Positions 1 to 64,000 of a stretch of DNA of 64,000 nucleotides are shown in pieces (position 1 is the stretch's first letter; each line of letters starts with the position of its first letter). The notes beneath the pieces were generated by a model. The model made no database searches. It was not told where the DNA came from and saw nothing but the letters and a program-made list of their open reading frames with translations. The translations under genes were made by a program, and so were the position numbers. The DNA comes from Thermoanaerobacterium aotearoense (GTDB lineage Bacteria; Bacillota; Thermoanaerobacteria; Thermoanaerobacterales; Thermoanaerobacteraceae): assembly GCF_009905255.1 (NCBI RefSeq), contig NZ_CP047602.1, positions 1 to 64,000 of the forward strand, given 5' to 3'.

Positions 1-1332
1 TTAAAAACCTTTTATTCGCTTTTTAAGCTCCTCAATTTGCTTATTTAACGATTCATCTTCTTTTATGTCGTTTGATATTTTATCATAGGCATGTATAACC
101 GTAGTGTGGTCTTTTCCAAATTCCTCGCCTATTTTAGGCAATGATAAATCTGTCATTTCCCGGGCCAAGTACATGGCAATTTGCCTTGGAAAAGCTATCG
201 TCTTAGTCCTCTTTTTTGATATGAAATCTTCATATTTTATGTTGTAATACTTGCATACCTCTTCCTGTATAAGCTTAACCGTTATTTTCCTGACTTTGTT
301 GGATATTATGTCTTTTAATGCATCCTTTGCCAGGTCAAGGTCTATGTTTGCCTTTGTAAGAGATGAAAAAGCCACGATTCTTATTAAGGCGCCTTCTAAT
401 TCTCTTATATTTGAAGGTATTTTTTCTGCAATGTATATAAGTACATCGTCAGGTATATTCAAGTTTTCGTTTTGTGCTTTTTTCTTTAATATTGCAATTC
501 TCGTCTCAAAATCAGGTGGCTGTATGTCCGCTATAAGGCCCCATTCAAATCTGGATCTAAGTCTGTCTTCCAGCGTTGGTATCTCTTTAGGAGGTCTATC
601 GCTGGAAACTATTATCTGTTTATTTGCCTCATACAGTGTATTGAATGTATGGAAAAATTCCTCCTGCGTCCTTTCCTTTTTTGCTATAAATTGTATGTCG
701 TCTATTAAAAGTATGTCCATGCTTCTGTATTTATTCCTGAATTCTTCGTTTTTGTCGTCTTTTATTGAGTTAACCAGCTCGTTTGTAAATGTCTCTGATG
801 TAACATACATTATCTTTGTATTGCTGTTGTGTTCCAGCACAAAATGACCTATAGCGTGCATTAAATGGGTTTTGCCCAAGCCCACACCTCCATATATAAA
901 CAAAGGATTGTACGCTCTCGCAGGTGATTGTGCTACAGCTAAACATGCAGCATGTGCCAGTTTGTTGCTATTTCCTACTACGAATGTATCAAATGTGTAC
1001 TTTGGATTTAGCATGTTGGAAACGGCCTTGTCCTTTTCATTTTTAAATTGAACGGTTTCTTTTATTTTTCTGTACTCTTCCTCATCTTCGGATACTATCT
1101 TTATTTCTATGTTTTTGTTTGTTATTGATTTTGCTGCATCGTATATTACATTCAAATACCTTCCGTTTATGATATTTTTTGTAAATACATTTACTGCTGA
1201 TAGCACGAGTATGTCATCTAATAATGCTACAGGTTTTAAATGGACAAGCCATGTGGTGTAACTGGTGGATGTCAATTCGCTTTTTAATTTCTCAAATATT
1301 GCATCCCAAAGTGAGTAACAATCGTCATACAT
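1..1332 (-). CDS. dnaA: Chromosomal replication initiator DnaA
   Basis: DnaA is the AAA+ ATPase that binds DnaA boxes and melts oriC. Starting at the ATG at 1332 the protein has 443 residues, normal for the family. Visible are domain I (about 1-85), the Walker A loop GGVGLGKTH (about 148-156), Walker B LLIDDIQF (about 208-215) and the C-terminal DNA-binding signature [12 protein letters not shown] (from about 408). An in-frame start nine codons upstream is possible, but AGGAGGT lies six bases before the MYDD start, so that one is preferred. The stop codon is the first triplet of the window. The gene diverges from rpmH across oriC; dnaN would be expected just outside the window. Confidence 0.97.
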
Positions 1333-1359
1333 TTTGTGACCTCCTACAAATATAAACAA

Positions 1360-1758
1360 GCTGTTGATAAAAAATAATTTTCACATGTGTATATCGGCAA
1401 GTTGTTAATAAATTTTGTTAAAAGGACAAAAAAATATCAACAATATAACATTGTTTTAAAAGATATAAAAATACTGTTGATAAATTTTTACTTGATAAAA
1501 ATGTATTTAAAAAGGCTTAAAAACCTATATTATAAAATCAATGTATAAAAAATAAATCAAAATAATAACAAGTTATTCACAGATTTATACACAACCTGTG
1601 AATAACTAAAATACGTGCTGATAACTTTTTTAAACTTATTAACAACTTCGATTATATGATACCAAAATATTAACACATTATCAATAAAAAAATAAAAATT
1701 ATTAACAGCCGCTGAATAAAACTTTTTAATATGTTAATAACATTAATGGATTAATTTA
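1360..1758. other. oriC: Replication origin region (oriC) between dnaA and rpmH
   Basis: This very AT-rich intergenic stretch carries a tight cluster of DnaA-box-like 9-mers: TTATTCACA at 1573-1581, TTATACACA at 1585-1593 and the inverted TGTGAATAA at 1597-1605. Weaker TGTTGATAA variants lie at 1362-1370 and 1475-1483, close to dnaA. The dnaA-rpmH intergenic position is the classical Firmicute origin. A second box cluster downstream of dnaA would lie outside the window. Boxes were read by eye, and the unwinding element was not mapped. Confidence 0.85.
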
Positions 1759-1787
1759 TTGACATGCAAATAAATAAACGATATAAT
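1759..1787 (+). promoter_or_regulatory. Sigma-A promoter of the rpmH operon
   Basis: A perfect TTGACA (1759-1764), a 17-base spacer and a perfect TATAAT (1782-1787) lie 36 bases before the rpmH start codon. Confidence 0.9.
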
Positions 1788-1823
1788 CTTATTAGCATTT
1801 TTATGGTTTTAGGAGGTGTAGTA

Positions 1824-1958
1824 GTGTTACGTACACATCAGCCGAAAGTAAGGCACAGGAAAAAGGAACATGGATTTAGAAAAAGGATGTCTACGAAAGA
1901 TGGTCGTGATGTTTTAAGAAGAAGAAGGAGAAAAGGTAGACATAGGTTGACAGCATAA
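1824..1958 (+). CDS. rpmH: 50S ribosomal protein bL34
   Basis: This is the 44-residue, highly basic large-subunit protein bL34 (R/K-rich, with the HGFRKRM motif). An ATG lies further upstream at 1764, but it sits inside the promoter. The GTG at 1824 with AGGAGG at 1811-1816 gives the standard protein, which opens LRTHQPK. It is the first gene of the rpmH-rnpA-yidD-yidC-jag operon. Confidence 0.96.
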
Positions 1959-1960
1959 GG

Positions 1961-1983
1961 AAGGCCTTAATGGGCCTTTTTTG
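1961..1983 (+). terminator. Weak hairpin/attenuator between rpmH and rnpA
   Basis: AAGGCC (1961-1966) and GGCCTT (1973-1978) form a 6-bp stem followed by a T run. The position suggests partial termination or processing that gives more bL34 than RNase P protein; this is an inference. Confidence 0.5.
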
Positions 1984-2008
1984 CAATCGGAGGTTTAATA
2001 TATATGAT

Positions 2009-2347
2009 ATGATAAAGATAAAACGCAGCAGGGATTTTAAGAATGTATATAAATATGGAAAATCTGTTTCTAATCAGTACATTGTCATGTATTTTTTAGA
2101 AAATGGTACGGATGTCAATAGAGTCGGTTTTTCTATAAGCAAAAAAGTAGGTAAGAGTGTAGTTAGAAATCGCTATAAGAGATTGTTGTATGAAAATTTC
2201 AGGTTGTTAGATGGTGATTTAAAAAAAGGATATGACATTATTTTTATTGCCAGAAATAAAATCGTAGAGTCAGATTTTTATACGTTGGGAAATGCTATGA
2301 GAAGGCTTCTTAAGAAATCTTCTCTTTATATGGTGAATGATAAATGA
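2009..2347 (+). CDS. rnpA: Ribonuclease P protein component
   Basis: RnpA is the basic protein subunit that assists the RNase P RNA in tRNA 5' maturation. The 112-residue form from the ATG at 2009 shows the N-terminal KRSRDF segment, the [19 protein letters not shown] core (the RNR-type motif that contacts RNA) and the family's normal length. GGAGG at 1989-1993 is rather far from this ATG, so the exact start is less sure. The stop overlaps the yidD start (ATGA), indicating translational coupling. Confidence 0.95.
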
Positions 2348-2553
2348 AGTACATTTTCATATATTTAATAAAGTTTTACCAAAAATTCATATCTCCTATG
2401 AAGCCAAAGTCTTGCAGGTTTTACCCTACTTGTTCTCAATACGCTATCGATGCCATCATGAAGTATGGCATTTTAAAGGGTGGAATGATGGCTTTGTGGA
2501 GGATATTAAGGTGTAATCCCTTTAATCCAGGCGGATATGATCCTGTAAAATAG
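2344..2553 (+). CDS. yidD: Membrane protein insertion efficiency factor YidD
   Basis: This 69-residue protein has the family motif [11 protein letters not shown] and the C-terminal [12 protein letters not shown]. YidD proteins sit at the inner face of the membrane and help YidC-dependent insertion. It overlaps rnpA by four bases and is followed by yidC after 14 bases, the usual order. Confidence 0.95.
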
Positions 2554-2567
2554 CTAGGAGGTTTAAA

Positions 2568-3224
2568 ATGGCATCAATTGGTATGTACCTTGGCCAGTTA
2601 TTAAAATTTATATACGATTTTGTTGGAAATTATGGTGTAGCCATAATCATATTTACGATTCTCATAAGGGTTGTCCTTTTGCCTTTTTATGTCCAGCAGA
2701 TGGGAACAATGAGGAAGATGAAGGAGATTAGCCCTTTAGTTGAAGAAATCAAGAAGAAATACGCTAAAGATCCTCAAAAGATGAACGAAGAGATGATGAA
2801 GCTTTATAAAGAAAAAAATGTAAATCCCATGAGCGGTTGTCTGCCGATGTTGTTGCCTCTTATAATACTTTGGCCGCTTTTTGCTATGCTTAGAAGTTAT
2901 CCCGCATTTAGCACGGCTTCGTTTTTATGGCTTAAAAGTTTAGCTGCAAGAGATCCTTATTATATATTGCCACTATTGTCTGGCGTGACTACGTATATTT
3001 CCTCTGCGATGATACAGACAGACAATAATCAGAAGTCGATGAATCTCGTAATGTCTGCTTTTATGATATGGATAACTGTTTCGCTGCCTGCTGGTGTGGG
3101 TATATATTGGGTTACCAGCAATATCTTTCAGATTGTGCAGCAGTACATCTTTTTAAGACCTACCGAACCAATGAAGGGAGAGTCTTCAAATGAGGGAAAT
3201 AATAAAAACAGGAAAGACAGTTGA
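2568..3224 (+). CDS. yidC: Membrane protein insertase YidC/SpoIIIJ
   Basis: A 218-residue short Gram-positive type YidC/Oxa1 insertase. Hydrophobic segments lie near residues 20-42, 90-112, 130-150 and 162-190, with the conserved groove arginine near residue 34 (ILIRVVLLP). It lacks an obvious lipoprotein signal. AGGAGG precedes the ATG. Its 3' end overlaps the jag start by 35 bases, a common operon arrangement. It inserts proteins with or without Sec; SpoIIIJ paralogues serve the forespore. Confidence 0.95.
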   Translation: MASIGMYLGQLLKFIYDFVGNYGVAIIIFTILIRVVLLPFYVQQMGTMRKMKEISPLVEEIKKKYAKDPQKMNEEMMKLYKEKNVNPMSGCLPMLLPLIILWPLFAMLRSYPAFSTASFLWLKSLAARDPYYILPLLSGVTTYISSAMIQTDNNQKSMNLVMSAFMIWITVSLPAGVGIYWVTSNIFQIVQQYIFLRPTEPMKGESSNEGNNKNRKDS

Positions 3225-3810
3225 TGAGGCTGTCAATGCTGGACTTTCAGAGTTAGGTATAACGAGGGATTTAGTAGACATAGAAGTAATAGACGAAGGC
3301 AGTAAAGGATTTCTGGGTTTATTAGGCAAACAGGCGATAGTTAAGATAATAGTCAAAGATGTCTTCAAGGAAAATATCAAAAGGTTTTTGGATGGATTGA
3401 TAAGCTTTATGGGCATAGATGTTGCATACGATATTGGCGAAAAAGATAATACGATATTGGTGAATTTAAAGGGAAAAGGCGTTGGATTGCTGATAGGTTA
3501 TAGAGGTGAGACGTTAGATTCACTGCAGTACCTCGTATCTTTGGTGGCAAATAAAAACAATGTGGAAGGCATACACAAAAAGGTTTTATTGGATGCGGAA
3601 AATTATCGTGAAAAGAGAGAGAAGATACTTATAAATTTGGCAAACAAGATTGCCAGAAAGGTAAAGCAGGAACAAAGAAGCATTACATTGGAACCTATGA
3701 ACGCCAATGAGAGGAGAATAATTCACTTGGCTTTGCAAGACGATCCTGACATAGAGACATTTAGCGAAGGCGAAGAACCGAATAGGAGAGTGACGATATC
3801 TTTAAAGTAG
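3190..3810 (+). CDS. jag: RNA-binding protein Jag/KhpB
   Basis: A 206-residue protein with the Jag N-terminal domain (about 1-50), a KH-type domain (about 70-140, with a G-x-x-IGYRG loop) and an R3H domain (about 145-205, with RRIIH). In other Firmicutes Jag/KhpB binds RNA together with KhpA and influences cell division and sporulation. The start lies inside the yidC coding region and the gene ends the operon before a terminator. Confidence 0.93.
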   Translation: MREIIKTGKTVDEAVNAGLSELGITRDLVDIEVIDEGSKGFLGLLGKQAIVKIIVKDVFKENIKRFLDGLISFMGIDVAYDIGEKDNTILVNLKGKGVGLLIGYRGETLDSLQYLVSLVANKNNVEGIHKKVLLDAENYREKREKILINLANKIARKVKQEQRSITLEPMNANERRIIHLALQDDPDIETFSEGEEPNRRVTISLK

Positions 3811-3813
3811 CGG

Positions 3814-3838
3814 ATACCCAAAAGGGTATTTTTTCTTT
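3814..3838 (+). terminator. Intrinsic terminator after jag
   Basis: ATACCC (3814-3819), an AAAA loop and GGGTAT (3824-3829) run directly into a T-rich tract. It closes the rpmH-jag operon. Confidence 0.85.
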
Positions 3839-3845
3839 TACCTTA

Positions 3846-3874
3846 TTGTAAAATAATATTTGGTGTTATATTAT
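3846..3874 (+). promoter_or_regulatory. Likely sigma-A promoter of mnmE-mnmG-rsmG
   Basis: TTGTAA (3846-3851), a 17-base spacer and TATTAT (3869-3874) lie just before mnmE and after the jag terminator. Confidence 0.6.
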
Positions 3875-3906
3875 CATACTAAAGATCTGAAAGTTTGGTG
3901 GTTAAC

Positions 3907-5283
3907 GTGATAGAAGATACTATTGCTGCGATTTCGACTCCAATAGGTGAAGGTGGTATATCCATCATAAGGATAAGTGGCAGTGATGCGATAAAAATTG
4001 TTTCTGGTATCTTTAAATCCAAGCGAAACGTGGATTTGAGGAATGTTAAGAGTCATACGGTTCATTACGGTTTTATTTACGATGCGGAAAATGATGAGAT
4101 ATACGATGAAGTTTTGGTAAATGTCATGAAAAGCCCTCATACTTACACAAAGGAAGATGTGGTAGAGATAAATTGCCACGGCGGCTATATTCCTTCTAAA
4201 AGAATTTTGGAGCTTGTACTTAAAAATGGTGCAAGGCTTGCTGAGCCTGGCGAATTTACAAAAAGGGCTTTTTTAAATGGAAGATTAGATATATCTCAGG
4301 CGGAAGCTGTCATAGACATAATAAGGTCTAAGACAGATCTGTCTAATAAATACGCTTTGATGCAGCTTAACGGAAGCGTCAAAGAAAAGATCACAAAGAT
4401 AAAGAATGACCTTGTGGCACTTATTGCTCATATATTTGCCCTTATGGATTTTCCTGAGGAAGATGTGGAGTTACTTAATGATGGTGAGCTTATAGACGGC
4501 ATTAACAATTCTATCAGAGAAATTGATGAGATACTTAAAACATCTGAAAAGGGAAGGATTGTAAGAGAAGGGCTTAACACAGCAATAATTGGGAAGCCTA
4601 ATGTAGGCAAATCTTCACTTTTAAATGCACTGTTAAATGAAAATAGAGCCATTGTGACAGATGTGCCTGGCACAACGCGGGACATCATTGAAGAACATTT
4701 AAGCATAAAAGGCATACCTATAAATCTCATAGATACAGCAGGCATAAGGCAGACTGATGAGATCGTGGAGAAAATTGGAGTCGAAAGAAGCAGAGAAGCT
4801 ATAGACAAAGCTGATTTGATAATATTCGTCTTTGATAATTCACGGCCTATAGAAAAAGATGATTATGAGATACTTAAATTGATTGAAAATAAGAAAGTTT
4901 TGTATATTTTGAATAAGATCGATCTGCCTTCTGCGATTGACATGGATGAAGTTTATAAGTTATCGGGTGGAAGGTATGTAAGATTGTCGTCTGTCACAAA
5001 AGAGGGGTTAGAAACATTAGAAAATACTGTATACAATATGGTCTTGTCTGATGGTTTGTCACGCGACGAATTTCTTCTGACAAACATGCGACACAAGGAT
5101 GCACTGATTAAAGCTAAAGACAGTTTGATGTCATGCCTTAAGACGATAGAAGGCGGTTTGACGGAAGATTTTGTATCTATCGATTTAAACTCTGCGATAG
5201 ATCATTTAGGCTTGATAACCGGTGAAACTGCAAATGAAGATTTAATCAATGAAATATTTGAAAGATTTTGTGTTGGAAAGTAG
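3907..5283 (+). CDS. mnmE: tRNA modification GTPase MnmE
   Basis: MnmE works with MnmG to install 5-carboxymethylaminomethyl groups on U34 of certain tRNAs, using a folate C1 unit. The N-terminal folate-binding domain opens DTIAAISTP; the GTPase domain has its P-loop GKPNVGKS at about 229-236 and the G3 motif DTAG; the protein ends in the conserved C-x-G-K. Start codons TTG 3895, GTG 3898 and GTG 3907 are all possible. GTG 3907 is chosen because it follows GGTGG and gives the usual 458-residue protein. Confidence 0.95.
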
Positions 5284-5291
5284 GTGGTTGA

Positions 5292-7163
5292 ATGATATAC
5301 AATGCTGGTGTATATGACGTAGCTGTAATAGGTTTAGGACATGCTGGATGTGAAGCGGCTTTAGCCACTGCACGGCTTGGATTAAAGACAGTCGCTTTTG
5401 CCATAAATTTAGATTCTATCGCTTTGATGCCATGTAATCCTGCCATAGGCGGACCGGCTAAGACTAACCTTGTTAGAGAGATTGATGCACTTGGTGGACA
5501 GATGGCTATAAACACGGATTTGACATTAATACAGGAGAGGACTTTAAATACCAGTAAAGGTCCTGCAGTAAGAGCTTTGAGGGCTCAGTCGGACAAAAAA
5601 AGGTATCAATTCAACATGAAGTATACGCTGGAAAAGCAAGAAAATTTAGACATCAAGCAGGCAGAAGTCGTCGATATAGAGGTTGAAGATGGACAAGTCA
5701 AAAGTGTCATTACAAAGACAGGTGCAAGGTATCTTTGCAAATCTTGCATTGTTACGACTGGTACTTATTTAAGAGGTAGGATAATCATAGGTGATGTAAG
5801 CTACAGCGGTGGACCAAACGGATTATTTCCAGCCAATGAGCTTTCTAAGTGCTTTGAGAGGCTTAACATCAGATTGATGAGGTTTAAGACGGGTACGCCA
5901 GCGAGAGTTGATAAAAAGTCTATAAATTTTGATGCGATGGAGATACAGCCTGGCGATGACAAGATAACGCCTTTTTCATACATGCACGACGAGATAAATG
6001 TTGAACAGATTCCTTGCTGGCTTACATATACAAACGAGAAAACCCATGAAGTGATAATGAGAAATATAGATAGATCTCCTCTTTACAGTGGTGAAATTAA
6101 AGGTGTTGGACCAAGGTATTGTCCATCTATTGAAGATAAGGTGGTCAAGTTTCCTGATAAGTTGAGGCATCAGCTTTTTATAGAGCCAGAGGGAAGGGAC
6201 ACAAATGAAATGTACGTGCAAGGCATGTCATCAAGCATGCCTGAAGATGTCCAGATAGAATTTTTAAGAACAATTAAGGGGTTAGAGAATGTCAAAGTGA
6301 TGAGGCCGGGATATGCTATTGAGTACGACTGCATAGATCCTACTCAACTAAAACAGTCTTTAGAGTTAAAGACAATCTCAGGGCTATTTTTTGCAGGTCA
6401 AGTAAACGGCACGTCTGGATATGAGGAAGCTGCTGCACAAGGGCTTATGGCAGGCATAAATGCTGCTATGAAGCATTACAACAGGGAGCCGTTTATTTTG
6501 GATAGATCTGAAGCGTATATAGGTGTATTGATCGATGATCTTGTAACAAAAGGAACAAATGAGCCATACAGGATGTTGACGTCAAGAGCGGAGTACAGGC
6601 TTATTTTACGGCAGGACAATGCTGATTTTCGATTAACCGAAAAAGGAAGGCAGATAGGATTAGTCGATGATGAAAGATACAATAGATTTTTAATGAAAAA
6701 AGCGCAGTACGAGAAAGAGATGGAAAGATTGAAAAACACCATGATAACGCCAAGCCACGATGTCAATGAATATTTAAAGTCAAAGGGAAGTTCACCTATC
6801 GTCACAGGAATAACCATGTACGATTTGCTTAAAAGGCCTGAGATAGATTATGTTTCATCGAAGGTGATTGATTCAGGCAGGCCGGATGACATTAGAGATG
6901 ATGTGGCTTTTCAGATCGATATAAATATAAAGTATGAAGGTTATATAAAGAAGCAAATGGAGCAAGTAGAAAAGTTTAAAGCGTTGGAGAATAAGAAGAT
7001 TCCATCTTGGATAAATTACGATGATATAAAAGGGATAAGCATTGAAGCAAGACAAAAATTGAAAAGCATCATGCCTACATCTGTCGGTCAGGCATCAAGG
7101 ATCTCCGGCGTTTCACCAGCAGACATTTCTGTTATATTAATTTATTTGCAGTCGAGGAGATAG
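5292..7163 (+). CDS. mnmG: tRNA modification FAD protein MnmG (GidA)
   Basis: The 623-residue FAD- and NADH-dependent partner of MnmE. The N-terminal dinucleotide fold reads [10 protein letters not shown], followed by the family signature [17 protein letters not shown]. The C-terminal helical domain that binds MnmE is present. The ATG lies eight bases after the mnmE stop, with AGGTGG before it. Confidence 0.96.
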
Positions 7164-7167
7164 GCAT

Positions 7168-7890
7168 ATGAACAGAGAATACATTGATATACTTATAAGC
7201 GGTGCTAATGATTTAGGGATAGAACTCAATATGTTCCATGTGGAACAATTTTTAAAGTACAATGATCTCCTTTTAAAGTGGAATGAGAAAATGAATTTAA
7301 CGGCCATTACAGAAGAAAGGGAGATCATCATTAAGCACTTTTTAGACAGTTTAACTGCATTAAAATGCAATGTAATAAAAGGCACTGAAAGGATAATTGA
7401 CGTAGGCGCAGGTGCTGGCTTTCCATCGGTGCCTCTTAAGATTTTATTTCCATCATTGAAGCTTACTATAGTCGATTCTTTAAAGAAAAGGACTGTGTTT
7501 TTAAACGAATTGGCTAGCCATCTTAATTTAAATGATGTTGAAATCATACATGGAAGAGCGGAAGACTTAGGTAAAGATATTGATTTCCGCGAAAAATACG
7601 ACATCTCATTATCGAGGGCTGTTGCACAGCTAAATGTGCTAATAGAGTATTGCATACCTTTTACAAAGGTTGATGGATATTTGATAGCGTATAAGGGGTC
7701 TAATGCAGATGAAGAAATAAATGCATCGCAAAATGCTTTGAATGTTTTAAGGTGTCAGATAGAAAATGTCATTGACGTTACATTACCTTACACTGATATT
7801 CATCACAAACTTGTCTTAATAAAGAAGTTGAGTGTTACTGACGATAAATACCCGAGAAAGCCAAAATTAATTGAAAAGTCACCACTTTAA
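7168..7890 (+). CDS. rsmG: 16S rRNA (guanine527-N7) methyltransferase RsmG
   Basis: A 240-residue class I SAM methyltransferase (GidB). The SAM-binding motif IDVGAGAGFPS is followed by the acidic IVDS and the LSRAVAQ region typical of RsmG. It follows mnmG after four bases, the conserved mnmE-mnmG-rsmG order. A parS-like 16-mer lies inside its coding sequence at 7232-7247. Confidence 0.95.
   Translation: MNREYIDILISGANDLGIELNMFHVEQFLKYNDLLLKWNEKMNLTAITEEREIIIKHFLDSLTALKCNVIKGTERIIDVGAGAGFPSVPLKILFPSLKLTIVDSLKKRTVFLNELASHLNLNDVEIIHGRAEDLGKDIDFREKYDISLSRAVAQLNVLIEYCIPFTKVDGYLIAYKGSNADEEINASQNALNVLRCQIENVIDVTLPYTDIHHKLVLIKKLSVTDDKYPRKPKLIEKSPL
7232..7247. promoter_or_regulatory. parS: parS-like partition site inside rsmG
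   Basis: TGTTCCATGTGGAACA closely resembles the Firmicute ParB site TGTTTCACGTGAAACA. It is the exact reverse complement of the 16-mer at 9298-9313 next to parA. Location in a coding region near the origin is normal for parS. Confidence 0.8.
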
Positions 7891-7907
7891 CGAAAGGATA
7901 ATGATTT

Positions 7908-8354
7908 ATGAGGGATTTTAGGGCTTGTCTATTGGTTTCAAGAGGCGTTATCATTAATGACGGCAAAGTTCTTCTCGTAAAGCACCAGACGGAAGATGAG
8001 GTAGGCTGGGTCTTTCCAGGAGGTCGCGTTGAAGAAAATGAATCGCTTGTAGAGGCATTGGTGAGGGAATGCAAAGAAGAAACAGGGTACGATGTCGTGG
8101 CTGATAGCGTCTGTTATCTGGAGGAATACCTTATTTATTACGCTACATATTTTAAATGCAGAATTGTAGGTGGTGATTTGAAATTAGGTTCTGATCCTGA
8201 TATGCCTAAAGATCAGCAGGTGATTAAAGACGTAAAGTGGGTTGACATATCGCAGTTTGATTGTTTGGACATATATCCAGAAGGGCTCAAAAAGATGATC
8301 ATGGATGGAAGCATTAAGCATCAGAATTTAAAACTGCCCCAAATATACAGATAA
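7908..8354 (+). CDS. NUDIX hydrolase
   Basis: A 148-residue NUDIX protein. The complete NUDIX box (G-x5-E-x7-REUXEEXGU) is visible from GGRVEENE through RECKEETGY, so the metal-dependent pyrophosphohydrolase site should be intact. The substrate cannot be told from the sequence. It sits between rsmG and noc, reads the same way, and may belong to the mnmE transcript. Confidence 0.9.
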   Translation: MRDFRACLLVSRGVIINDGKVLLVKHQTEDEVGWVFPGGRVEENESLVEALVRECKEETGYDVVADSVCYLEEYLIYYATYFKCRIVGGDLKLGSDPDMPKDQQVIKDVKWVDISQFDCLDIYPEGLKKMIMDGSIKHQNLKLPQIYR

Positions 8355-8462
8355 AAAATTTTTGATAAAATATTAGGATAATAATGGAATTATAGGAGGA
8401 ATTTTGATATTATTGTAGAATATATATAATATAATCTATTGTTTTACGAAGAGGTGTTTTTT

Positions 8463-9266
8463 ATGGTGTCAATAAAACAGCAGGAAATCAAATACTTGCC
8501 GATAGACCTTATTAGGCCAAATCCATATCAGCCTCGCAAAATCTTTGACACAGCTAATCTTCAAGAGCTTTGCGATTCTATAAAAGCTTATGGCGTTATA
8601 CAGCCAATAAGCGTGAGAGTCGTAAATGGCAATTCGTATGAGCTTATATCTGGAGAAAGACGTCTAAGAGCATCAAAGTTGGCGGGCCTTACGACAATTC
8701 CTGCTATAGTGTTTGAGGCGTACGATGAAGATTCTGCGGTTATTGCTTTAATAGAAAATTTACAGAGAAAGGATCTTAACTTTTTAGAGGAAGCTGAAGG
8801 GTATTACAACCTAATAAACGACCACAATCTTACTCAAGAAAAACTGGCTGTTATGCTGGGGAAAAGCCAATCTACAATAGCTAATAAGTTGAGGCTTTTA
8901 AAGCTTAGCGATAATATAAAAGCCAAATTGATAGAGCACAATTTGACAGAGCGCCATGCACGTGCCCTTTTAAGGCTTCCAGATGAGGAGATGCAGAATA
9001 AGGCTCTCGACATAATTATAAAGAAAAAGTGCAATGTCAAAGAAACGGAAAAAATTGTGCAGGATATGATAAATAAAATAACGATGGAGGAAGATAAGAA
9101 GGAAGAAAAAAAGAAGATGATGAGATTTTACAAAGATATAAGAATTTTTGTCAATACAATAAAGCAAGCAATCACAATAATGAAAAATTCAGGTGTCGAT
9201 GCTGAATACACTGAACTTAACGAAGATGACTACATTGAATTTAAGATAAGGATTCCTAAAAAGTAA
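8463..9266 (+). CDS. noc: Nucleoid occlusion protein Noc (ParB-like)
   Basis: A 267-residue ParB-family protein with the CTPase/ParB N-terminal domain (NPYQPRK, ERRLRASKLAG) and a central helix-turn-helix. It is shorter than and distinct from the ParB encoded next to parA; this upstream paralogue position is where Firmicute Noc is found. Noc binds its own DNA sites and blocks division over the nucleoid. The ATG at 8463 with GAGGTG upstream is preferred over an in-frame start eight codons earlier. Assignment as Noc rather than a second ParB rests on position. Confidence 0.82.
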   Translation: MVSIKQQEIKYLPIDLIRPNPYQPRKIFDTANLQELCDSIKAYGVIQPISVRVVNGNSYELISGERRLRASKLAGLTTIPAIVFEAYDEDSAVIALIENLQRKDLNFLEEAEGYYNLINDHNLTQEKLAVMLGKSQSTIANKLRLLKLSDNIKAKLIEHNLTERHARALLRLPDEEMQNKALDIIIKKKCNVKETEKIVQDMINKITMEEDKKEEKKKMMRFYKDIRIFVNTIKQAITIMKNSGVDAEYTELNEDDYIEFKIRIPKK

Positions 9267-9297
9267 TTTTTAATCACCCGTGCAATTATTTAACTTT

Positions 9298-9313
9298 TGT
9301 TCCACATGGAACA
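9298..9313. promoter_or_regulatory. parS: parS-like partition site upstream of parA
   Basis: TGTTCCACATGGAACA is the exact reverse complement of the site in rsmG. It lies 41 bases before the parA start codon, where ParB loading could also affect parAB transcription. Confidence 0.82.
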
Positions 9314-9353
9314 ATGCTATAATAAAAATATGATAAAATTGCGGGGTGATAAA

Positions 9354-10133
9354 TTGGGCAAAGTAATAGCTGTGGCAAATCAAAAAGGCGGCGTTGGCAA
9401 GACTACAACTACTATAAATCTTGGTTATTCTTTATCTGCTGCTGGCAAGAAGGTACTGTGCGTCGATATGGATCCACAAAGCAATATGACAAGTGGATTT
9501 GGAATAGATACTTCATCAATTAACTGCACCACGTATAATATTTTAATTGAAGGAAAGGACATAAAAGAAGCGTACATAGAGTTAGAAGATATGAGCGGTA
9601 TTACCATTGTTCCTTCCAGTATACAATTGGCAGGTGCAGAGATAGAACTTGTGCCGATGCTGTCGAGAGAATTTAGGCTTAAAAATTCCATAAATGAAAT
9701 AAAAGAAGATTTTGACTACATCTTAATCGACTGCCCTCCATCTTTAGGGCTTTTGACAATAAACGCGTTGACGGCAGCGGATTCTGTTTTGGTTCCGATA
9801 CAATGTGAATACTATGCGTTAGAAGGATTGACACAATTGATGAATACTATAAATTTGATAAAGAAAAACATAAACCACGGCCTTGAAATTGAAGGAGTTG
9901 TTTTGACGATGTTTAATGCTCGGACAAACCTATCGATACAGGTTGTCGATGAGGTCAAAAAGTATTTCAAGGGGAAAGTGTACGGAACCATAATACCAAG
10001 GAACATAAGGTTAGGTGAAGCGCCAAGCTTTGGGAAGCCTATTTCACTTTATGATCCGCATTCGAAAGGTGCCGAAGCTTATGAGGAGTTGGCGAAGGAA
10101 TTAATTGAAAGGAACGGTGAGGCAGGTGAATAA
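9354..10133 (+). CDS. parA: Chromosome partitioning ATPase ParA/Soj
   Basis: A 259-residue deviant Walker A ATPase (KGGVGKTTTT near the N terminus). It acts with ParB on origin segregation and on DnaA activity. The TTG at 9354 after GGGGTGAT gives the canonical start GKVIAVANQKGG. A longer in-frame reading from 9297 would run through the parS site and is rejected. Confidence 0.95.
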   Translation: MGKVIAVANQKGGVGKTTTTINLGYSLSAAGKKVLCVDMDPQSNMTSGFGIDTSSINCTTYNILIEGKDIKEAYIELEDMSGITIVPSSIQLAGAEIELVPMLSREFRLKNSINEIKEDFDYILIDCPPSLGLLTINALTAADSVLVPIQCEYYALEGLTQLMNTINLIKKNINHGLEIEGVVLTMFNARTNLSIQVVDEVKKYFKGKVYGTIIPRNIRLGEAPSFGKPISLYDPHSKGAEAYEELAKELIERNGEAGE

Positions 10134-10965
10134 CAAAAGAGGGCTTGGTAGAGGTTTACAAGCTCTTATACCAGAGATAGATGAAGAAAGTCCAAAAGGC
10201 GTCGAGAACATCAAGATTTCGGATATTGAGCCAAATCAATTTCAGCCAAGGAAACATTTTGATGATGAGTCATTAAAAGAGCTATCCGATTCCATAAAAG
10301 AGCACGGGATTATACAGCCTATAATAGTCAGAAAAAACGATTTTGGGTATCAGATTGTGGCCGGTGAGAGAAGGTGGAGGGCTGCGAAGTTAGCAGGGCT
10401 TAAAGAAATACCTGCCATAGTGAAAGATTTTGACGATCAAAAAGTGATGGAGATAGCTCTCATAGAAAATCTTCAGAGAGAAGATTTAAACCCAATTGAT
10501 GAGGCAAAGGCGTATAAGTCCCTGATGGAGCAGTTCAACCTGACGCAGGAAGAAATATCAAAAAGGGTAGGGAAAAGCAGATCATCCATTGCCAACAGCA
10601 TAAGGCTTTTGAATTTAGATGATGAAGTTCAAAATATGTTGATGGAAGGCAAAATAACGACTGGACACGCAAAAGTCATATTGGCTTTGCAGGACGCTGA
10701 GAAGCAAAACATGATAGCAAAAAAAATAGTGGACAAAAATCTAAATGTGAGAGAGACGGAAAACCTCATAAAAGAAGTTACATCCTCCAAGAAGAAAAAG
10801 CGAAAAGAAAGCGACGCATACATAAAAGAGATAGAAGATAATTTCTGCAGATTTTTTGGCACAAAGGTCAAAATTATCCATGGGAAAAACAAGGGAAAAA
10901 TATTGATAGAATACTATGGAGAGGAAGATCTGTCGAGGCTTACTGAACTCATAATAGATAGGTGA
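10126..10965 (+). CDS. parB: Chromosome partitioning protein ParB/Spo0J
   Basis: A 279-residue ParB with the N-terminal KRGLGRGLQAL motif (stimulates ParA), the CTPase motif ERRWRAAK, a helix-turn-helix (about 140-190) and a C-terminal dimer domain. The GTG at 10126 overlaps the parA stop. In spore formers this pair also feeds into sporulation control. Confidence 0.95.
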   Translation: MNNKRGLGRGLQALIPEIDEESPKGVENIKISDIEPNQFQPRKHFDDESLKELSDSIKEHGIIQPIIVRKNDFGYQIVAGERRWRAAKLAGLKEIPAIVKDFDDQKVMEIALIENLQREDLNPIDEAKAYKSLMEQFNLTQEEISKRVGKSRSSIANSIRLLNLDDEVQNMLMEGKITTGHAKVILALQDAEKQNMIAKKIVDKNLNVRETENLIKEVTSSKKKKRKESDAYIKEIEDNFCRFFGTKVKIIHGKNKGKILIEYYGEEDLSRLTELIIDR

Positions 10966-10969
10966 TCTT

Positions 10970-11000
10970 AATGCATTTGTAAAAACAAATGCATTTTTCT
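10970..11000 (+). terminator. Intrinsic terminator after parB
   Basis: A 10-bp perfect stem (10971-10980 with 10985-10994) has an AAAA loop and is followed by five Ts. Confidence 0.9.
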
Positions 11001-11062
11001 ATTGTAACAGAGGCTAAATAAATATAAAATATAGATATATAAATAAATTTTAGGTGATATAG

Positions 11063-12361
11063 ATGGAATATTGCATAATAATCTGCAATTCAACGCAGCA
11101 CATGCTGAATGCAGATAAGATACTAAAAGAAAACAATATAAAGACGGAGCTGATACCAGCTCCAGCGGAGTACGGTTCTGTATGCAGTACCGCAATCAAA
11201 ATTGATGCATATAATGTAGATGTAGCAGAAAAACTTTTAAAAAATAATTCTGTATCGGTAAAAGGTATATATCCGTATAAAATTAGGAAATTGGATGGCT
11301 TAGTAGAAAGAATAAATAGAAGGTTAAGTGGAGATATAAAAGCTGTCTTAGAAAAAGTAGAAAAAGGCATAGATCTTACGGAAGATGATATAGTGTTGCT
11401 GCTTAGCGCCGAAGGGGATGAGAACTTAAGTTCTATATACAAAGCCGCCGATGAGATGAGGAAGGCGGTTGTAGGTGATGTAGTCGATATAAGGGCTGCA
11501 ATAGAGTTTTCTAACATCTGCAGGAAAAATTGCCTGTACTGCGGATTGAGAAGGGATAATTCAACTGTCGACAGGTATAGAATGGATGCAGATGAAATAG
11601 TTGAAACAGCAAAGGAACTAAAGCGGATGGGGATAAAGACGGTTATTCTTCAATCAGGAGAAGATCCATGGTACACAGAGGATAAAATAATAGAGATAAT
11701 AAGAAAAATCAAGAAAGAGACTAATATGCGGATAACATTAAGCATTGGTGAAAGGACTGAGGAAGAATACAAGCATTTTAGGGAAGCTGGTGCAAACAAC
11801 TTCCTGCTAAAAATAGAGACTACAAACAGGGAAGTATTTAAAAACATACACCCTGATGATGATTTTGATTACCGCGTAAAATGCAGCCAATGGCTTAGAG
11901 AAAATGGATATATAAATGGTAATGGAAACATTATAGGACTTCCTGGGCAGACAGCAAGGGACATTGCAAGAGATATACTTTTCTTTAAAGATATGGGCAT
12001 CCACATGGTAGGCATTGGTCCTTTTGTGCCTGCTGTAGGTACGCCGTTAGAGACATACCCGCATGGAAGCGTTGAGATGACCCTTAAAACCGTCGCTGCT
12101 ACAAGGCTTGTACTAAAAAATGTCTTTATTCCAGCGACGACTGCATTGGCTACCGTTGACAAGGAAGCCCAAGTAAAAGCTTTAATGGCTGGCGCAAATA
12201 CGATAATGCTTATATCTACCCCTTCAAAGTACAGAAGCAGGTACAGGATTTACAGCAACAAAAATATGGTGGATCTTAAGACGGCATACAAGGCTATTGT
12301 AAAAGCTGGTAGAAAATTGCCTCCTTATATAAATAAAGATTATATAAAAGATATAGTATAG
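11063..12361 (+). CDS. hydE: DUF3343 domain fused to [FeFe]-hydrogenase maturase HydE
   Basis: This 432-residue protein has two parts. Residues 1-75 form a DUF3343-like domain (putative sulfur/selenium carrier) with a cysteine at 41 in the context EYGSVCSTA. From about residue 90 it is a HydE-type radical SAM enzyme, with the 4Fe-4S motif CX3CX2C at C153, C157 and C160. HydE helps build the organometallic H-cluster of [FeFe]-hydrogenase. HydE enzymes are usually about 350 residues, so the extra N terminus is a true addition. The ATG follows AGGTGAT. The next gene is a cysteine desulfurase, suggesting sulfur handling; that link is inference. Confidence 0.85.
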   Translation: MEYCIIICNSTQHMLNADKILKENNIKTELIPAPAEYGSVCSTAIKIDAYNVDVAEKLLKNNSVSVKGIYPYKIRKLDGLVERINRRLSGDIKAVLEKVEKGIDLTEDDIVLLLSAEGDENLSSIYKAADEMRKAVVGDVVDIRAAIEFSNICRKNCLYCGLRRDNSTVDRYRMDADEIVETAKELKRMGIKTVILQSGEDPWYTEDKIIEIIRKIKKETNMRITLSIGERTEEEYKHFREAGANNFLLKIETTNREVFKNIHPDDDFDYRVKCSQWLRENGYINGNGNIIGLPGQTARDIARDILFFKDMGIHMVGIGPFVPAVGTPLETYPHGSVEMTLKTVAATRLVLKNVFIPATTALATVDKEAQVKALMAGANTIMLISTPSKYRSRYRIYSNKNMVDLKTAYKAIVKAGRKLPPYINKDYIKDIV

Positions 12362-12382
12362 AAATCGATAGGAGGGTTATCA

Positions 12383-13528
12383 TTGATTTATTTTGACAAT
12401 GCGGCTACATCGTATCCTAAGCCTGAATCAGTCTATGATGAGATTGATAGAGTGATGAGATACTGTGGCAATCCAGGAAGAGGAAGCCATAGGTTGGCAA
12501 TTGAATCTGGAAGGCACATATTGGAGGCCAGACAGGAACTTTGCAATCTATTTAATATAAGCGATCCTATGAGGATAGTTTTTACGCTTAACACGACAGA
12601 TTCATTAAATATTGCCATAAAGGGAATTTTAAACGAAGGCGATCATGTTATAACGTCCAGCATGGAGCACAATTCAATGATAAGACCGCTTATTGCGCTG
12701 AGGGATAGGAATTACATCGATCTAACTGTAGTCAAATGCGATGAAAAGGGAAATATCGATGTGGATGATGTAAAGAAATCAATAAAGAAGAATACAAAAT
12801 TGATCGCCATGATCCATGCATCAAACGTTACTGGCACGTTGATGCCAATAAGGGAAATAGGTAGTATTGCCCGGGAAATGGGGATATATTTCCTTGTTGA
12901 TGCTGCACAGACTGCAGGTAGTCATCCTATTGATGTAGAGAAAGACAATATTGATCTATTGGCATTTCCGGGCCACAAATCGCTGTTAGGTCCTCAAGGA
13001 ACCGGTGGACTTTATGTAAAAAGCACAATAAAACTTAAGACGATAAAAGAAGGTGGGACAGGTAGCAATTCAGAAAATATACACCAGCCTGATATGATGC
13101 CTGACATGCTGGAAAGTGGTACGCCAAATACGCCTGGAATCGCAGGTTTAAAAGAAGGCGTAAGATTTGTAAGAAGTGTAGGCGTAGAGAATATTTTGGA
13201 TCACGAAAGGACGCTTGTCAGGAGATTTATAGATGGCGTAAAAGAAATTCCCAATCTTATCTTATACGGAAACGAAGATTTGAAAAAGCGAGTCGGTGTC
13301 GTTTCAGTAAATATAAAAGATATTGATTCTGGCGAAGTCAGCTATATATTAGATAAGGCATTTGATATAGCGACAAGATCTGGACTTCATTGTTCATCTT
13401 TGGCTCATCAAACAATAGGCACTATAAAAACTGGAACTGTCAGATTTGGAATAGGGTATTTTAATACAGAAGATGAAGTTGATAAAGCAATTGAAGCATT
13501 GTATACCATAGCAAAACAAGCCATTTAA
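12383..13528 (+). CDS. Cysteine desulfurase family aminotransferase
   Basis: A 381-residue class V PLP enzyme. The Schiff-base lysine is K199 (FPGHKS) and the candidate persulfide cysteine is C337 (RSGLHCSS). It opens MIYFDNAATSYPKP from a TTG that follows AGGAGGG. It resembles the small subgroup of desulfurases found beside DUF3343 genes rather than the IscS/NifS used for general Fe-S assembly. It lies 21 bases after the HydE fusion and may load its carrier domain. Confidence 0.88.
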   Translation: MIYFDNAATSYPKPESVYDEIDRVMRYCGNPGRGSHRLAIESGRHILEARQELCNLFNISDPMRIVFTLNTTDSLNIAIKGILNEGDHVITSSMEHNSMIRPLIALRDRNYIDLTVVKCDEKGNIDVDDVKKSIKKNTKLIAMIHASNVTGTLMPIREIGSIAREMGIYFLVDAAQTAGSHPIDVEKDNIDLLAFPGHKSLLGPQGTGGLYVKSTIKLKTIKEGGTGSNSENIHQPDMMPDMLESGTPNTPGIAGLKEGVRFVRSVGVENILDHERTLVRRFIDGVKEIPNLILYGNEDLKKRVGVVSVNIKDIDSGEVSYILDKAFDIATRSGLHCSSLAHQTIGTIKTGTVRFGIGYFNTEDEVDKAIEALYTIAKQAI

Positions 13529-13559
13529 ATAATCTTTATATGCGGAGGAAGAATAAACT

Positions 13560-14063
13560 ATGCAGGAACTTATGATGATGCTCAATAAAAATGTTAATCT
13601 GCTTGTACTACTTGCGATTGTCTTAGGATTAATAGACTTTATAGTGGTAATTGTGATTAATTCGAAATACACAAAATTAAAGAATAAATATAAAAAGCTT
13701 ATTAAAGAATTGGAGATGGGAGATGTAGTAGACCTTCTTGCCAAAAATATAAGCAAGAATGATGAGTTTAATGAAAAGCTGGAAAAGTTCAGAAAAGAGT
13801 TAAGCATGATAGACAATGAAATGAAAGCTTCAATAAAGAAGGTTGGAATTGTAAGGTATAATGCTTTTAATGATGTTGGATCTGATTTAAGCTTTTCAAT
13901 AGCTCTTTTAGATAGCGATGACAATGGAATAGTAATATCGGGCATTTATGGAAGAAATGAAACCGCCACTTTTGCAAAACCCATAGTTAAAGCACAATCA
14001 AATTATCCTCTATCTGCTGAGGAGATACAGGCCATAGATAAGGCAAGAAAAGGTCAGAGGTGA
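13560..14063 (+). CDS. DUF4446 membrane-anchored protein
   Basis: A 167-residue protein with one transmembrane helix near residues 14-34, a basic coiled-coil stretch (about 38-95), then a compact domain starting KKVGIVRYNAFNDVG. This is the DUF4446 pattern common near parB and yyaC in Clostridia. No catalytic motif is visible and the function is unknown. Confidence 0.8.
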   Translation: MQELMMMLNKNVNLLVLLAIVLGLIDFIVVIVINSKYTKLKNKYKKLIKELEMGDVVDLLAKNISKNDEFNEKLEKFRKELSMIDNEMKASIKKVGIVRYNAFNDVGSDLSFSIALLDSDDNGIVISGIYGRNETATFAKPIVKAQSNYPLSAEEIQAIDKARKGQR

Positions 14064-14070
14064 GGATAGT

Positions 14071-14943
14071 TTGATTGCCTTTATTGTAAATCCCACTGCT
14101 GGCAATGGCAAGGCATACAGGATGATTCCTAAAATAGAGAAGTATATGAAAGACAAAAACATAAATCACAAGTTTTTTATAACGAAGTATCCGGGCCATG
14201 GCACTATACTGGCGAGAGAAGCTGTAAAAGATGATTTTGAAATCGTGGTAGCAGTAGGCGGCGATGGGACAGTTCATGAGGTCATTAACGGCATAAGCGA
14301 TTCAAATGTAGCACTTGGCATAATACCTTTAGGCACTGGCAACGATTTTGCAAGGTATTTTCGCATTCCAAAGGATGTATATAAGGCATTGGAAATTCTG
14401 CTAACGAAAAAGACAAAGCTTATTGATAGCGCTGTCATAAATAAGTACATCACCTGCAACAATGTGGCGAATATAGGCATCGATGCAGATGTGGCAGTGC
14501 AAGTGACTAAATTTAAAAGATTTGTCAGTGGAATTTTAGCTTATACATTAAGCCTCATAAATGTACTTTTTAAGTACAAGCCTTACAATGTAAAAATCGA
14601 TATAGACGGAAAGACGATAAAGAGAAGGATTATGTTGGCCGCATTTGGCAATTGTAGTTTTTACGGCGGCGGATTTAAAATCTTGCCTGACGCCAATCCA
14701 GACGATGGATATTTAGACGTCATAATCGTAAATGAAATCAGCAAATTCAAGCTGCTTTTCTTGCTTCCCATGGCTATCTTTGGAAAACACACATCGTTGA
14801 AATGCGTCGAAACTTATAAAGCTGAGAAGATACATATAGACGCTGAAAGAGAGTTAGCACTTTGCGTAGATGGGGAAGTCATTTTGTCAGATACCATTGT
14901 GCTTAATGTGAAGAAGAATTCTGTAAAAATTTGCACAAATTAA
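14071..14943 (+). CDS. Diacylglycerol/lipid kinase family protein
   Basis: A 290-residue DAGK-catalytic (YegS/DgkB-like) protein. It has the nucleotide-binding signature VNPTAGNGKA, the GGDGTVHEVING motif and the downstream PLGTGNDFAR motif. It probably phosphorylates diacylglycerol or a related lipid for phospholipid recycling. It starts at a TTG seven bases after the DUF4446 stop. The exact lipid substrate is not determinable. Confidence 0.88.
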   Translation: MIAFIVNPTAGNGKAYRMIPKIEKYMKDKNINHKFFITKYPGHGTILAREAVKDDFEIVVAVGGDGTVHEVINGISDSNVALGIIPLGTGNDFARYFRIPKDVYKALEILLTKKTKLIDSAVINKYITCNNVANIGIDADVAVQVTKFKRFVSGILAYTLSLINVLFKYKPYNVKIDIDGKTIKRRIMLAAFGNCSFYGGGFKILPDANPDDGYLDVIIVNEISKFKLLFLLPMAIFGKHTSLKCVETYKAEKIHIDAERELALCVDGEVILSDTIVLNVKKNSVKICTN

Positions 14944-14965
14944 ATAATAAAGTATATTGTCAGAA

Positions 14966-15000
14966 AACTTCAGCCATACTATATATGGTTGGAGTTTTTT
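14966..15000 (+). terminator. Intrinsic terminator after the lipid kinase gene
   Basis: A 13-base stem (14966-14978 with 14984-14996, one G-U pair) is followed by a T run. Confidence 0.85.
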
Positions 15001-15028
15001 ATTTTGTAACTTCTGTGGAGGCGTATAG

Positions 15029-15850
15029 ATGGATGAAGTAAAGACTGGGAAACTAATCATAATAGGTGGAGCAGAGGACAAAAAAGATAAATGTGTAATC
15101 TTAAAAGAAGTGATAAAGTTATCAGGTGGTGAAAATGGCAGAATTGTGATAATGACTACAGCCACAGAAAAGCCACAAGAGGTAGGTAAAAATTATGTGG
15201 AAATTTTTAAGAGATTAGGAGCTGGTATCGTAGAAACTGTAAATGTAGATTCGAGAGATGATGCAAAAGATGAGATTGCCTTAGAAAAACTTAAAAAAAG
15301 CACATGCATTTTTTTTACAGGAGGAGATCAATTAAGGATTACAAGCGTACTTGGCGGAAGTGGTATAGATAAACTATTGAATGAACTTAATAAGCGGAAA
15401 GGAACACTTATAGTTGGCACAAGCGCAGGTGCTTCTGCTATGTCAGGTACAATGATAATAGGTGGAGATGACGAGGAAGCCCCGAGAAAATGCACCATAA
15501 ACATGGCTTCGGGATTGGGACTTTTGAATAACGTCATAATAGATCAGCATTTTGCCCAAAGAGGCAGGATTGGAAGATTGCTTACGGCCATAGCTGAAAA
15601 TCCAAATAATCTTGGGGTAGGGATAGATGAGGATACAGCTATAGTTGTCGATGGCCACAAGTTTAAAGTCATCGGTTCAAATGCAGTGACTGTTGTAGAT
15701 GGAAGGACGCTAAAAAACACAAATGTATCGGAGTCCAGCCCTGATGAGATACTATCATTGACACATGTTACACTGCATATACTCCCGTCTGGATACGGTT
15801 TTGATATCATGCTGAGGGAGCCTTTTAAATACAATGAGGAGGATAAATAA
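15029..15850 (+). CDS. cphB: Cyanophycinase
   Basis: A 273-residue S51-type serine peptidase. The nucleophile elbow GTSAGA places the catalytic serine at S132, and GGAEDK near the N terminus is typical. Cyanophycinase cuts the Asp-Arg polymer cyanophycin into dipeptides. It ends on the first base of the cphA ATG, so the two are translationally coupled as an anabolic/catabolic pair. Confidence 0.92.
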   Translation: MDEVKTGKLIIIGGAEDKKDKCVILKEVIKLSGGENGRIVIMTTATEKPQEVGKNYVEIFKRLGAGIVETVNVDSRDDAKDEIALEKLKKSTCIFFTGGDQLRITSVLGGSGIDKLLNELNKRKGTLIVGTSAGASAMSGTMIIGGDDEEAPRKCTINMASGLGLLNNVIIDQHFAQRGRIGRLLTAIAENPNNLGVGIDEDTAIVVDGHKFKVIGSNAVTVVDGRTLKNTNVSESSPDEILSLTHVTLHILPSGYGFDIMLREPFKYNEEDK

Positions 15851-18477
15851 TGAATATAAAGGACATAAAGGTGTATCGCGGCAGAAACATATACTGTCAT
15901 AGACCTGTTGTAAAGATGGTGGTTGACACAGGCGATCATGATATACCTACGAAAGACATACCTGGATTTAATGAGAGGCTTTTAAAGACAATCCCAGGTT
16001 TAAGCAAACACTGCTGTTCATACGGTTATGAAGGTGGATTTATAAAAAGGCTTGAGGAAGGAACGTATCTTCCTCATGTGACAGAGCACATGATACTGGA
16101 AATACAAAATATGTTGGGATATGATGTGAAGTTTGGAAAAGCGCGACTTATTGATGGGCACATGTACAATGTCATTTTTGAGTATGAACTGGAAGAGTGT
16201 GCATTAAGATCTGCAAAGTTAGCAGTAAAAATGGTAAATAAATTTATAAACGGCGAAGATATAGATTTTCAGCAAGAATTGGAGCAGATTAGAAAAGTCG
16301 TCGTAGAGGTGGAATTAGGGCCCAGCACGATGGCTATAAAAAAAGCTGCCGAAGAAGCATCAATACCGGTGACAAGGGTAGGAAACGGCAGTATATTGAG
16401 GCTTGGGTATGGCCGCTATCAAAAGATGATAGAAGGCACCATAACGCAAAATACCAGTTGCATTGCCGTAGACATCGCATGCGACAAAATTCTTACGAAA
16501 AAAATAATCAAAGAGTATGGATTGCCAGTACCTGAAGGGGATGTGGCGTACAATGAAAATGATGCTATTGCCATAGCTGAGGAAATTGGATATCCAGTTG
16601 TAGTTAAGCCTTACAATGGCAATCAAGGGAAAGGCGTTTTTTTAAACCTTTCAAACAAAGAGGAACTTATCGTTGCTTACAGAAATGCTAAAAATATAAG
16701 CGATATCGTCATAGTGGAAAAGCACATTAAAGGAAAGAATTACAGAGTTTTAGTTGTAGGCGACAGAGTGGTGGCGGTGGCTGAGAGAATACCTGCAAGA
16801 GTATTAGGGGACGGCGTTCATACGATAAGAGAACTGGTGGAGATAGAAAATGAGAATCCTTTAAGAGGTGTAGGACATGAAAAGCCTCTTACAAAGATAA
16901 ATATAGATAACATTTCTCAATTCGTCTTAAAAAAGCAAGGTTACAACATAGACGATATACCTGAAAAAGGCGTGTATGTCTATTTCAGAGAAAGCGCCAA
17001 TTTAAGCACTGGTGGAACGGCAGTAGACAGGACAAAGGAAATACATCCAGACAATATTGAAATAGCTGTAAGAGCAGCTAAAGCCATAGGACTTGATATT
17101 GCAGGAATTGATATTACTATGGAAAATATATCGCTGCCTTTAAATAGAGAAAACGGCGCAATAATTGAAGTCAATGCGGCTCCCGGAATAAGGATGCACC
17201 ACTATCCATCACATGGAAAACCAAGAGATGTAGCAAAGGCAATAATAGATATGCTTTATCCTAAAGGAAGCAAAGCTACTATACCTATAATTTCTGTTAC
17301 AGGGACAAATGGAAAGACCACCACTGTAAGGATGATATCACATATACTTAAGATATACGGTTATACGGTAGGCATGACTTCAACAGACGGCATCTACGTA
17401 GACGATGTGTGCATATACAAAGGTGATAATTCTGGGCCTAAAAGCGCCAGAACATGCCTTGCAGACAAAAATATCGATGCAGCAGTTTTAGAAACTGCCA
17501 GAGGTGGCATAGTGAGAGAAGGATTAGGGTACGATTTAGCTGATGTGGGCATAATCACAAATATATCAGAAGATCACCTTGGAATAGATGGCATTGAAAC
17601 ATTAGAAGATCTTGCTTTTGTAAAGTCATTGGTGGTGGAGGCTGTAAAAAAGGACGGCTATTCTGTATTAAACGCAGACGATCCTATGACACCATACATA
17701 TCAAAAAGGGCTAAGGGAAAGATCATATACTTTTCGATGCACGAAAACAATCTGACCATAAAAAGGCATCTTGAAAATGGTGGCATATCTGTATATTTAA
17801 AGGATGACACTATAGTCATAGCAAATGGCGAAATCATACCTGTTGTGAAGGTTGACGAGATTCCAGCAACGCTAAACGGTAAAGTCTTGTACAATGTGGA
17901 AAATGCTATGGCATCAATTGCTGCATGCTATGGGATAAAGATTCCAGTCAACGTCATATCGAGAGGCATTAGATCTTTTTACTGCGATGAAAACCACAAT
18001 CCAGGCAGATTTAATATATTCAACATAGGAAGCTTTAGAGTGTTGGTAGATTATGGACATAACATTGACGGAATAAAGAAAGTGATAGAATCTGCTCGCA
18101 AGTTGAATCCAAACCGCTTAATCGGTGTCATAGGCGTACCTGGAGATAGAAGCGATTCAAGCACGCTGAAGGTGGGAGAAATATGCGGGAAAGGATTTGA
18201 CAAAGTCTACATAAAGGAAGACATGGATTTAAGAGGAAGAAAGCCAGGTGAAGTTGCAAAACTTCTTGAGATAGGTGTCTTAAAAGGTGGGCTTTCTAAA
18301 GAAGATGTAAAGGTGATCTTGAAAGAAGTAGATGCGCTGAAAGCAGCCATGTATGAAGCAATGCCAGGCGATTTGATAGTCGTATTCTATGAAAAGTACA
18401 CGCCGATAATCGATGCGATAAACAATTTTATAAGATTAAGTCAATTTAATATCAATGAAAGCAAAGAAAGGGCATAA
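15850..18477 (+). CDS. cphA: Cyanophycin synthetase
   Basis: An 875-residue enzyme that makes multi-L-arginyl-poly-L-aspartate from Asp, Arg and ATP. It has an N-terminal domain (about 1-160), an ATP-grasp domain (about 210-480, PYNGNQGKGVF) and a Mur-ligase-like domain whose P-loop GTNGKTTT is near residues 484-491. Length and domain order match cyanobacterial and clostridial CphA. Its last codons lie in a palindrome shared with yyaC. Confidence 0.94.
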   Translation: MNIKDIKVYRGRNIYCHRPVVKMVVDTGDHDIPTKDIPGFNERLLKTIPGLSKHCCSYGYEGGFIKRLEEGTYLPHVTEHMILEIQNMLGYDVKFGKARLIDGHMYNVIFEYELEECALRSAKLAVKMVNKFINGEDIDFQQELEQIRKVVVEVELGPSTMAIKKAAEEASIPVTRVGNGSILRLGYGRYQKMIEGTITQNTSCIAVDIACDKILTKKIIKEYGLPVPEGDVAYNENDAIAIAEEIGYPVVVKPYNGNQGKGVFLNLSNKEELIVAYRNAKNISDIVIVEKHIKGKNYRVLVVGDRVVAVAERIPARVLGDGVHTIRELVEIENENPLRGVGHEKPLTKINIDNISQFVLKKQGYNIDDIPEKGVYVYFRESANLSTGGTAVDRTKEIHPDNIEIAVRAAKAIGLDIAGIDITMENISLPLNRENGAIIEVNAAPGIRMHHYPSHGKPRDVAKAIIDMLYPKGSKATIPIISVTGTNGKTTTVRMISHILKIYGYTVGMTSTDGIYVDDVCIYKGDNSGPKSARTCLADKNIDAAVLETARGGIVREGLGYDLADVGIITNISEDHLGIDGIETLEDLAFVKSLVVEAVKKDGYSVLNADDPMTPYISKRAKGKIIYFSMHENNLTIKRHLENGGISVYLKDDTIVIANGEIIPVVKVDEIPATLNGKVLYNVENAMASIAACYGIKIPVNVISRGIRSFYCDENHNPGRFNIFNIGSFRVLVDYGHNIDGIKKVIESARKLNPNRLIGVIGVPGDRSDSSTLKVGEICGKGFDKVYIKEDMDLRGRKPGEVAKLLEIGVLKGGLSKEDVKVILKEVDALKAAMYEAMPGDLIVVFYEKYTPIIDAINNFIRLSQFNINESKERA

Positions 18478-18495
18478 ATCATGCCCTTTCTTTGC
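18461..18495. terminator. Bidirectional hairpin shared by the 3' ends of cphA and yyaC
   Basis: A perfect 15-bp inverted repeat (18461-18475 with 18481-18495) has a 5-base loop containing parts of both stop codons. It lies between convergent genes. Flanking U runs are short in both directions, so terminator strength is uncertain. Confidence 0.7.
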
Positions 18496-19033
18496 GGTTT
18501 ATAATGTTCATTATAGATTGTGTTATGCCGTACGTTATTATGTCTGCCATTTTCATTACGACATTAAGCCTCGTATTCTGCAGAACCATAAATTCCATGA
18601 AACCTGATATATTTACTATTCCAGTTACGTACATGTTTCCGATAGGAGGCAAGTCTTTAGAAACACCTGCGCCAGGCTTTATCGATCCTTCGCCTATCGA
18701 TATGCACCCTACGTGGTTTAATGAGCCAAGACATGCATCTACAGCGACTATAAAAGGATTTTTATGTAATCTGTTTATCGTATTTAAAGTTTCATTTAAG
18801 TTTTTGGCGTGGACAGGTTCATTTAACGTGCCGTATATGCCTATTTTATCGGAGAAATAGTTTTTTAATTTGTATCCCACGATAGGTCCCAGGCTATCAC
18901 CTGTGGATCTATCAGTACCGATGCATACTATGACAAATTCATCCTTAAAATTAAACAATTTATTAAAACACCTTGAAAATTCAAGGCTAAAATCGCTGTA
19001 ACAAGTTTTGTCATTTATATTTATCAATTTCAT
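18479..19033 (-). CDS. yyaC: Spore protease YyaC (DUF1256)
   Basis: A 184-residue protein with the DUF1256/YyaC motif IGTDRSTGDSLGP and a second conserved block NEPVHAKNL. The fold resembles hydrogenase-maturation endopeptidases. YyaC-type proteins are found only in endospore formers. It is convergent with cphA. Confidence 0.88.
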   Translation of the reverse strand: MKLININDKTCYSDFSLEFSRCFNKLFNFKDEFVIVCIGTDRSTGDSLGPIVGYKLKNYFSDKIGIYGTLNEPVHAKNLNETLNTINRLHKNPFIVAVDACLGSLNHVGCISIGEGSIKPGAGVSKDLPPIGNMYVTGIVNISGFMEFMVLQNTRLNVVMKMADIITYGITQSIMNIINRKERA

Positions 19034-19170
19034 TGCAGCCCATCTCCTTTAAGCAATCTCATATTTATTTTTCACAATTTTTACCGTGTTAATACACTGA
19101 TGGCATTTTAGGTTGAAAAGTCGTGCATATACGTGTATTATAATAGTAGTTGCACTTTAAGGTGGTTTAT

Positions 19171-19704
19171 ATGAATATTGTTGATATGGCAATACTTTTA
19201 ATAATAGCCTATTTTGTATATACTGGCTTCATCAAAGGATTTATCATGACACTATACGGCATGGCCAGCATTGTGTTATCATGGATTTTGACTAAAAGAT
19301 TTTACCCAGTTGTAGAACAATTAATATTGAGAAATAATAAATTGGTAAGTTTTATAGTGAAGATTACAGGATACGGCGATGCGATTTTAAGCGGTGCATC
19401 GACGAAAATGATTGTTACGTTAATAAGTTTTGTATTTACATTTTTGCTGTCTTTGCTATTTTTGAAAGCCGTCGCATTGACTATCAATAAATTGATGGAT
19501 TATCCTGTCATAAGGACATTCAACAGAGTTGGCGGCGGAATTTTAGGCGCTATAGAAGGATTTGCATTTCTATTTCTGCTGTTTGGATTGTTAAGTGTGG
19601 TAAATAGCATGCTGCCGCTAAATTATTGGACTTACATAGAAAAGTCTCAATTTGCAAAGCTGTTTTTGACAAACAAAGATATTGTTAAACTGCTTTTGCT
19701 TTAA
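19171..19704 (+). CDS. CvpA family membrane protein
   Basis: A 177-residue protein with four hydrophobic segments (roughly residues 3-23, 27-47, 80-105 and 125-150). It opens NIVDMAILLIIAYFVYTGF, a CvpA-type N terminus. The family was named from colicin V production in E. coli; the role in Firmicutes is unclear. The ATG follows AAGGTGG. Confidence 0.8.
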   Translation: MNIVDMAILLIIAYFVYTGFIKGFIMTLYGMASIVLSWILTKRFYPVVEQLILRNNKLVSFIVKITGYGDAILSGASTKMIVTLISFVFTFLLSLLFLKAVALTINKLMDYPVIRTFNRVGGGILGAIEGFAFLFLLFGLLSVVNSMLPLNYWTYIEKSQFAKLFLTNKDIVKLLLL

Positions 19705-19721
19705 ATGAAAGGATGTTTAAA

Positions 19722-20600
19722 TTGGAGTACATAAGTAGGTTTTACGACCAAATATTGAAGCTTTACGATATAAAAATTTTTGGAACTACTTTTGACATAA
19801 TAAAAGTCATCATAATAGCTTATATTGCCAAAAAGTTAGGCTATCTTTTAATAGATCGATTTTATGTGATGCAAGAGAAGTCAAAACTTCAATTTTCTGA
19901 GCGAAAAGTAAAGACTCTTTCTTCTCTTACTAAAAATATTTTAAAGTACGTCATATATTTTGTGGCTGTTTATTCTATTCTTGAGATATTAGGGCTTAAG
20001 ATGGGTTCGATATTGGCTGTTGCAGGTATAGGCAGCCTTGCCGTAGGATTTGGAGCCCAAAGCCTTGTGAAAGACGTTATTACTGGGTTTTTCATAATAT
20101 TTGAAGATCAATTCGGAGTAGGGGACTACATAACAATAAACAATTTTTCTGGCACCGTTGAGGAGATCGGACTTAGAGTCACAAAAATAAGAGATTTTTC
20201 AGGTGATTTAAACATCATACCAAATGGAGAGATTACATCTGTGACGAACCATTCAAAGGGTGCCATGAGAGCCCTTGTGGCTGTCTCTGTATCTTACGAA
20301 GAAGATGTAGATAGGGTTATAGAAGCTCTTAATGAGATATGCACTGAGATGAAAAGGGATAGGACAGATCTTTTAGATGGGCCGAAAGTCCTTGGAATAA
20401 CAAATTTTAAAGACTCTGCAGTAGAAATAACTGTGGTGGCAATGGCAAAGCCAATGCAGCAGTGGGCTGTTGAGAGGGATTTAAGGTACAGGATCAAGAA
20501 ACTTTTTAAGGACTACGACATTGATTTGCCATATCCTCACATGAATGTATCAATTGAAGACAAAAATAAAAAGGGTGATGTCAGTGCCGAAAGAGATTAA
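19722..20600 (+). CDS. Small-conductance mechanosensitive channel (MscS family)
   Basis: A 292-residue MscS-type channel. Three N-terminal transmembrane stretches are followed by the glycine/alanine-rich pore helix (AVAGIGSLAVGFGAQSLVKD) and the beta domain VGDYITINNFSGTVEEIGLR. It releases solutes on hypo-osmotic shock. An ATG at 19713 lies within the ribosome-binding AAAGGA, so the TTG at 19722 is preferred. Confidence 0.92.
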   Translation: MEYISRFYDQILKLYDIKIFGTTFDIIKVIIIAYIAKKLGYLLIDRFYVMQEKSKLQFSERKVKTLSSLTKNILKYVIYFVAVYSILEILGLKMGSILAVAGIGSLAVGFGAQSLVKDVITGFFIIFEDQFGVGDYITINNFSGTVEEIGLRVTKIRDFSGDLNIIPNGEITSVTNHSKGAMRALVAVSVSYEEDVDRVIEALNEICTEMKRDRTDLLDGPKVLGITNFKDSAVEITVVAMAKPMQQWAVERDLRYRIKKLFKDYDIDLPYPHMNVSIEDKNKKGDVSAERD

Positions 20601-20790
20601 CGTAGGTGATATTGTAAAAATGAAGAAGGTCCATCCTTGTGGCTGCGATGAGTGGGAAGTGCTTAGGGTAGGAATGGACATAAGGATAAAGTGTTTAAAG
20701 TGCGGCAGAATGGTTTTAATGCCAAGGCCCAAATTTGAAAAGGGAATGAAAAAAGTGATAAAAACTGTTGAAAAACCAAATGAACAATGA
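20584..20790 (+). CDS. DUF951 family protein
   Basis: A 68-residue protein with HPCGCDEWEV and CLKCGRMV, so four cysteines arranged as a possible zinc site; typical DUF951. It is usually encoded between yyaC/mscS and rpsF in Firmicutes, as here. The GTG at 20584 after AGGGTGAT overlaps the mscS 3' end. Nearby alternatives are GTG 20575 and ATG 20578. Confidence 0.85.
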   Translation: MPKEINVGDIVKMKKVHPCGCDEWEVLRVGMDIRIKCLKCGRMVLMPRPKFEKGMKKVIKTVEKPNEQ

Positions 20791-20803
20791 TAAAATAACA
20801 ATA

Positions 20804-20840
20804 TGGATTGCCGCCTTGCCCAATAGGGCCGTAAAGTCCA
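20804..20840 (+). promoter_or_regulatory. Candidate S6:S18 autoregulatory leader before rpsF
   Basis: An imperfect hairpin between DUF951 and rpsF has an inner GCCC-AATA-GGGC stem-loop, an outer TGGA/TCCA clamp and unpaired CCG triplets. Known rpsF leaders bind the S6:S18 complex through a CCG-containing bulge. The sequence similarity is suggestive only. Confidence 0.45.
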
Positions 20841-20855
20841 TAAGGAGGTGAAAGA

Positions 20856-21143
20856 ATGAGAGCGTATGAAACAATATTCGTAATTTCTCCAGATGTAAAT
20901 GACGAAGCAAGACCTGCTTTGATTGAGAAGTTTAAAAATCTCATAACAGAAAAAGGTGGAGAAATTACCAATGTGGATGAGTGGGGCAGAAGAAAGCTTG
21001 CATATGAAATCGATAAGAAAAGCGAAGGATACTACGTATTGATGAACTTTACAAGCGATGTAGATGTCCCGCATGAACTTGAAAGAGTGTACAAGATTAC
21101 AGACGGTATATTGAGATACTTGATCGTGAAAGTTGATAAATAA
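20856..21143 (+). CDS. rpsF: 30S ribosomal protein bS6
   Basis: A 95-residue bS6, opening [13 protein letters not shown] and containing the RRKLAYEI segment. AAGGAGGTG precedes the ATG. First gene of the conserved rpsF-ssb-rpsR operon. Confidence 0.97.
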
Positions 21144-21162
21144 TTAATCGATAGGTGGGTTA

Positions 21163-21612
21163 ATGATGTTGAATAAAGTTATATTAATAGGCCGTTTGAC
21201 TAAAGATCCTGTCCTTAAGTATGCTTCAGCAAACATGGTTCCTGTGACCACATTTACACTTGCTGTCAACAGGAATTACACACAGCAGAACGGAGACAGG
21301 GTGGCTGATTTTATACCCATCGTTACATGGCGAAAACTGGCAGAAGTTTGCGGAAATAATCTTAAAAAGGGAAGATTGGTGGCTGTGTCCGGCAGCATTC
21401 AAACTCGCACATGGGATGATAATAGCGGCAATCGCCATTGGGTTACAGAAGTTGTAGCAGATGAAGTGAAGTTTCTGGATTCAAATAGACCCAGCGGCAG
21501 TGATCCTATGGCAGATCTGGGTAAGGATATTCACAATTTTGATATCGACTTGGATAGCAGCGATTTTGATGGATTTAGTCCGGTAGAGTCAGAAGATGAT
21601 CTTCCATTCTAA
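21163..21612 (+). CDS. ssb: Single-stranded DNA-binding protein
   Basis: A 149-residue SSB with an N-terminal OB fold (NKVILIGRLTKDP) to about residue 105, a flexible linker, and the acidic tip EDDLPF that recruits partner proteins. Two ATGs in tandem (21163 and 21166) make the exact start ambiguous by one codon. Confidence 0.97.
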   Translation: MMLNKVILIGRLTKDPVLKYASANMVPVTTFTLAVNRNYTQQNGDRVADFIPIVTWRKLAEVCGNNLKKGRLVAVSGSIQTRTWDDNSGNRHWVTEVVADEVKFLDSNRPSGSDPMADLGKDIHNFDIDLDSSDFDGFSPVESEDDLPF

Positions 21613-21621
21613 GGAGGGTAG

Positions 21622-21891
21622 ATGATGTCAAACAACAATAGCAATTCTAAGGAAAATTCCGCTCAAAAGAGGAAAAATAGAAAAGCTAAGAAAAAAGTAT
21701 GCGCTTTTTGCGCTGACAGGATAGATTATATAGATTACAAAGAAGTTGGAAAGCTGCGCAAATATATAACTGAAAGAGGCAAGATACTTCCGAGAAGGAT
21801 AACAGGAAACTGTGCTATACATCAAAGGCAGCTTACAGTTGCTATAAAAAGAGCGAGACAGATTGCACTACTACCATATACAGCCGAATAA
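21622..21891 (+). CDS. rpsR: 30S ribosomal protein bS18
   Basis: An 89-residue bS18. A charged N-terminal tail is followed by the core with [13 protein letters not shown] and [19 protein letters not shown] and a downstream cysteine suggest a zinc-type (C+) form. It partners S6 on the platform of the small subunit. Confidence 0.96.
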
Positions 21892-21902
21892 TGATATAAT
21901 AT

Positions 21903-21930
21903 AGAGAGGGTCAAGCCCTCTCTTGTTTTT
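21903..21930 (+). terminator. Intrinsic terminator after rpsR
   Basis: GAGAGGG (21904-21910) pairs with CCCTCTC (21916-21922), followed by a T-rich run. Confidence 0.9.
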
Positions 21931-21952
21931 CATGTGTTTAAGGTGGGATATT

Positions 21953-22249
21953 ATGGAGAATAATTTTGATATAACGAAAAATATTAAAAGCTTGGAAAAT
22001 TTAAAAGTTGAGCTTTTATTGAAGATTGCATCAGTCTTTAAAAATTTTAACAATGACGATTTGCCTCAAGAATTGATAGACGATATATGCCATGTGATAA
22101 TAATAGGATATCTTCTTGGCAATAAATTGGGGTATGATTTTAGAGAAATCGACGATGAGATTTCAAAGAGGATAAAATCTATTTCGGCAGATATAGAAGA
22201 AGACTCCCAAAATTACAGAAAACTGGCGGAGTATCTAAAGAAAAGGTAA
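21953..22249 (+). CDS. MazG-like family protein
   Basis: A 98-residue all-helical protein. It resembles the short MazG-like family found after rpsR in Clostridia (ITKNIKSLENLKVELL, then IDDICHVIIIGYLLG). These are related to the all-alpha nucleotide pyrophosphatase fold, but catalytic acidic motifs are not clear here. The ATG at 21953 follows AGGTGGG. Confidence 0.7.
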   Translation: MENNFDITKNIKSLENLKVELLLKIASVFKNFNNDDLPQELIDDICHVIIIGYLLGNKLGYDFREIDDEISKRIKSISADIEEDSQNYRKLAEYLKKR

Positions 22250-22271
22250 GATAGCGCATGGAGGATAAAAA

Positions 22272-23171
22272 ATGAACAGCAAAAACATAGTAAATGGAGC
22301 TTTAATGGTTGCTGTAGCGGTTATAATGGTCTTGATTGGGTCATACGTACCGCCGCTTTTTTTCATACTGTTTTTTGTGTCAGTACCTGTAAGCGTGGTG
22401 ATAATAAGGAGCAATAGTTTGCTGTATGGCATATTGACCACAGCCTTAATCTTTTTGGCCACATTTCTTTTTACAGACATAATCACAGCTTCAATTGTGG
22501 CAGGATTAAGCGCTATAGGGATTGCGATGGGGTATTTGGTTAAAAGCGGCAGTACTCCTCAGAACGTTGTGGTTGAAACTGGTGCAATATCTTTGTTAGG
22601 CTTTGTAGGAGTGTTGTATGCTCTTAAATTATTTGGCATAAATGTAATAAAAAGCATCTTAGACGATTATCAGCAGATTGGAAAACAAATATTGGACATC
22701 TATAAGAACTCTCCTGATGCAGCTTATATAAGAAGCATGATAAGTTATACATTAGAGTCTTTAAAAGAGCTTATGCCGTCTATTTTTGTCATAATGATTG
22801 CACTCATCGTCTTAGTTAACTACATGCTTCTTTCAAGGATAATGGCAAAGGAAGGCAAAGTGAAAAAATTACCTCCGTTTATGTTTTGGAGGATGCCTTA
22901 CATGACAGGTTGGATTTTCATAGGTGCCCTTTTGTACCAGTATTTTGTAAACTCCAGTGTTGTCGCATCTAATCTGCTGTTGCTTCTATCCATAGGGTTT
23001 ACCGTAAGCGGCCTTTCCTATGTAAAATACTTTATGACAAAGAGATTTAATGTAAACTCTTTAATAAGCGACGTGGTTTTGGTGGCTTTGTTTATGTTTC
23101 CTATTACTTTTTCACTTATGACGCTGCTGGGGGTCATAGATACAAGCATGAACTTGCGAAGATTTACATGA
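22272..23171 (+). CDS. yybS: YybS family membrane protein (DUF2232)
   Basis: A 299-residue protein with about eight hydrophobic helices, typical of YybS/DUF2232. It lies directly before gdpP, rplI and dnaB, exactly the yybS-yybT-rplI-dnaC order of Bacillus. Its function is unknown. GGAGG precedes the ATG. Confidence 0.85.
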   Translation: MNSKNIVNGALMVAVAVIMVLIGSYVPPLFFILFFVSVPVSVVIIRSNSLLYGILTTALIFLATFLFTDIITASIVAGLSAIGIAMGYLVKSGSTPQNVVVETGAISLLGFVGVLYALKLFGINVIKSILDDYQQIGKQILDIYKNSPDAAYIRSMISYTLESLKELMPSIFVIMIALIVLVNYMLLSRIMAKEGKVKKLPPFMFWRMPYMTGWIFIGALLYQYFVNSSVVASNLLLLLSIGFTVSGLSYVKYFMTKRFNVNSLISDVVLVALFMFPITFSLMTLLGVIDTSMNLRRFT

Positions 23172-23207
23172 TACGGCTTTTGTATCCTGATTTGAGGGGA
23201 TGTATGC

Positions 23208-25175
23208 ATGTTTGATAAAAAAAATTATAAATTGATATCCTCTGTAAGTTTATTAAACATCATTTTATCAGCGGTGCTTACTCTTGTGCTTATGTACTAC
23301 AATGTCTACATCAGCATTGTATCGATGGTTCTTTTGGCGTATATTTTATACATCGAATACAAGGGAGCTAAAAAGAAACGTACAGAATTTGACAAGTACA
23401 TTGAAAGGCTTTTTTTTAGCGTTGACAAGGCATCGGGCAATGTGCTGTCGCTTTTGCCTATACCTGTAGCTTTGATGAGGGAAGATGGAAGTATCGTCTG
23501 GTACAATTCATGCTTTGCTCAAAATTTTGAGGATAAGAAAGATATAAACAATGTTTTTTTAAAATACGCAAAGTCGAAAAAGGATGAAAAATATCACTTC
23601 AGGATTGGCAATAAATACTACTACATGATAAGCATCATCTCTAAAACCAAAAAGAGAAAGCCAAAAGACGGTGAAAATTACTACAATGTTTTCATATTTG
23701 ACGAAACTGATTACATGGAAATATCGAGAAGACTTGCAAATTCTCGTACTGTCTTAGGTTACATACTTGTAGACAATTACGAAGAAGCTTTGCAGTCTGC
23801 AGATGATTTAAATAAGCCTGTTGTAGCTGCAGAAATAGAAAGAAGATTAAACATCTGGATTCAATCGATGAATGCCTATATAATAAAGTACGCCAATGAC
23901 AGGTATATCTTTGTAACGCAAGAGGCGGATTTAAAAAATCTGGAGGAAAATAGATTTGAGATACTTGACTTTGTAAGGGATATAAATGTAGGAAACAAAA
24001 TACCGATTACCTTAAGTATAGGTGTTGGTGCAGATTCACCTGAATTTGCGAAATTAAATGAGTATGCTGTGTCTGCTATTGATCTGGCATTAGGCAGAGG
24101 CGGCGATCAGGCCGTTGTCAAAAGAGGCGAGAAAATCCTTATATACGGAGGAAAGACACAGGCTGTAGAAAAGAGGACAAAGGTCAAAGCGAGGGTTGTG
24201 GCACATGCCATAAGGGAACTTATTGGAGATTCATCAAATGTTTTGCTTATGGGGCACAATTTTATGGATTTTGACTCATTGGGAGCGGCAATAGGCATGT
24301 ACAGGTGTGCCGTATCCTTTGGCAAGGATGCAAAGATAGTATTAGATAAGTCAAATCCAGCTATAGAGACACTTTTGGAGAAAATAGAGAGGGATGAGGA
24401 GTACGCAAATCCATTTATCGATGTTGGCAATGCAAAGAATATGGTCAATCCAAAGACGCTTCTCATCGTCGTTGATGCCCATAGACCCAGCTATCTGACG
24501 TATCCAGAATTAGTAAACATGGTGGATAGGATAGTAGTCATCGATCACCATAGGAGAGGAAAGGAATTTATCGATAAGGCGTTGCTTATTTACCTTGAGC
24601 CATACGCGTCATCTACATGTGAGCTTGTGACTGAGATATCGCAGTATATAAAAGATAAAATAGATTTAAAGCCGATAGAAGCGGAAGCCCTCTTAGCCGG
24701 AATAACAGTTGACACAAAAAATTTCACATTTAGGACAGGCGTAAGGACATTTGAAGCAGCATCTTATCTTAGGAGAAAGGGTGCCGATACTATATCTGTA
24801 AAGATGCTGTTTCAAAATGATTTAAAATCGTATATAATAAAATCTACGATAGTAAAAAATGCTGAGATTACGGAAGAAGGAATAGCTATTGCAGTAAGTC
24901 CTGATGAAACGGACAATGTCATAGCCGCACAAGCTGCAGATGAACTTCTCAATATAAAAGGCGTTCAAGCGTCTTTTGTCGTGTTTAAAAGACATGACGA
25001 TGTGGCCATAAGCGGAAGATCGATAGGAGATATAAACGTTCAGGTAATACTTGAAAAATTAGGAGGCGGCGGTCACTTGACTGTGGCAGGCGCTCAGCTT
25101 AAAAAGCCTCTTAAAAATGTCGTAGATGATTTGAAGAAAGCTATAGAGGAATATTTTAAGGAAGGTGAGTCGTAA
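23208..25175 (+). CDS. gdpP: Cyclic-di-AMP phosphodiesterase GdpP
   Basis: A 655-residue protein with two N-terminal transmembrane helices (about 10-50), a PAS-like domain (about 70-150), a degenerate GGDEF domain (about 170-300) and DHH/DHHA1 phosphodiesterase domains. NFMDFDSLG is near 350-358, DHHRRG near 446 and GGGGHLTVAGAQL near 620. GdpP hydrolyses c-di-AMP to pApA and so sets potassium and wall homeostasis. Its TAA stop shares its last base with the rplI start codon. Confidence 0.94.
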   Translation: MFDKKNYKLISSVSLLNIILSAVLTLVLMYYNVYISIVSMVLLAYILYIEYKGAKKKRTEFDKYIERLFFSVDKASGNVLSLLPIPVALMREDGSIVWYNSCFAQNFEDKKDINNVFLKYAKSKKDEKYHFRIGNKYYYMISIISKTKKRKPKDGENYYNVFIFDETDYMEISRRLANSRTVLGYILVDNYEEALQSADDLNKPVVAAEIERRLNIWIQSMNAYIIKYANDRYIFVTQEADLKNLEENRFEILDFVRDINVGNKIPITLSIGVGADSPEFAKLNEYAVSAIDLALGRGGDQAVVKRGEKILIYGGKTQAVEKRTKVKARVVAHAIRELIGDSSNVLLMGHNFMDFDSLGAAIGMYRCAVSFGKDAKIVLDKSNPAIETLLEKIERDEEYANPFIDVGNAKNMVNPKTLLIVVDAHRPSYLTYPELVNMVDRIVVIDHHRRGKEFIDKALLIYLEPYASSTCELVTEISQYIKDKIDLKPIEAEALLAGITVDTKNFTFRTGVRTFEAASYLRRKGADTISVKMLFQNDLKSYIIKSTIVKNAEITEEGIAIAVSPDETDNVIAAQAADELLNIKGVQASFVVFKRHDDVAISGRSIGDINVQVILEKLGGGGHLTVAGAQLKKPLKNVVDDLKKAIEEYFKEGES

Positions 25176-25618
25176 TGAAAGTGATTTTGCAAAAGGATGT
25201 AAAGGGCATAGGCAAAGCAGGTGACGTAGTAAATGTAAGCGACGGCTACGGTAGAAATTATCTTTTGCCTCGCGGACTTGCTATAGATGCTACGGAGTCA
25301 AACATGAACGTTCTTAATGAGAAGAAAAAAGCAGAGGAGAAGAAAAGGCAGAAAGAGGTAGAAGCTGCACAAGAGATGGCTAAAAAGCTTTCGCAAGAGT
25401 CCATCGTGATTAAAGTTAAAACAGGCGAAAACGGCAAATTGTTTGGATCTATAACATCAAAAGACATACAGGACGAGCTTAATAAAAAAGGATACGATAT
25501 TGACAAGAAGAAGATAAATCTTCCGGATTCTATAAAGACGATCGGCACTTATAATGTAGACATCAAAATATACCCCGGCATACAAGCCAAGGTAAAAGTA
25601 GATGTCGTAGGACAATAA
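25175..25618 (+). CDS. rplI: 50S ribosomal protein bL9
   Basis: A 147-residue bL9 with the N-terminal RNA-binding domain (KGIGKAGDVVNVSDGYGRNYLLP, conserved GYGRNYL), a long charged helix and the C-terminal domain. It overlaps gdpP by one base. Confidence 0.97.
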   Translation: MKVILQKDVKGIGKAGDVVNVSDGYGRNYLLPRGLAIDATESNMNVLNEKKKAEEKKRQKEVEAAQEMAKKLSQESIVIKVKTGENGKLFGSITSKDIQDELNKKGYDIDKKKINLPDSIKTIGTYNVDIKIYPGIQAKVKVDVVGQ

Positions 25619-25683
25619 TTTACGAAGATTCATGACTTTATGGAAAAATACGTGAGGTTTTGGACTTTTAAGGGGGGAATGAG

Positions 25684-27012
25684 ATGGAGTGGAATAAAAT
25701 CCCTCCTCAAAATATAGAAGCAGAACAGGCTGTCTTAGGTGCAATGCTTTTGTCCAGAGATGCCATAATCGATGCATCAGAGATAGTAAAAGCAGATGAT
25801 TTTTACAAGGAGTCAAATAAAAAGCTTTTTACCATAATGATGGATATGTTTGAAAAAAACATACCAGTCGATTTGGTTACGGTAGTTGATGAGCTTAGAA
25901 GGCAAAATATGCTGGAGGCTGTAGGCGGGCTTGACTACATAACAAATTTGTCATCCAGCATAGTGACTACTGCCAATGTATCGTATTATGCAAAGATGAT
26001 AAGAGAGAAAGCAACATTGAGACGCCTCATTCAAGCTTCATCAGAGATAATGGAGTTAAGCTATGAAGGCGGCGATCTTCACGATGTGTTGGATACGGCT
26101 GAGCAGAAGATATTTGACATAGCGCAGGGCAGAAACACCGAAAACTTTTATCCCATTAAAGATGTGTTGATGGACACATTTTACAACATAGAAAATCTTT
26201 ATAAAAACAAAGGGCATCTGACTGGCGTACCTTCTGGATTTCCTGATTTAGACTTGAAGACGTCTGGCTTCCAGCCATCTGATTTTATACTTCTTGCAGC
26301 AAGGCCATCCATGGGCAAAACTTCATTTGCCTTAAACATTGCAGAAAATGCTGCATTGGCACTTAAAAAACCCGTCGCCATATTTAGCCTTGAGATGTCT
26401 AAAGAGCAGCTTGTAAGTAGGCTTATATGTTCTACTGCAAATATAGACAGTCAAAAGCTTAGAACGGGAAATTTGGATGACGACGATTGGCCAAGGCTTG
26501 CTGCTGCTATGGCTCCTCTTTCAACAGCGCCTATATACATTGACGACACACCTGGCATATCTGTCATGGATATAAGGGCAAAGTGCCGAAGACTGAAGCT
26601 GGAGAAAGGGTTGTCTTTAGTATTAATAGACTATTTACAGCTTATGCAAGGAAGGGGCAACTCAGAAAGCCGTCAGCAGGAGGTTTCTGAGATATCAAGG
26701 TCATTGAAGGGTCTTGCAAGAGAACTGCAAGTTCCCATCATAACGCTTTCGCAGCTATCCCGTGCCCCTGAAGCCAGATCCGATCACAGGCCGATTTTAA
26801 GCGACTTAAGAGAGTCAGGTGCGATTGAGCAGGACGCCGATATAGTCATGTTTCTCTACAGAGATGATTATTACAACAAGGATTCTGAAAAGAAAAACAT
26901 CGCAGAGCTTATTATTGCAAAGCATAGAAATGGTCCTACAGGTACAATAGAGCTTCTGTGGATGGGTCAGTACACGAAATTTGTAAGCATAGATAAATAC
27001 AGGACAGAGTAG
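25684..27012 (+). CDS. dnaB: Replicative DNA helicase DnaB
   Basis: A 442-residue RecA-type hexameric helicase (DnaC in Bacillus naming). The N-terminal domain begins PPQNIEAEQAVLGAML and the P-loop reads RPSMGKTSFAL. Later motifs include LVLIDYLQLM and LRESGAIEQDAD. No intein is present. Confidence 0.97.
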   Translation: MEWNKIPPQNIEAEQAVLGAMLLSRDAIIDASEIVKADDFYKESNKKLFTIMMDMFEKNIPVDLVTVVDELRRQNMLEAVGGLDYITNLSSSIVTTANVSYYAKMIREKATLRRLIQASSEIMELSYEGGDLHDVLDTAEQKIFDIAQGRNTENFYPIKDVLMDTFYNIENLYKNKGHLTGVPSGFPDLDLKTSGFQPSDFILLAARPSMGKTSFALNIAENAALALKKPVAIFSLEMSKEQLVSRLICSTANIDSQKLRTGNLDDDDWPRLAAAMAPLSTAPIYIDDTPGISVMDIRAKCRRLKLEKGLSLVLIDYLQLMQGRGNSESRQQEVSEISRSLKGLARELQVPIITLSQLSRAPEARSDHRPILSDLRESGAIEQDADIVMFLYRDDYYNKDSEKKNIAELIIAKHRNGPTGTIELLWMGQYTKFVSIDKYRTE

Positions 27013-27028
27013 TCAAGAGGGTATTTTT

Positions 27029-27706
27029 ATGGGTGATTATGATTATTTAAGAAAGATACCGTATTTCAATGTCTTAAGCGAAAGCTCTTTATTTGAGATT
27101 AATAAAATAGCTGTGGAGAAGGAGTACAAAAAAAACACCGTCATATTTTACGAAGGCGACGAGGGTGACGCCATATATTTTGTAAAAAAGGGGAAAGTCA
27201 AGATATCTAAAATATCACAACAGGGCAAAGAGCATATAATAAGAATAATGGAGGATGGAGATATTTTTGCTGAATCCCTTTTATTTATAGGTGGCAAATA
27301 TCCAGCTACTGCAGAGGCCATAGAGGATTCAAAGATTATCGTGCTTAAAAACAAAGACATAGAAAATTTGATACTGAACAACAATGAAGTTGCCTTAGGA
27401 ATAATAAAGCTAATGGCAAAAAGACTCCAAAATGTGGCGGTCATAATAGAGAACTTAGCGCTTAAAGATTCTCTCGGCAGGACGGTTTCTATTCTTCTGA
27501 CGTTTGCCAGAGAAAAAGGCATACAAGGCAAGGATGGCATAGCCATAGAATTAAACTTAAGCAGGCAAGATCTTGCCAACATGGTAGGCACGTCTCGAGA
27601 AAATATGACAAGAATCTTAAGCCAGTTAGACAAGGAAGGAGTCATAAAGCTGGAACGACATGCCATAATAATAAAAGATGTAAATGCATTAAAAAATTTG
27701 TCATAA
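27029..27706 (+). CDS. Crp/Fnr family transcriptional regulator
   Basis: A 225-residue protein with a cyclic-nucleotide-binding-type beta roll (about 20-120; EGDEGDAIYFVKKGKVKI) and a C-terminal Crp-type helix-turn-helix (LSRQDLANMVGTSRENMTRIL). No N-terminal Fnr-type cysteine cluster is seen, so an oxygen-sensing iron-sulfur centre is unlikely. The ligand is unknown. It follows dnaB after 16 bases. Confidence 0.9.
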   Translation: MGDYDYLRKIPYFNVLSESSLFEINKIAVEKEYKKNTVIFYEGDEGDAIYFVKKGKVKISKISQQGKEHIIRIMEDGDIFAESLLFIGGKYPATAEAIEDSKIIVLKNKDIENLILNNNEVALGIIKLMAKRLQNVAVIIENLALKDSLGRTVSILLTFAREKGIQGKDGIAIELNLSRQDLANMVGTSRENMTRILSQLDKEGVIKLERHAIIIKDVNALKNLS

Positions 27707-27711
27707 ATTTG

Positions 27712-27740
27712 TTGTAGTTATATTCAATGTGTGCTATAAT
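27712..27740 (+). promoter_or_regulatory. Promoter of the M-box transcript
   Basis: A perfect TATAAT (27735-27740) is preceded by an extended-10 TGC; the -35 region TTGTAG (27712-27717) is weak. Transcription would start just ahead of the riboswitch. Confidence 0.65.
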
Positions 27741-27759
27741 TTATATGCAATTGAATAAA

Positions 27760-27954
27760 GTTCGTTAAGTGAGGCTCCTATGCGGATACATGCTGATGCC
27801 CGGAAACATCGAGAGATGCCAATGGGTCAACAGATTCTACCGTTACAAGGTTTAATCTAATTCAGCCGGTACTACCTATGCCGCATAGTGCTAAAACCCA
27901 ACGAGTGTGTTGAGATTAGAGCCTTTTACGTTTTGTAAAAGGCTTAAATTTTTT
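27760..27954 (+). promoter_or_regulatory. M-box (ykoK) magnesium riboswitch with terminator
   Basis: The conserved M-box blocks are present in order: the GTGAGGCTCCTA segment near 27769, TGCCCGGAAACATC, GATGCCAATGGGTCAACAGA, CTATGCCGCATAGTGCTAAA, and a terminal closing strand. An expression-platform terminator follows: a 10-bp stem (27920-27929 with 27935-27944) then a T run (27949-27954). In known M-boxes Mg2+ binding compacts the aptamer and favours termination, switching off magnesium uptake. The downstream genes fit this. Confidence 0.95.
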
Positions 27955-27971
27955 AAAGGCAGGTGGTAAAG

Positions 27972-28055
27972 ATGGACTCTGGCCCTTATAGTCATAAGCG
28001 AATAAAATTTAATAATTCAAAAAAGAATATGAGGGAGGAGTCTATCTTGCCTTAA
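27972..28055 (+). CDS. 27-codon leader ORF between M-box and magnesium genes
   Basis: AGGTGG at 27961-27966 stands five bases before an ATG that opens a 27-codon ORF ending at TAA 28053-28055. The product is basic in the middle (SHKRIKFNNSKKN) and ends MREESILP. Codons 21-24 form the 5' arm of a hairpin (28032-28041 with 28057-28066) whose 3' arm is complementary to the Shine-Dalgarno sequence of the next gene. It looks like a regulatory leader peptide rather than a functional protein; translation is not proven. Confidence 0.5.
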   Translation: MDSGPYSHKRIKFNNSKKNMREESILP

Positions 28056-28078
28056 AACTCCTCCCTTAGAAAAGGAGG
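28032..28078 (+). promoter_or_regulatory. Hairpin that can alternatively mask the Shine-Dalgarno of the MgtE-N/CBS gene
   Basis: A perfect 10-bp stem pairs 28032-28041 with 28057-28066. CCTCC in its 3' arm (28060-28064) can instead pair with GGAGG (28074-28078), the ribosome-binding site of the gene starting at 28086. The two pairings exclude each other. No U tract follows, so it is not an ordinary terminator. Confidence 0.5.
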
Positions 28079-28085
28079 TAGTGAA

Positions 28086-29336
28086 ATGCCAATTTTAAGC
28101 CTTTATTTAAGCAGGATTTTAGGCAATAAGATATTGCTTAAAAATGGTGAAGTTTTAGGTAAACTCAAGGATATTGGAGTTTCAACAGAGTTGACGCATC
28201 CAATTGCAATATCCATGTTGGTAAAGACGAAATCTGGCGTCAAAGAGTACAAGTGGGAAAACATAAAGATAACGAAAAAATTTGGACAGTACGAGCTTAT
28301 GTGCACAGAGCCAATAGAGGCAAATGGCATTAAAGATGTCTTGTACTTGTCAAAAAATGTCTTAGATAAACAGATTATCGACGTGAATGGAAGGAAAGTA
28401 GTAAGAGTCAATGATATAAGGCTGGCACTTTTAGATAAAGGTTTGTTTGCGATTGCTGTCGATATAGGTGTTGAAGGCATATTGAGAAGACTTGGACTTG
28501 CAAAGCCTTTAAAGAGGATATTAAAGAGATTTGGCAAAACTATATCCAGCAAATTCATACTTTGGGAAGATATAGAGACGATTACTCGCGCAAGAGAAAA
28601 CATAATGCTGTCAAAGACGTATCACAAGCTGGCCACACTTCACCCTTCCGACCTTGCGGATATAATAGAAGATCTGGATTTTAAAGCCGGCATAGATATA
28701 TTCTCCAGCTTAGAGCACGGAAGAGCCGCAGATGTGCTGGAGGAAATGGAGACAGATACTCAAAGAAGCATATTAAACGAGCTGCCTGTCTCTAAAGCTG
28801 CGGACATATTGGAAGAAATGCCTGCAGATGAAGTTGCAGACATACTGGATGATCTGAATGAAGAAAAAGTAGAAGAACTATTGAATGAGATGGAAAACAA
28901 TGCGTCGTTGGAAGTCAGAGAGCTGATGGAATACCCGGAGTATGCCGTTGGAAGCTTGATGACCACCGACTTTGTGGCATTTGAAAATACGCTTTCCGTT
29001 GAGGAGGCAATAAAGGAGCTTAGGCTTTTAAAACCAGATGAAGATATCATTTATTACATCTATATAGTTGATGAATCAAATAGGCTTTTAGGCGCAGTTA
29101 CGCTTAGAGATTTGGTGATTTCAGAGCCTAATACCCTATTAAATGAAATCATGAACAAGGACATCATCTACACCCGAGATATGGATTCAATAAAATCCCT
29201 CATAAAGACAGTGACAAAGTACAATTTGGTAGCGATTCCTGTTGTAGATGAAGATATGAAGCTATTGGGCACTGTCCTTATAAATGATATAATATACGAA
29301 CTTATGAGAAGTGGAAAGACGTACGCAAGGAGGTAG
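28086..29336 (+). CDS. PRC-barrel/MgtE-N/CBS protein, soluble regulatory module of magnesium uptake
   Basis: A 416-residue protein without transmembrane helices. It carries two PRC-barrel-like segments (about 8-75 and 85-165), an MgtE N-terminal superhelical domain (about 190-290, repeats such as PADEVADILDDL) and a CBS pair (about 300-410). It is thus the cytosolic magnesium-sensing half of an MgtE channel with the membrane half missing. The next gene supplies a membrane transporter, so it may gate that protein. The M-box upstream supports a magnesium role; the gating is inference. Confidence 0.85.
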   Translation: MPILSLYLSRILGNKILLKNGEVLGKLKDIGVSTELTHPIAISMLVKTKSGVKEYKWENIKITKKFGQYELMCTEPIEANGIKDVLYLSKNVLDKQIIDVNGRKVVRVNDIRLALLDKGLFAIAVDIGVEGILRRLGLAKPLKRILKRFGKTISSKFILWEDIETITRARENIMLSKTYHKLATLHPSDLADIIEDLDFKAGIDIFSSLEHGRAADVLEEMETDTQRSILNELPVSKAADILEEMPADEVADILDDLNEEKVEELLNEMENNASLEVRELMEYPEYAVGSLMTTDFVAFENTLSVEEAIKELRLLKPDEDIIYYIYIVDESNRLLGAVTLRDLVISEPNTLLNEIMNKDIIYTRDMDSIKSLIKTVTKYNLVAIPVVDEDMKLLGTVLINDIIYELMRSGKTYARR

Positions 29337-29342
29337 TGTGAA

Positions 29343-30578
29343 GTGACAAAGAGGAAGACATTTCTTACAAATTTGTTGATATTTTTGTCGATTTTAGGGC
29401 CAGGTATAATCACAGGAAGTGTTGACAATGATGCAGGTGGCATAACCACTTATTCTGTGGCAGGTGCTACTTATGGATATAAATTGCTTTGGACATTGAT
29501 ACCGTCATTTATCGTCCTGATCGTCATACAGGAGATGAATGCCAGGATGGGCGTCGTGACGGGGAAAGGATTGGCAGACCTTATAAGGGAAAACTTCGGC
29601 GTAAGAGTCACGTTTTTCATCTTTCTCGGACTTCTTATCGCAGACATTGGAAATACTGCTACAGAGTTTGCTGGTGTGGCAGGCAGCATGGAGATCTTCG
29701 GCATAAGCAAGTATATAATGGTGCCATTGGCCGCTTTAGCTGTGTGGTTTTTAATCGTAAAAGGCAATTATACTGTAGCGGAAAAAGTATTTTTGATATT
29801 CAGCGTCTTTTTGCTGTCATACGTCATATCAGCCCTTCTGTCACATCCAGATTGGAAGGCTGTAGGCCAGTCCATCATAAAACCCACCATGTCATTTAAC
29901 ACAGACTATTTAAGCATGGTAATAGGTATAGTAGGTACTACGATAGCGCCTTGGATGCAATTTTACATGCAATCATCGGTTATAGAAAAAGGCATAAAGA
30001 TAGACGATTATAAGTACACAATTTGGGACGTTGTGATAGGCTGTATCGCAACAGTTGTCGTGGCTTTTTTCATAATAGTTGCCTGTGCATCTACTCTTAA
30101 TGTGAATGGCATAAAAATAAATGAAGCAAAAGATGCAGCCATGGCTTTAAAGCCGCTGGCTGGTGAGCTGGCATCAGGCGTATTCGCATTTGGGCTCTTT
30201 ATAGCATCCATCTTTTCCGCTGCCATACTTCCAGTTGCTACAGCATTTTACATCTGTGAAGCGTTTGGGTTTGAAGCAGGCATAGACAAAAGGCTTGATG
30301 AAGCACCGGAATTTTATACGCTTTTTACAGCCATAATAATAATAGCAGTTGCCATCATATTGATTCCACATGCGCCCCTTATTACAATCACAATTTGGAC
30401 GCAGGTTTTAAATGGAATCTTGTTGCCGGTGGTGTTGATTTCCATGATGCTTCTTGTAAACAACAAGGAGATAATGGGGAAATACGTAAATAATCCTTTG
30501 AAAAACGTCATCGGTTGGAGCACCACGATAATTTTAATAGGACTGACTGCTGTTTTAATGTTCTTTTCATTTGCTTAA
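29343..30578 (+). CDS. NRAMP-related magnesium transporter
   Basis: A 411-residue NRAMP/SLC11-fold protein with about eleven helices. The usual first-helix DPGN is replaced by DNDAG (residues 28-32) and the sixth-helix MPHN by APWM (202-205), so the metal-site methionine typical of Mn/Fe carriers is alanine. Such changes are characteristic of the NRAMP-related Mg2+ transporters (NRMT). It starts at a GTG after AAGGAGG, seven bases after the CBS protein gene, under the same M-box. Mg2+ is the likely substrate. Confidence 0.85.
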   Translation: MTKRKTFLTNLLIFLSILGPGIITGSVDNDAGGITTYSVAGATYGYKLLWTLIPSFIVLIVIQEMNARMGVVTGKGLADLIRENFGVRVTFFIFLGLLIADIGNTATEFAGVAGSMEIFGISKYIMVPLAALAVWFLIVKGNYTVAEKVFLIFSVFLLSYVISALLSHPDWKAVGQSIIKPTMSFNTDYLSMVIGIVGTTIAPWMQFYMQSSVIEKGIKIDDYKYTIWDVVIGCIATVVVAFFIIVACASTLNVNGIKINEAKDAAMALKPLAGELASGVFAFGLFIASIFSAAILPVATAFYICEAFGFEAGIDKRLDEAPEFYTLFTAIIIIAVAIILIPHAPLITITIWTQVLNGILLPVVLISMMLLVNNKEIMGKYVNNPLKNVIGWSTTIILIGLTAVLMFFSFA

Positions 30579-30599
30579 AATAGAGATCAAGAGAAATAT

Positions 30600-30622
30600 G
30601 GCGGGTAACCGCCTTTTATTTT
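30600..30622 (+). terminator. Intrinsic terminator after the magnesium operon
   Basis: GGCGG (30600-30604), loop GTAA and CCGCC (30609-30613) are followed by a T-rich tract. Confidence 0.9.
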
Positions 30623-30704
30623 TTGCCGTAATATGATTAAAATATATAGTATACGATATTGTTTTTGATATCTTATGATGTTAAATTAGATGTGAGGTGG
30701 TAAT

Positions 30705-31379
30705 ATGCCAGAACTTATATATATAGTAGATGATGATAAGAATATAAGAGACCTCATGGTTAAGTATGTTGAAAAAGAAGGGTATACTGTCAAAGCATTT
30801 GAAAATGCTGAATCGGTTCTGGAAAATTTCGAAAAAGACAAGCCTGATATGCTTATACTGGACATAATGATGCCAGGCATGGATGGATACGAGCTTTGCA
30901 GAGAAATAAGGAAGAAAAGCGACGTGCCGATAATAATCGTTTCAGCAAGAGATGAAGATTTAGATAAAATACTTGGCTTAGAATTAGGCTCAGACGATTA
31001 CATCGCAAAGCCTTTTTCGCCCAGAGAGCTTATAGCCAGAATGAAATCCGTATTTAGAAGGGTTAAAACGCCTAAAAGAAACGACGAGATAAGGATAAAA
31101 GATATCGTCATTGTGCCTGATGAGAGGAAAGTAATATACAAGGAGGAAGAAATAGGGTTTACTTCCATGGAATTTGAGCTTATACAGTTTTTAGCCAAAA
31201 ATGCAAATAAAGCTTTCACGAGAGAACAGCTTTTAGAGAAGGTATGGAAGTATGACTCTTTTACGGAGACGAGGGCTGTAGACGACATGGTGAAACGAAT
31301 AAGGAAAAAATTGCAAAGCTACGGGTGCGAATTTAATATATCAACCATTTGGGGATATGGTTATAAGGTGGAATCGTGA
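30705..31379 (+). CDS. OmpR/PhoB-type response regulator
   Basis: A 224-residue regulator: receiver domain with the acidic pocket at 9-11 and phospho-acceptor D53 (LILDIMMPG), then a winged helix (about 130-222). The kinase gene overlaps its stop. A close paralogue is encoded at 44475-45149. The location near dnaB and purA resembles that of walRK/yycFG, but assignment to that system is not secure. Confidence 0.93.
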   Translation: MPELIYIVDDDKNIRDLMVKYVEKEGYTVKAFENAESVLENFEKDKPDMLILDIMMPGMDGYELCREIRKKSDVPIIIVSARDEDLDKILGLELGSDDYIAKPFSPRELIARMKSVFRRVKTPKRNDEIRIKDIVIVPDERKVIYKEEEIGFTSMEFELIQFLAKNANKAFTREQLLEKVWKYDSFTETRAVDDMVKRIRKKLQSYGCEFNISTIWGYGYKVES

Positions 31380-32746
31380 TGTCTATTAGGTTTAAACTAA
31401 TTATTTCATATATATTGCTTATTTTTATCTCTTTCTCTATAATAGGCGTATTTTTCAACCTGATGATAAGGGATTTTTTGATAAATGAAGCCAGGCAAAA
31501 TCTCATAAGGCAAGGATCTGTCATACAGCGGCTTTACAATGGGAGGATAAGCACTCCAGAGGCGCTGCAATCCATAAGGTACATGCCTAAGTTTTGGGTA
31601 GGAGGAAGGATTTTAGATGGCGACCTTATAGTTGTGGATTTAAATGGCGATATCGTGTATTCATCAAGGCAAAATCCTTTTGGCAAAGAAAACAGGTTGG
31701 AGTACGCAATACTCGATAAAATAACAAAAGAAGGCTCATACAACAGCATAAAGATTGGAAACACAGATGTGGTGGCTGCAGTCTTTCCAATAATAAGCAA
31801 CTTAAACGGAAAAGTCATCGGCTCTATAGTCATGTATACGCTTGTAAAAGGCATAAAGATAGCATCACTTCAAATAGTAGGCGTTTTGTTAAAGGGGATT
31901 TTGCTTTCTGGCATTGTCTCATTGATAATAGGCTACTTTCTTTCCAGGTCAATCTCTGCCCCCATCGCAAAGCTTACAGAAGTGGTGGAAAAAATAAAGG
32001 ACAAGAAGTTTGGCGAGAAGGTAAACGTAAAGTCAGATGGGGAAATAAAGCTTTTGGCAGATGCCTTTAATGAAATGTCTGTAGAGCTTAGGAATTATTA
32101 CACATCTCAGAGGCGGTTTTTGCAAAATGCTTCACATGAGCTAAAGACCCCACTTATGTCTATACAAGGTTATGCAGAAGGCATAAAAGATGGTGTCATA
32201 GAAAAAGACGATATACCAAAATCACTTGATATAATCATAGATGAAAGCAAAAGATTGAGGGATATAGTAAACGACTTGATGTACCTGACAAAAATTGAAA
32301 CACATCAAGAAGGGATAAAAAAGCATAAAGAGTATCTAAAGGACATTTTTGAGGAATGCATAGAAAAGATAATGCCTCAGCTAAACAAGAAAAACATAAA
32401 AATAAGCTTAAATGGCGACGATGCAAACGTAAAATGCGACAGAAAAAAACTTATGCAATCTTTTATGAATATATTAAGCAATGGTGTAAGGTATGCCAAG
32501 ACGTCTATTGATATAGAGATTAAGAAGATAAAGGATTATGTGGAGATAAAAATAAAAAACGACGGCAGGAAATTTACTGACGAAGAGCTTAAGAATATGT
32601 TTGAGAGATTTTATAAGGGTGATGAAGGAGAGACAGGCTTGGGGCTGGCTATAACTAAAGCCATAATCGAATGGCATGAAGGCACTATAGAAGCATTCAA
32701 TACGGATGGCGGCGTATGCTTTTTGATAAAACTAAATGCTGTGTAA
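31379..32746 (+). CDS. Membrane sensor histidine kinase
   Basis: A 455-residue kinase with TM1 (about 7-29), an extracellular domain of about 130 residues, TM2 (about 165-188), HAMP, a dimerisation domain with phospho-acceptor H253 (NASHELKTPL) and a HATPase domain with GETGLGLAITKAI. GTG 31376 is an alternative start; ATG 31379 has the better spacing from AAGGTGG. It forms an operon with the regulator before it. Confidence 0.93.
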   Translation: MSIRFKLIISYILLIFISFSIIGVFFNLMIRDFLINEARQNLIRQGSVIQRLYNGRISTPEALQSIRYMPKFWVGGRILDGDLIVVDLNGDIVYSSRQNPFGKENRLEYAILDKITKEGSYNSIKIGNTDVVAAVFPIISNLNGKVIGSIVMYTLVKGIKIASLQIVGVLLKGILLSGIVSLIIGYFLSRSISAPIAKLTEVVEKIKDKKFGEKVNVKSDGEIKLLADAFNEMSVELRNYYTSQRRFLQNASHELKTPLMSIQGYAEGIKDGVIEKDDIPKSLDIIIDESKRLRDIVNDLMYLTKIETHQEGIKKHKEYLKDIFEECIEKIMPQLNKKNIKISLNGDDANVKCDRKKLMQSFMNILSNGVRYAKTSIDIEIKKIKDYVEIKIKNDGRKFTDEELKNMFERFYKGDEGETGLGLAITKAIIEWHEGTIEAFNTDGGVCFLIKLNAV

Positions 32747-32825
32747 GCAAATAATTTTTGTGGTATAATATAAAAGCTCTAAACTTTACAAGAGTAATGT
32801 CGATAATGGTAAGTGAGGTGTTAAA

Positions 32826-32996
32826 TTGAAAGCGTCGATTTTAGCATTATTTACGGGTTTTTTGGTAGGCGTGATTTTCTCATTTTTAAAGCTGCCATTG
32901 CCTGCGCCAAACGTTCTTCCTGGTATTGCAGGAATCGTAGGCATATACTTAGGCGGTCAGCTATTTGTGTATCTGATGAGGCTTTTAGGCAGGTAA
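32826..32996 (+). CDS. XapX domain small membrane protein
   Basis: A 56-residue protein starting at a TTG seven bases after GAGGTG. It has two hydrophobic helices separated by KLPLPAPNVLPGIAGIVGIYLG, the XapX-domain pattern. Function unknown. It stands alone between the kinase and the chemotaxis receptor. Confidence 0.8.
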   Translation: MKASILALFTGFLVGVIFSFLKLPLPAPNVLPGIAGIVGIYLGGQLFVYLMRLLGR

Positions 32997-33048
32997 GCTT
33001 AAAAGACTCTCAAAGTAGGGGAAACAATATAAGTTAGGGGGTATATGG

Positions 33049-34293
33049 ATGAGAAGTGTATTTTGGAGACTGATGCTTTCATTTATAGTTGTAGCTCTTA
33101 TTCCTCTTGCAGGAACATATCACTATGTATTAGATGACAAAAGTGCCGGTGTATTTATCTTTGTAGCTGCAGCGTCGTTTTTATTGTCAATATTATTTTC
33201 AATATACATATCTTTTACGATTACGAAGCCTATATCAAGGCTTAAAGAGGGATTTAAAAAGCTTTCAGATGGCAATTTCAATGCCAATGTCGCAAAAGGC
33301 CGCAATGATGAGATTGGCTCTTTGATAGAAAGCTACAATCAGATGGTAGATAAGATTAAAGGCATAATCAAAAATGTCACTGAATTTGCAAAGAGTGCAG
33401 AAGCTACAGTAAGCAAGTTTACAGAGTCAATAGAGGAAGCAAATAATACATTTACTCAGATAGCCAAAGCAGTAGAAGAAATAGCGCAAGGTTCTTCCGA
33501 ACAAGCGAAAGATGCTTCAAATGCGGCGGAAATGGCTCAAAAGATGGGTCAAAACATAGATGAATCTGCAAATTACTTTAAAGCTGTTGAGGAGTCTACA
33601 AACAATGCCAATAGGGTAAGCCAAAACGGCATAGAGACCATAAATTCGCTTAAGGAAAAGACGGCAGAGACGAAAAACTCCATCGATAGCGTCGTCACTG
33701 AGATAAACGAATTGCAGTCTAACTCAAGGCAGATAGAGAAGATCATAGAAGTAATCACAGGCATATCCGATCAGACCAACTTGCTGGCTTTGAATGCAGC
33801 TATTGAGGCTGCAAGAGCTGGTGAAGCAGGCAAGGGATTTGCAGTCGTTGCCGAAGAAGTGAGAAACTTAGCTGAACAGTCAAGGGAAGCTGCGGCTGAG
33901 ATAGCAAAGATAATAAGCACTATAAAACAGAAGACAGACGCCACAGTGCAGCAGGCAAGCGCTGTTAAAGAAATAGCTGATGAGCAGTCAAATCAAGTAG
34001 AAACTACAGCACAAGCGTTTAACGAAATAAAGTCCTCTATCGATACAATAACGAAAAATACCCGAGTCTTGAATGATGCTGTAGTAGGTCTTACTGAGTA
34101 CAAAAATGAGATAATATCATCTATTGAAAATATATCTGCAGTTTCAGAGGAAACTGCTGCATCGACAGAAGAAGTATCAGCGTCAACAGAAGAGCAGTCT
34201 AAATTCATACAAGACATAAAGGATAACCTTGAGAGCTTATTGGCTACTGTAAGAGAGCTTGACAAGGAGCTTTCAAAGATCACCGTCTCCTAA
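33049..34293 (+). CDS. Methyl-accepting chemotaxis protein without an extracellular sensor
   Basis: A 414-residue receptor with TM1 (about 8-26) and TM2 (about 34-57) joined by only about seven residues, then HAMP (about 58-110) and a long signalling domain. The hairpin-tip motif [19 protein letters not shown] is intact and should bind CheA/CheW. With no outside domain it must sense through the membrane, HAMP or a partner. Its last 14 bases overlap the convergent ThrE gene. Confidence 0.92.
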
Positions 34294-34696
34294 TCCTGGC
34301 AAATGAGATCACAAACATAAGTCCAGCGGCTATTGCCAAAGCGATGCCGATAGTTTGCAGGCCTAAATCAAAGGCCTGTTTATTATTGCCTTGAATTATA
34401 GCCAGGACAGTCTTGTAGGAATACGCTCCAGGGACAAGAGGTATTATGCCTGGAATGACAAATATAGTTGTAGGGTATTTCTTCCTTTGAGCGAATATTT
34501 CCCCCATTATGCCTATTAAAAGCGATGCTATAAATGTAGCAGCGACGGTAGAAGGGTATATCTTCATGACGAGCAGGTAACCTGCCCATCCCACTGCACC
34601 TGAAAGCCCCGATACAACAATTGCGTCAATCGGCACATTGAATAGAAAAGCGAATCCTGCTGTTGCTAAAAATCCAAAGAAAATTTGCTGTATCAT
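34280..34696 (-). CDS. Threonine/serine exporter, ThrE C-terminal half (DUF3815)
   Basis: A 138-residue membrane protein with four to five hydrophobic helices and the motif [15 protein letters not shown] typical of the ThrE_2 domain. The ATG at 34696 follows GGAGG and overlaps the stop of the upstream half (ATGA). Together the two genes encode a split ThrE-type exporter. Confidence 0.85.
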
Positions 34697-35460
34697 AATT
34701 TGCCTCCAATCACGTACCAAATGTTTAGAATGAATCCTACTCCAGCAGCTATACTTATGGCAGACATTCCAGCTTCAACGCCTCTTGACACGGCTGAAAC
34801 CAGGTCACCCCATATAGCATCTCTGACTGCGTTCGTTATGGCCACTCCCGGCAGCAATGTGACGATTGATCCTATTATTATGCCATTTAAAGTGCCTATT
34901 GCAAAGTGAGAAAACCCCAAACCTAATAATGCAGCAAACGCACCGCCTATGATGTTTATTATGAATGTAGAAAGGCGCAGCCTTTCAAAATACGTGACAA
35001 TACACTGCAGCATTGTAGCGGTTATAAACGTAGGGATGAAATCCCTTATGGTACTGCCTAAAAGCATACCAGATGATGCTGCAGCAACACCTGCGAAGAA
35101 AACTCTCAATAAGAAGCTGTATTTGCCTTTCGACCTAATCTTTATAAGTTCATCTGTGTATTTTGAAAAGTCAAGTGTATCTAAACTTTCCTTGCTAAAT
35201 CTTCTGGACAAATCGTTGACAAGAGCAACTTTGTTTAAGTCGCTGTCCCTCTGTTTGACTCTCGTTATCGTCGTCTCTATTTTCCCGTTGTTTTCAATTG
35301 AAGCAAAGATGCCAGTGGGGGTCACAAATGTCTCCACCCTTTCAACTTTATTATTAAGCATCCTTTCTATAGTGTCTTCGCTTCTATACGTTTCGCCGCC
35401 ATTTTCAAGTATCGTTTGCCCAGCTAATACAGCAAATTTCAGTAGATCTTCATGGTTCAA
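34693..35460 (-). CDS. Threonine/serine exporter, ThrE N-terminal half (DUF1212)
   Basis: A 255-residue protein. A cytosolic N-terminal domain (LAGQTILENGGETYRSEDTI, then FVTPTGIFASI) is followed by about five membrane helices, the DUF1212/ThrE_1 pattern. It is translationally coupled to the C-terminal half. Amino-acid export is the family role; the substrate here is not proven. Confidence 0.85.
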   Translation of the reverse strand: MNHEDLLKFAVLAGQTILENGGETYRSEDTIERMLNNKVERVETFVTPTGIFASIENNGKIETTITRVKQRDSDLNKVALVNDLSRRFSKESLDTLDFSKYTDELIKIRSKGKYSFLLRVFFAGVAAASSGMLLGSTIRDFIPTFITATMLQCIVTYFERLRLSTFIINIIGGAFAALLGLGFSHFAIGTLNGIIIGSIVTLLPGVAITNAVRDAIWGDLVSAVSRGVEAGMSAISIAAGVGFILNIWYVIGGKL

Positions 35461-35583
35461 TTGCCCACATTCCTTTCATATCTGAACTCACAAGACTATT
35501 ATATATTATTTTAAGCTATAAAAAAATGATGAATTTGGCTTTACTGTGATAATGAAAAAAAGTATTTGAATTTTTATCGATAT

Positions 35584-35596
35584 TTTGTCGAAAAAT
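35584..35596. promoter_or_regulatory. Spo0A box between divergent genes
   Basis: TTTGTCGAAAAAT matches the core Spo0A-box consensus (TGTCGAA). It lies between the divergent thrE pair and the FAD oxidoreductase gene. Regulation is inferred from the match only. Confidence 0.55.
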
Positions 35597-35733
35597 CGAG
35601 GCAAATACCGATGAAAAACGAACTTTATATAAAAAATAATGAATATAATTCGTGATTTTAGTTGATTAAAATTAGAATATCTGATAATATACTAAAGGGG
35701 ATGTTGTTATACTATCAAAAAGGAGTGTTTAAA

Positions 35734-37116
35734 ATGAAATCATACGATGTAATAATAGTTGGCGGTGGTCCGGCAGGACTTTTCACATCCCTGGAATTAG
35801 TGAAGGAAAATAGAGGACTTGACATATTGCTTTTGGAAAAAGGGAGAGACATAAGAGGTAGACTTTGCCCTATAAGTCAGTACGGCTCAAAGTGCACAAA
35901 CTGCAAACCATGTTCTATAACTTGCGGCATAGGTGGTGCAGGTGCATTTAGCGATGGAAAGTTGACTTTGACATCTGACTATGGTGGGGTATTGGACGAG
36001 TATATACCAAAAGCGGAATTAAATGAGCTTATAAAATATGTAGATGATATTTATGTAAACTTTGGAGGCACAAAAGAAGTTCATGGCACTGATAAAGCTA
36101 AAATAAGGGAAATAGAAAAAAGAGCTGCTGCGGCAGACTTGAAATTAATACCTGCTGTTATAAAGCATTTAGGGACGGAAAAATGCTATGACATCATAAA
36201 AAATATAGAAGATTATTTGATGGATAAAATAGAGATAAAGACTAAAAAGATGGTCAAAGAGATATTGACAGAAGGCGGCAAGGCATGTGGCGTCATTACA
36301 GATGATGGGGAGAAGTACTACTCAAAGTATGTGGTAGTAGTGCCTGGCAGGGAAGGAGCAGACTGGTTTAAAAAGGAATCTGAGAGATTGTCGCTGGAGA
36401 CTAAAAACAATGCGGTTGATGTGGGCGTAAGAGTAGAAATTCCTGCTGTTGTGATGGAGGACATAACCGATGTCGTCTACGAGTCAAAGTTTATATACTA
36501 CTCCAAATCATTTGATGATAGGGTTAGGACGTTTTGCATGAATCCTTACGGGAAAGTAGTGGTAGAAAACAACGATGGTCTAAAAACCGTAAACGGCCAC
36601 AGCTATAAAGACATAAAGACAGATAATACAAACTTTGCTATATTGGTAAGCAAGGAATTTACAGAACCTTTTAAAGAACCTATAGCTTACGGAAAGTACA
36701 TCGCATCGCTTGCAAATATGCTGGGAGACGGTGTCATCGTGCAAAGGCTTGGAGATCTTTTGTCAGGGAGAAGGTCTACTCCGGAAAGGCTTAAAAGAGG
36801 GCTTGTAGAACCTACACTAAAAGATGCTACACCTGGTGATCTAAGCCTCGTGTTGCCGTACAGATTTCTCCAGTCTATAGTGGAAATGCTTAAGGCTCTT
36901 GACAAAGTATCGCCAGGTATCTATTCGAAACATACGCTTTTATACGGTGTGGAAGTTAAGTTTTATTCTTCGAGGGTGAAACTTACAAACAAATTTGAGA
37001 CGCAAATAGAGAATCTGTTTGCTGCCGGTGACGGTGCAGGCATTACAAGAGGACTTGCACAAGCGTCTGTATCAGGCATCGTTGTGGCAAGGGAAATTTT
37101 AAATAGAGTAAAGTAG
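35734..37116 (+). CDS. NAD(P)/FAD-dependent oxidoreductase (COG2509-like)
   Basis: A 460-residue flavoprotein with an N-terminal FAD fold ([14 protein letters not shown]), a cysteine-rich stretch C-x2-C-x2-C-x3-C near residues 53-63 followed by [11 protein letters not shown], and the C-terminal FAD motif [17 protein letters not shown]. This matches the uncharacterised FAD-dependent dehydrogenase family often next to purA. The substrate is unknown. The ATG at 35734 has AAGGAG at the right distance; upstream in-frame starts lack one. Confidence 0.85.
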
Positions 37117-37132
37117 AGAAAGGGGCAAAATA

Positions 37133-38419
37133 ATGTCAACGCTTGTAATAGTAGGTTCACAGTGGGGCGACGAAGGAAAAGGAAAAATAACAGACTATTT
37201 GGCTGAAAAAGCTGATGTGGTTGTAAGATATCAGGGTGGAAACAATGCAGGGCACACAGTTTTAAAGGATGGCGTTGAGTATAAACTTCACTTAATACCG
37301 TCTGGCATCTTGTACCCTGATAAGATATGCATTATAGGAAACGGCGTTGTTTTAAACCCTGGCTCTTTGATTTCTGAGATGAATGAATTGAAAAGTCAAG
37401 GAGTAGATGTAAAAAACCTCAAAATCAGTGACAGAGCCCATATAGTCCTTCCGTACCACATTAAACTTGATGAATTAGAAGAAGCTTCAAAAGGCGAGAA
37501 TGACATTGGCACAACAAAAAGAGGAATTGGACCATGTTACATGGATAAATCGGAGAGAATAGGGATAAGGGCTTGCGATCTTTTAGATGCGGAAGTGTTT
37601 AAAGAAAAATTGATGATAAACGTCAAAAAGAAAAATGAGATATTCAAAAAGATATACGGCGCATCTGAAATGAGCTTTGAAGAAATATACGAAGAATACA
37701 TTGAATACGCAAAGATACTTAAACCGTACATTGTAGATACGACATCATTGCTGTACGATTTAATAAAGGAAGGAAAGAAGGTATTGTTTGAAGGTGCACA
37801 AGGGACGCTTTTAGATATAGACTTAGGGACGTATCCTTATGTGACAGCATCACATCCTATATCTGGTGGAGTTACAGTTGGAGCAGGAGTTGGCCCCACA
37901 ATGATAGATGATGTAGTAGGCATAGTGAAAGCATATACTACAAGGGTTGGAAAAGGTCCATTTCCGACAGAGCTTTTGGATGAAGAAGGAGATCTCTTGA
38001 GGGAAAAAGGACATGAGTATGGCACGACAACTGGAAGGCCGAGAAGATGCGGATGGCTTGACATTGTCATAGTAAATTACGCCATAAGGCTTTCTGGCAT
38101 AAGGTCATTTGCGCTTACTAAACTTGATACACTCACTGGATTTGAAAAGGTAAAGATATGCGTAGGATATAAGCTAAATGGAACTATAATAAACACATTT
38201 CCAGCCAGCTTGAAAGATCTGGCCTCATGTGAGCCTGTGTACGAAGAATTGGATGGATGGACGGAAGACATCACAAATGTAGAAAGATTTGAGGACTTGC
38301 CGCAAAACGCCAGAAATTATGTAAAAAGGATAGAAGAGCTTACAGGTATAAATGCTTCTATAATATCTGTAGGGCCCGGAAGGGAAAAGACAATAATAAG
38401 ACAGGAACTGATGAAATAA
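37133..38419 (+). CDS. purA: Adenylosuccinate synthetase
   Basis: A 428-residue enzyme for IMP + Asp + GTP to adenylosuccinate in AMP synthesis. The N-terminal [11 protein letters not shown] loop carries the catalytic Asp, with the NNAGHT motif and the C-terminal GPGREKTI. Full length. Confidence 0.97.
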
Positions 38420-38430
38420 CCATCAGTTCC
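38404..38430 (+). terminator. Hairpin over the purA stop codon
   Basis: GGAACTGATG (38404-38413) pairs perfectly with 38421-38430. The 7-base loop contains the purA TAA. No T run follows, so its role as a terminator is doubtful; it could stabilise the mRNA 3' end. Confidence 0.5.
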
Positions 38431-38453
38431 ACACAAAAATTTAAAAAAAGGTG

Positions 38454-38482
38454 TTGACACAGTCAACCTTACCTGGTATAAT
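38454..38482 (+). promoter_or_regulatory. Consensus sigma-A promoter of tRNA-Thr
   Basis: A perfect TTGACA (38454-38459), a 17-base spacer and a perfect TATAAT (38477-38482) lie 23 bases before the tRNA. Confidence 0.92.
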
Positions 38483-38505
38483 ACATAAATGTCAGGGCGA
38501 TAAAT

Positions 38506-38578
38506 GCTGGCGTAGCTCAATCGGCAGAGCAGCTGACTTGTAATCAGCAGGTTGAAGGTTCGATTCCTTTCGCCAGCT
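38506..38578 (+). tRNA. tRNA-Thr (anticodon TGT)
   Basis: A complete 73-base cloverleaf: acceptor GCTGGCG/CGCCAGC, D arm GCTC/GAGC, anticodon stem GCTGA/TCAGC with loop CTTGTAA (anticodon TGT), and the T loop TTCGATT. CCA is not encoded. It marks the junction between the conserved backbone and an accessory region full of element remnants. Confidence 0.95.
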
Positions 38579-38662
38579 CTGAATTTTAGGATTTCTAAAT
38601 AAAAAAAGTGCTTGAAAAGTGCTTAAAAAATAAAAAGCGTAAAAGTGCTAATGCGAAAATGA

Positions 38663-38700
38663 AGGGGTATCCGTTAAATGGTGGATACCTTGTTTTATTT
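38663..38700 (+). terminator. Terminator-like hairpin downstream of tRNA-Thr
   Basis: GGTATCC (38666-38672) pairs with GGATACC (38683-38689), followed by TTGTTTTATTT. Confidence 0.6.
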
Positions 38701-38839
38701 CTATTTCGATTTTTTAAAGTATGTAAAAATTATATCCTGACTTTCGCAGCAAAAAGGATAAAAAATGCCTATAAGTCCTTCTCAATGAAAACTTTCGGGC
38801 TTTATGTTTTTGTTTTGCTTTATACACTATTTGTTTTAA

Positions 38840-39060
38840 TAGTTCTATTGGCTTTAAGTTTTCATATTGCTGTTTTAATACGACATCCTTCAGCTTACTT
38901 TTATCTTTATTATGCTTTGATCGAGTTCATGAAGTACATCTGCACAAATCTTTTTTCCTAATTCATTTAGAATTTTTTTAATTCTTCTTCAAATTTCAAA
39001 TAGGTATATTTTTCACCAAATGATTCAATATTTTTTCTACAACAAGCAGGAATTTTCGAA
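38840..39060 (-). pseudogene. Remnant of a transposase N terminus (ISLre2-like)
   Basis: The minus strand reads YLKFEEELKK and then, after a one-base shift in an A run, ILNELGKKICADVLHELDQ. This resembles the N-terminal helix region of ISLre2-type transposases. Further stop codons follow. It is a dead fragment; the family call is tentative. Confidence 0.5.
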
Positions 39061-39384
39061 CTGTATGTTGAATTATCATCGTAAGACCTCACTGTCCTAT
39101 TTGTTTTCTAACTCATCCTTTTGGGAGGAAGGTGAAGTCTTATTTCTACATTTCACTGCTATTTCCCTGCTTTTTCACCTAAGAAAATTTTACACTAAGA
39201 TATTTCTATTGACATTCACAATAATATTTTACAAATCTAATATAATACTTTAATTATAACTTATTGTATTTATCAAAGTTTTATAAAATTTTAAAATTAA
39301 AAGGAATTTCTATATTTTTGTAGAAAATTATATTAAGAAATGTTATTAGATAAATAATAAAATTTAATGAAGGTGTTGATATTT

Positions 39385-40193
39385 ATGAGTAATATATTGA
39401 CCATTAAAAAAGAAATTGCTGAATCGCATGGGGAATCGTTACTTATAAATGTTAATCCAAATAAGAAAATTTTCAATAAAGCAATTAGTACTGAAAAGCT
39501 AATAAATATAAAAAAAGAAAATAGTTTTTGTTGTCATTGCTTAATAGTCTTATAGATAAAAGTCTAAGGTATAAATGTCTTCTTTTGGAAGGATACTTTT
39601 TTATTCTATGTGATAAAAACGGCTATATAATCAAACTTATCTGCGATGATAAACTTAATAATTATTTCAACACATTGCATTTTGCAGAAGGTAGCAGCTT
39701 AAGGCTTGAGGATTGTGGCACAAATGCAATTAGTATGGCTATGAAATATAAAAATCAAATTGAATTATGCGGTAAAGATCACTATTGTAAATTGTTCAAA
39801 GATTGGTATTGCACTGCTATACCAATAATTGATTATTATTGTGGAGAGGTAGTTGCATATCTTGATGTGTCGCGGATTAATGTTCCAAGCATTAAAGACC
39901 AAAGTGCTATTCTTAAAAATATAGCTATCTATATTGAAGAATATTTATCATATAGAAATAAAAATCTACCAATAATAAGTTCTAAACTTGATGATATGGA
40001 CAAGTTAATTTTATCATCTTTAGTACGTAATGGGGTAAGAAAATTAGTAACATCAGAAATAGGCATATCAGATCGAACGTTGAGAAAACATTTAAATGAA
40101 CTTAGCAGTTTATTAAACGTAGATAATGATTTAGAAATAGTTAGAGCTGCTATAAAAATCGGAATTATAGATATTGATGGAAATATATTATAA
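39385..40193 (+). pseudogene. GAF-domain/HTH transcriptional regulator, frameshifted near 39526
   Basis: Two overlapping frames together make one regulator of about 270 residues. The first (ATG 39385, after AAGGTG) gives SNILTIKKEIAESHGESLL and ends KKENSF; the second continues LLSLLNSLIDKSLRY. A -1 shift on the T5 run (39524-39528) joins them. The body is an AcoR-type GAF domain (EDCGTNAISMAM, then a C-rich WYCTAIPIID) and the C terminus is a helix-turn-helix (EIGISDRTLRKHL). There is no AAA+ domain. It could be a broken gene, a sequencing error or a frameshifted functional gene. Confidence 0.65.
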
Positions 40194-40221
40194 AATTTTT
40201 GTAAATATTAAAATTTTGATG

Positions 40222-40280
40222 TGCCGAAAACCGGAACCATTTTAAAAAAATTTAACAAAAAATATGCCGAATTTAGGAAC
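40222..40280 (+). promoter_or_regulatory. Paired operator TGCCGAA-N4-GGAAC, 43 bases apart
   Basis: Two 16-base direct repeats, at 40222-40237 and 40265-40280, share TGCCGAA and GGAAC around a variable 4-base centre. The second ends right next to the -35 element of the promoter at 40281. The start-to-start distance is close to four helical turns. The adjacent GAF/HTH regulator is the natural candidate to bind; this is inference. Confidence 0.6.
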
Positions 40281-40309
40281 TTCACAAATATTAGATTAGG
40301 GATTATAAT
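40281..40309 (+). promoter_or_regulatory. Promoter of the cysteine-rich lysozyme-like gene
   Basis: TTCACA (40281-40286), a 17-base spacer and TATAAT (40304-40309). The start codon lies 73 bases further on, after AAGGAGG. Confidence 0.75.
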
Positions 40310-40381
40310 AATCTCAAACAGAAGATGAATATTTAAGGTACGATACTCAAGTTAAATAAAAATAAGGAGGAATAAAGTATT

Positions 40382-40996
40382 ATGAGTTGTTCATCTAAAT
40401 ATCAATGTCCGACACAACCGTTATCACCTACAGATTTTATTAATAATTATGTTGAATTTGCTAGATATGCAAGCTATCAATTAAAATGGCCAGTAGCTTT
40501 AATATTAGCACAATGGTCTATTGAGAGTAACTGGGGATTGGTAGACATATGTGATCCATGTAATAATCCTGCTAATACAGGAAGGCCAACAGGTAATTGT
40601 CCATGCACGCAATATTCTGATTTGTGTGATGGTGTAAGTATCGGCTATATTAGTTTTGCTCAAAATAATTATGATCATAGTGGGTCTGGAAAAACCTATG
40701 CTAATTTAGTTGCAGATGCCTTTAGTAGTGGATCATTTACTATACCAAATTCAAATAATTATGGGTGTTTGCCAGGGGCAGGTACTAATGTCATAGGAGA
40801 TTTAAAACCTGCTTGTGCAGCATTAGGATCAAGTGGATGGGCACAAACAGATTATTGCTATTGCAGTGCTGGTACAGGTACATCTTGTTGTAATAATTCA
40901 AATTGGGCTGGACAAACATTGTATGAGAGAGCTATTAATTATTTTGCAGATTATGATTATATTGATACTACAACTACATATCCATCATGTTGCTAA
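40382..40996 (+). CDS. Cysteine-rich glucosaminidase/lysozyme-like protein
   Basis: A 204-residue protein of which 15 residues are cysteine (3, 9, 57, 60, 73, 75, 82, 129, 145, 159, 161, 169, 170, 203, 204). The segment FARYASYQLKWPVALILAQWSIESNWG, given here only as a span of residues 26-52, resembles the FlgJ/glucosaminidase core, with E48 in the position of the catalytic glutamate. No signal peptide or membrane segment is visible. It has a strong ribosome-binding site, its own promoter with paired operator, and a terminator, so it is a regulated single-gene unit. A role as cell-wall hydrolase is plausible; the cysteine richness is unexplained. Confidence 0.6.
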   Translation: MSCSSKYQCPTQPLSPTDFINNYVEFARYASYQLKWPVALILAQWSIESNWGLVDICDPCNNPANTGRPTGNCPCTQYSDLCDGVSIGYISFAQNNYDHSGSGKTYANLVADAFSSGSFTIPNSNNYGCLPGAGTNVIGDLKPACAALGSSGWAQTDYCYCSAGTGTSCCNNSNWAGQTLYERAINYFADYDYIDTTTTYPSCC

Positions 40997-41022
40997 TTAA
41001 ATCATAATCACATTAATGAAGC

Positions 41023-41062
41023 GCACCTCAAGTGCTATGATATTTGAAGGTGCATTTTTTTC
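41023..41062 (+). terminator. Intrinsic terminator after the cysteine-rich gene
   Basis: GCACCTCAA and TTGAAGGTGC (41023-41031 with 41044-41053, one bulge) are followed by a run of Ts. Confidence 0.8.
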
Positions 41063-41348
41063 TGTTGAACTAAATTAAACATAACCCTTTGTCAAAGATT
41101 TTATTAATGGAATTATAAAAAACTAATGGAAATAAGTGGGGATATACATTAAATAGGTAAAAATCCATCGGAAACATGGGTGTATAGATTAACGATAAAA
41201 AATGGCACTTATAGGTAGTAAATTTAAATTACATGTGGTAAACTATATATAATACATGATCCTCTGCATTGCAGATTGCTGCATACTTTAATATTCTACC
41301 ATTTCCTTCGGTGTGTAAGGGAAATGTATAATTTAAGGGGAAAGGATA
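41063..41348. other. Intergenic stretch before the unknown membrane-anchored gene
   Basis: No gene is visible. A TATAAT-like element lies near 41245-41255, and a small hairpin (CATTTCCTT with AAGGGAAATG) lies near 41300-41326, just before the ribosome-binding site of the next gene. Confidence 0.4.
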
Positions 41349-42116
41349 ATGAATGTATTGCTTACAAAACATATAAAAAAATTATTATTTTTAACATTGT
41401 CTTTGATTTTGCTATTATTAACTAGTTATAGCTATATTAAATTTCAAAATGTTCATCAGAATAATAATATTAAGGATAGTTCATTTATAAATTCAACTAT
41501 GCCTGAAATAGTCCATGCATCCATAGGGAAAATATCTATTTGGTCTTATACAGAAATCAAGAATGACATATACAAACATTCTATATATCCAGTAAAACCT
41601 ACAGCAATTTATATTACAGACAACAATGTATTCAATTTAAACAATGCTAAAAAAATTGTTGAATTACCATTAAGTATTACAAAAAAAGGAATAAAAGACC
41701 CTATATATGTGAGAGTAATAAATATAACTCCAGCAAATAATAATTGGATAGTTGTTGAAGAGTATCTTTCCGGTAAGAATTGGAATCAAGGTTACGAAAA
41801 GTTAATAGGGATTAACATCGATTCCAAAAAACAAATAGATATTGCAGAGGGACCTAATACAGGTGGAAGCTTTTTTAATTATATTGTTTTTGGTAAATAT
41901 GTTGTATATAATCTAAAATCTCTTAGTTCTGATAGTATAAATACTATAAGTAAAACATCCATACTAAATATTGATAATGGTAAAATAGAAAATTTACCTA
42001 CAGTAATATATAATCCACAAACTGAACCAAATAAAGCAAAAAGTGATAATTCAAAATTCGAAATAAAAGGTAATACGTTATTTATTAATGGAATAAAATT
42101 TATACCAAATATTTAA
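41349..42116 (+). CDS. Hypothetical membrane-anchored or exported protein
   Basis: A 255-residue protein with one hydrophobic N-terminal segment (about 10-30) after three basic residues; no lipobox cysteine, so an uncleaved anchor or a Sec signal. The rest is polar, rich in Asn, Ile and Lys, with beta-type character. I do not recognise the family. AGGGGAAAGG precedes the ATG. Confidence 0.65.
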   Translation: MNVLLTKHIKKLLFLTLSLILLLLTSYSYIKFQNVHQNNNIKDSSFINSTMPEIVHASIGKISIWSYTEIKNDIYKHSIYPVKPTAIYITDNNVFNLNNAKKIVELPLSITKKGIKDPIYVRVINITPANNNWIVVEEYLSGKNWNQGYEKLIGINIDSKKQIDIAEGPNTGGSFFNYIVFGKYVVYNLKSLSSDSINTISKTSILNIDNGKIENLPTVIYNPQTEPNKAKSDNSKFEIKGNTLFINGIKFIPNI

Positions 42117-42119
42117 ATT

Positions 42120-42392
42120 ATGTATGAAAATAACATAGTAGGCATTATAAAAATGAGCAGGGTTATTACTACTGCATTTACTAATAGAGCAAAAGAAGTA
42201 ATTCCAGTTGCAGAAATAGAAGATGCAGTTAGATTGGCAAAATATTTGGGACGTAATAACATTTTGCTATGTGGAGAAAGAAATGGTGCTAAAATTGAAG
42301 GTTTTGATTTATCAAATTCTCATTTTGAATATAAGGTGGACGTTGTAAAAAAACTATGGAAAGAAATGCAAAAATTTACCACTTTAAAATAA
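42120..42392 (+). pseudogene. Fragment of 2-phosphosulfolactate phosphatase (ComB)
   Basis: This 90-codon frame contains TTAFTNRAKEVIPVAEIEDA and LLCGERNGAKIEGFDLSNS, the hallmark central motifs of ComB (about 240 residues when complete). The N-terminal catalytic part is divergent and the C-terminal half is missing; after FEYKVD the sequence is unrelated. It is a remnant, probably inactive. Confidence 0.7.
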
Positions 42393-42416
42393 TATAGAAG
42401 GGAGTTTGAAATTATC

Positions 42417-43118
42417 ATGGATGATGAAATTATAAAAACACTCCAAGAGAAAATGGATGTATTTGAAAAATGGTTATAGTCTGATTTAGACATAAAAGAT
42501 ACTAATAAAGATCGGGATCAAATAAAAAACTATATAGGAAACATATGGAGAAAATTGCAAAATGCGATTTTCTTAATGGAACAGGCAACGAATGTCTGTG
42601 TCAATGAGCAAAGTTGTAATAATGACTATAGTGATGTGTACAAGATAAGAGCTTTAGATGCTTATACAGATGCTATTTTAAGTTCATTACATGACTCATA
42701 TGATATTTTAGCTAAAGCTTTATGTAATAAATATCATCTAAAAAATAGAAAAAGTGAATGCACATTTAACAGAATGTTTTATGAATTAAAAAATAAAAAG
42801 GACAAAAACGAGATAGAGCAAAAAATATTTTGTTTTTTTGATACAAATTTTTCTTACATTCATGACAATATTACCAATGTAGATAACAATTCAAAACATG
42901 AGAAAATGAATAAATACAATCTGTATGTAAATTTTTTACCAGATAATAAAGGAAATTTAATGAACATAGATGAAAATAAACTTATAAACCATCTTGATGA
43001 ACTTAATAAATTACCTAATATTGTAGACGAATTTAATGACTTATCTAACAAACTCGTGAAAACTGTGGGCTTAATATGTGATGCAATAGAAGAGTTTTTT
43101 AATAAAGTTTCTGAATAA
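42417..43118 (+). pseudogene. HEPN-like hypothetical gene interrupted by an amber codon
   Basis: One reading frame runs from ATG 42417 (after AAGGGAG) to 43118, broken only by TAG at 42477-42479 (codon 21). Before it the frame reads MDDEIIKTLQEKMDVFEKWL and after it continues SDLDIKDTNKDRDQIK, so the protein would have been about 233 residues. The helical body with LHDSYDILAKAL and a later KH-containing motif recalls HEPN-type proteins, tentatively. A restart at TTG 42555 would give 187 residues. Confidence 0.55.
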
Positions 43119-43234
43119 GAGATAAATATTTGATTTGAAATATTATGTACATAACTATTTGTAAATAGATTTAAAATATGGCATGGATTTTTCATTTTCG
43201 CTTTGGACTCAAATCAAAAATCCGAATTTATAAT

Positions 43235-43270
43235 GCACCTCTGCTTATTCTTCGCAGACGTGCTATTTTT
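43235..43270 (+). terminator. Intrinsic terminator after the amber-interrupted gene
   Basis: A 10-base stem with one mismatch (43235-43244 with 43254-43263) is followed by TATTTTTT. Confidence 0.75.
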
Positions 43271-43470
43271 TAGAAGCTTGAAGCAAAGGGGAATATATTC
43301 GAAAAATAGTCAAAAAATTTTTAAAATTCTATTGACATTTTACTTTTTATATGCCATAATATAATTGAAGGTGGAAATAAAAAGTTTTTTAAAGGTGGAT
43401 TAGTTTTAAATTGCAAAAAGGGGAATGTCAGTAACAAATAAAAAAAGGTGGATGTATTTCCACTAAAGAG

Positions 43471-43508
43471 ATAAAGGTGGCGTGACCAACCACCTTTATT
43501 TCTTTTAG
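43471..43508 (+). terminator. Hairpin upstream of the IS3 remnant
   Basis: ATAAAGGTGG (43471-43480) pairs with CCACCTTTAT (43490-43499), then a T-rich run. It may have terminated an upstream transcript or be part of the element. Confidence 0.55.
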
Positions 43509-43511
43509 CAG

Positions 43512-43980
43512 CTAAGGAAAGAGTCTGTCCAGGACAAAATTCGTGAAATCCATGCAAAGTCTCATGATATTTACGGAGCTCTTAAAATTACAAAGGAACT
43601 ACATAAAACTGGAGAGATCATCTCAGAAAGAACTGTAGGTAAATATATGAAGGAAATAGGCTTAAAAGCAAGGTATATCAAGCTTTATACAGTTACAACA
43701 CGTAACTCAAACTTCAGTAGTTCTCTTGAGAACATCTTACAGTTACTCAAAGAAAGGGTGTTCTTGGGATAATGCCTGCATAGAGTCCTTTCATTCACTA
43801 ATTAAACGTGAATGGCTAAATCAATATAAAATCAGAGATTATGATCATGCTAGAAAGTTAGTGTTTGAATATATTGAGACCTTTTATAACACTGTACGAA
43901 CTCATAGCCACTGCGACTATAAATCGCCAGATCAGTATGAAGCACAATACTTGAAGAAGGCAACAAAATTTATTGGGTAA
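43512..43980 (+). pseudogene. IS3-family (IS150-type) transposase OrfB remnant with internal deletion
   Basis: The 5' part reads DKIREIHAKSHDIYGALKI, then the helix-turn-helix-like ISERTVGKYMKEIGLKARYI. The 3' part, in another frame, reads SYSKKGCSWDNACIESFHS, then LIKREWLN and VFEYIETFYNTVRTH to the end. The middle of the DDE domain, including the first two acidic residues, is deleted. A dead element. Confidence 0.85.
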
Positions 43981-44097
43981 GCAATAAATATGCATAAAGA
44001 CATTCTCTGCTTGAAATTCATAATTTAATATGTACGGAAATACTAGGGAATAACTTGCTCATTTTAATTTGTACTTTTTCTTGACATAGTACCAGTA

Positions 44098-44445
44098 TTA
44101 ATAACAGCGAAAACAATACAAAGAGCAAGCTATTTAAAAAAGATGTCAACAGAAAAATACAGTGTACTTCAAAGGATAAGAAATGGAGTGGATGGTATTC
44201 CATCAATACTAAGACGCAAATATCATGTAGATGTGATATCTGTGAGGGGATTAGTGTGCTCAAAAATCTGGTTTTCATTCAAAATAGGAGCTATAAACGC
44301 AAAAAAAGTACTAAAAATGATAGCGGAAATGGCTGCGACTTTATGTAATAAAATCAAAGTCAGATTTATTCTTACAGAATCAGGTAAAAACCAAGCAAGG
44401 TTATTATTAGCAGCTTAAAAAATGCTTCTTATGACACTTGAATCA
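44098..44445 (+). pseudogene. Transposase C-terminal fragment (family not assigned)
   Basis: The frame through the ATG at 44143 reads TAKTIQRASYLKKM, VLQRIRNGVDGIPSILRRKY and RGLVCSKIWFSFKIGAINAK, and stops at 44418. The last coding bases and the following GCTTCTTATGACAC reappear inverted at 53890-53985, which defines them as the 3' end of one mobile element. It lies against the 3' end of the response regulator gene. Confidence 0.7.
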
Positions 44446-44474
44446 ATACATCCATTGTATTATAGAAATTATTT

Positions 44475-45149
44475 CTATGACTCTACCTTGTATCCATAGC
44501 CCCATATTGTAGTAATGTCAAACTCACATCTGCTATTTTGTAGTTTCTTTCTTATTCGTTTTATCATATCATCTACTGCTCTAGTTTTTATATCTAAATC
44601 ACATTTCCATACTTCTTTTAGAAGTTGTTCTCGTGTATATGCTTTATTTGCATTTTTTGAAAGGTACAATATAAGATCAAATTCTTTTGATGTAAATTCT
44701 ATTTCTTTCCCTTTATGTAGTATTCTTCTCTCATCAAGCACAATTAATATATCCTTAATCTTTATTTTGTTAGTGTTTTGAGGTGCATTTGTTCTTTTAA
44801 AAATAGATTTTATTCTCGCTATAAGTTCTCTTGGTGAAAATGGTTTTGAAATATAATCATCTGCTCCAATTTCAAAACCCACTATTTTGTCTATATCATC
44901 TCCTTTCGCTGAAATGATTATTATCGGCACATCGCTGGTCATTCTTATTTTTTTGCAAAGCTCATACCCATCTATTCCGGGTAACATTATGTCTATGACT
45001 AACATATCAGGTTTGTCTTTATCAAAATAGGCAAGAACACCTTCCGCATTATCAAATGTTTTTACGCTGTATCCTTCTTTTCTAATATACATACTTACCA
45101 ATTCTCTAATATTTTTATCGTCATCAACAACATATATAAGCTTTGACAT
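44475..45149 (-). CDS. Orphan OmpR/PhoB-type response regulator
   Basis: A 224-residue regulator with phospho-acceptor D53 (LVIDIMLPG) and a C-terminal winged helix ending TIWGYGYKVES. It is a close paralogue of the regulator at 30705-31379. AGGAGGTGT precedes its start. No kinase gene follows; the space where one would overlap its stop holds a transposase fragment. It lies directly downstream of htrA in the same orientation. Confidence 0.92.
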   Translation of the reverse strand: MSKLIYVVDDDKNIRELVSMYIRKEGYSVKTFDNAEGVLAYFDKDKPDMLVIDIMLPGIDGYELCKKIRMTSDVPIIIISAKGDDIDKIVGFEIGADDYISKPFSPRELIARIKSIFKRTNAPQNTNKIKIKDILIVLDERRILHKGKEIEFTSKEFDLILYLSKNANKAYTREQLLKEVWKCDLDIKTRAVDDMIKRIRKKLQNSRCEFDITTIWGYGYKVES

Positions 45150-45186
45150 GTTTACACCTCCTCCAAAAGTTAATATAGAATGTTTT

Positions 45187-45228
45187 TAAAAAAGTTCCTT
45201 ACCAGCGGGAGGAGACTGGTAAAGAACT
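45187..45228 (-). terminator. Intrinsic terminator after htrA
   Basis: A 13-bp stem (45193-45205 with 45216-45228, one G-U) reads into a T run on the minus strand. It separates htrA from the response regulator, though read-through is possible. Confidence 0.85.
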
Positions 45229-45247
45229 ATTTAACTTTATTTACATT

Positions 45248-46603
45248 TTATTGTGCATTTGAACTGCTCATAAGTTTTACTTTTGTACTCATGGTCCTGC
45301 CATTTCTCCAGAATGTAACAGTTATCGTGTCGCCAACTTTATGCTTAGATATTATGCTTTGCAGTGCGTCAAAAGTCTGTACTTTTGTTCCATCTACTGC
45401 CGTTATTACATCTCCTGCTTGAAGTCCAGCTTCATCAGCACCACTTCCTTGCTGTACTTGCGCTATATAAAGTCCAACCGGTATGTTGTACTGCGCTGCA
45501 TCTTGTTGGGTTACTTCCTGTACGCTTACACCCATCATTGGTCTTTCTACATATCCATGTTTTATAAGCTCATTTATTATAGGTTTCGCTTCATTTATCG
45601 GGATCGCAAATCCCATTCCCTCGACAGGTGTACTTTGACTCTGGAACATTCCAAATGAACTTTGCGTACTATTATCATCTGTAGATGTCAACTTCACACT
45701 TGTTATTCCAACAACTTCACCATTGCTGTTGACTAAAGGTCCACCGCTGTTACCAGGATTTATAGCTGCATCTGTCTGAATGAGGTTAACTGGTCCGTAA
45801 TCGCTTTGAAGATTTCTGTTAAGACCGCTTATTATGCCTGCTGTAACTGTACCTGCAAAGCTTTCACCGAGAGGATTTCCTATGGCAACTGCCAGATCTC
45901 CTACTTCCAGTTTTGACGAATCACCTAATTTTGCAGCAGTTAAATTTGTAGCGTTAATTTTTAATACTGCCAAATCAGTATTAGAGTCTTTCCCTATCAA
46001 TTGTGCGGAAAATTTCCTACCATCAGATAAGCTAACCGTTATAGTTGAAGCTCCTTCGATAACATGATAATTTGTAACTATATAACCCTGTGAATCAATT
46101 ATAATACCCGAGCCACTCCCTTCAGACACAAAAGCACTTCTAAAGCCATTAGAGTATGTTGCACTAGTATCAATTCCAACAACAGAAGGACTCACAATCT
46201 TAGCTATATTCACAATCAAGTTAGAGTTGCTATTATTAGACGATAGTGGCAAATATCTGTTTATAACTTGCGTTTTTTGACCTGAATTGGTGTATACCAT
46301 GATTCCTCCAACAATACCACCACCGATAAGTGCTGCAATAAGAGCAACAACTATAAATGATGCTAACATTCTTCTTCTAAATCTTTTTATTATCTTGCCT
46401 ACACTTTTTTTGCTATTTTCCAAATCATTTTTTGCATTTTCTTCATCATTTTTGTCCTGGTAATCATTTGTCATAGAAACTTTGTGTATTTTATTTAAAT
46501 CATTATTTGTAAAGTTTTCTGTAACAACATCATCTGCATTTTCGTTTAAATTTTCCATGTCATTCTCATTTAATCTTTTTGTTTGCTCATTTTCAATATC
46601 CAT
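45248..46603 (-). CDS. htrA: HtrA-like membrane-anchored serine protease with PDZ domain
   Basis: A 451-residue S1C protease. An acidic cytosolic tail (about 1-65) is followed by a basic stretch, one transmembrane helix (about 80-104), a trypsin-like domain with triad H180 (TNYHVIEG), D210 (NTDLAVL) and S286 (NPGNSGGPL), and a PDZ domain (about 355-445). It degrades or refolds damaged exported proteins. The promoter carries three phased repeats. Confidence 0.94.
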   Translation of the reverse strand: MDIENEQTKRLNENDMENLNENADDVVTENFTNNDLNKIHKVSMTNDYQDKNDEENAKNDLENSKKSVGKIIKRFRRRMLASFIVVALIAALIGGGIVGGIMVYTNSGQKTQVINRYLPLSSNNSNSNLIVNIAKIVSPSVVGIDTSATYSNGFRSAFVSEGSGSGIIIDSQGYIVTNYHVIEGASTITVSLSDGRKFSAQLIGKDSNTDLAVLKINATNLTAAKLGDSSKLEVGDLAVAIGNPLGESFAGTVTAGIISGLNRNLQSDYGPVNLIQTDAAINPGNSGGPLVNSNGEVVGITSVKLTSTDDNSTQSSFGMFQSQSTPVEGMGFAIPINEAKPIINELIKHGYVERPMMGVSVQEVTQQDAAQYNIPVGLYIAQVQQGSGADEAGLQAGDVITAVDGTKVQTFDALQSIISKHKVGDTITVTFWRNGRTMSTKVKLMSSSNAQ

Positions 46604-46702
46604 ATACTTATCGCCTCCTTCACATTTGTATACTCTTTTTTAGCGCATCCATAATTGACTAATAAAAATTAATTTAAAAAGTTTGCTTCCGCAATTAAAA
46701 TT

Positions 46703-46756
46703 ATTATATAGGATTTTATAAATACAATGTGAAAATTTTGTGAAACTTGTGTGAAA
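46703..46756 (-). promoter_or_regulatory. htrA promoter with three 11-bp-phased TTTCACA repeats
   Basis: On the minus strand TATAAT lies at 46708-46703. TTTCACA occurs three times at exact 11-base intervals (plus-strand 46728-46734, 46739-46745, 46750-46756). The proximal repeat covers the -35 position, as in activator-dependent PHO-box promoters. OmpR/PhoB-family regulators bind such arrays, and one is encoded next door. Confidence 0.7.
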
Positions 46757-46799
46757 ATAAAAAATATTAGATAGCATTACAAAATACTATCTAACTATA

Positions 46800-47232
46800 T
46801 ATGAGAAAATTTACCGACATAAATGTTAAGGTTATCGTTCTTACCCGGGGAGGTCTGAATGATATGCTCAAGGTAAGAATAAATTTTCTCCATGAGTAAA
46901 CTATATCGTGAGGTATAGTTGAGCGTTCAGAAGTCATTTCAAGTCATAGTACTGTTTGAACCTACCGAAAGGATAGGTAAGGGAACGACTTGACGGTAGT
47001 AATTAAGTAGATATTAGGATAGACTGTTCATGTTTGAAAGCTGTCAATCCTGATAGGGACTGCCTAACAGAAAATATAGTGGAACTCGAAGATAAAGGTT
47101 AGGAGTACTTAGTGAAATCTACGCCTAATATATGGAGGTAATCTCACTTATTTATTTATCGAACCGCCGTATACCGAACGGCACGTACGGCGGTGTGAGA
47201 GGACGGCGGTTAGTCACTGCCTCCTACTCGAT
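46800..47232 (+). mobile_element. ORF-less group II intron
   Basis: Hallmark bacterial group II intron segments are present: CATTTCAAGTCATAGTACTG, GGGAACGACTTGACGGTAGT, GTGGAACTCGAAGATAAAGG and CTACGCCTAATATATGGAGG. The domain V-type hairpin (ACCGCCGTA with TACGGCGGT, about 47164-47197) and the 3' end CCTACTCGAT at 47232 follow. Domain IV carries no reverse transcriptase gene. No GTGCG 5' end is seen, so the 5' boundary is uncertain and the intron may be truncated there. It ends two bases before the convergent AraC gene's stop codon. Confidence 0.82.
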
Positions 47233-47234
47233 TT

Positions 47235-48056
47235 CTATAATTTATATTGTTTTTTATATTGCATAGGAGATACTCCTGATACAGCCTTAAATGTTCTGCT
47301 GAAACTGGTTAAGTTATTATATCCAACCATCTCGCATACGGTACTTATCTTATATTTACCTGTCGCAAGTAGTTGCTGAGCTACAGAAATTCTTTTCTTA
47401 TTTAAATATTTGATTATGGTAAAACCAGTAACTTTTTTGAAAAGATGCCCAAGATAATATGGACTTATATAAAACTTTTCAGCAAGAGAAGAGAGTGTTA
47501 TATTATCCATATAGTTATCGTTAATATAAGATATAATAGACAAAATTCTTTCATTGCTTACATTACTATCTGTTTGCATATTATAATTTTCGACTTCTCT
47601 ATTTAAGAGGATGAAAAGTTCTTTTACAAGTAATTTTACTCTCTCTTTTGAAAACTCGTCATTAAGTTGTTTTTCATGTAATAGCGAGAGAAAAATATTA
47701 TTTATTTCAGCGTTGTTCAAGGATATTTTGCTTGAGACAGTAGTAAAAAAATTAACTGCCTTTGTGCCAGAAATGGATGAGTCAAAATATTCTTTGCTGA
47801 GATTTATAACAATCCTCTCATAATATTTTTCACCTGTATCTGTAACCCTGTGAAGTTCAAAAGGAGAAATAAATAATAGATCATATTTTTTTATATTATA
47901 GAGTTTATCTTTTATGAAATAAGTAACATTATTTGATAGGAAAAATATCAATTCAAAACAGTCGTGATAATGTATTTCATCCATTTTATATGGTGACTGA
48001 TCTTTTGAATGTAAAATGTATATGGGATCATTGATTTTAGCAAAAACTGTACTCAT
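47235..48056 (-). CDS. AraC-family transcriptional regulator
   Basis: A 273-residue protein with an N-terminal cupin-type sensing domain (HYHDCFELIFFLS, FISPFELHRV) and a C-terminal double helix-turn-helix (NITLSSLAEKFYISPYYLG, then VCEMVGYNNLTSFSRTFK). Such regulators usually control sugar genes; the sugar cluster starting at 50244 is the nearest candidate, now separated by an IS110 copy. Confidence 0.9.
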   Translation of the reverse strand: MSTVFAKINDPIYILHSKDQSPYKMDEIHYHDCFELIFFLSNNVTYFIKDKLYNIKKYDLLFISPFELHRVTDTGEKYYERIVINLSKEYFDSSISGTKAVNFFTTVSSKISLNNAEINNIFLSLLHEKQLNDEFSKERVKLLVKELFILLNREVENYNMQTDSNVSNERILSIISYINDNYMDNITLSSLAEKFYISPYYLGHLFKKVTGFTIIKYLNKKRISVAQQLLATGKYKISTVCEMVGYNNLTSFSRTFKAVSGVSPMQYKKQYKL

Positions 48057-48330
48057 AAAATTACCTCCTAACTATATTTTATATATTTTGTTACAGATGT
48101 AAAGCAATTTTAGTAAAAATTTTTTAGGAAATAACAATAGAAGTAATGAAATAATATAAAAATTGATATATAATAAAAACATCAAAAGATAAAAAACAAA
48201 ATTTTCTAAGAGTTTAAAACGTTGTATGATAGTTCTAAAAGGTATTACGCACTAGAGAGACAAGTTAAATTAATTAACAATTTAGTATAAGAACGTAATC
48301 AATTAGAAATTTTATTTAAAAAATAATAGA
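48057..48330. other. AT-rich intergenic stretch upstream of the AraC gene
   Basis: No gene or convincing hairpin is visible. The AraC promoter should lie here on the minus strand. The IS110 unit begins at 48331. Confidence 0.4.
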
Positions 48331-48478
48331 AGACCAGCTAGTAAAAGTCAATAGGTTTTAGAAAGAAATTTAAAATTTTTTATGTTGTAAAAAAGGGTAT
48401 AGCAAACAAACCCAATTAAGAGCCAAACTTTGAAAATTTAATATGGTTAATAGCTATTTCCAAGTATAGTGCAAGACT

Positions 48479-49771
48479 TTAAGCAGCTTTATGAATGTTT
48501 TGATATTGTAGTTTGTGTTCATCAGGTGTCTTTAATACAAAAGGCTTATTATCTCTTAGAACAGCAAATACAATATCTGAAATCTTGTGCATAATTGCTC
48601 CAAGAGCTACTTTTTTAGGTTTCGATTCCTTCTTTTTCTGGTAATAATCATAAAGTACAGGATTTATTGCTGTGCCATTTCTTTTAACCCTTACAGAAGC
48701 TAAAGCAATGACATAGAGAACACGCCTGGCAATTTTAGAACCTCTTTTGGACATTTTATTGTCAGTACCTTTAAAATGGCCAGATTCATTAACAGAAGGA
48801 TCCACACCAAAATATGCAAAAAGCTGCTTAGGCTTTCTAAATGCTGAAAAATCGCCTATTTCACACATAAGAGTAACCGCTGATAGAAAACCAACACCAG
48901 GTATAGAATCGAGGTAATAAATTTGCTGTACAAATTTCTCAGACTTATTTTCATCCACAAAAGCCTTGATTTTAGATAATATTAGATTAATCTTTTTATC
49001 AAATTCTTCTATGAAATAAATATACACTTTTAGTACGTCATAGACAGAAGGTAAATTATACCTGAAATTCAAAGCATTTTTAGCAGCTTTAAACAACTTA
49101 TCATACTTAGCTTTAGCATAATTCAAGCCTTTTCTGGATGACGTTGAAATAAGCTTAACTATTTCATCAGTTTGAGCATTAATGACATCTTCTGGTGTTG
49201 GAAATCTTTTTAACAGAGAGATAGCTGCAATTCCAGTAACATCAGAGAAAACATTGCAAAAACCAGGGAAAACAATATGCAATTGAGCTTTAAGCTTATT
49301 CACATAAGAAGTATGATTATCGACAAGGCTATAGTACTCTCTGCATAAACATCTAAGATTTAAAATTAACTCAGCGGGCATAACAGAAACCTTAGTATCA
49401 GGCGAATAACCAGTAACAGCAATACGTTTTGCATCAAGTCTATCATTTTTCACTTTTCTTATACCAATATTTTTGTTAGAATTAGTAATGAGAGGATTAA
49501 TAACAAAAACCTCAAATCCTAATTCTTTTAGGTGGCAGAAGAGTGGGAAATGGTAGATTCCCGTAGACTCCAGAAATATCTTAGATTTCATGGAGAATTG
49601 CTCTTCTGCCTTTTTAATTGACAGAGCAGCATTTTTAAGGGAATCAGCATTATCGTGATCAACCTTAAATGGCTTTTTAAACTCCCTTCCATCAGGTGTC
49701 AAGATGCAAAACCAGCTAAAATCAGCAGCGACATCAATACCGACACTAATATAATTAGGCAAAAAACTCAT
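48479..49771 (-). CDS. IS110-family DEDD transposase, copy 1
   Basis: A 430-residue recombinase. The RuvC-like DEDD domain shows D in SVGIDVAAD, E in FLESTGIYH and the pair in KNDRLDAKR; the C-terminal Transposase_20 domain contains DSIPGVGFLSAVTLMCEIG with candidate catalytic serine and KMSKRGSKIARRVLY. The reading frame is intact and identical to copy 2, so both may be active. Confidence 0.93.
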   Translation of the reverse strand: MSFLPNYISVGIDVAADFSWFCILTPDGREFKKPFKVDHDNADSLKNAALSIKKAEEQFSMKSKIFLESTGIYHFPLFCHLKELGFEVFVINPLITNSNKNIGIRKVKNDRLDAKRIAVTGYSPDTKVSVMPAELILNLRCLCREYYSLVDNHTSYVNKLKAQLHIVFPGFCNVFSDVTGIAAISLLKRFPTPEDVINAQTDEIVKLISTSSRKGLNYAKAKYDKLFKAAKNALNFRYNLPSVYDVLKVYIYFIEEFDKKINLILSKIKAFVDENKSEKFVQQIYYLDSIPGVGFLSAVTLMCEIGDFSAFRKPKQLFAYFGVDPSVNESGHFKGTDNKMSKRGSKIARRVLYVIALASVRVKRNGTAINPVLYDYYQKKKESKPKKVALGAIMHKISDIVFAVLRDNKPFVLKTPDEHKLQYQNIHKAA

Positions 49772-49805
49772 AAAATAACAACTCCTTTAAGTAAAAGTGA
49801 ATAAG

Positions 49806-50035
49806 AATATCCATTCTATTTAGTGAGTAAACAACCTAGCATGTGACGCGGGTATCCCGAAAAGCCGGTCCCAACCAGCCAAAACATAAATCCTCACTAA
49901 ATGGAATAATTAGCTATTTCACGGGTATAGACCGTAAGGACGATCTCCCAGGAGGTGATACATTTATCCTCTATTCAGAGAAGATTGTACACAAAGTTAA
50001 AGCTTAAGTCTATACCGGCTTAAAGGATATCCCAA
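49806..50035 (-). ncRNA. Candidate IS110 guide (bridge) RNA, copy 1
   Basis: Upstream of the transposase, on its strand, a long stem pairs 49813-49827 with 49898-49912 (ATTCTATTTAGTGAG with CTCACTAAATGGAAT) around a structured internal loop. A second long-range pair (about 49924-49932 with 50008-50016, GGTATAGAC with GTCTATACC) encloses another loop. IS110 elements encode their guide RNA in exactly this end. The RNA's ends and loop guides are not determined. Confidence 0.4.
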
Positions 50036-50052
50036 ATTATTTATTTAAAAGC

Positions 50053-50235
50053 GTCTTAAATGACTTTTAAGATGTGACATATAAAGTCATTTAAGACAAG
50101 ATATGCATAATATGGGAGTTGGGCATTAGAATAAACCCGAACATAGAAAGGTCATATTAAATTATTGTTCGGTGTATTAACTCCCGATTTGATATAAAAC
50201 ATGTAATTTTGTTACAAATATATTATACTAGGAGG
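50053..50235 (+). repeat. Structured leader shared with the malic enzyme gene, copy 1
   Basis: This segment has a 14-bp hairpin (GTCTTAAATGACTT with AAGTCATTTAAGAC, 50053-50066 with 50084-50097) and a larger fold closed by GGGAGTT/AACTCCC (50114-50120 with 50179-50185). It runs into the GGAGG of the sugar isomerase gene. The same sequence, with two substitutions near its end, precedes the malic enzyme gene. Confidence 0.6.
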
Positions 50236-50243
50236 GATAAATA

Positions 50244-51062
50244 ATGAAATTTAAGTTAAGTGCTTTTGCTGATGAAATATCACAAGACTTGGATGTTCAA
50301 TTAAATACATTGAAAAGGTTTAATATAGACTATATAGAGGCAAGATGTATTGAGAATGTACCATTGATTGAGTATAGTACGGAAAGCATTAAAGAATTTA
50401 AGAAAAAATTAGATTATAACGGAATAAAATTATCATCACTGGCTTCTCCAATAGGCAAGATATCTATAAATGGGGATTTAAAGACTCATTACGAAAAATT
50501 TAAAAGAACGGTTGAAATTGCAGAAATTTTAAGCGCACCTTATATAAGAATTTTTTCGTTTTTTATTGATAAGGATTTTGTACCTGGAGATTTTAAGAAT
50601 AAGGTAATAGACGAGTTAAATAAATATGTAGAGTATATAAAGAACTGTGATGTTGTGCTTCTTCATGAAAATGAAAAACATATTTTTGGAGATACAGCTG
50701 AAAGATGTTTATATATTTTTGCAAATATAAAATCAAACAAATTGAAAGCGGTATTTGATCCTGCAAATTTTATACAGTGTAATGAAAAAGAACTTTATAA
50801 AGTATACAGCAAGTTAAAGCCACATATTGAATACTTTCATATAAAGGATGCTTTGCTTTTCGAAGGTAAGGTAGTTCCTGCAGGTCAAGGAGACGGAGAA
50901 ATTCTACCTATAGTAGAGGATGCTTACAAGAGTAATTTTGACGGATTTTTATCTATCGAACCACATTTAAATCATAGTTTACCAGGTGGGGGAGAAAAAA
51001 ACTTTGAAATAGCATATAAAGCACTTAAAGACATATTAACTGCAGTCGAAAGGGAGAGATAA
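50244..51062 (+). CDS. Sugar phosphate isomerase/epimerase (TIM barrel)
   Basis: A 272-residue AP-endonuclease-2-like TIM barrel. Likely metal ligands occur in LHENEKHIFGDT, in FDPANF and in FHIKDAL, and near the C terminus in SIEPH. Members isomerise keto-sugars or inositol derivatives. It lies two bases before a Gfo/Idh/MocA dehydrogenase gene, a typical pairing for inositol or rare-sugar breakdown. The ATG follows GGAGGG, at the end of the IS110 unit. Confidence 0.85.
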   Translation: MKFKLSAFADEISQDLDVQLNTLKRFNIDYIEARCIENVPLIEYSTESIKEFKKKLDYNGIKLSSLASPIGKISINGDLKTHYEKFKRTVEIAEILSAPYIRIFSFFIDKDFVPGDFKNKVIDELNKYVEYIKNCDVVLLHENEKHIFGDTAERCLYIFANIKSNKLKAVFDPANFIQCNEKELYKVYSKLKPHIEYFHIKDALLFEGKVVPAGQGDGEILPIVEDAYKSNFDGFLSIEPHLNHSLPGGGEKNFEIAYKALKDILTAVERER

Positions 51063-51064
51063 AA

Positions 51065-52093
51065 TTGATAAAACATAAGTTTGCTATAATTGGATGTGGT
51101 GTAATTGGAAAAGTACATGCTGAATGTTTAACATATATTGAAAATGCGGAACTTGTTGCAGTATGTGATGTAGTAGAGGAAAGAGCTAGAGCTTTAGGAG
51201 AAAAATTCAATTGCAGTTATTATACGGATATTGAAAAAATGCTTAGGGAACAAGATGATATTGAAATTGTGAATATTTGTACACCAACTGGTCTTCATGC
51301 AGAATGCGGAGTTATTTGTGCAAAAGCCGGAAAGCATATAATTTGTGAAAAACCTATTGATGTAAATGAGGAAAATGCAGCAAAACTAATAAAAGTTTGT
51401 GAAGATGCAGGTGTTAAGCTGTCAGTAATATCTCAGCACAGATTTGATAAGGGTGTTGTAGAACTCAAAAAGGCTGTGGAGAGAGGAGAAATAGGGAAGC
51501 TTTATTTTGGAGGTAGCTACACAAAGTGGTACAGAAGTCAAGAATATTATGATAGCGGAGAGTGGAGAGGCACCTGGGCGTTAGACGGTGGTGGTGCATT
51601 AATGAACCAGTCCATCCATTATGTGGATCTTTTACAATATATAATGGGACCTATTGAGGAAATATATGCATCATGCGCTTCTATAGGGCATGAGAGGATA
51701 GAAGTTGAAGACGAGGCTATTGCAACAGTTAGGTTCAAAAATGGTGCTATAGGTGTTATTGAAGGCACTACAAATGCATATCCAGGACTTTTTACAAGAC
51801 TTGATATATACGGTGAGAAAGCTTCAGTGGTCATTGAGAATGATAAAGTAGTATTGTGGAAATATAAGAATGGTACAGAGAAAGAGGTAGTAGATAAGGA
51901 CAGAAACATAATAGCGGGCTCATCAGCAAAAGATATAAGTAATTATTCTCACATACTTCAGTTTAAGGATGTTATTGAGGCTATAGAGGAAAATAGGAAA
52001 CCAAAAGTAGATGGATATGAAGGTTTAAAACCTCTGAAAATAATACTTGCAATATACAAATCCAATAGGGAAAGAAATCCAGTGAAGCTTTAA
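51065..52093 (+). CDS. Gfo/Idh/MocA family oxidoreductase
   Basis: A 342-residue NAD(P)-dependent sugar/inositol dehydrogenase with the Rossmann motif GCGVIGKVHAE and the catalytic lysine in CEKPIDVN. The C-terminal alpha/beta domain contains LDGGGALMNQSIHYVDLL. It begins at a TTG after GGGAGAG. The substrate is unknown but presumably the ABC importer's sugar. Confidence 0.9.
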   Translation: MIKHKFAIIGCGVIGKVHAECLTYIENAELVAVCDVVEERARALGEKFNCSYYTDIEKMLREQDDIEIVNICTPTGLHAECGVICAKAGKHIICEKPIDVNEENAAKLIKVCEDAGVKLSVISQHRFDKGVVELKKAVERGEIGKLYFGGSYTKWYRSQEYYDSGEWRGTWALDGGGALMNQSIHYVDLLQYIMGPIEEIYASCASIGHERIEVEDEAIATVRFKNGAIGVIEGTTNAYPGLFTRLDIYGEKASVVIENDKVVLWKYKNGTEKEVVDKDRNIIAGSSAKDISNYSHILQFKDVIEAIEENRKPKVDGYEGLKPLKIILAIYKSNRERNPVKL

Positions 52094-52463
52094 GATTCAT
52101 AATCCTAAAATTTAATAATTAGCATAGAGTAATGAGTTGTTATTTGAAGTTGATATTAGAGTGCAATGTTATATTTAGATTGCAAGTTAGATGAGAGAGG
52201 GATTAGGAGCTTTATAATTGCTTCGATTTTGCAGATTAGCTATAAATAATCAAGAAAAAGGCAAGCCTAAAGTTGTTATTTTTAAGAATAGATATAAATG
52301 CGTCAATATAGAAATTAATATTGATATGAAGATTATATAAGAAATTCAATAGATAATGTTGATTGGGTTCAAGGAGGTGAAATCGTTATTATAATAAATT
52401 TAAAATAAAAGGAATCGGAACGAATTCTGAATTGTCTAAAATAATTTAATAGGAGTGAGAAAA
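52094..52463. other. Intergenic stretch before the sugar-binding lipoprotein gene
   Basis: No gene is convincing. A strong Shine-Dalgarno-like AAGGAGGTG near 52371 is not followed by a start codon with an open frame, which suggests loss of a small gene or of the beginning of one. No clear terminator or operator was found. Confidence 0.4.
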
Positions 52464-53744
52464 ATGCATACAAAAAAGATTTATTTAGTTCTCTCTATAG
52501 TTTTGACTTTCTTACTAATTATTAGTGGACTTACGGGTTGTGGGACAAGTAAATCAAGTAATGGTGTTAAAACATTAAACTTTGTATGGTTTTCTGACGG
52601 TAATGAAGGTAAAGTAATGAGTGAAATAGCAAAGGAATATGAAGCAAGCCATAAAAACATAAAAATAAATATGATAGAAGTTCCATTTAATGATGAGATA
52701 TCAAAGATAAAGACAATGATATCAGGTGGTGATCCGCCAGCACTCGCTAGAATTGCCAGTGCTAATATTGGTGATGTTTCAACTTATGCAGTAGATTTAT
52801 CACCTTATGTGGGTGGAATAAATAACTTTTCTTCACAATTTGTAGATTCTATAAAGCCCTATTATATAGAGGGAAATAAAATTATTGCTGCTCCAAGTGA
52901 TGTTACAGTCAATGCCCTAATATATAATAAGACATTGTTTGATAAAGCAAAAGTGAGTGTTCCAACATCGCCAGATAGTATATGGACTTGGGATCAATTT
53001 GAACAATCTATAAAGAAAGTTTTAACGTATGGTGGAGCAAAAATAGGATTAGTTTGGGATGTTACACCGTTTAGGTGGTCGACTATTCTTTATGAATTTG
53101 GTGGAAGCATTTTCAATAGCGATGGGACAAAATGCATAATTAATAATAGCAATGGTGTTGCTGCACTTAATTATTTTATTAAGCTTCACCAAGACGGTGT
53201 AATGCCAAAATCTGTCTGGCTAGGTGGTGATAATCCTAATGATCTTTTTAGATCAGGACAAGCGGCTGCAGATTTAGCAGGCAATTGGGTACTTACAAGT
53301 TACAAGGATATAAAAGATTTTGAATGGGGTGTAACATATTTACCTAAAGAGATAATTAGATCATCTGTGCCAGGTGGTAAATTTTTGATGGCATTCAAGG
53401 GTTCAGGCGTTGAAAAAGAGGCAGCCGATTTTATTAAGTATTTATCGTCTAAAGAAGTTAACTCGAAGTATTGTGAAAAAAATTTGTTTATGAGCCCAAG
53501 GGTAGATAGCCAAAATTTAAATTATTCATACGGAAATGAATTTTTTAAAATTTTTGAAGACGAACTAAAAAATTCTTCAGTTAAAGCTTCAAATGATTGG
53601 GCAAGAACAAATATTACATCGAAAATGCAATTGGACTTAAAAAAAGCAATCACGGATACATTACAAGGCAATTCAACTGCTAAACAAGCATTAGATAAGG
53701 TAGCTAATATAACAAATAAAATAATCGAAGAACAAAAAAAATAA
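52464..53744 (+). CDS. Sugar ABC transporter substrate-binding lipoprotein
   Basis: A 426-residue family 1 solute-binding protein. The signal peptide ends in the lipobox LTGC, with lipidation at C26. The mature part starts LNFVWFSDGNEGKVM and has the usual two-lobe pattern. The ATG at 52464 is preceded by AGGAG. It captures a mono- or oligosaccharide for the permeases encoded 380 bases downstream. Confidence 0.92.
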   Translation: MHTKKIYLVLSIVLTFLLIISGLTGCGTSKSSNGVKTLNFVWFSDGNEGKVMSEIAKEYEASHKNIKINMIEVPFNDEISKIKTMISGGDPPALARIASANIGDVSTYAVDLSPYVGGINNFSSQFVDSIKPYYIEGNKIIAAPSDVTVNALIYNKTLFDKAKVSVPTSPDSIWTWDQFEQSIKKVLTYGGAKIGLVWDVTPFRWSTILYEFGGSIFNSDGTKCIINNSNGVAALNYFIKLHQDGVMPKSVWLGGDNPNDLFRSGQAAADLAGNWVLTSYKDIKDFEWGVTYLPKEIIRSSVPGGKFLMAFKGSGVEKEAADFIKYLSSKEVNSKYCEKNLFMSPRVDSQNLNYSYGNEFFKIFEDELKNSSVKASNDWARTNITSKMQLDLKKAITDTLQGNSTAKQALDKVANITNKIIEEQKK

Positions 53745-53772
53745 AAGGAAATATCAAAGTTGTTATTTAAAA

Positions 53773-53814
53773 TTCGAACCAGATTTAAAATTTAATTTAT
53801 AAATCTGGTTCGAA
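53773..53814 (+). terminator. Long hairpin after the binding-protein gene
   Basis: A perfect 15-bp stem (53773-53787 with 53800-53814) with a 12-base loop lies between binding protein and permease genes. The following T content is low; it may partly terminate transcription or protect the binding-protein mRNA. Confidence 0.65.
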
Positions 53815-53889
53815 AAAGCTTTATTAGACTAATAGTATATTGTTATGTATAAATATATGAGGAAATTTTATAATTAACTTTTTTATTAA

Positions 53890-53985
53890 AATATGATTTG
53901 AGTGTCATAAGAAGCATTTTTCTAAGCTGCTAATAACAACTTTGCTTGAGTTTTACCTGGTTTTTTTATGAATGAAAAATACTTT
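53890..53985 (-). pseudogene. Transposase 3'-end remnant, same element as at 44.1-44.4 kb
   Basis: On the minus strand the reading SFIKKPGKTQAKLLLAA stops at 53922-53924 and is followed by the element tail GCTTCTTATGACAC. This matches the ESGKNQARLLLAA end and tail near 44380-44445. Only the last codons remain. Confidence 0.7.
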
Positions 53986-54123
53986 TGATACCTTAATCAA
54001 ATATATCAATATATTTACAGTTTATTCATAGTTATAATATTATATATTGGCACTTTGTTTTTAATTTTTGAATTATGCAATTTCCATATATAAATAAATT
54101 TATTAATCTGTTGAGGTGAAATA

Positions 54124-55005
54124 ATGAAAAATAATTCTAAGAAGTATTATTTACAACAAAAAGCTATACCTTATTTATTTATTCTTCCAAATGTATTAAT
54201 CTTTTCAACATTTGTTATAATTCCTGCTTTTTTTGGTGTATTGTATTCATTTACCAATTTTGATGGATTGTCAATGAAATTTGTAGGAATAAAAAATTAT
54301 ATAGCACTTTTAGATGATACTGACTTTTGGAATTCTATAAAGTTAACAATCATATTTGTTGTAATTGTTGTTCCAGGCATTTATGTTTTCTCTTTATTTT
54401 TAGGTATGATATTATCAAAAGAATTTAGAACAAAAGGGCTTTTTAGGGCTATATTTTATTGGCCTACGATGATATCTCCAATAATTGCGGGACTAGCGTG
54501 GAAATGGCTATTAAGCGAAAATATTGGGATAGTTAATTATTTGCTTGTATTATTTGGATTTCATAAGATAGCTTGGTTAACGAACAGTGTTAATGCCAAT
54601 ATATCTGTTGTAATTGCAACTTTATGGAGTAGAGTAGGGTTTTATATGGTTATATTTATAGCTGGAATACAAAGTATTCCTACAAGTTATTATGAAGCTG
54701 CTTATATTGATGGTGCAAATAATTTTCAAGCATTTTTTAGAATTACACTGCCATTATTAAAACCGACCAGTTTTCTAGTAATTGTTCTTTCAGTGATAGA
54801 TGCATTTAAATCATTTCCATTAGTTTTATCATTGACTGGAGGCGGACCAGGTACAGACACTACTTACATTGTACAATATATTTATCAAACCGGTTTTCAA
54901 AAGAGTGAATTGGGTTATGCTAGTGCGATGTCTGTAATTTTATTTATAATAATAGGCTTTTTTACAATATTGCAATTTAGATTAAATAAAGGTGGTGCGA
55001 TTTAG
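54124..55005 (+). CDS. Sugar ABC transporter permease (MalF/UgpA type)
   Basis: A 293-residue protein with six transmembrane helices and the ATPase-contact EAA loop YYEAAYIDGANNFQAFF. It overlaps the next permease gene by one base. No ATPase gene is present in the cluster; such importers commonly share an MsmK-type ATPase encoded elsewhere. Confidence 0.93.
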   Translation: MKNNSKKYYLQQKAIPYLFILPNVLIFSTFVIIPAFFGVLYSFTNFDGLSMKFVGIKNYIALLDDTDFWNSIKLTIIFVVIVVPGIYVFSLFLGMILSKEFRTKGLFRAIFYWPTMISPIIAGLAWKWLLSENIGIVNYLLVLFGFHKIAWLTNSVNANISVVIATLWSRVGFYMVIFIAGIQSIPTSYYEAAYIDGANNFQAFFRITLPLLKPTSFLVIVLSVIDAFKSFPLVLSLTGGGPGTDTTYIVQYIYQTGFQKSELGYASAMSVILFIIIGFFTILQFRLNKGGAI

Positions 55006-55829
55006 TGAATATTGATATTTTAAAAAAAGACATCAAAATGATTTTATTAATTGTTTTAGCTTTGATATTTTTAATACCAATAATATGGGTAGTTATTTCA
55101 TCATTTAAAAATAATACTGATCTATATAAATGGCCGCCAGACATTTTTCCAAAAACTATAACATTTAATAGCTATACTGTGGCATTTGAAAAAGGTAATT
55201 TTGGTTTGTTTTTTTTCAATAGTACTACTGTTTCTATATTATCAACAATAATTACTATTATAATAAATACTATGGCAGGGTATGCATTTGCAAAATATAA
55301 ATTTAAAGGTGATAATGTTATATTTTTAATATTTATTTCTACATTAATAATACCTTTAGAAGTTATTATGATACCAATATTTTCCGTTATTAGAAAGCTG
55401 GGATTATACAATAATTTGTTGGGGATCATAATACCGCCAGCTGCAACACCGACAGGAGTATTTTTGGTAAGACAATATTTATTGAATGTTCCTGATGAAT
55501 TAATTGAAGCTGCAAGAATTGATGGTGCTAATGAATGGAGTATTTTTTGGAAGCTAATTTTTCCTATATCTATGCCTGTGGTATCTGTTTTAGCTATATT
55601 TTCATTTATGTGGAGGTGGAATGATTTTTTATGGCCTTTGATTGTAATTAGTGACCCTTCAAAATATACTATTCAGTTAGCAATATCTAACTTTATAGGT
55701 GAATTTAATATTGATTGGAATAGTTTATTAGCTATGTCGGTTATTACCATGATACCTGTTTTGATTATATTTATAATATTTCAAAAACAATTTGTTAGTG
55801 GAATGGTAACGTCGGGATTAAAGGATTAA
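55005..55829 (+). CDS. Sugar ABC transporter permease (MalG/UgpE type)
   Basis: A 274-residue permease with six helices and the EAA loop LIEAARIDGANEWSIFW. It starts at a GTG overlapping the previous permease stop. Together the two form the membrane channel of a carbohydrate importer. Confidence 0.93.
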   Translation: MNIDILKKDIKMILLIVLALIFLIPIIWVVISSFKNNTDLYKWPPDIFPKTITFNSYTVAFEKGNFGLFFFNSTTVSILSTIITIIINTMAGYAFAKYKFKGDNVIFLIFISTLIIPLEVIMIPIFSVIRKLGLYNNLLGIIIPPAATPTGVFLVRQYLLNVPDELIEAARIDGANEWSIFWKLIFPISMPVVSVLAIFSFMWRWNDFLWPLIVISDPSKYTIQLAISNFIGEFNIDWNSLLAMSVITMIPVLIIFIIFQKQFVSGMVTSGLKD

Positions 55830-55862
55830 ACTTTTTACATCTTTGGTAGGTATTTTATATAA

Positions 55863-57380
<1,518 letters not shown>

Positions 57381-57442
57381 GTGGTATAATTAAATTAACA
57401 AACAAAAGATACAATTGAATATTAGGATGGCGGAGATTAGGA

Positions 57443-57490
57443 GAGCCATATATAACCGGAGAGCCGGCTATATATGGCTTTGTCTTTTTT
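57443..57490 (+). terminator. Strong hairpin/attenuator between glpK and the glpA-like gene
   Basis: A 16-base stem with a single A-C mismatch, made of AGCCATATATA...CCGG and CCGG...TATATATGGCT around an AGAG loop, is followed by TTGTCTTTTTT. It is a good intrinsic terminator inside an operon, so a controlled (antitermination) role is possible, as known for GlpP-regulated glp genes. Confidence 0.8.
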
Positions 57491-57524
57491 AAGATTAATT
57501 TTGGTAGCTGAAAGGGATGGTAAA

Positions 57525-59006
57525 ATGTACGACGTCATAATAATCGGTGGCGGTGTAGTAGGTTCATCAATTGCCAGAGAATTATCTAAATACGATATTA
57601 AAGTTCTGCTTATAGAAAAAGAAGATGATGTTGCATCAGGTGGTGCATCAAAAGCCAATAGTGCTATACTTCATGCGGGATACGATCCAGTGCCTGGCAC
57701 ATTGAAAGCCAAACTAAATGTAAGAGGAAACGAAATGTTTGATGAGCTTTGCAAAGATTTAGATGTTCCAATGAAAAGAGTTGGTTCACTTGTTGCCGCA
57801 TTTTCGCAAGATGAAGTAGAGAGCCTTTATAAATTGTATGATAGAGGGTTAAAGAATGGCGTCAAGAATATGTCTATTATATCTGCAGATATGGTTAAGG
57901 AAATTGAGCCAAACATAAACGATACAATTGTTGCTGCTTTATATGCAAAGACAGCGGGTATTATATGCCCTTACGGCTTTGTGATAGCTTTGGCTGAAAA
58001 CGCTGCACAAAACGGCGCCGAATTTGTATTTAATCAAGAAGTCATATCTATAGGCAAAGAAGGCGATGTTTTTACAGTAAAAACGCAAGACAGAGAATAT
58101 TTTGGCAAATACGTAGTGAATGCAGCAGGACTATATGCAGATGTGATAAATAACATGGTAAGCGATAAACGCTTTTCAATTCATCCGAGAAAAGGCGAAT
58201 ATTTGATTTTAGATAAAGAGGAAGGCTATTTGGCAAATACAGTTATATTTCAAGTGCCCACGAAGATGGGTAAAGGGATACTGGTATCGCCGACTGTCGA
58301 CGGCAATCTGCTTATAGGTCCTACGTCTGAGGACATATTCAATAAGGAATTTCGCAAGACTACTTACAAAGGATTGGAGAAGGCCATAAAAGGTGCGAAA
58401 AAGAGCGTTGAAAAATTTAACGAAAGGAAGACGATAACACAATTTACCGGTGTAAGGGCTGTACCAGATGTAGATGGCGAAGATTTTATTATAGGAGAGT
58501 CAGATGTTAAAGGATTTATAAATGTGGCAGGTATCGAATCACCTGGTTTTACATCATCACCAGCAATTGCAGAGATGGTAAGGGAAATTCTCAAAGATGC
58601 TGGACTTAATATGGTTGAAAAAGATAATTTTAATCCTAAGAGAAAGCCTGTCATACGCTTTAATGAATTGACAGATGAAGAAAGAAATGAACTGATAAAG
58701 AGAGAGCCTGCTTATGGAAAAGTCATTTGCAGGTGCGAAACAGTGACTGAGGGTGAAATAATCGATGCTATAAGAAGGCCTGTTGGAGCTAAAAGCATTG
58801 ACGGCGTAAAGAGGCGTGTCAGAGCTGGCATGGGAAGATGTCAGGGAGGATTTTGCAGCCCAAGAGTGTTAGAGATTTTGTCGAGAGAGCTTAATGTAGA
58901 TCCGCTTAACGTTACAAAATTTGGCGGAAGGTCAAATATTTTGACGGCTAAAGCGAAAGAATACCTTATAAATTCGTACAAGGAACTATTAAAAAGCGGG
59001 GTGTAG
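57525..59006 (+). CDS. FAD-dependent glycerol-3-phosphate dehydrogenase, GlpA-like with BFD Fe-S domain
   Basis: A 493-residue flavoprotein. The DAO domain opens DVIIIGGGVVGSSIARELS. The C-terminal BFD-like [2Fe-2S] domain has CRC (about 406-408) and GRCQGGFC. It oxidises glycerol-3-phosphate to dihydroxyacetone phosphate, passing electrons to the next gene's product. The ATG at 57525 with AAAGGGA is preferred over an upstream in-frame start that lies inside the terminator. Confidence 0.92.
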   Translation: MYDVIIIGGGVVGSSIARELSKYDIKVLLIEKEDDVASGGASKANSAILHAGYDPVPGTLKAKLNVRGNEMFDELCKDLDVPMKRVGSLVAAFSQDEVESLYKLYDRGLKNGVKNMSIISADMVKEIEPNINDTIVAALYAKTAGIICPYGFVIALAENAAQNGAEFVFNQEVISIGKEGDVFTVKTQDREYFGKYVVNAAGLYADVINNMVSDKRFSIHPRKGEYLILDKEEGYLANTVIFQVPTKMGKGILVSPTVDGNLLIGPTSEDIFNKEFRKTTYKGLEKAIKGAKKSVEKFNERKTITQFTGVRAVPDVDGEDFIIGESDVKGFINVAGIESPGFTSSPAIAEMVREILKDAGLNMVEKDNFNPKRKPVIRFNELTDEERNELIKREPAYGKVICRCETVTEGEIIDAIRRPVGAKSIDGVKRRVRAGMGRCQGGFCSPRVLEILSRELNVDPLNVTKFGGRSNILTAKAKEYLINSYKELLKSGV

Positions 59007-59009
59007 ACG

Positions 59010-60275
59010 ATGGAATACGATATAGTAATAATTGGCGCAGGTCCTGCAGGACTTGGAGCAGCAGTTGAAGCGTATGAAAAAGGAGTAAAAAATATTTTGA
59101 TAATCGAAAGGGATAGCTATCCCGGAGGAATACTTCAGCAGTGCATACACAATGGATTTGGGCTTATCGAGTTTAAAGAGGAATTATCCGGGCCAGAATA
59201 CGCAGAAAGATTTATAGAGAAAGTAAGAAAATACGGGATAAATATGATGCTTAATACAATGGTATTAAACATATCAAGCGATAAAGTAGTTAAAGCAGTA
59301 AACCAAGAAAATGGCGTCATGGAGATCAAAGCGAAAGCGATAATACTTGCGATGGGATGTAGAGAGAGGCCAAGAGGAGCAATAAGCATACCTGGCACAA
59401 GACCTGCAGGGATATTTACGGCTGGGACGGCACAAAGATATGTAAATATGGAAGGATACATGCCTGGCAAAGAGATCGTAATATTGGGTTCTGGTGATAT
59501 TGGACTTATAATGGCCAGAAGATTTACGCTTGAAGGTGCCACAGTAAAAGCTGTTGTTGAACTTATGCCTTATTCCAGTGGACTTACCAGAAACATTGTT
59601 CAGTGTTTAGATGACTTTGGCATACCGCTTCTCTTAAGCCATACCGTTATAGAAATACGGGGTAAAGAAAGAGTTGAAGGTGTGACGATAGCGCAAGTAG
59701 ATGAAAACAAAAGGCCAATATTAGATACAGCCCAATATATAAGCTGTGATACTTTGATATTGTCTGTAGGCTTAATCCCTGAGAATGAACTGTCAAAAAG
59801 CGCAGGCATAATCTTAGATCCTGTGACTGGTGGACCGATTGTGAATGAAAGCATGGAGACGAATGTGGAAGGAATATTTGCCTGTGGCAATGTCTTACAG
59901 GTGCACGATCTTGTGGATAATGTGACAAAAGAAGCAAGGCTGGCGGCTGATTCTGCAGTAAAGTATATTAATAAGATATTAGCAAAAGAAGGTCGATTCA
60001 TTAACGCGAGAGCTGGTTCAGGCATTAGATATGTGGTGCCACAAATAGTAAATTTTGAAAATATAGATGACAAAGTAAAGTTTCACATGAGGCCTACGGA
60101 TGTATACAAAGATGCTTATATCACCGTGAGATCAGGTGACAGACAGATAATCAGGAGAAAAATTAAGAGGCTGACACCGGGAGAGATGGTTTTAATAGAT
60201 GTGCCAAAGGAAAAATTTTTAAGTGATGACTTATCTCCTGTAAGTGAAATAACATTTGAAGTAGAGGTGGTATAA
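59010..60275 (+). CDS. NAD(P)/FAD-dependent oxidoreductase partner of the glycerol-3-phosphate dehydrogenase
   Basis: A 421-residue pyridine-nucleotide-disulfide-type flavoprotein with FAD motif IVIIGAGPAGLGAAVEA, an NAD motif VILGSGDIGLIMARR and the C-terminal FAD motif EGIFACGNVLQVHD. It lies three bases after the GlpA-like gene and probably transfers the electrons to NAD+ or another carrier. Confidence 0.9.
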   Translation: MEYDIVIIGAGPAGLGAAVEAYEKGVKNILIIERDSYPGGILQQCIHNGFGLIEFKEELSGPEYAERFIEKVRKYGINMMLNTMVLNISSDKVVKAVNQENGVMEIKAKAIILAMGCRERPRGAISIPGTRPAGIFTAGTAQRYVNMEGYMPGKEIVILGSGDIGLIMARRFTLEGATVKAVVELMPYSSGLTRNIVQCLDDFGIPLLLSHTVIEIRGKERVEGVTIAQVDENKRPILDTAQYISCDTLILSVGLIPENELSKSAGIILDPVTGGPIVNESMETNVEGIFACGNVLQVHDLVDNVTKEARLAADSAVKYINKILAKEGRFINARAGSGIRYVVPQIVNFENIDDKVKFHMRPTDVYKDAYITVRSGDRQIIRRKIKRLTPGEMVLIDVPKEKFLSDDLSPVSEITFEVEVV

Positions 60276-60276
60276 G

Positions 60277-60642
60277 ATGGTGAAAAAAGAATTAACATGT
60301 ATTGTCTGCCCTAATTGTTGTCGCTTGGTTGTGGAAATTGAAGAAAATAAAATCGTAAATGTCAGTGGATACGAATGCAAAAGAGGCTTAAAGTACGCTG
60401 AAGATGAGATAATTGCTCCTAAAAGGACTTTGACTACGATAGTAAAAGCTGAAATGGGGCATCTTCCAGTAGTTTCTGTAAGGACTAAAGAGCCAATTCC
60501 AAAAGAGCTTATTGGCAAAGCTGTGCTGGAGCTATCTAAAATTACCTTAAAGCCGCCTATTAATGTAGGAGATGTTGTTGTCAAAAACATATTGGATACT
60601 GGTGTGGATGTTATTGCAACGCGAAATCTCTACAGCAAGTAA
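60277..60642 (+). CDS. DUF1667 protein
   Basis: A 121-residue protein with an N-terminal cysteine cluster CIVCPNCC, then YECKRGLKYA, the DUF1667 pattern. It is the usual last gene of clostridial glpK-glpA-FAD oxidoreductase operons and may carry a metal or Fe-S site in the dehydrogenase complex. It follows the previous stop by one base. Confidence 0.9.
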   Translation: MVKKELTCIVCPNCCRLVVEIEENKIVNVSGYECKRGLKYAEDEIIAPKRTLTTIVKAEMGHLPVVSVRTKEPIPKELIGKAVLELSKITLKPPINVGDVVVKNILDTGVDVIATRNLYSK

Positions 60643-60900
60643 GTGATTGGTGGCTTGTCAATAATGACATATTTTAATAAAATTATACCATACATATCTG
60701 CTTGGTTTATATTCTAATTTTTATAACATTTTATGGTGTAATATAATAGTTGTGATTCCACTGCAAAAAGTCAAAAAATATAGAATTTAGAACATATAAC
60801 ATGACTTTTGTAGAAAAAAAGGATAACAGAAACCCCATAAGCCTTTTAAAATGAAGGCTTTCGGGCTTTCTGTTTTTGTCAATAAGTTGCAGTGGAAATG
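60643..60900. other. Intergenic stretch with an insertion-sequence end-like hairpin
   Basis: Nested complementary segments (AACAGAAA with TTTCTGTT, then AGCCTT with AAGGCT) lie at about 60827-60877, between two copies of a CCACTGCA/TGCAGTGG motif (60759 and 60888). A related sequence occurs at 38755-38815. It resembles the terminator/end of the truncated element that follows. Confidence 0.5.
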
Positions 60901-61197
60901 TCATTTTTTCACTTCTCCTAAAATTTTTTTAATCTCTTCTAATGTCATAATCTTTTTCCCAAAATCAATACTTAATTCTTTACCTATATCTTCAAGAACA
61001 TCATTATTAAAATTAAATAGATAATAATTTTCTTGTATGTAAATGCAGGATGCTTTTGTTAGACTTTCAAGTATAGCTGAAACAGAATATTTTCCATTTA
61101 ATCTATATTCAAGTATTCTTACAATTACAAGTAATATAAAGCATATTAAAAAATAAGCATCAATATGAGCTCTCAGTGTAAATACACTGATCTGCTT
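60901..61197 (-). pseudogene. IS1634-type transposase C-terminal fragment
   Basis: The minus strand reads RAHIDAYFLICFILLVIVR, then LEYRLNGKYSVSAILESLTKA, and ends GEVKK at 60901. A preceding SRSVYLH is in another frame. This matches the C-terminal end of IS1634/IS4-like transposases. More than three quarters of the gene is missing. Confidence 0.65.
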
Positions 61198-61376
61198 TCA
61201 ATAATTGCTTTTAGTTATCATGAAAGCTTTTTTTATTTTATAAAACAGTTAATAAATTAACAAAGTGTTTTTTATGAGCATAACTTAATTTTAAAGTTTA
61301 AAATATACAAATAATCAATATTTTATATTATTATTTTATTTACAAAGAAGTTATGAATTTCTATATAAAAATGAAG
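61198..61376. other. AT-rich spacer before IS110 copy 2
   Basis: No gene, hairpin or motif of note is visible. Confidence 0.3.
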
Positions 61377-61525
61377 AGACCAGCTAGTAAAAATCAATAG
61401 GTTTTAGAAAGAAATTTAAAATTTTTTTATGTTGTAAAAAAGGGTATAGCAAACAAACCCAATTAAGAGCCAAACTTTGAAAATTTAATATGGTTAATAG
61501 CTATTTCCAAGTATAGTGCAAGACT

Positions 61526-62818
61526 TTAAGCAGCTTTATGAATGTTTTGATATTGTAGTTTGTGTTCATCAGGTGTCTTTAATACAAAAGGCTTATTATC
61601 TCTTAGAACAGCAAATACAATATCTGAAATCTTGTGCATAATTGCTCCAAGAGCTACTTTTTTAGGTTTCGATTCCTTCTTTTTCTGGTAATAATCATAA
61701 AGTACAGGATTTATTGCTGTGCCATTTCTTTTAACCCTTACAGAAGCTAAAGCAATGACATAGAGAACACGCCTGGCAATTTTAGAACCTCTTTTGGACA
61801 TTTTATTGTCAGTACCTTTAAAATGGCCAGATTCATTAACAGAAGGATCCACACCAAAATATGCAAAAAGCTGCTTAGGCTTTCTAAATGCTGAAAAATC
61901 GCCTATTTCACACATAAGAGTAACCGCTGATAGAAAACCAACACCAGGTATAGAATCGAGGTAATAAATTTGCTGTACAAATTTCTCAGACTTATTTTCA
62001 TCCACAAAAGCCTTGATTTTAGATAATATTAGATTAATCTTTTTATCAAATTCTTCTATGAAATAAATATACACTTTTAGTACGTCATAGACAGAAGGTA
62101 AATTATACCTGAAATTCAAAGCATTTTTAGCAGCTTTAAACAACTTATCATACTTAGCTTTAGCATAATTCAAGCCTTTTCTGGATGACGTTGAAATAAG
62201 CTTAACTATTTCATCAGTTTGAGCATTAATGACATCTTCTGGTGTTGGAAATCTTTTTAACAGAGAGATAGCTGCAATTCCAGTAACATCAGAGAAAACA
62301 TTGCAAAAACCAGGGAAAACAATATGCAATTGAGCTTTAAGCTTATTCACATAAGAAGTATGATTATCGACAAGGCTATAGTACTCTCTGCATAAACATC
62401 TAAGATTTAAAATTAACTCAGCGGGCATAACAGAAACCTTAGTATCAGGCGAATAACCAGTAACAGCAATACGTTTTGCATCAAGTCTATCATTTTTCAC
62501 TTTTCTTATACCAATATTTTTGTTAGAATTAGTAATGAGAGGATTAATAACAAAAACCTCAAATCCTAATTCTTTTAGGTGGCAGAAGAGTGGGAAATGG
62601 TAGATTCCCGTAGACTCCAGAAATATCTTAGATTTCATGGAGAATTGCTCTTCTGCCTTTTTAATTGACAGAGCAGCATTTTTAAGGGAATCAGCATTAT
62701 CGTGATCAACCTTAAATGGCTTTTTAAACTCCCTTCCATCAGGTGTCAAGATGCAAAACCAGCTAAAATCAGCAGCGACATCAATACCGACACTAATATA
62801 ATTAGGCAAAAAACTCAT
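61526..62818 (-). CDS. IS110-family DEDD transposase, copy 2
   Basis: A 430-residue transposase identical in protein sequence to copy 1, with the DEDD residues and the C-terminal Transposase_20 domain intact. Identity of the two copies indicates recent transposition, duplication or gene conversion. Confidence 0.93.
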   Translation of the reverse strand: MSFLPNYISVGIDVAADFSWFCILTPDGREFKKPFKVDHDNADSLKNAALSIKKAEEQFSMKSKIFLESTGIYHFPLFCHLKELGFEVFVINPLITNSNKNIGIRKVKNDRLDAKRIAVTGYSPDTKVSVMPAELILNLRCLCREYYSLVDNHTSYVNKLKAQLHIVFPGFCNVFSDVTGIAAISLLKRFPTPEDVINAQTDEIVKLISTSSRKGLNYAKAKYDKLFKAAKNALNFRYNLPSVYDVLKVYIYFIEEFDKKINLILSKIKAFVDENKSEKFVQQIYYLDSIPGVGFLSAVTLMCEIGDFSAFRKPKQLFAYFGVDPSVNESGHFKGTDNKMSKRGSKIARRVLYVIALASVRVKRNGTAINPVLYDYYQKKKESKPKKVALGAIMHKISDIVFAVLRDNKPFVLKTPDEHKLQYQNIHKAA

Positions 62819-62852
62819 AAAATAACAACTCCTTTAAGTAAAAGTGAATAAG

Positions 62853-63082
62853 AATATCCATTCTATTTAGTGAGTAAACAACCTAGCATGTGACGCGGGT
62901 ATCCCGAAAAGCCGGTCCCAACCAGCCAAAACATAAATCCTCACTAAATGGAATAATTAGCTATTTCACGGGTATAGACCGTAAGGATGATCTCCCAGGA
63001 GGTGATACATTTATCCTCTATTCAGAGAAGATTGTACACAAAGTTAAAGCTTAAGTCTATACCGGCTTAAAGGACATCCCAA
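62853..63082 (-). ncRNA. Candidate IS110 guide (bridge) RNA, copy 2
   Basis: Same folds as in copy 1. The C-to-T change at 62988 and the T-to-C change at 63075 lie in or near loops; if a guide loop is affected the two copies could differ in target choice. Confidence 0.4.
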
Positions 63083-63099
63083 ATTATTTATTTAAAAGC

Positions 63100-63282
63100 G
63101 TCTTAAATGACTTTTAAGATGTGACATATAAAGTCATTTAAGACAAGATATGCATAATATGGGAGTTGGGCATTAGAATAAACCCGAACATAGAAAGGTC
63201 ATATTAAATTATTGTTCGGTGTATTAACTCCCGATTTGATATAAATCATGTAACTTTGTTACAAATATATTATACTAGGAGG
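63100..63282 (+). repeat. Structured leader shared with the sugar isomerase gene, copy 2
   Basis: Same 14-bp hairpin and GGGAGTT/AACTCCC fold as at 50053-50235, running into the ribosome-binding site of the malic enzyme gene. Confidence 0.6.
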
Positions 63283-63289
63283 TAATCGA

Positions 63290-64000
63290 ATGAATTATTA
63301 TGAAGAAAGTTTAAGAATTCATGAGAGCAATGTAGGTAAATTAAATGTAATATCAAAAGTAAAGGTAGTGACAAGAGATGATTTAAGTCTTGTTTACACT
63401 CCTGGAGTTGCAGAGCCTTGCAAAAAAATTTATGAAAACGAAGAAAATGTATACAAATACACCTCGAAAGGACACATGGTAGCTGTAGTTACAGATGGTT
63501 CGGCTGTGTTAGGACTAGGGAATATAGGACCCAAAACTGCATTGCCTGTTATGGAAGGGAAATCTATTTTATTTAAAGAATTTGCAGGTATAGATGCATT
63601 TCCTATATGTTTAGATACTCAAAATGTTGATGAAATTGTTAAAGCTGTTAAACTTATAGCTCCAGGTTTTGGCGGGATTAATCTAGAAGATATTGGAGCT
63701 CCAAGGTGCTTTGAAATTGAAGAAAAACTAAAAAAGGAACTTGATATACCTGTATTTCATGACGATCAACATGGAACTGCAATAGTTGTTCTTGCAGGAA
63801 TTATAAATGCTTTAAAGGTTGTTAATAAAAAGATAGAAGATATAAAGGTTGTTGTAAATGGTGCAGGTGCTGCAGGAACTGCTATAGCTAAGTTATTGCT
63901 CACTTCAGGAGTAAAAAATTTAATTGTATGTGATAAATCTGGTATTCTTTATAGAGGAATTGAAAATGTAGATGATACAAAGAAAGAACTTGCGAAGATT
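63290..64000 (+). CDS. NAD-type malic enzyme (3' end outside the window)
   Basis: The first 237 codons are open to the window edge. The protein opens MNYYEESLRIHESNVGKL and shows malic enzyme motifs: LVYTPGVAEPC (catalytic Tyr region), VTDGSAVLGLGNIGP, FHDDQHGTAIV (metal-binding acidic residues) and the Rossmann NGAGAAGTAI. It decarboxylates malate to pyruvate with NAD(P)+. The ATG follows AGGAGG seven bases upstream; the 5' leader is that of the IS110 unit. Full length would be about 390-410 residues. Confidence 0.92.
   Translation, partial: MNYYEESLRIHESNVGKLNVISKVKVVTRDDLSLVYTPGVAEPCKKIYENEENVYKYTSKGHMVAVVTDGSAVLGLGNIGPKTALPVMEGKSILFKEFAGIDAFPICLDTQNVDEIVKAVKLIAPGFGGINLEDIGAPRCFEIEEKLKKELDIPVFHDDQHGTAIVVLAGIINALKVVNKKIEDIKVVVNGAGAAGTAIAKLLLTSGVKNLIVCDKSGILYRGIENVDDTKKELAKI

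Follow-up and report, generated by a model that had tools for sequence, protein, structure and literature searches.

A small ORF placed between a Mg2+ riboswitch and a Mg2+ transport operon poses the question of whether the riboswitch is the only control of that operon. Such a locus occurs in Thermoanaerobacterium aotearoense (contig NZ_CP047602.1), of which we analysed positions 1 to 64,000 of the forward strand. This stretch of 64,000 nucleotides is called the window below, and all coordinates refer to it.

Organisation of the leader and the operon

The RF00380 element upstream of the Mg2+ transport operon is a full-length M-box (ykoK) followed by its expression platform, an intrinsic terminator (Table 1). 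For M-boxes it is established that the aptamer folds at high Mg2+ and transcription terminates, and that low Mg2+ permits read-through. Among the Rfam matches of the window is also one to group-II-D1D4-1 intron domains (46897-46989, 42.3 bits). Among named relatives, Thermoanaerobacterium saccharolyticum is the nearest (97% over the first structural gene). This gene does not encode a complete MgtE, as the Pfam search found no MgtE membrane domain in it. The two genes (28086-30578) probably encode a Mg2+-type Nramp, with DNDAGG in its TM1, and a separate Mg2+-sensing partner with PRC, MgtE_N and CBS domains.

The initial annotation had described, beyond the M-box terminator, a 27-codon ORF with a good ribosome-binding site, a perfect 10-bp hairpin with its 5' arm in codons 21-24, and a CCTCC in the 3' arm that could pair with either the ORF arm or the GGAGG of the structural gene. 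We observed all three. The ORF starts 15 bases beyond the terminator, and a longer ORF call from 27963 corresponds to an upstream GTG in the same frame. Arm A (28032-28041) and arm B (28057-28066) form 10 Watson-Crick pairs, and the CCTCC at 28060-28064 has an alternative partner in the GGAGG at 28074-28078, ahead of the ATG at 28086. None of 1000 dinucleotide shuffles of the leader equalled the score of this hairpin, and the combination of arm A, anti-SD (B) and SD (C) arose in 1.2% of 1000 such shuffles. The MFE fold computed from the ATG of the ORF, in the window and in its closest relatives, pairs the first codons of the ORF with arm A, and B with C, so that the SD of the gene would be closed by default. 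With this fourth segment, the predicted choice is between 1:2 plus 3:4 (SD closed) and 2:3 (SD open). These mutually exclusive structures, deduced from the sequence and from folding models, would link the translation of the leader to the downstream gene.

Table 1. Features of the leader and of the genes behind it.
Feature	Position	Strand	Evidence
M-box Mg2+ riboswitch aptamer (RF00380)	27754..27916	+	cmscan, 142.1 bits, E 4e-32, all 169 positions (1-169)
Intrinsic terminator of the M-box: stem of 10 bp (AGCCTTTTAC/GTAAAAGGCT), then T run	about 27919..27956	+	Sequence inspection
Ribosome-binding site of the leader ORF, AGGTGG, 5 nt upstream of ATG	27961..27966	+	Sequence
Leader ORF, 27 codons, MDSGPYSHKRIKFNNSKKNMREESILP and stop	27972..28055	+	Sequence; conservation in the genus, where its length changes in frame; MD-x-[DG]-P leader across Firmicutes
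Codons 1-8, ATG GAC TCT GGC CCT TAT AGT CAT (Asp2, Pro5, AGT7), proposed pausing or drop-off word	27972..27995	+	Position-specific conservation (88 leaders), codon bias, folding model
Segment 1, first ORF codons; ATGGACTCT pairs with 28037-28045, CCCTTATA with 28028-28035	27972..27990	+	MFE fold
Segment 2 (arm A), partner of segment 1 or 3; hairpin part AGGGAGGAGT at 28032-28041 (codons 21-24)	28028..28045	+	Folding, pairing statistics
Segment 3 (arm B, anti-SD), ACTCCTCCCT, partner of segment 2 or 4	28057..28066	+	Folding, pairing statistics
Segment 4, SD of the structural gene (AAAAGGAGGTAGT)	28070..28082	+	Sequence; B:C pairs in fold
PRC/MgtE_N/CBS protein, first controlled gene, no MgtE membrane domain found	28086..29336	+	Pfam
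Nramp-family transporter, operon gene 2, GTG start just past the stop of gene 1	29343..30578	+	Pfam Nramp, 339 bits; TM1 DNDAGG

Conservation of the leader ORF

Matches to RF00380 were found in 43 of the 61 relatives, in 34 of the 37 genomes of the class and in 135 of the 398 of the phylum, as well as in 52 of the 151 genomes sampled from the class of Neobacillus. Dereplication gave 98 M-box loci from 72 genera and 46 families, and in each one we picked the small ORF with the strongest SD between the M-box and the main gene, ignoring its peptide. Shuffled leaders, main genes, the 3' parts of the ORFs and the leaders of SAM and TPP riboswitches served as controls. The ORF has an acidic/Pro start in 58 loci, from 46 genera and 30 families, whereas the same procedure finds one in 3.2% of 3920 shuffled leaders; combined with an SD of at least 7, this start is found in 39 of the 98 loci, against 0.05% of the shuffled leaders. 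The N-termini of the main genes have it in 12 of 98 cases. No acidic/Pro leader ORF was found in 55 SAM and TPP riboswitch leaders, which include four small ORFs with an SD, none with an acidic residue 2.

Examples of these starts are MDPDPGSSIKN, MDTDPDGRCFY, MDADPEPQ, MDDPDADL, METDPGRSM and MDGDPCKS, and named hosts include Paenibacillus filicis (MDPDPSIERC), Neobacillus pocheonensis (MDDPDAV), Desulfosporosinus (MDTDPDGR), Pelosinus (MDSGPSGH), Heliobacterium chlorum (MDTGPSSR) and Clostridium tyrobutyricum (MDIGPYGG). Beyond the first 8-10 residues, which form the conserved part, the peptides diverge in length and in sequence, also among members of a single genus. The genes downstream include MgtE-domain proteins, P-type ATPases and CorA-type proteins, the latter two assigned by eye from the start of the protein. 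The leader ORF is thus conserved across Firmicutes, and the observation is far more general than the window alone. Absence of the ORF or the hairpin from related M-box operons had been set as the refutation of the initial annotation; it did not materialise, since the ORF is present in most of the Firmicute M-box operons examined.

Some M-box operons have no leader ORF. At the loci of one family (f17, e.g., L017, L064, L072 and L089), the M-box lies directly upstream of an unidentified membrane protein with a GTG start (VARATNLALTMIMAALLIAFAYFAYQG...). In Pelosinus (L225, L227, L228 and L230; 778-1267), a tandem pair of complete M-box aptamers is followed by the MDSGPSGH leader and the same MgtE-domain gene; these leaders apparently have three Mg2+ inputs each.

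Four genomes without a match to RF00380 carry an acid/Pro leader, with anti-SD pairing, before a PRC/MgtE_N gene: two Spirochaetaceae bins (L185 and L189), a Kapaibacterium bin and a bin labelled Bacteroidota (L162 and L165 are among these loci). Their leaders start with MDAGPGSPHD, MPDSDHASPEP, MDPDSVRK and MDPEPANS, and inspection of L165 revealed an anti-SD that pairs with the SD and the start over 12 bases. Hence, the leader is separable from the riboswitch.

Peptide and codon usage at the start of the ORF

Among 116 distinct leaders, residue 2 is Asp or Glu in 85, and these two amino acids account for 26% of positions 2-7 and for 6% from position 13 onwards. The consensus is AUG-GAY-NNN-GRY-CCU-AGU-AGU-CGA, i.e., M-D-x-[DG]-P-S-S-R. 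The order is fixed across the 88 leaders with an early acidic residue: an acid at codon 2 (85 leaders) and again at codons 3-4, Pro at codon 5 (41), Ser AGT at codons 6-7 (48) and Arg CGA at codons 7-9 (19). The peptide of the window is a mild version, with one Asp and one Pro among its first eight residues.

The synonymous codons are biased as well. Within codons 2-11, Ser is encoded by AGT in 66% of cases against 21% in main genes (p 7e-20), Arg by CGA in 42% against 4% (p 2e-15), Pro by CCT in 54% against 30% and Ile by ATA in 55% against 31%. GC-rich leaders still use AGT for 14 of 19 Ser codons. Because AGT is in frame in 86 of its 93 occurrences in codons 2-11, its enrichment looks like an effect of decoding and not solely of the RNA; this, and its occurrence at varying codons, disfavours AGTAGT as an RNA motif. 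The leaders prefer AGT to AGC, though one tRNA decodes both, an observation that remains unexplained. In an assay based on the Salmonella his leader, CGA, AGU, GGU and, moderately, AUA stalled ribosomes (PMC4046918). We also found stop codons of the -1 frame by codon 6 in 74% of leaders against 44% of synonymous randomisations, with the excess near codons 2-6. A frameshift-and-stop device has been set aside for now, as the AGT bias alone may cause this excess.

The recurrent Pro could mean that the signal is Pro-tRNA or the m1G37 methylation of this tRNA, since TrmD needs Mg2+; slow decoding of CC[C/U], and not drop-off driven by acidic residues, would then hold the ribosome on segment 1. This model was proposed for mgtL (Gall 2016) and is described in a review (PMC6335274). 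It fits the Pro at codon 5 in 41 of the 88 leaders, the use of CCT or CCC for 64 of 91 Pro codons and the presence of both codons in E. coli mgtL. However, CGG, the Arg codon that depends on m1G37, is absent from the leaders (none of 64 Arg codons, against 16% in main genes), which speaks against the m1G37 model, and the model does not predict the enrichment of CGA and AGT. Moreover, several leaders have acidic residues without Pro (MESDDDYLKK, MESEEGDYY, MDDGEGLEKR), and 85 of the 88 have an acid at position 2. We regard Pro sensing as unlikely, though it cannot be discarded.

Predicted coupling to the downstream gene

The leaders would be coupled to the downstream gene in two ways. In the 47 leaders in which the ORF does not overlap the gene, the alternative pairing with the gene SD is over-represented: complementarity between A, B and C is significant (p<=0.05) in 18 of them, against 1 of 11 overlapping leaders, and the four-segment statistic reaches p<=0.05 in 12 of the 47. 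Pairing between segments 1 and 2 is found in the window, L081, L096, L109 and others. The remaining 29 of the 47 non-overlapping leaders have no significant A:B:C set, so the RNA logic is not uniform. In other loci, which the initial annotation did not foresee, an ORF that runs through the start of the gene takes the place of the hairpin. These overlapping ORFs keep an acidic start (MESDDDYLKK, MEYDDWDPG, MEVDSVPRW, MEESPYRR), which argues that the nascent chain, and not RNA pairing alone, is under selection.

A further arrangement was seen upstream of P-type ATPases (L002, L006, L018 and relatives), where the leaders are very long. The SD and start of the ORF (GGTGAGAAGAATGGA) complement a site just after or near the end of the ORF, and the interior of the ORF (GGTATATGTAATATGACATTGAAGAAGG) complements a distant segment that is also able to pair with the gene SD. 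By complementarity, these leaders would form an interleaved, pseudoknot-like arrangement.

The pairings allow a second alternative, in which the MD-x-D-P start arises chiefly as a side effect of RNA pairing and the ORF regulates by translation alone, without any effect of the nascent chain: segment 1 must complement the SD-like segment 2, so words such as CCC and GAC would be favoured. The pairs between segments 1 and 2 and the 12 leaders with a significant four-segment statistic are what this alternative expects. It does not account for the strongly acidic starts of overlapping ORFs, where the A:B:C signal is nearly lacking, nor for the in-frame position of AGT, which points to decoding. The acid at codon 2 is also near-universal, whereas the pairings differ among loci. 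We therefore give this alternative little weight, no more than Pro sensing.

A ribosome footprint was then moved along the ORF in silico, and the opening of the gene SD was computed at each position by equilibrium folding. In the window, the mean opening rises from 0.31 for the ribosome-free leader to 0.57-0.60 for a P-site at codons 1-6. It returns to about 0.31 from codon 12 on, with a slight rise at the last two positions. The effect is sharper in L081 (0.17 / 0.84 / 0.17) and L106 (0.39 / about 0.9 / 0.00). Among 36 non-overlapping leaders, early (codons 2-6) minus late (codons 13-22) opening exceeds 0.2 in 12, against 5.0% of shuffles, and is below -0.2 in one, against 8.6%. Two close relatives of the same genus (L020 and L019) show no opening with the ribosome on early codons under equilibrium folding. 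This approach replaced a comparison of SD opening with and without the RNA of the ORF, which showed no general trend (p 0.74) and was too crude because arm B often begins at the stop of the ORF. The SD is thus predicted to be open only while a ribosome occupies about codons 1-8. The idea that the position of the ribosome decides whether the gene start is exposed holds in the folding model, with one correction: the opening position is at codons 1-8, not at the hairpin arm.

Proposed serial Mg2+ switches and their alternatives

We consider it likely, without being certain, that these transcripts carry two Mg2+ switches in series, the M-box and then a leader ORF read by the ribosome. At low Mg2+, read-through past the M-box terminator would produce the leader mRNA, on whose ORF we infer that a ribosome initiates. 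In the untranslated leader, the pairs 1:2 and 3:4 would keep the gene SD closed. A ribosome delayed on codons 2-8, or repeatedly lost there, would cover segment 1 and leave segment 2 free; the latter could then pair with segment 3, opening the SD and allowing the translation of the transporter genes. If a ribosome continued along the ORF, it would cover segment 2, and 3:4 would close the SD again. In relatives with overlapping ORFs, early drop-off would free the gene start directly, and completion of the ORF would close or occupy it. The direction of control is in both cases inferred. Two features would make early pausing or drop-off likely, the acidic and Pro residues of the nascent chain and the slow decoding of CCU, AGU and CGA. 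Drop-off is inferred to depend on Mg2+: it would most likely be greater at low Mg2+, when ribosomes are unstable, as in E. coli MgtL and as proposed for Salmonella mgtQ, so that translation itself would be the second Mg2+ sensor. The initial annotation had claimed a second layer of control, at translation. The ORF and its conservation, the pairings, and the peptide and codon bias support this, but control by the behaviour of the ribosome remains an inference, because there are no expression, ribosome-profiling or Mg2+ data.

The ORF might instead encode a small working protein under M-box control, as suggested for the pe20 uORF of Mycobacterium tuberculosis and for MgtR-type peptides. Strong ribosome-binding sites, the conserved peptide start and the precedent of rv1805A (PMC12810186) speak for this idea, yet conservation ends after the first 8-10 residues, with the rest varying even within one genus; conserved synonymous codons are unexpected for protein function, and some ORFs overlap the main gene. 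We find it very improbable. Still less credible is a chance ORF with a chance hairpin in an M-box operon controlled by transcription only, for which one can cite the lack of experimental data on function and the M-box operons without an ORF, but which is at odds with a leader in 30 families against 3.2% of shuffles, its absence from all 55 SAM and TPP leaders, and codon biases with p values of 2e-15 and 7e-20.

The reading with two switches in series can be extended. The Bacillota-wide word AUG GAY NNN GRY CCU AGU AGU CGA may serve to sense Mg2+ through the ribosome, encoded both by the nascent peptide (acid, Pro) and by poorly decoded codons (AGU, CGA). It would be added behind M-boxes before MgtE-, MgtA- and CorA-type genes, linked to them through alternative RNA pairs or an overlap of ORF and gene, and present without an M-box in other lineages (spirochaetes and others). 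On this broader proposal we see the case as evenly balanced. In most of the Firmicute M-box operons that we examined, the M-box, the textbook transcriptional Mg2+ riboswitch, seems to provide just one half of the control, the other being a switch that responds to ribosome behaviour and lies between the M-box and the transporter genes. To our knowledge, a translation-based Mg2+ switch of this type is known only from enteric bacteria. If such a second switch operates behind Firmicute M-boxes, Gram-positive and enteric bacteria both use the ribosome as a Mg2+ sensor, which probably evolved independently. The about 100 natural leaders form a variation series in which not only the peptide but also the synonymous choice (AGU, CGA) is conserved, and how Mg2+ sets ribosome drop-off that depends on the nascent chain and on codons becomes testable. 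Our search, restricted to the open-access literature, turned up no description of acid/Pro leaders downstream of M-boxes in Firmicutes; priority is not proven.

Comparison with known systems

The closest parallels are enteric. In leaders of the intrinsic ribosome destabilisation (IRD) type, acid or acid/Pro residues stand early in a short ORF before a Mg2+ transporter gene, and this is met by the MDSGP of the window and by 58 of 98 relatives. MgtL of enterobacterial mgtA (MEPDPTPLPRRR in E. coli) is likewise encoded by a short ORF between a leader RNA and a Mg2+ transporter gene. It has a similar acid/Pro-rich start (MEPDP, compared with MDPDP and MDSGP), followed by Arg, and it adds a second Mg2+ input beside the first regulator. 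The codon vocabulary is also similar, including CCT and CGA (ATG GAA CCT GAT CCC ACG CCT CTC CCT CGA in E. coli). The EPDP of E. coli MgtL causes ribosome drop-off at low Mg2+ (PMC11282234); by this precedent, Mg2+ would act twice on the Firmicute transcript, on the RNA and on the stability of the ribosome. The output of MgtL is Rho-dependent transcription termination, whereas the Firmicute leader has an M-box with an intrinsic terminator and then a predicted control of the SD; the sequence suggests SD occlusion rather than an output of the MgtL type. The two belong to different phyla and share a motif, but common ancestry is not demonstrable.

Salmonella mgtQ, in the mgtC-mgtB intergenic region, has acidic residues near its start (Asp2 and Glu5) and a choice between 1:2/3:4 and 2:3 (PMC8092293), the same topology as in our leaders. 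There, the SD of a Mg2+ transporter gene is opened when ribosomes are destabilised on segment 1, as predicted for the Firmicute leader. In contrast to the 27-codon ORF behind an M-box in the window, mgtQ has 8 codons, lies within an operon and has no riboswitch; the Firmicute switch occurs repeatedly, in many Firmicute families and ahead of transporters of several families.

In the pe20 operon of M. tuberculosis, an M-box is followed by a conserved uORF ahead of Mg2+-related genes (D'Halluin 2026, PMC12810186), as in the window. The M-box of pe20 itself controls the SD of the uORF, with Rho termination. The window does not meet this definition, because an intrinsic terminator separates aptamer and uORF. 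Neither an acid/Pro start nor SD switching by the uORF on the next gene is described for pe20, whereas the ORF of the window is predicted to control the next gene. In the amino-acid attenuators (trp, his, ilv), the position of the ribosome on a leader ORF also selects between alternative hairpins. They differ in that MDSGPYSHKRIKFNNSKKNMREESILP has no run of codons for a single amino acid, the operon is one of Mg2+ transport, the output is the opening of an SD and the presumed signal is Mg2+ and not a charged tRNA; the leader of the window is thus not an amino-acid attenuator. By analogy, mgtL and mgtQ would be the mechanistic models, and the combination of an M-box and a uORF is known from pe20 in a different arrangement. 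The locus would then hold an enteric-like IRD leader that resembles mgtL and mgtQ, with an inferred Mg2+-dependent drop-off, placed downstream of an M-box.
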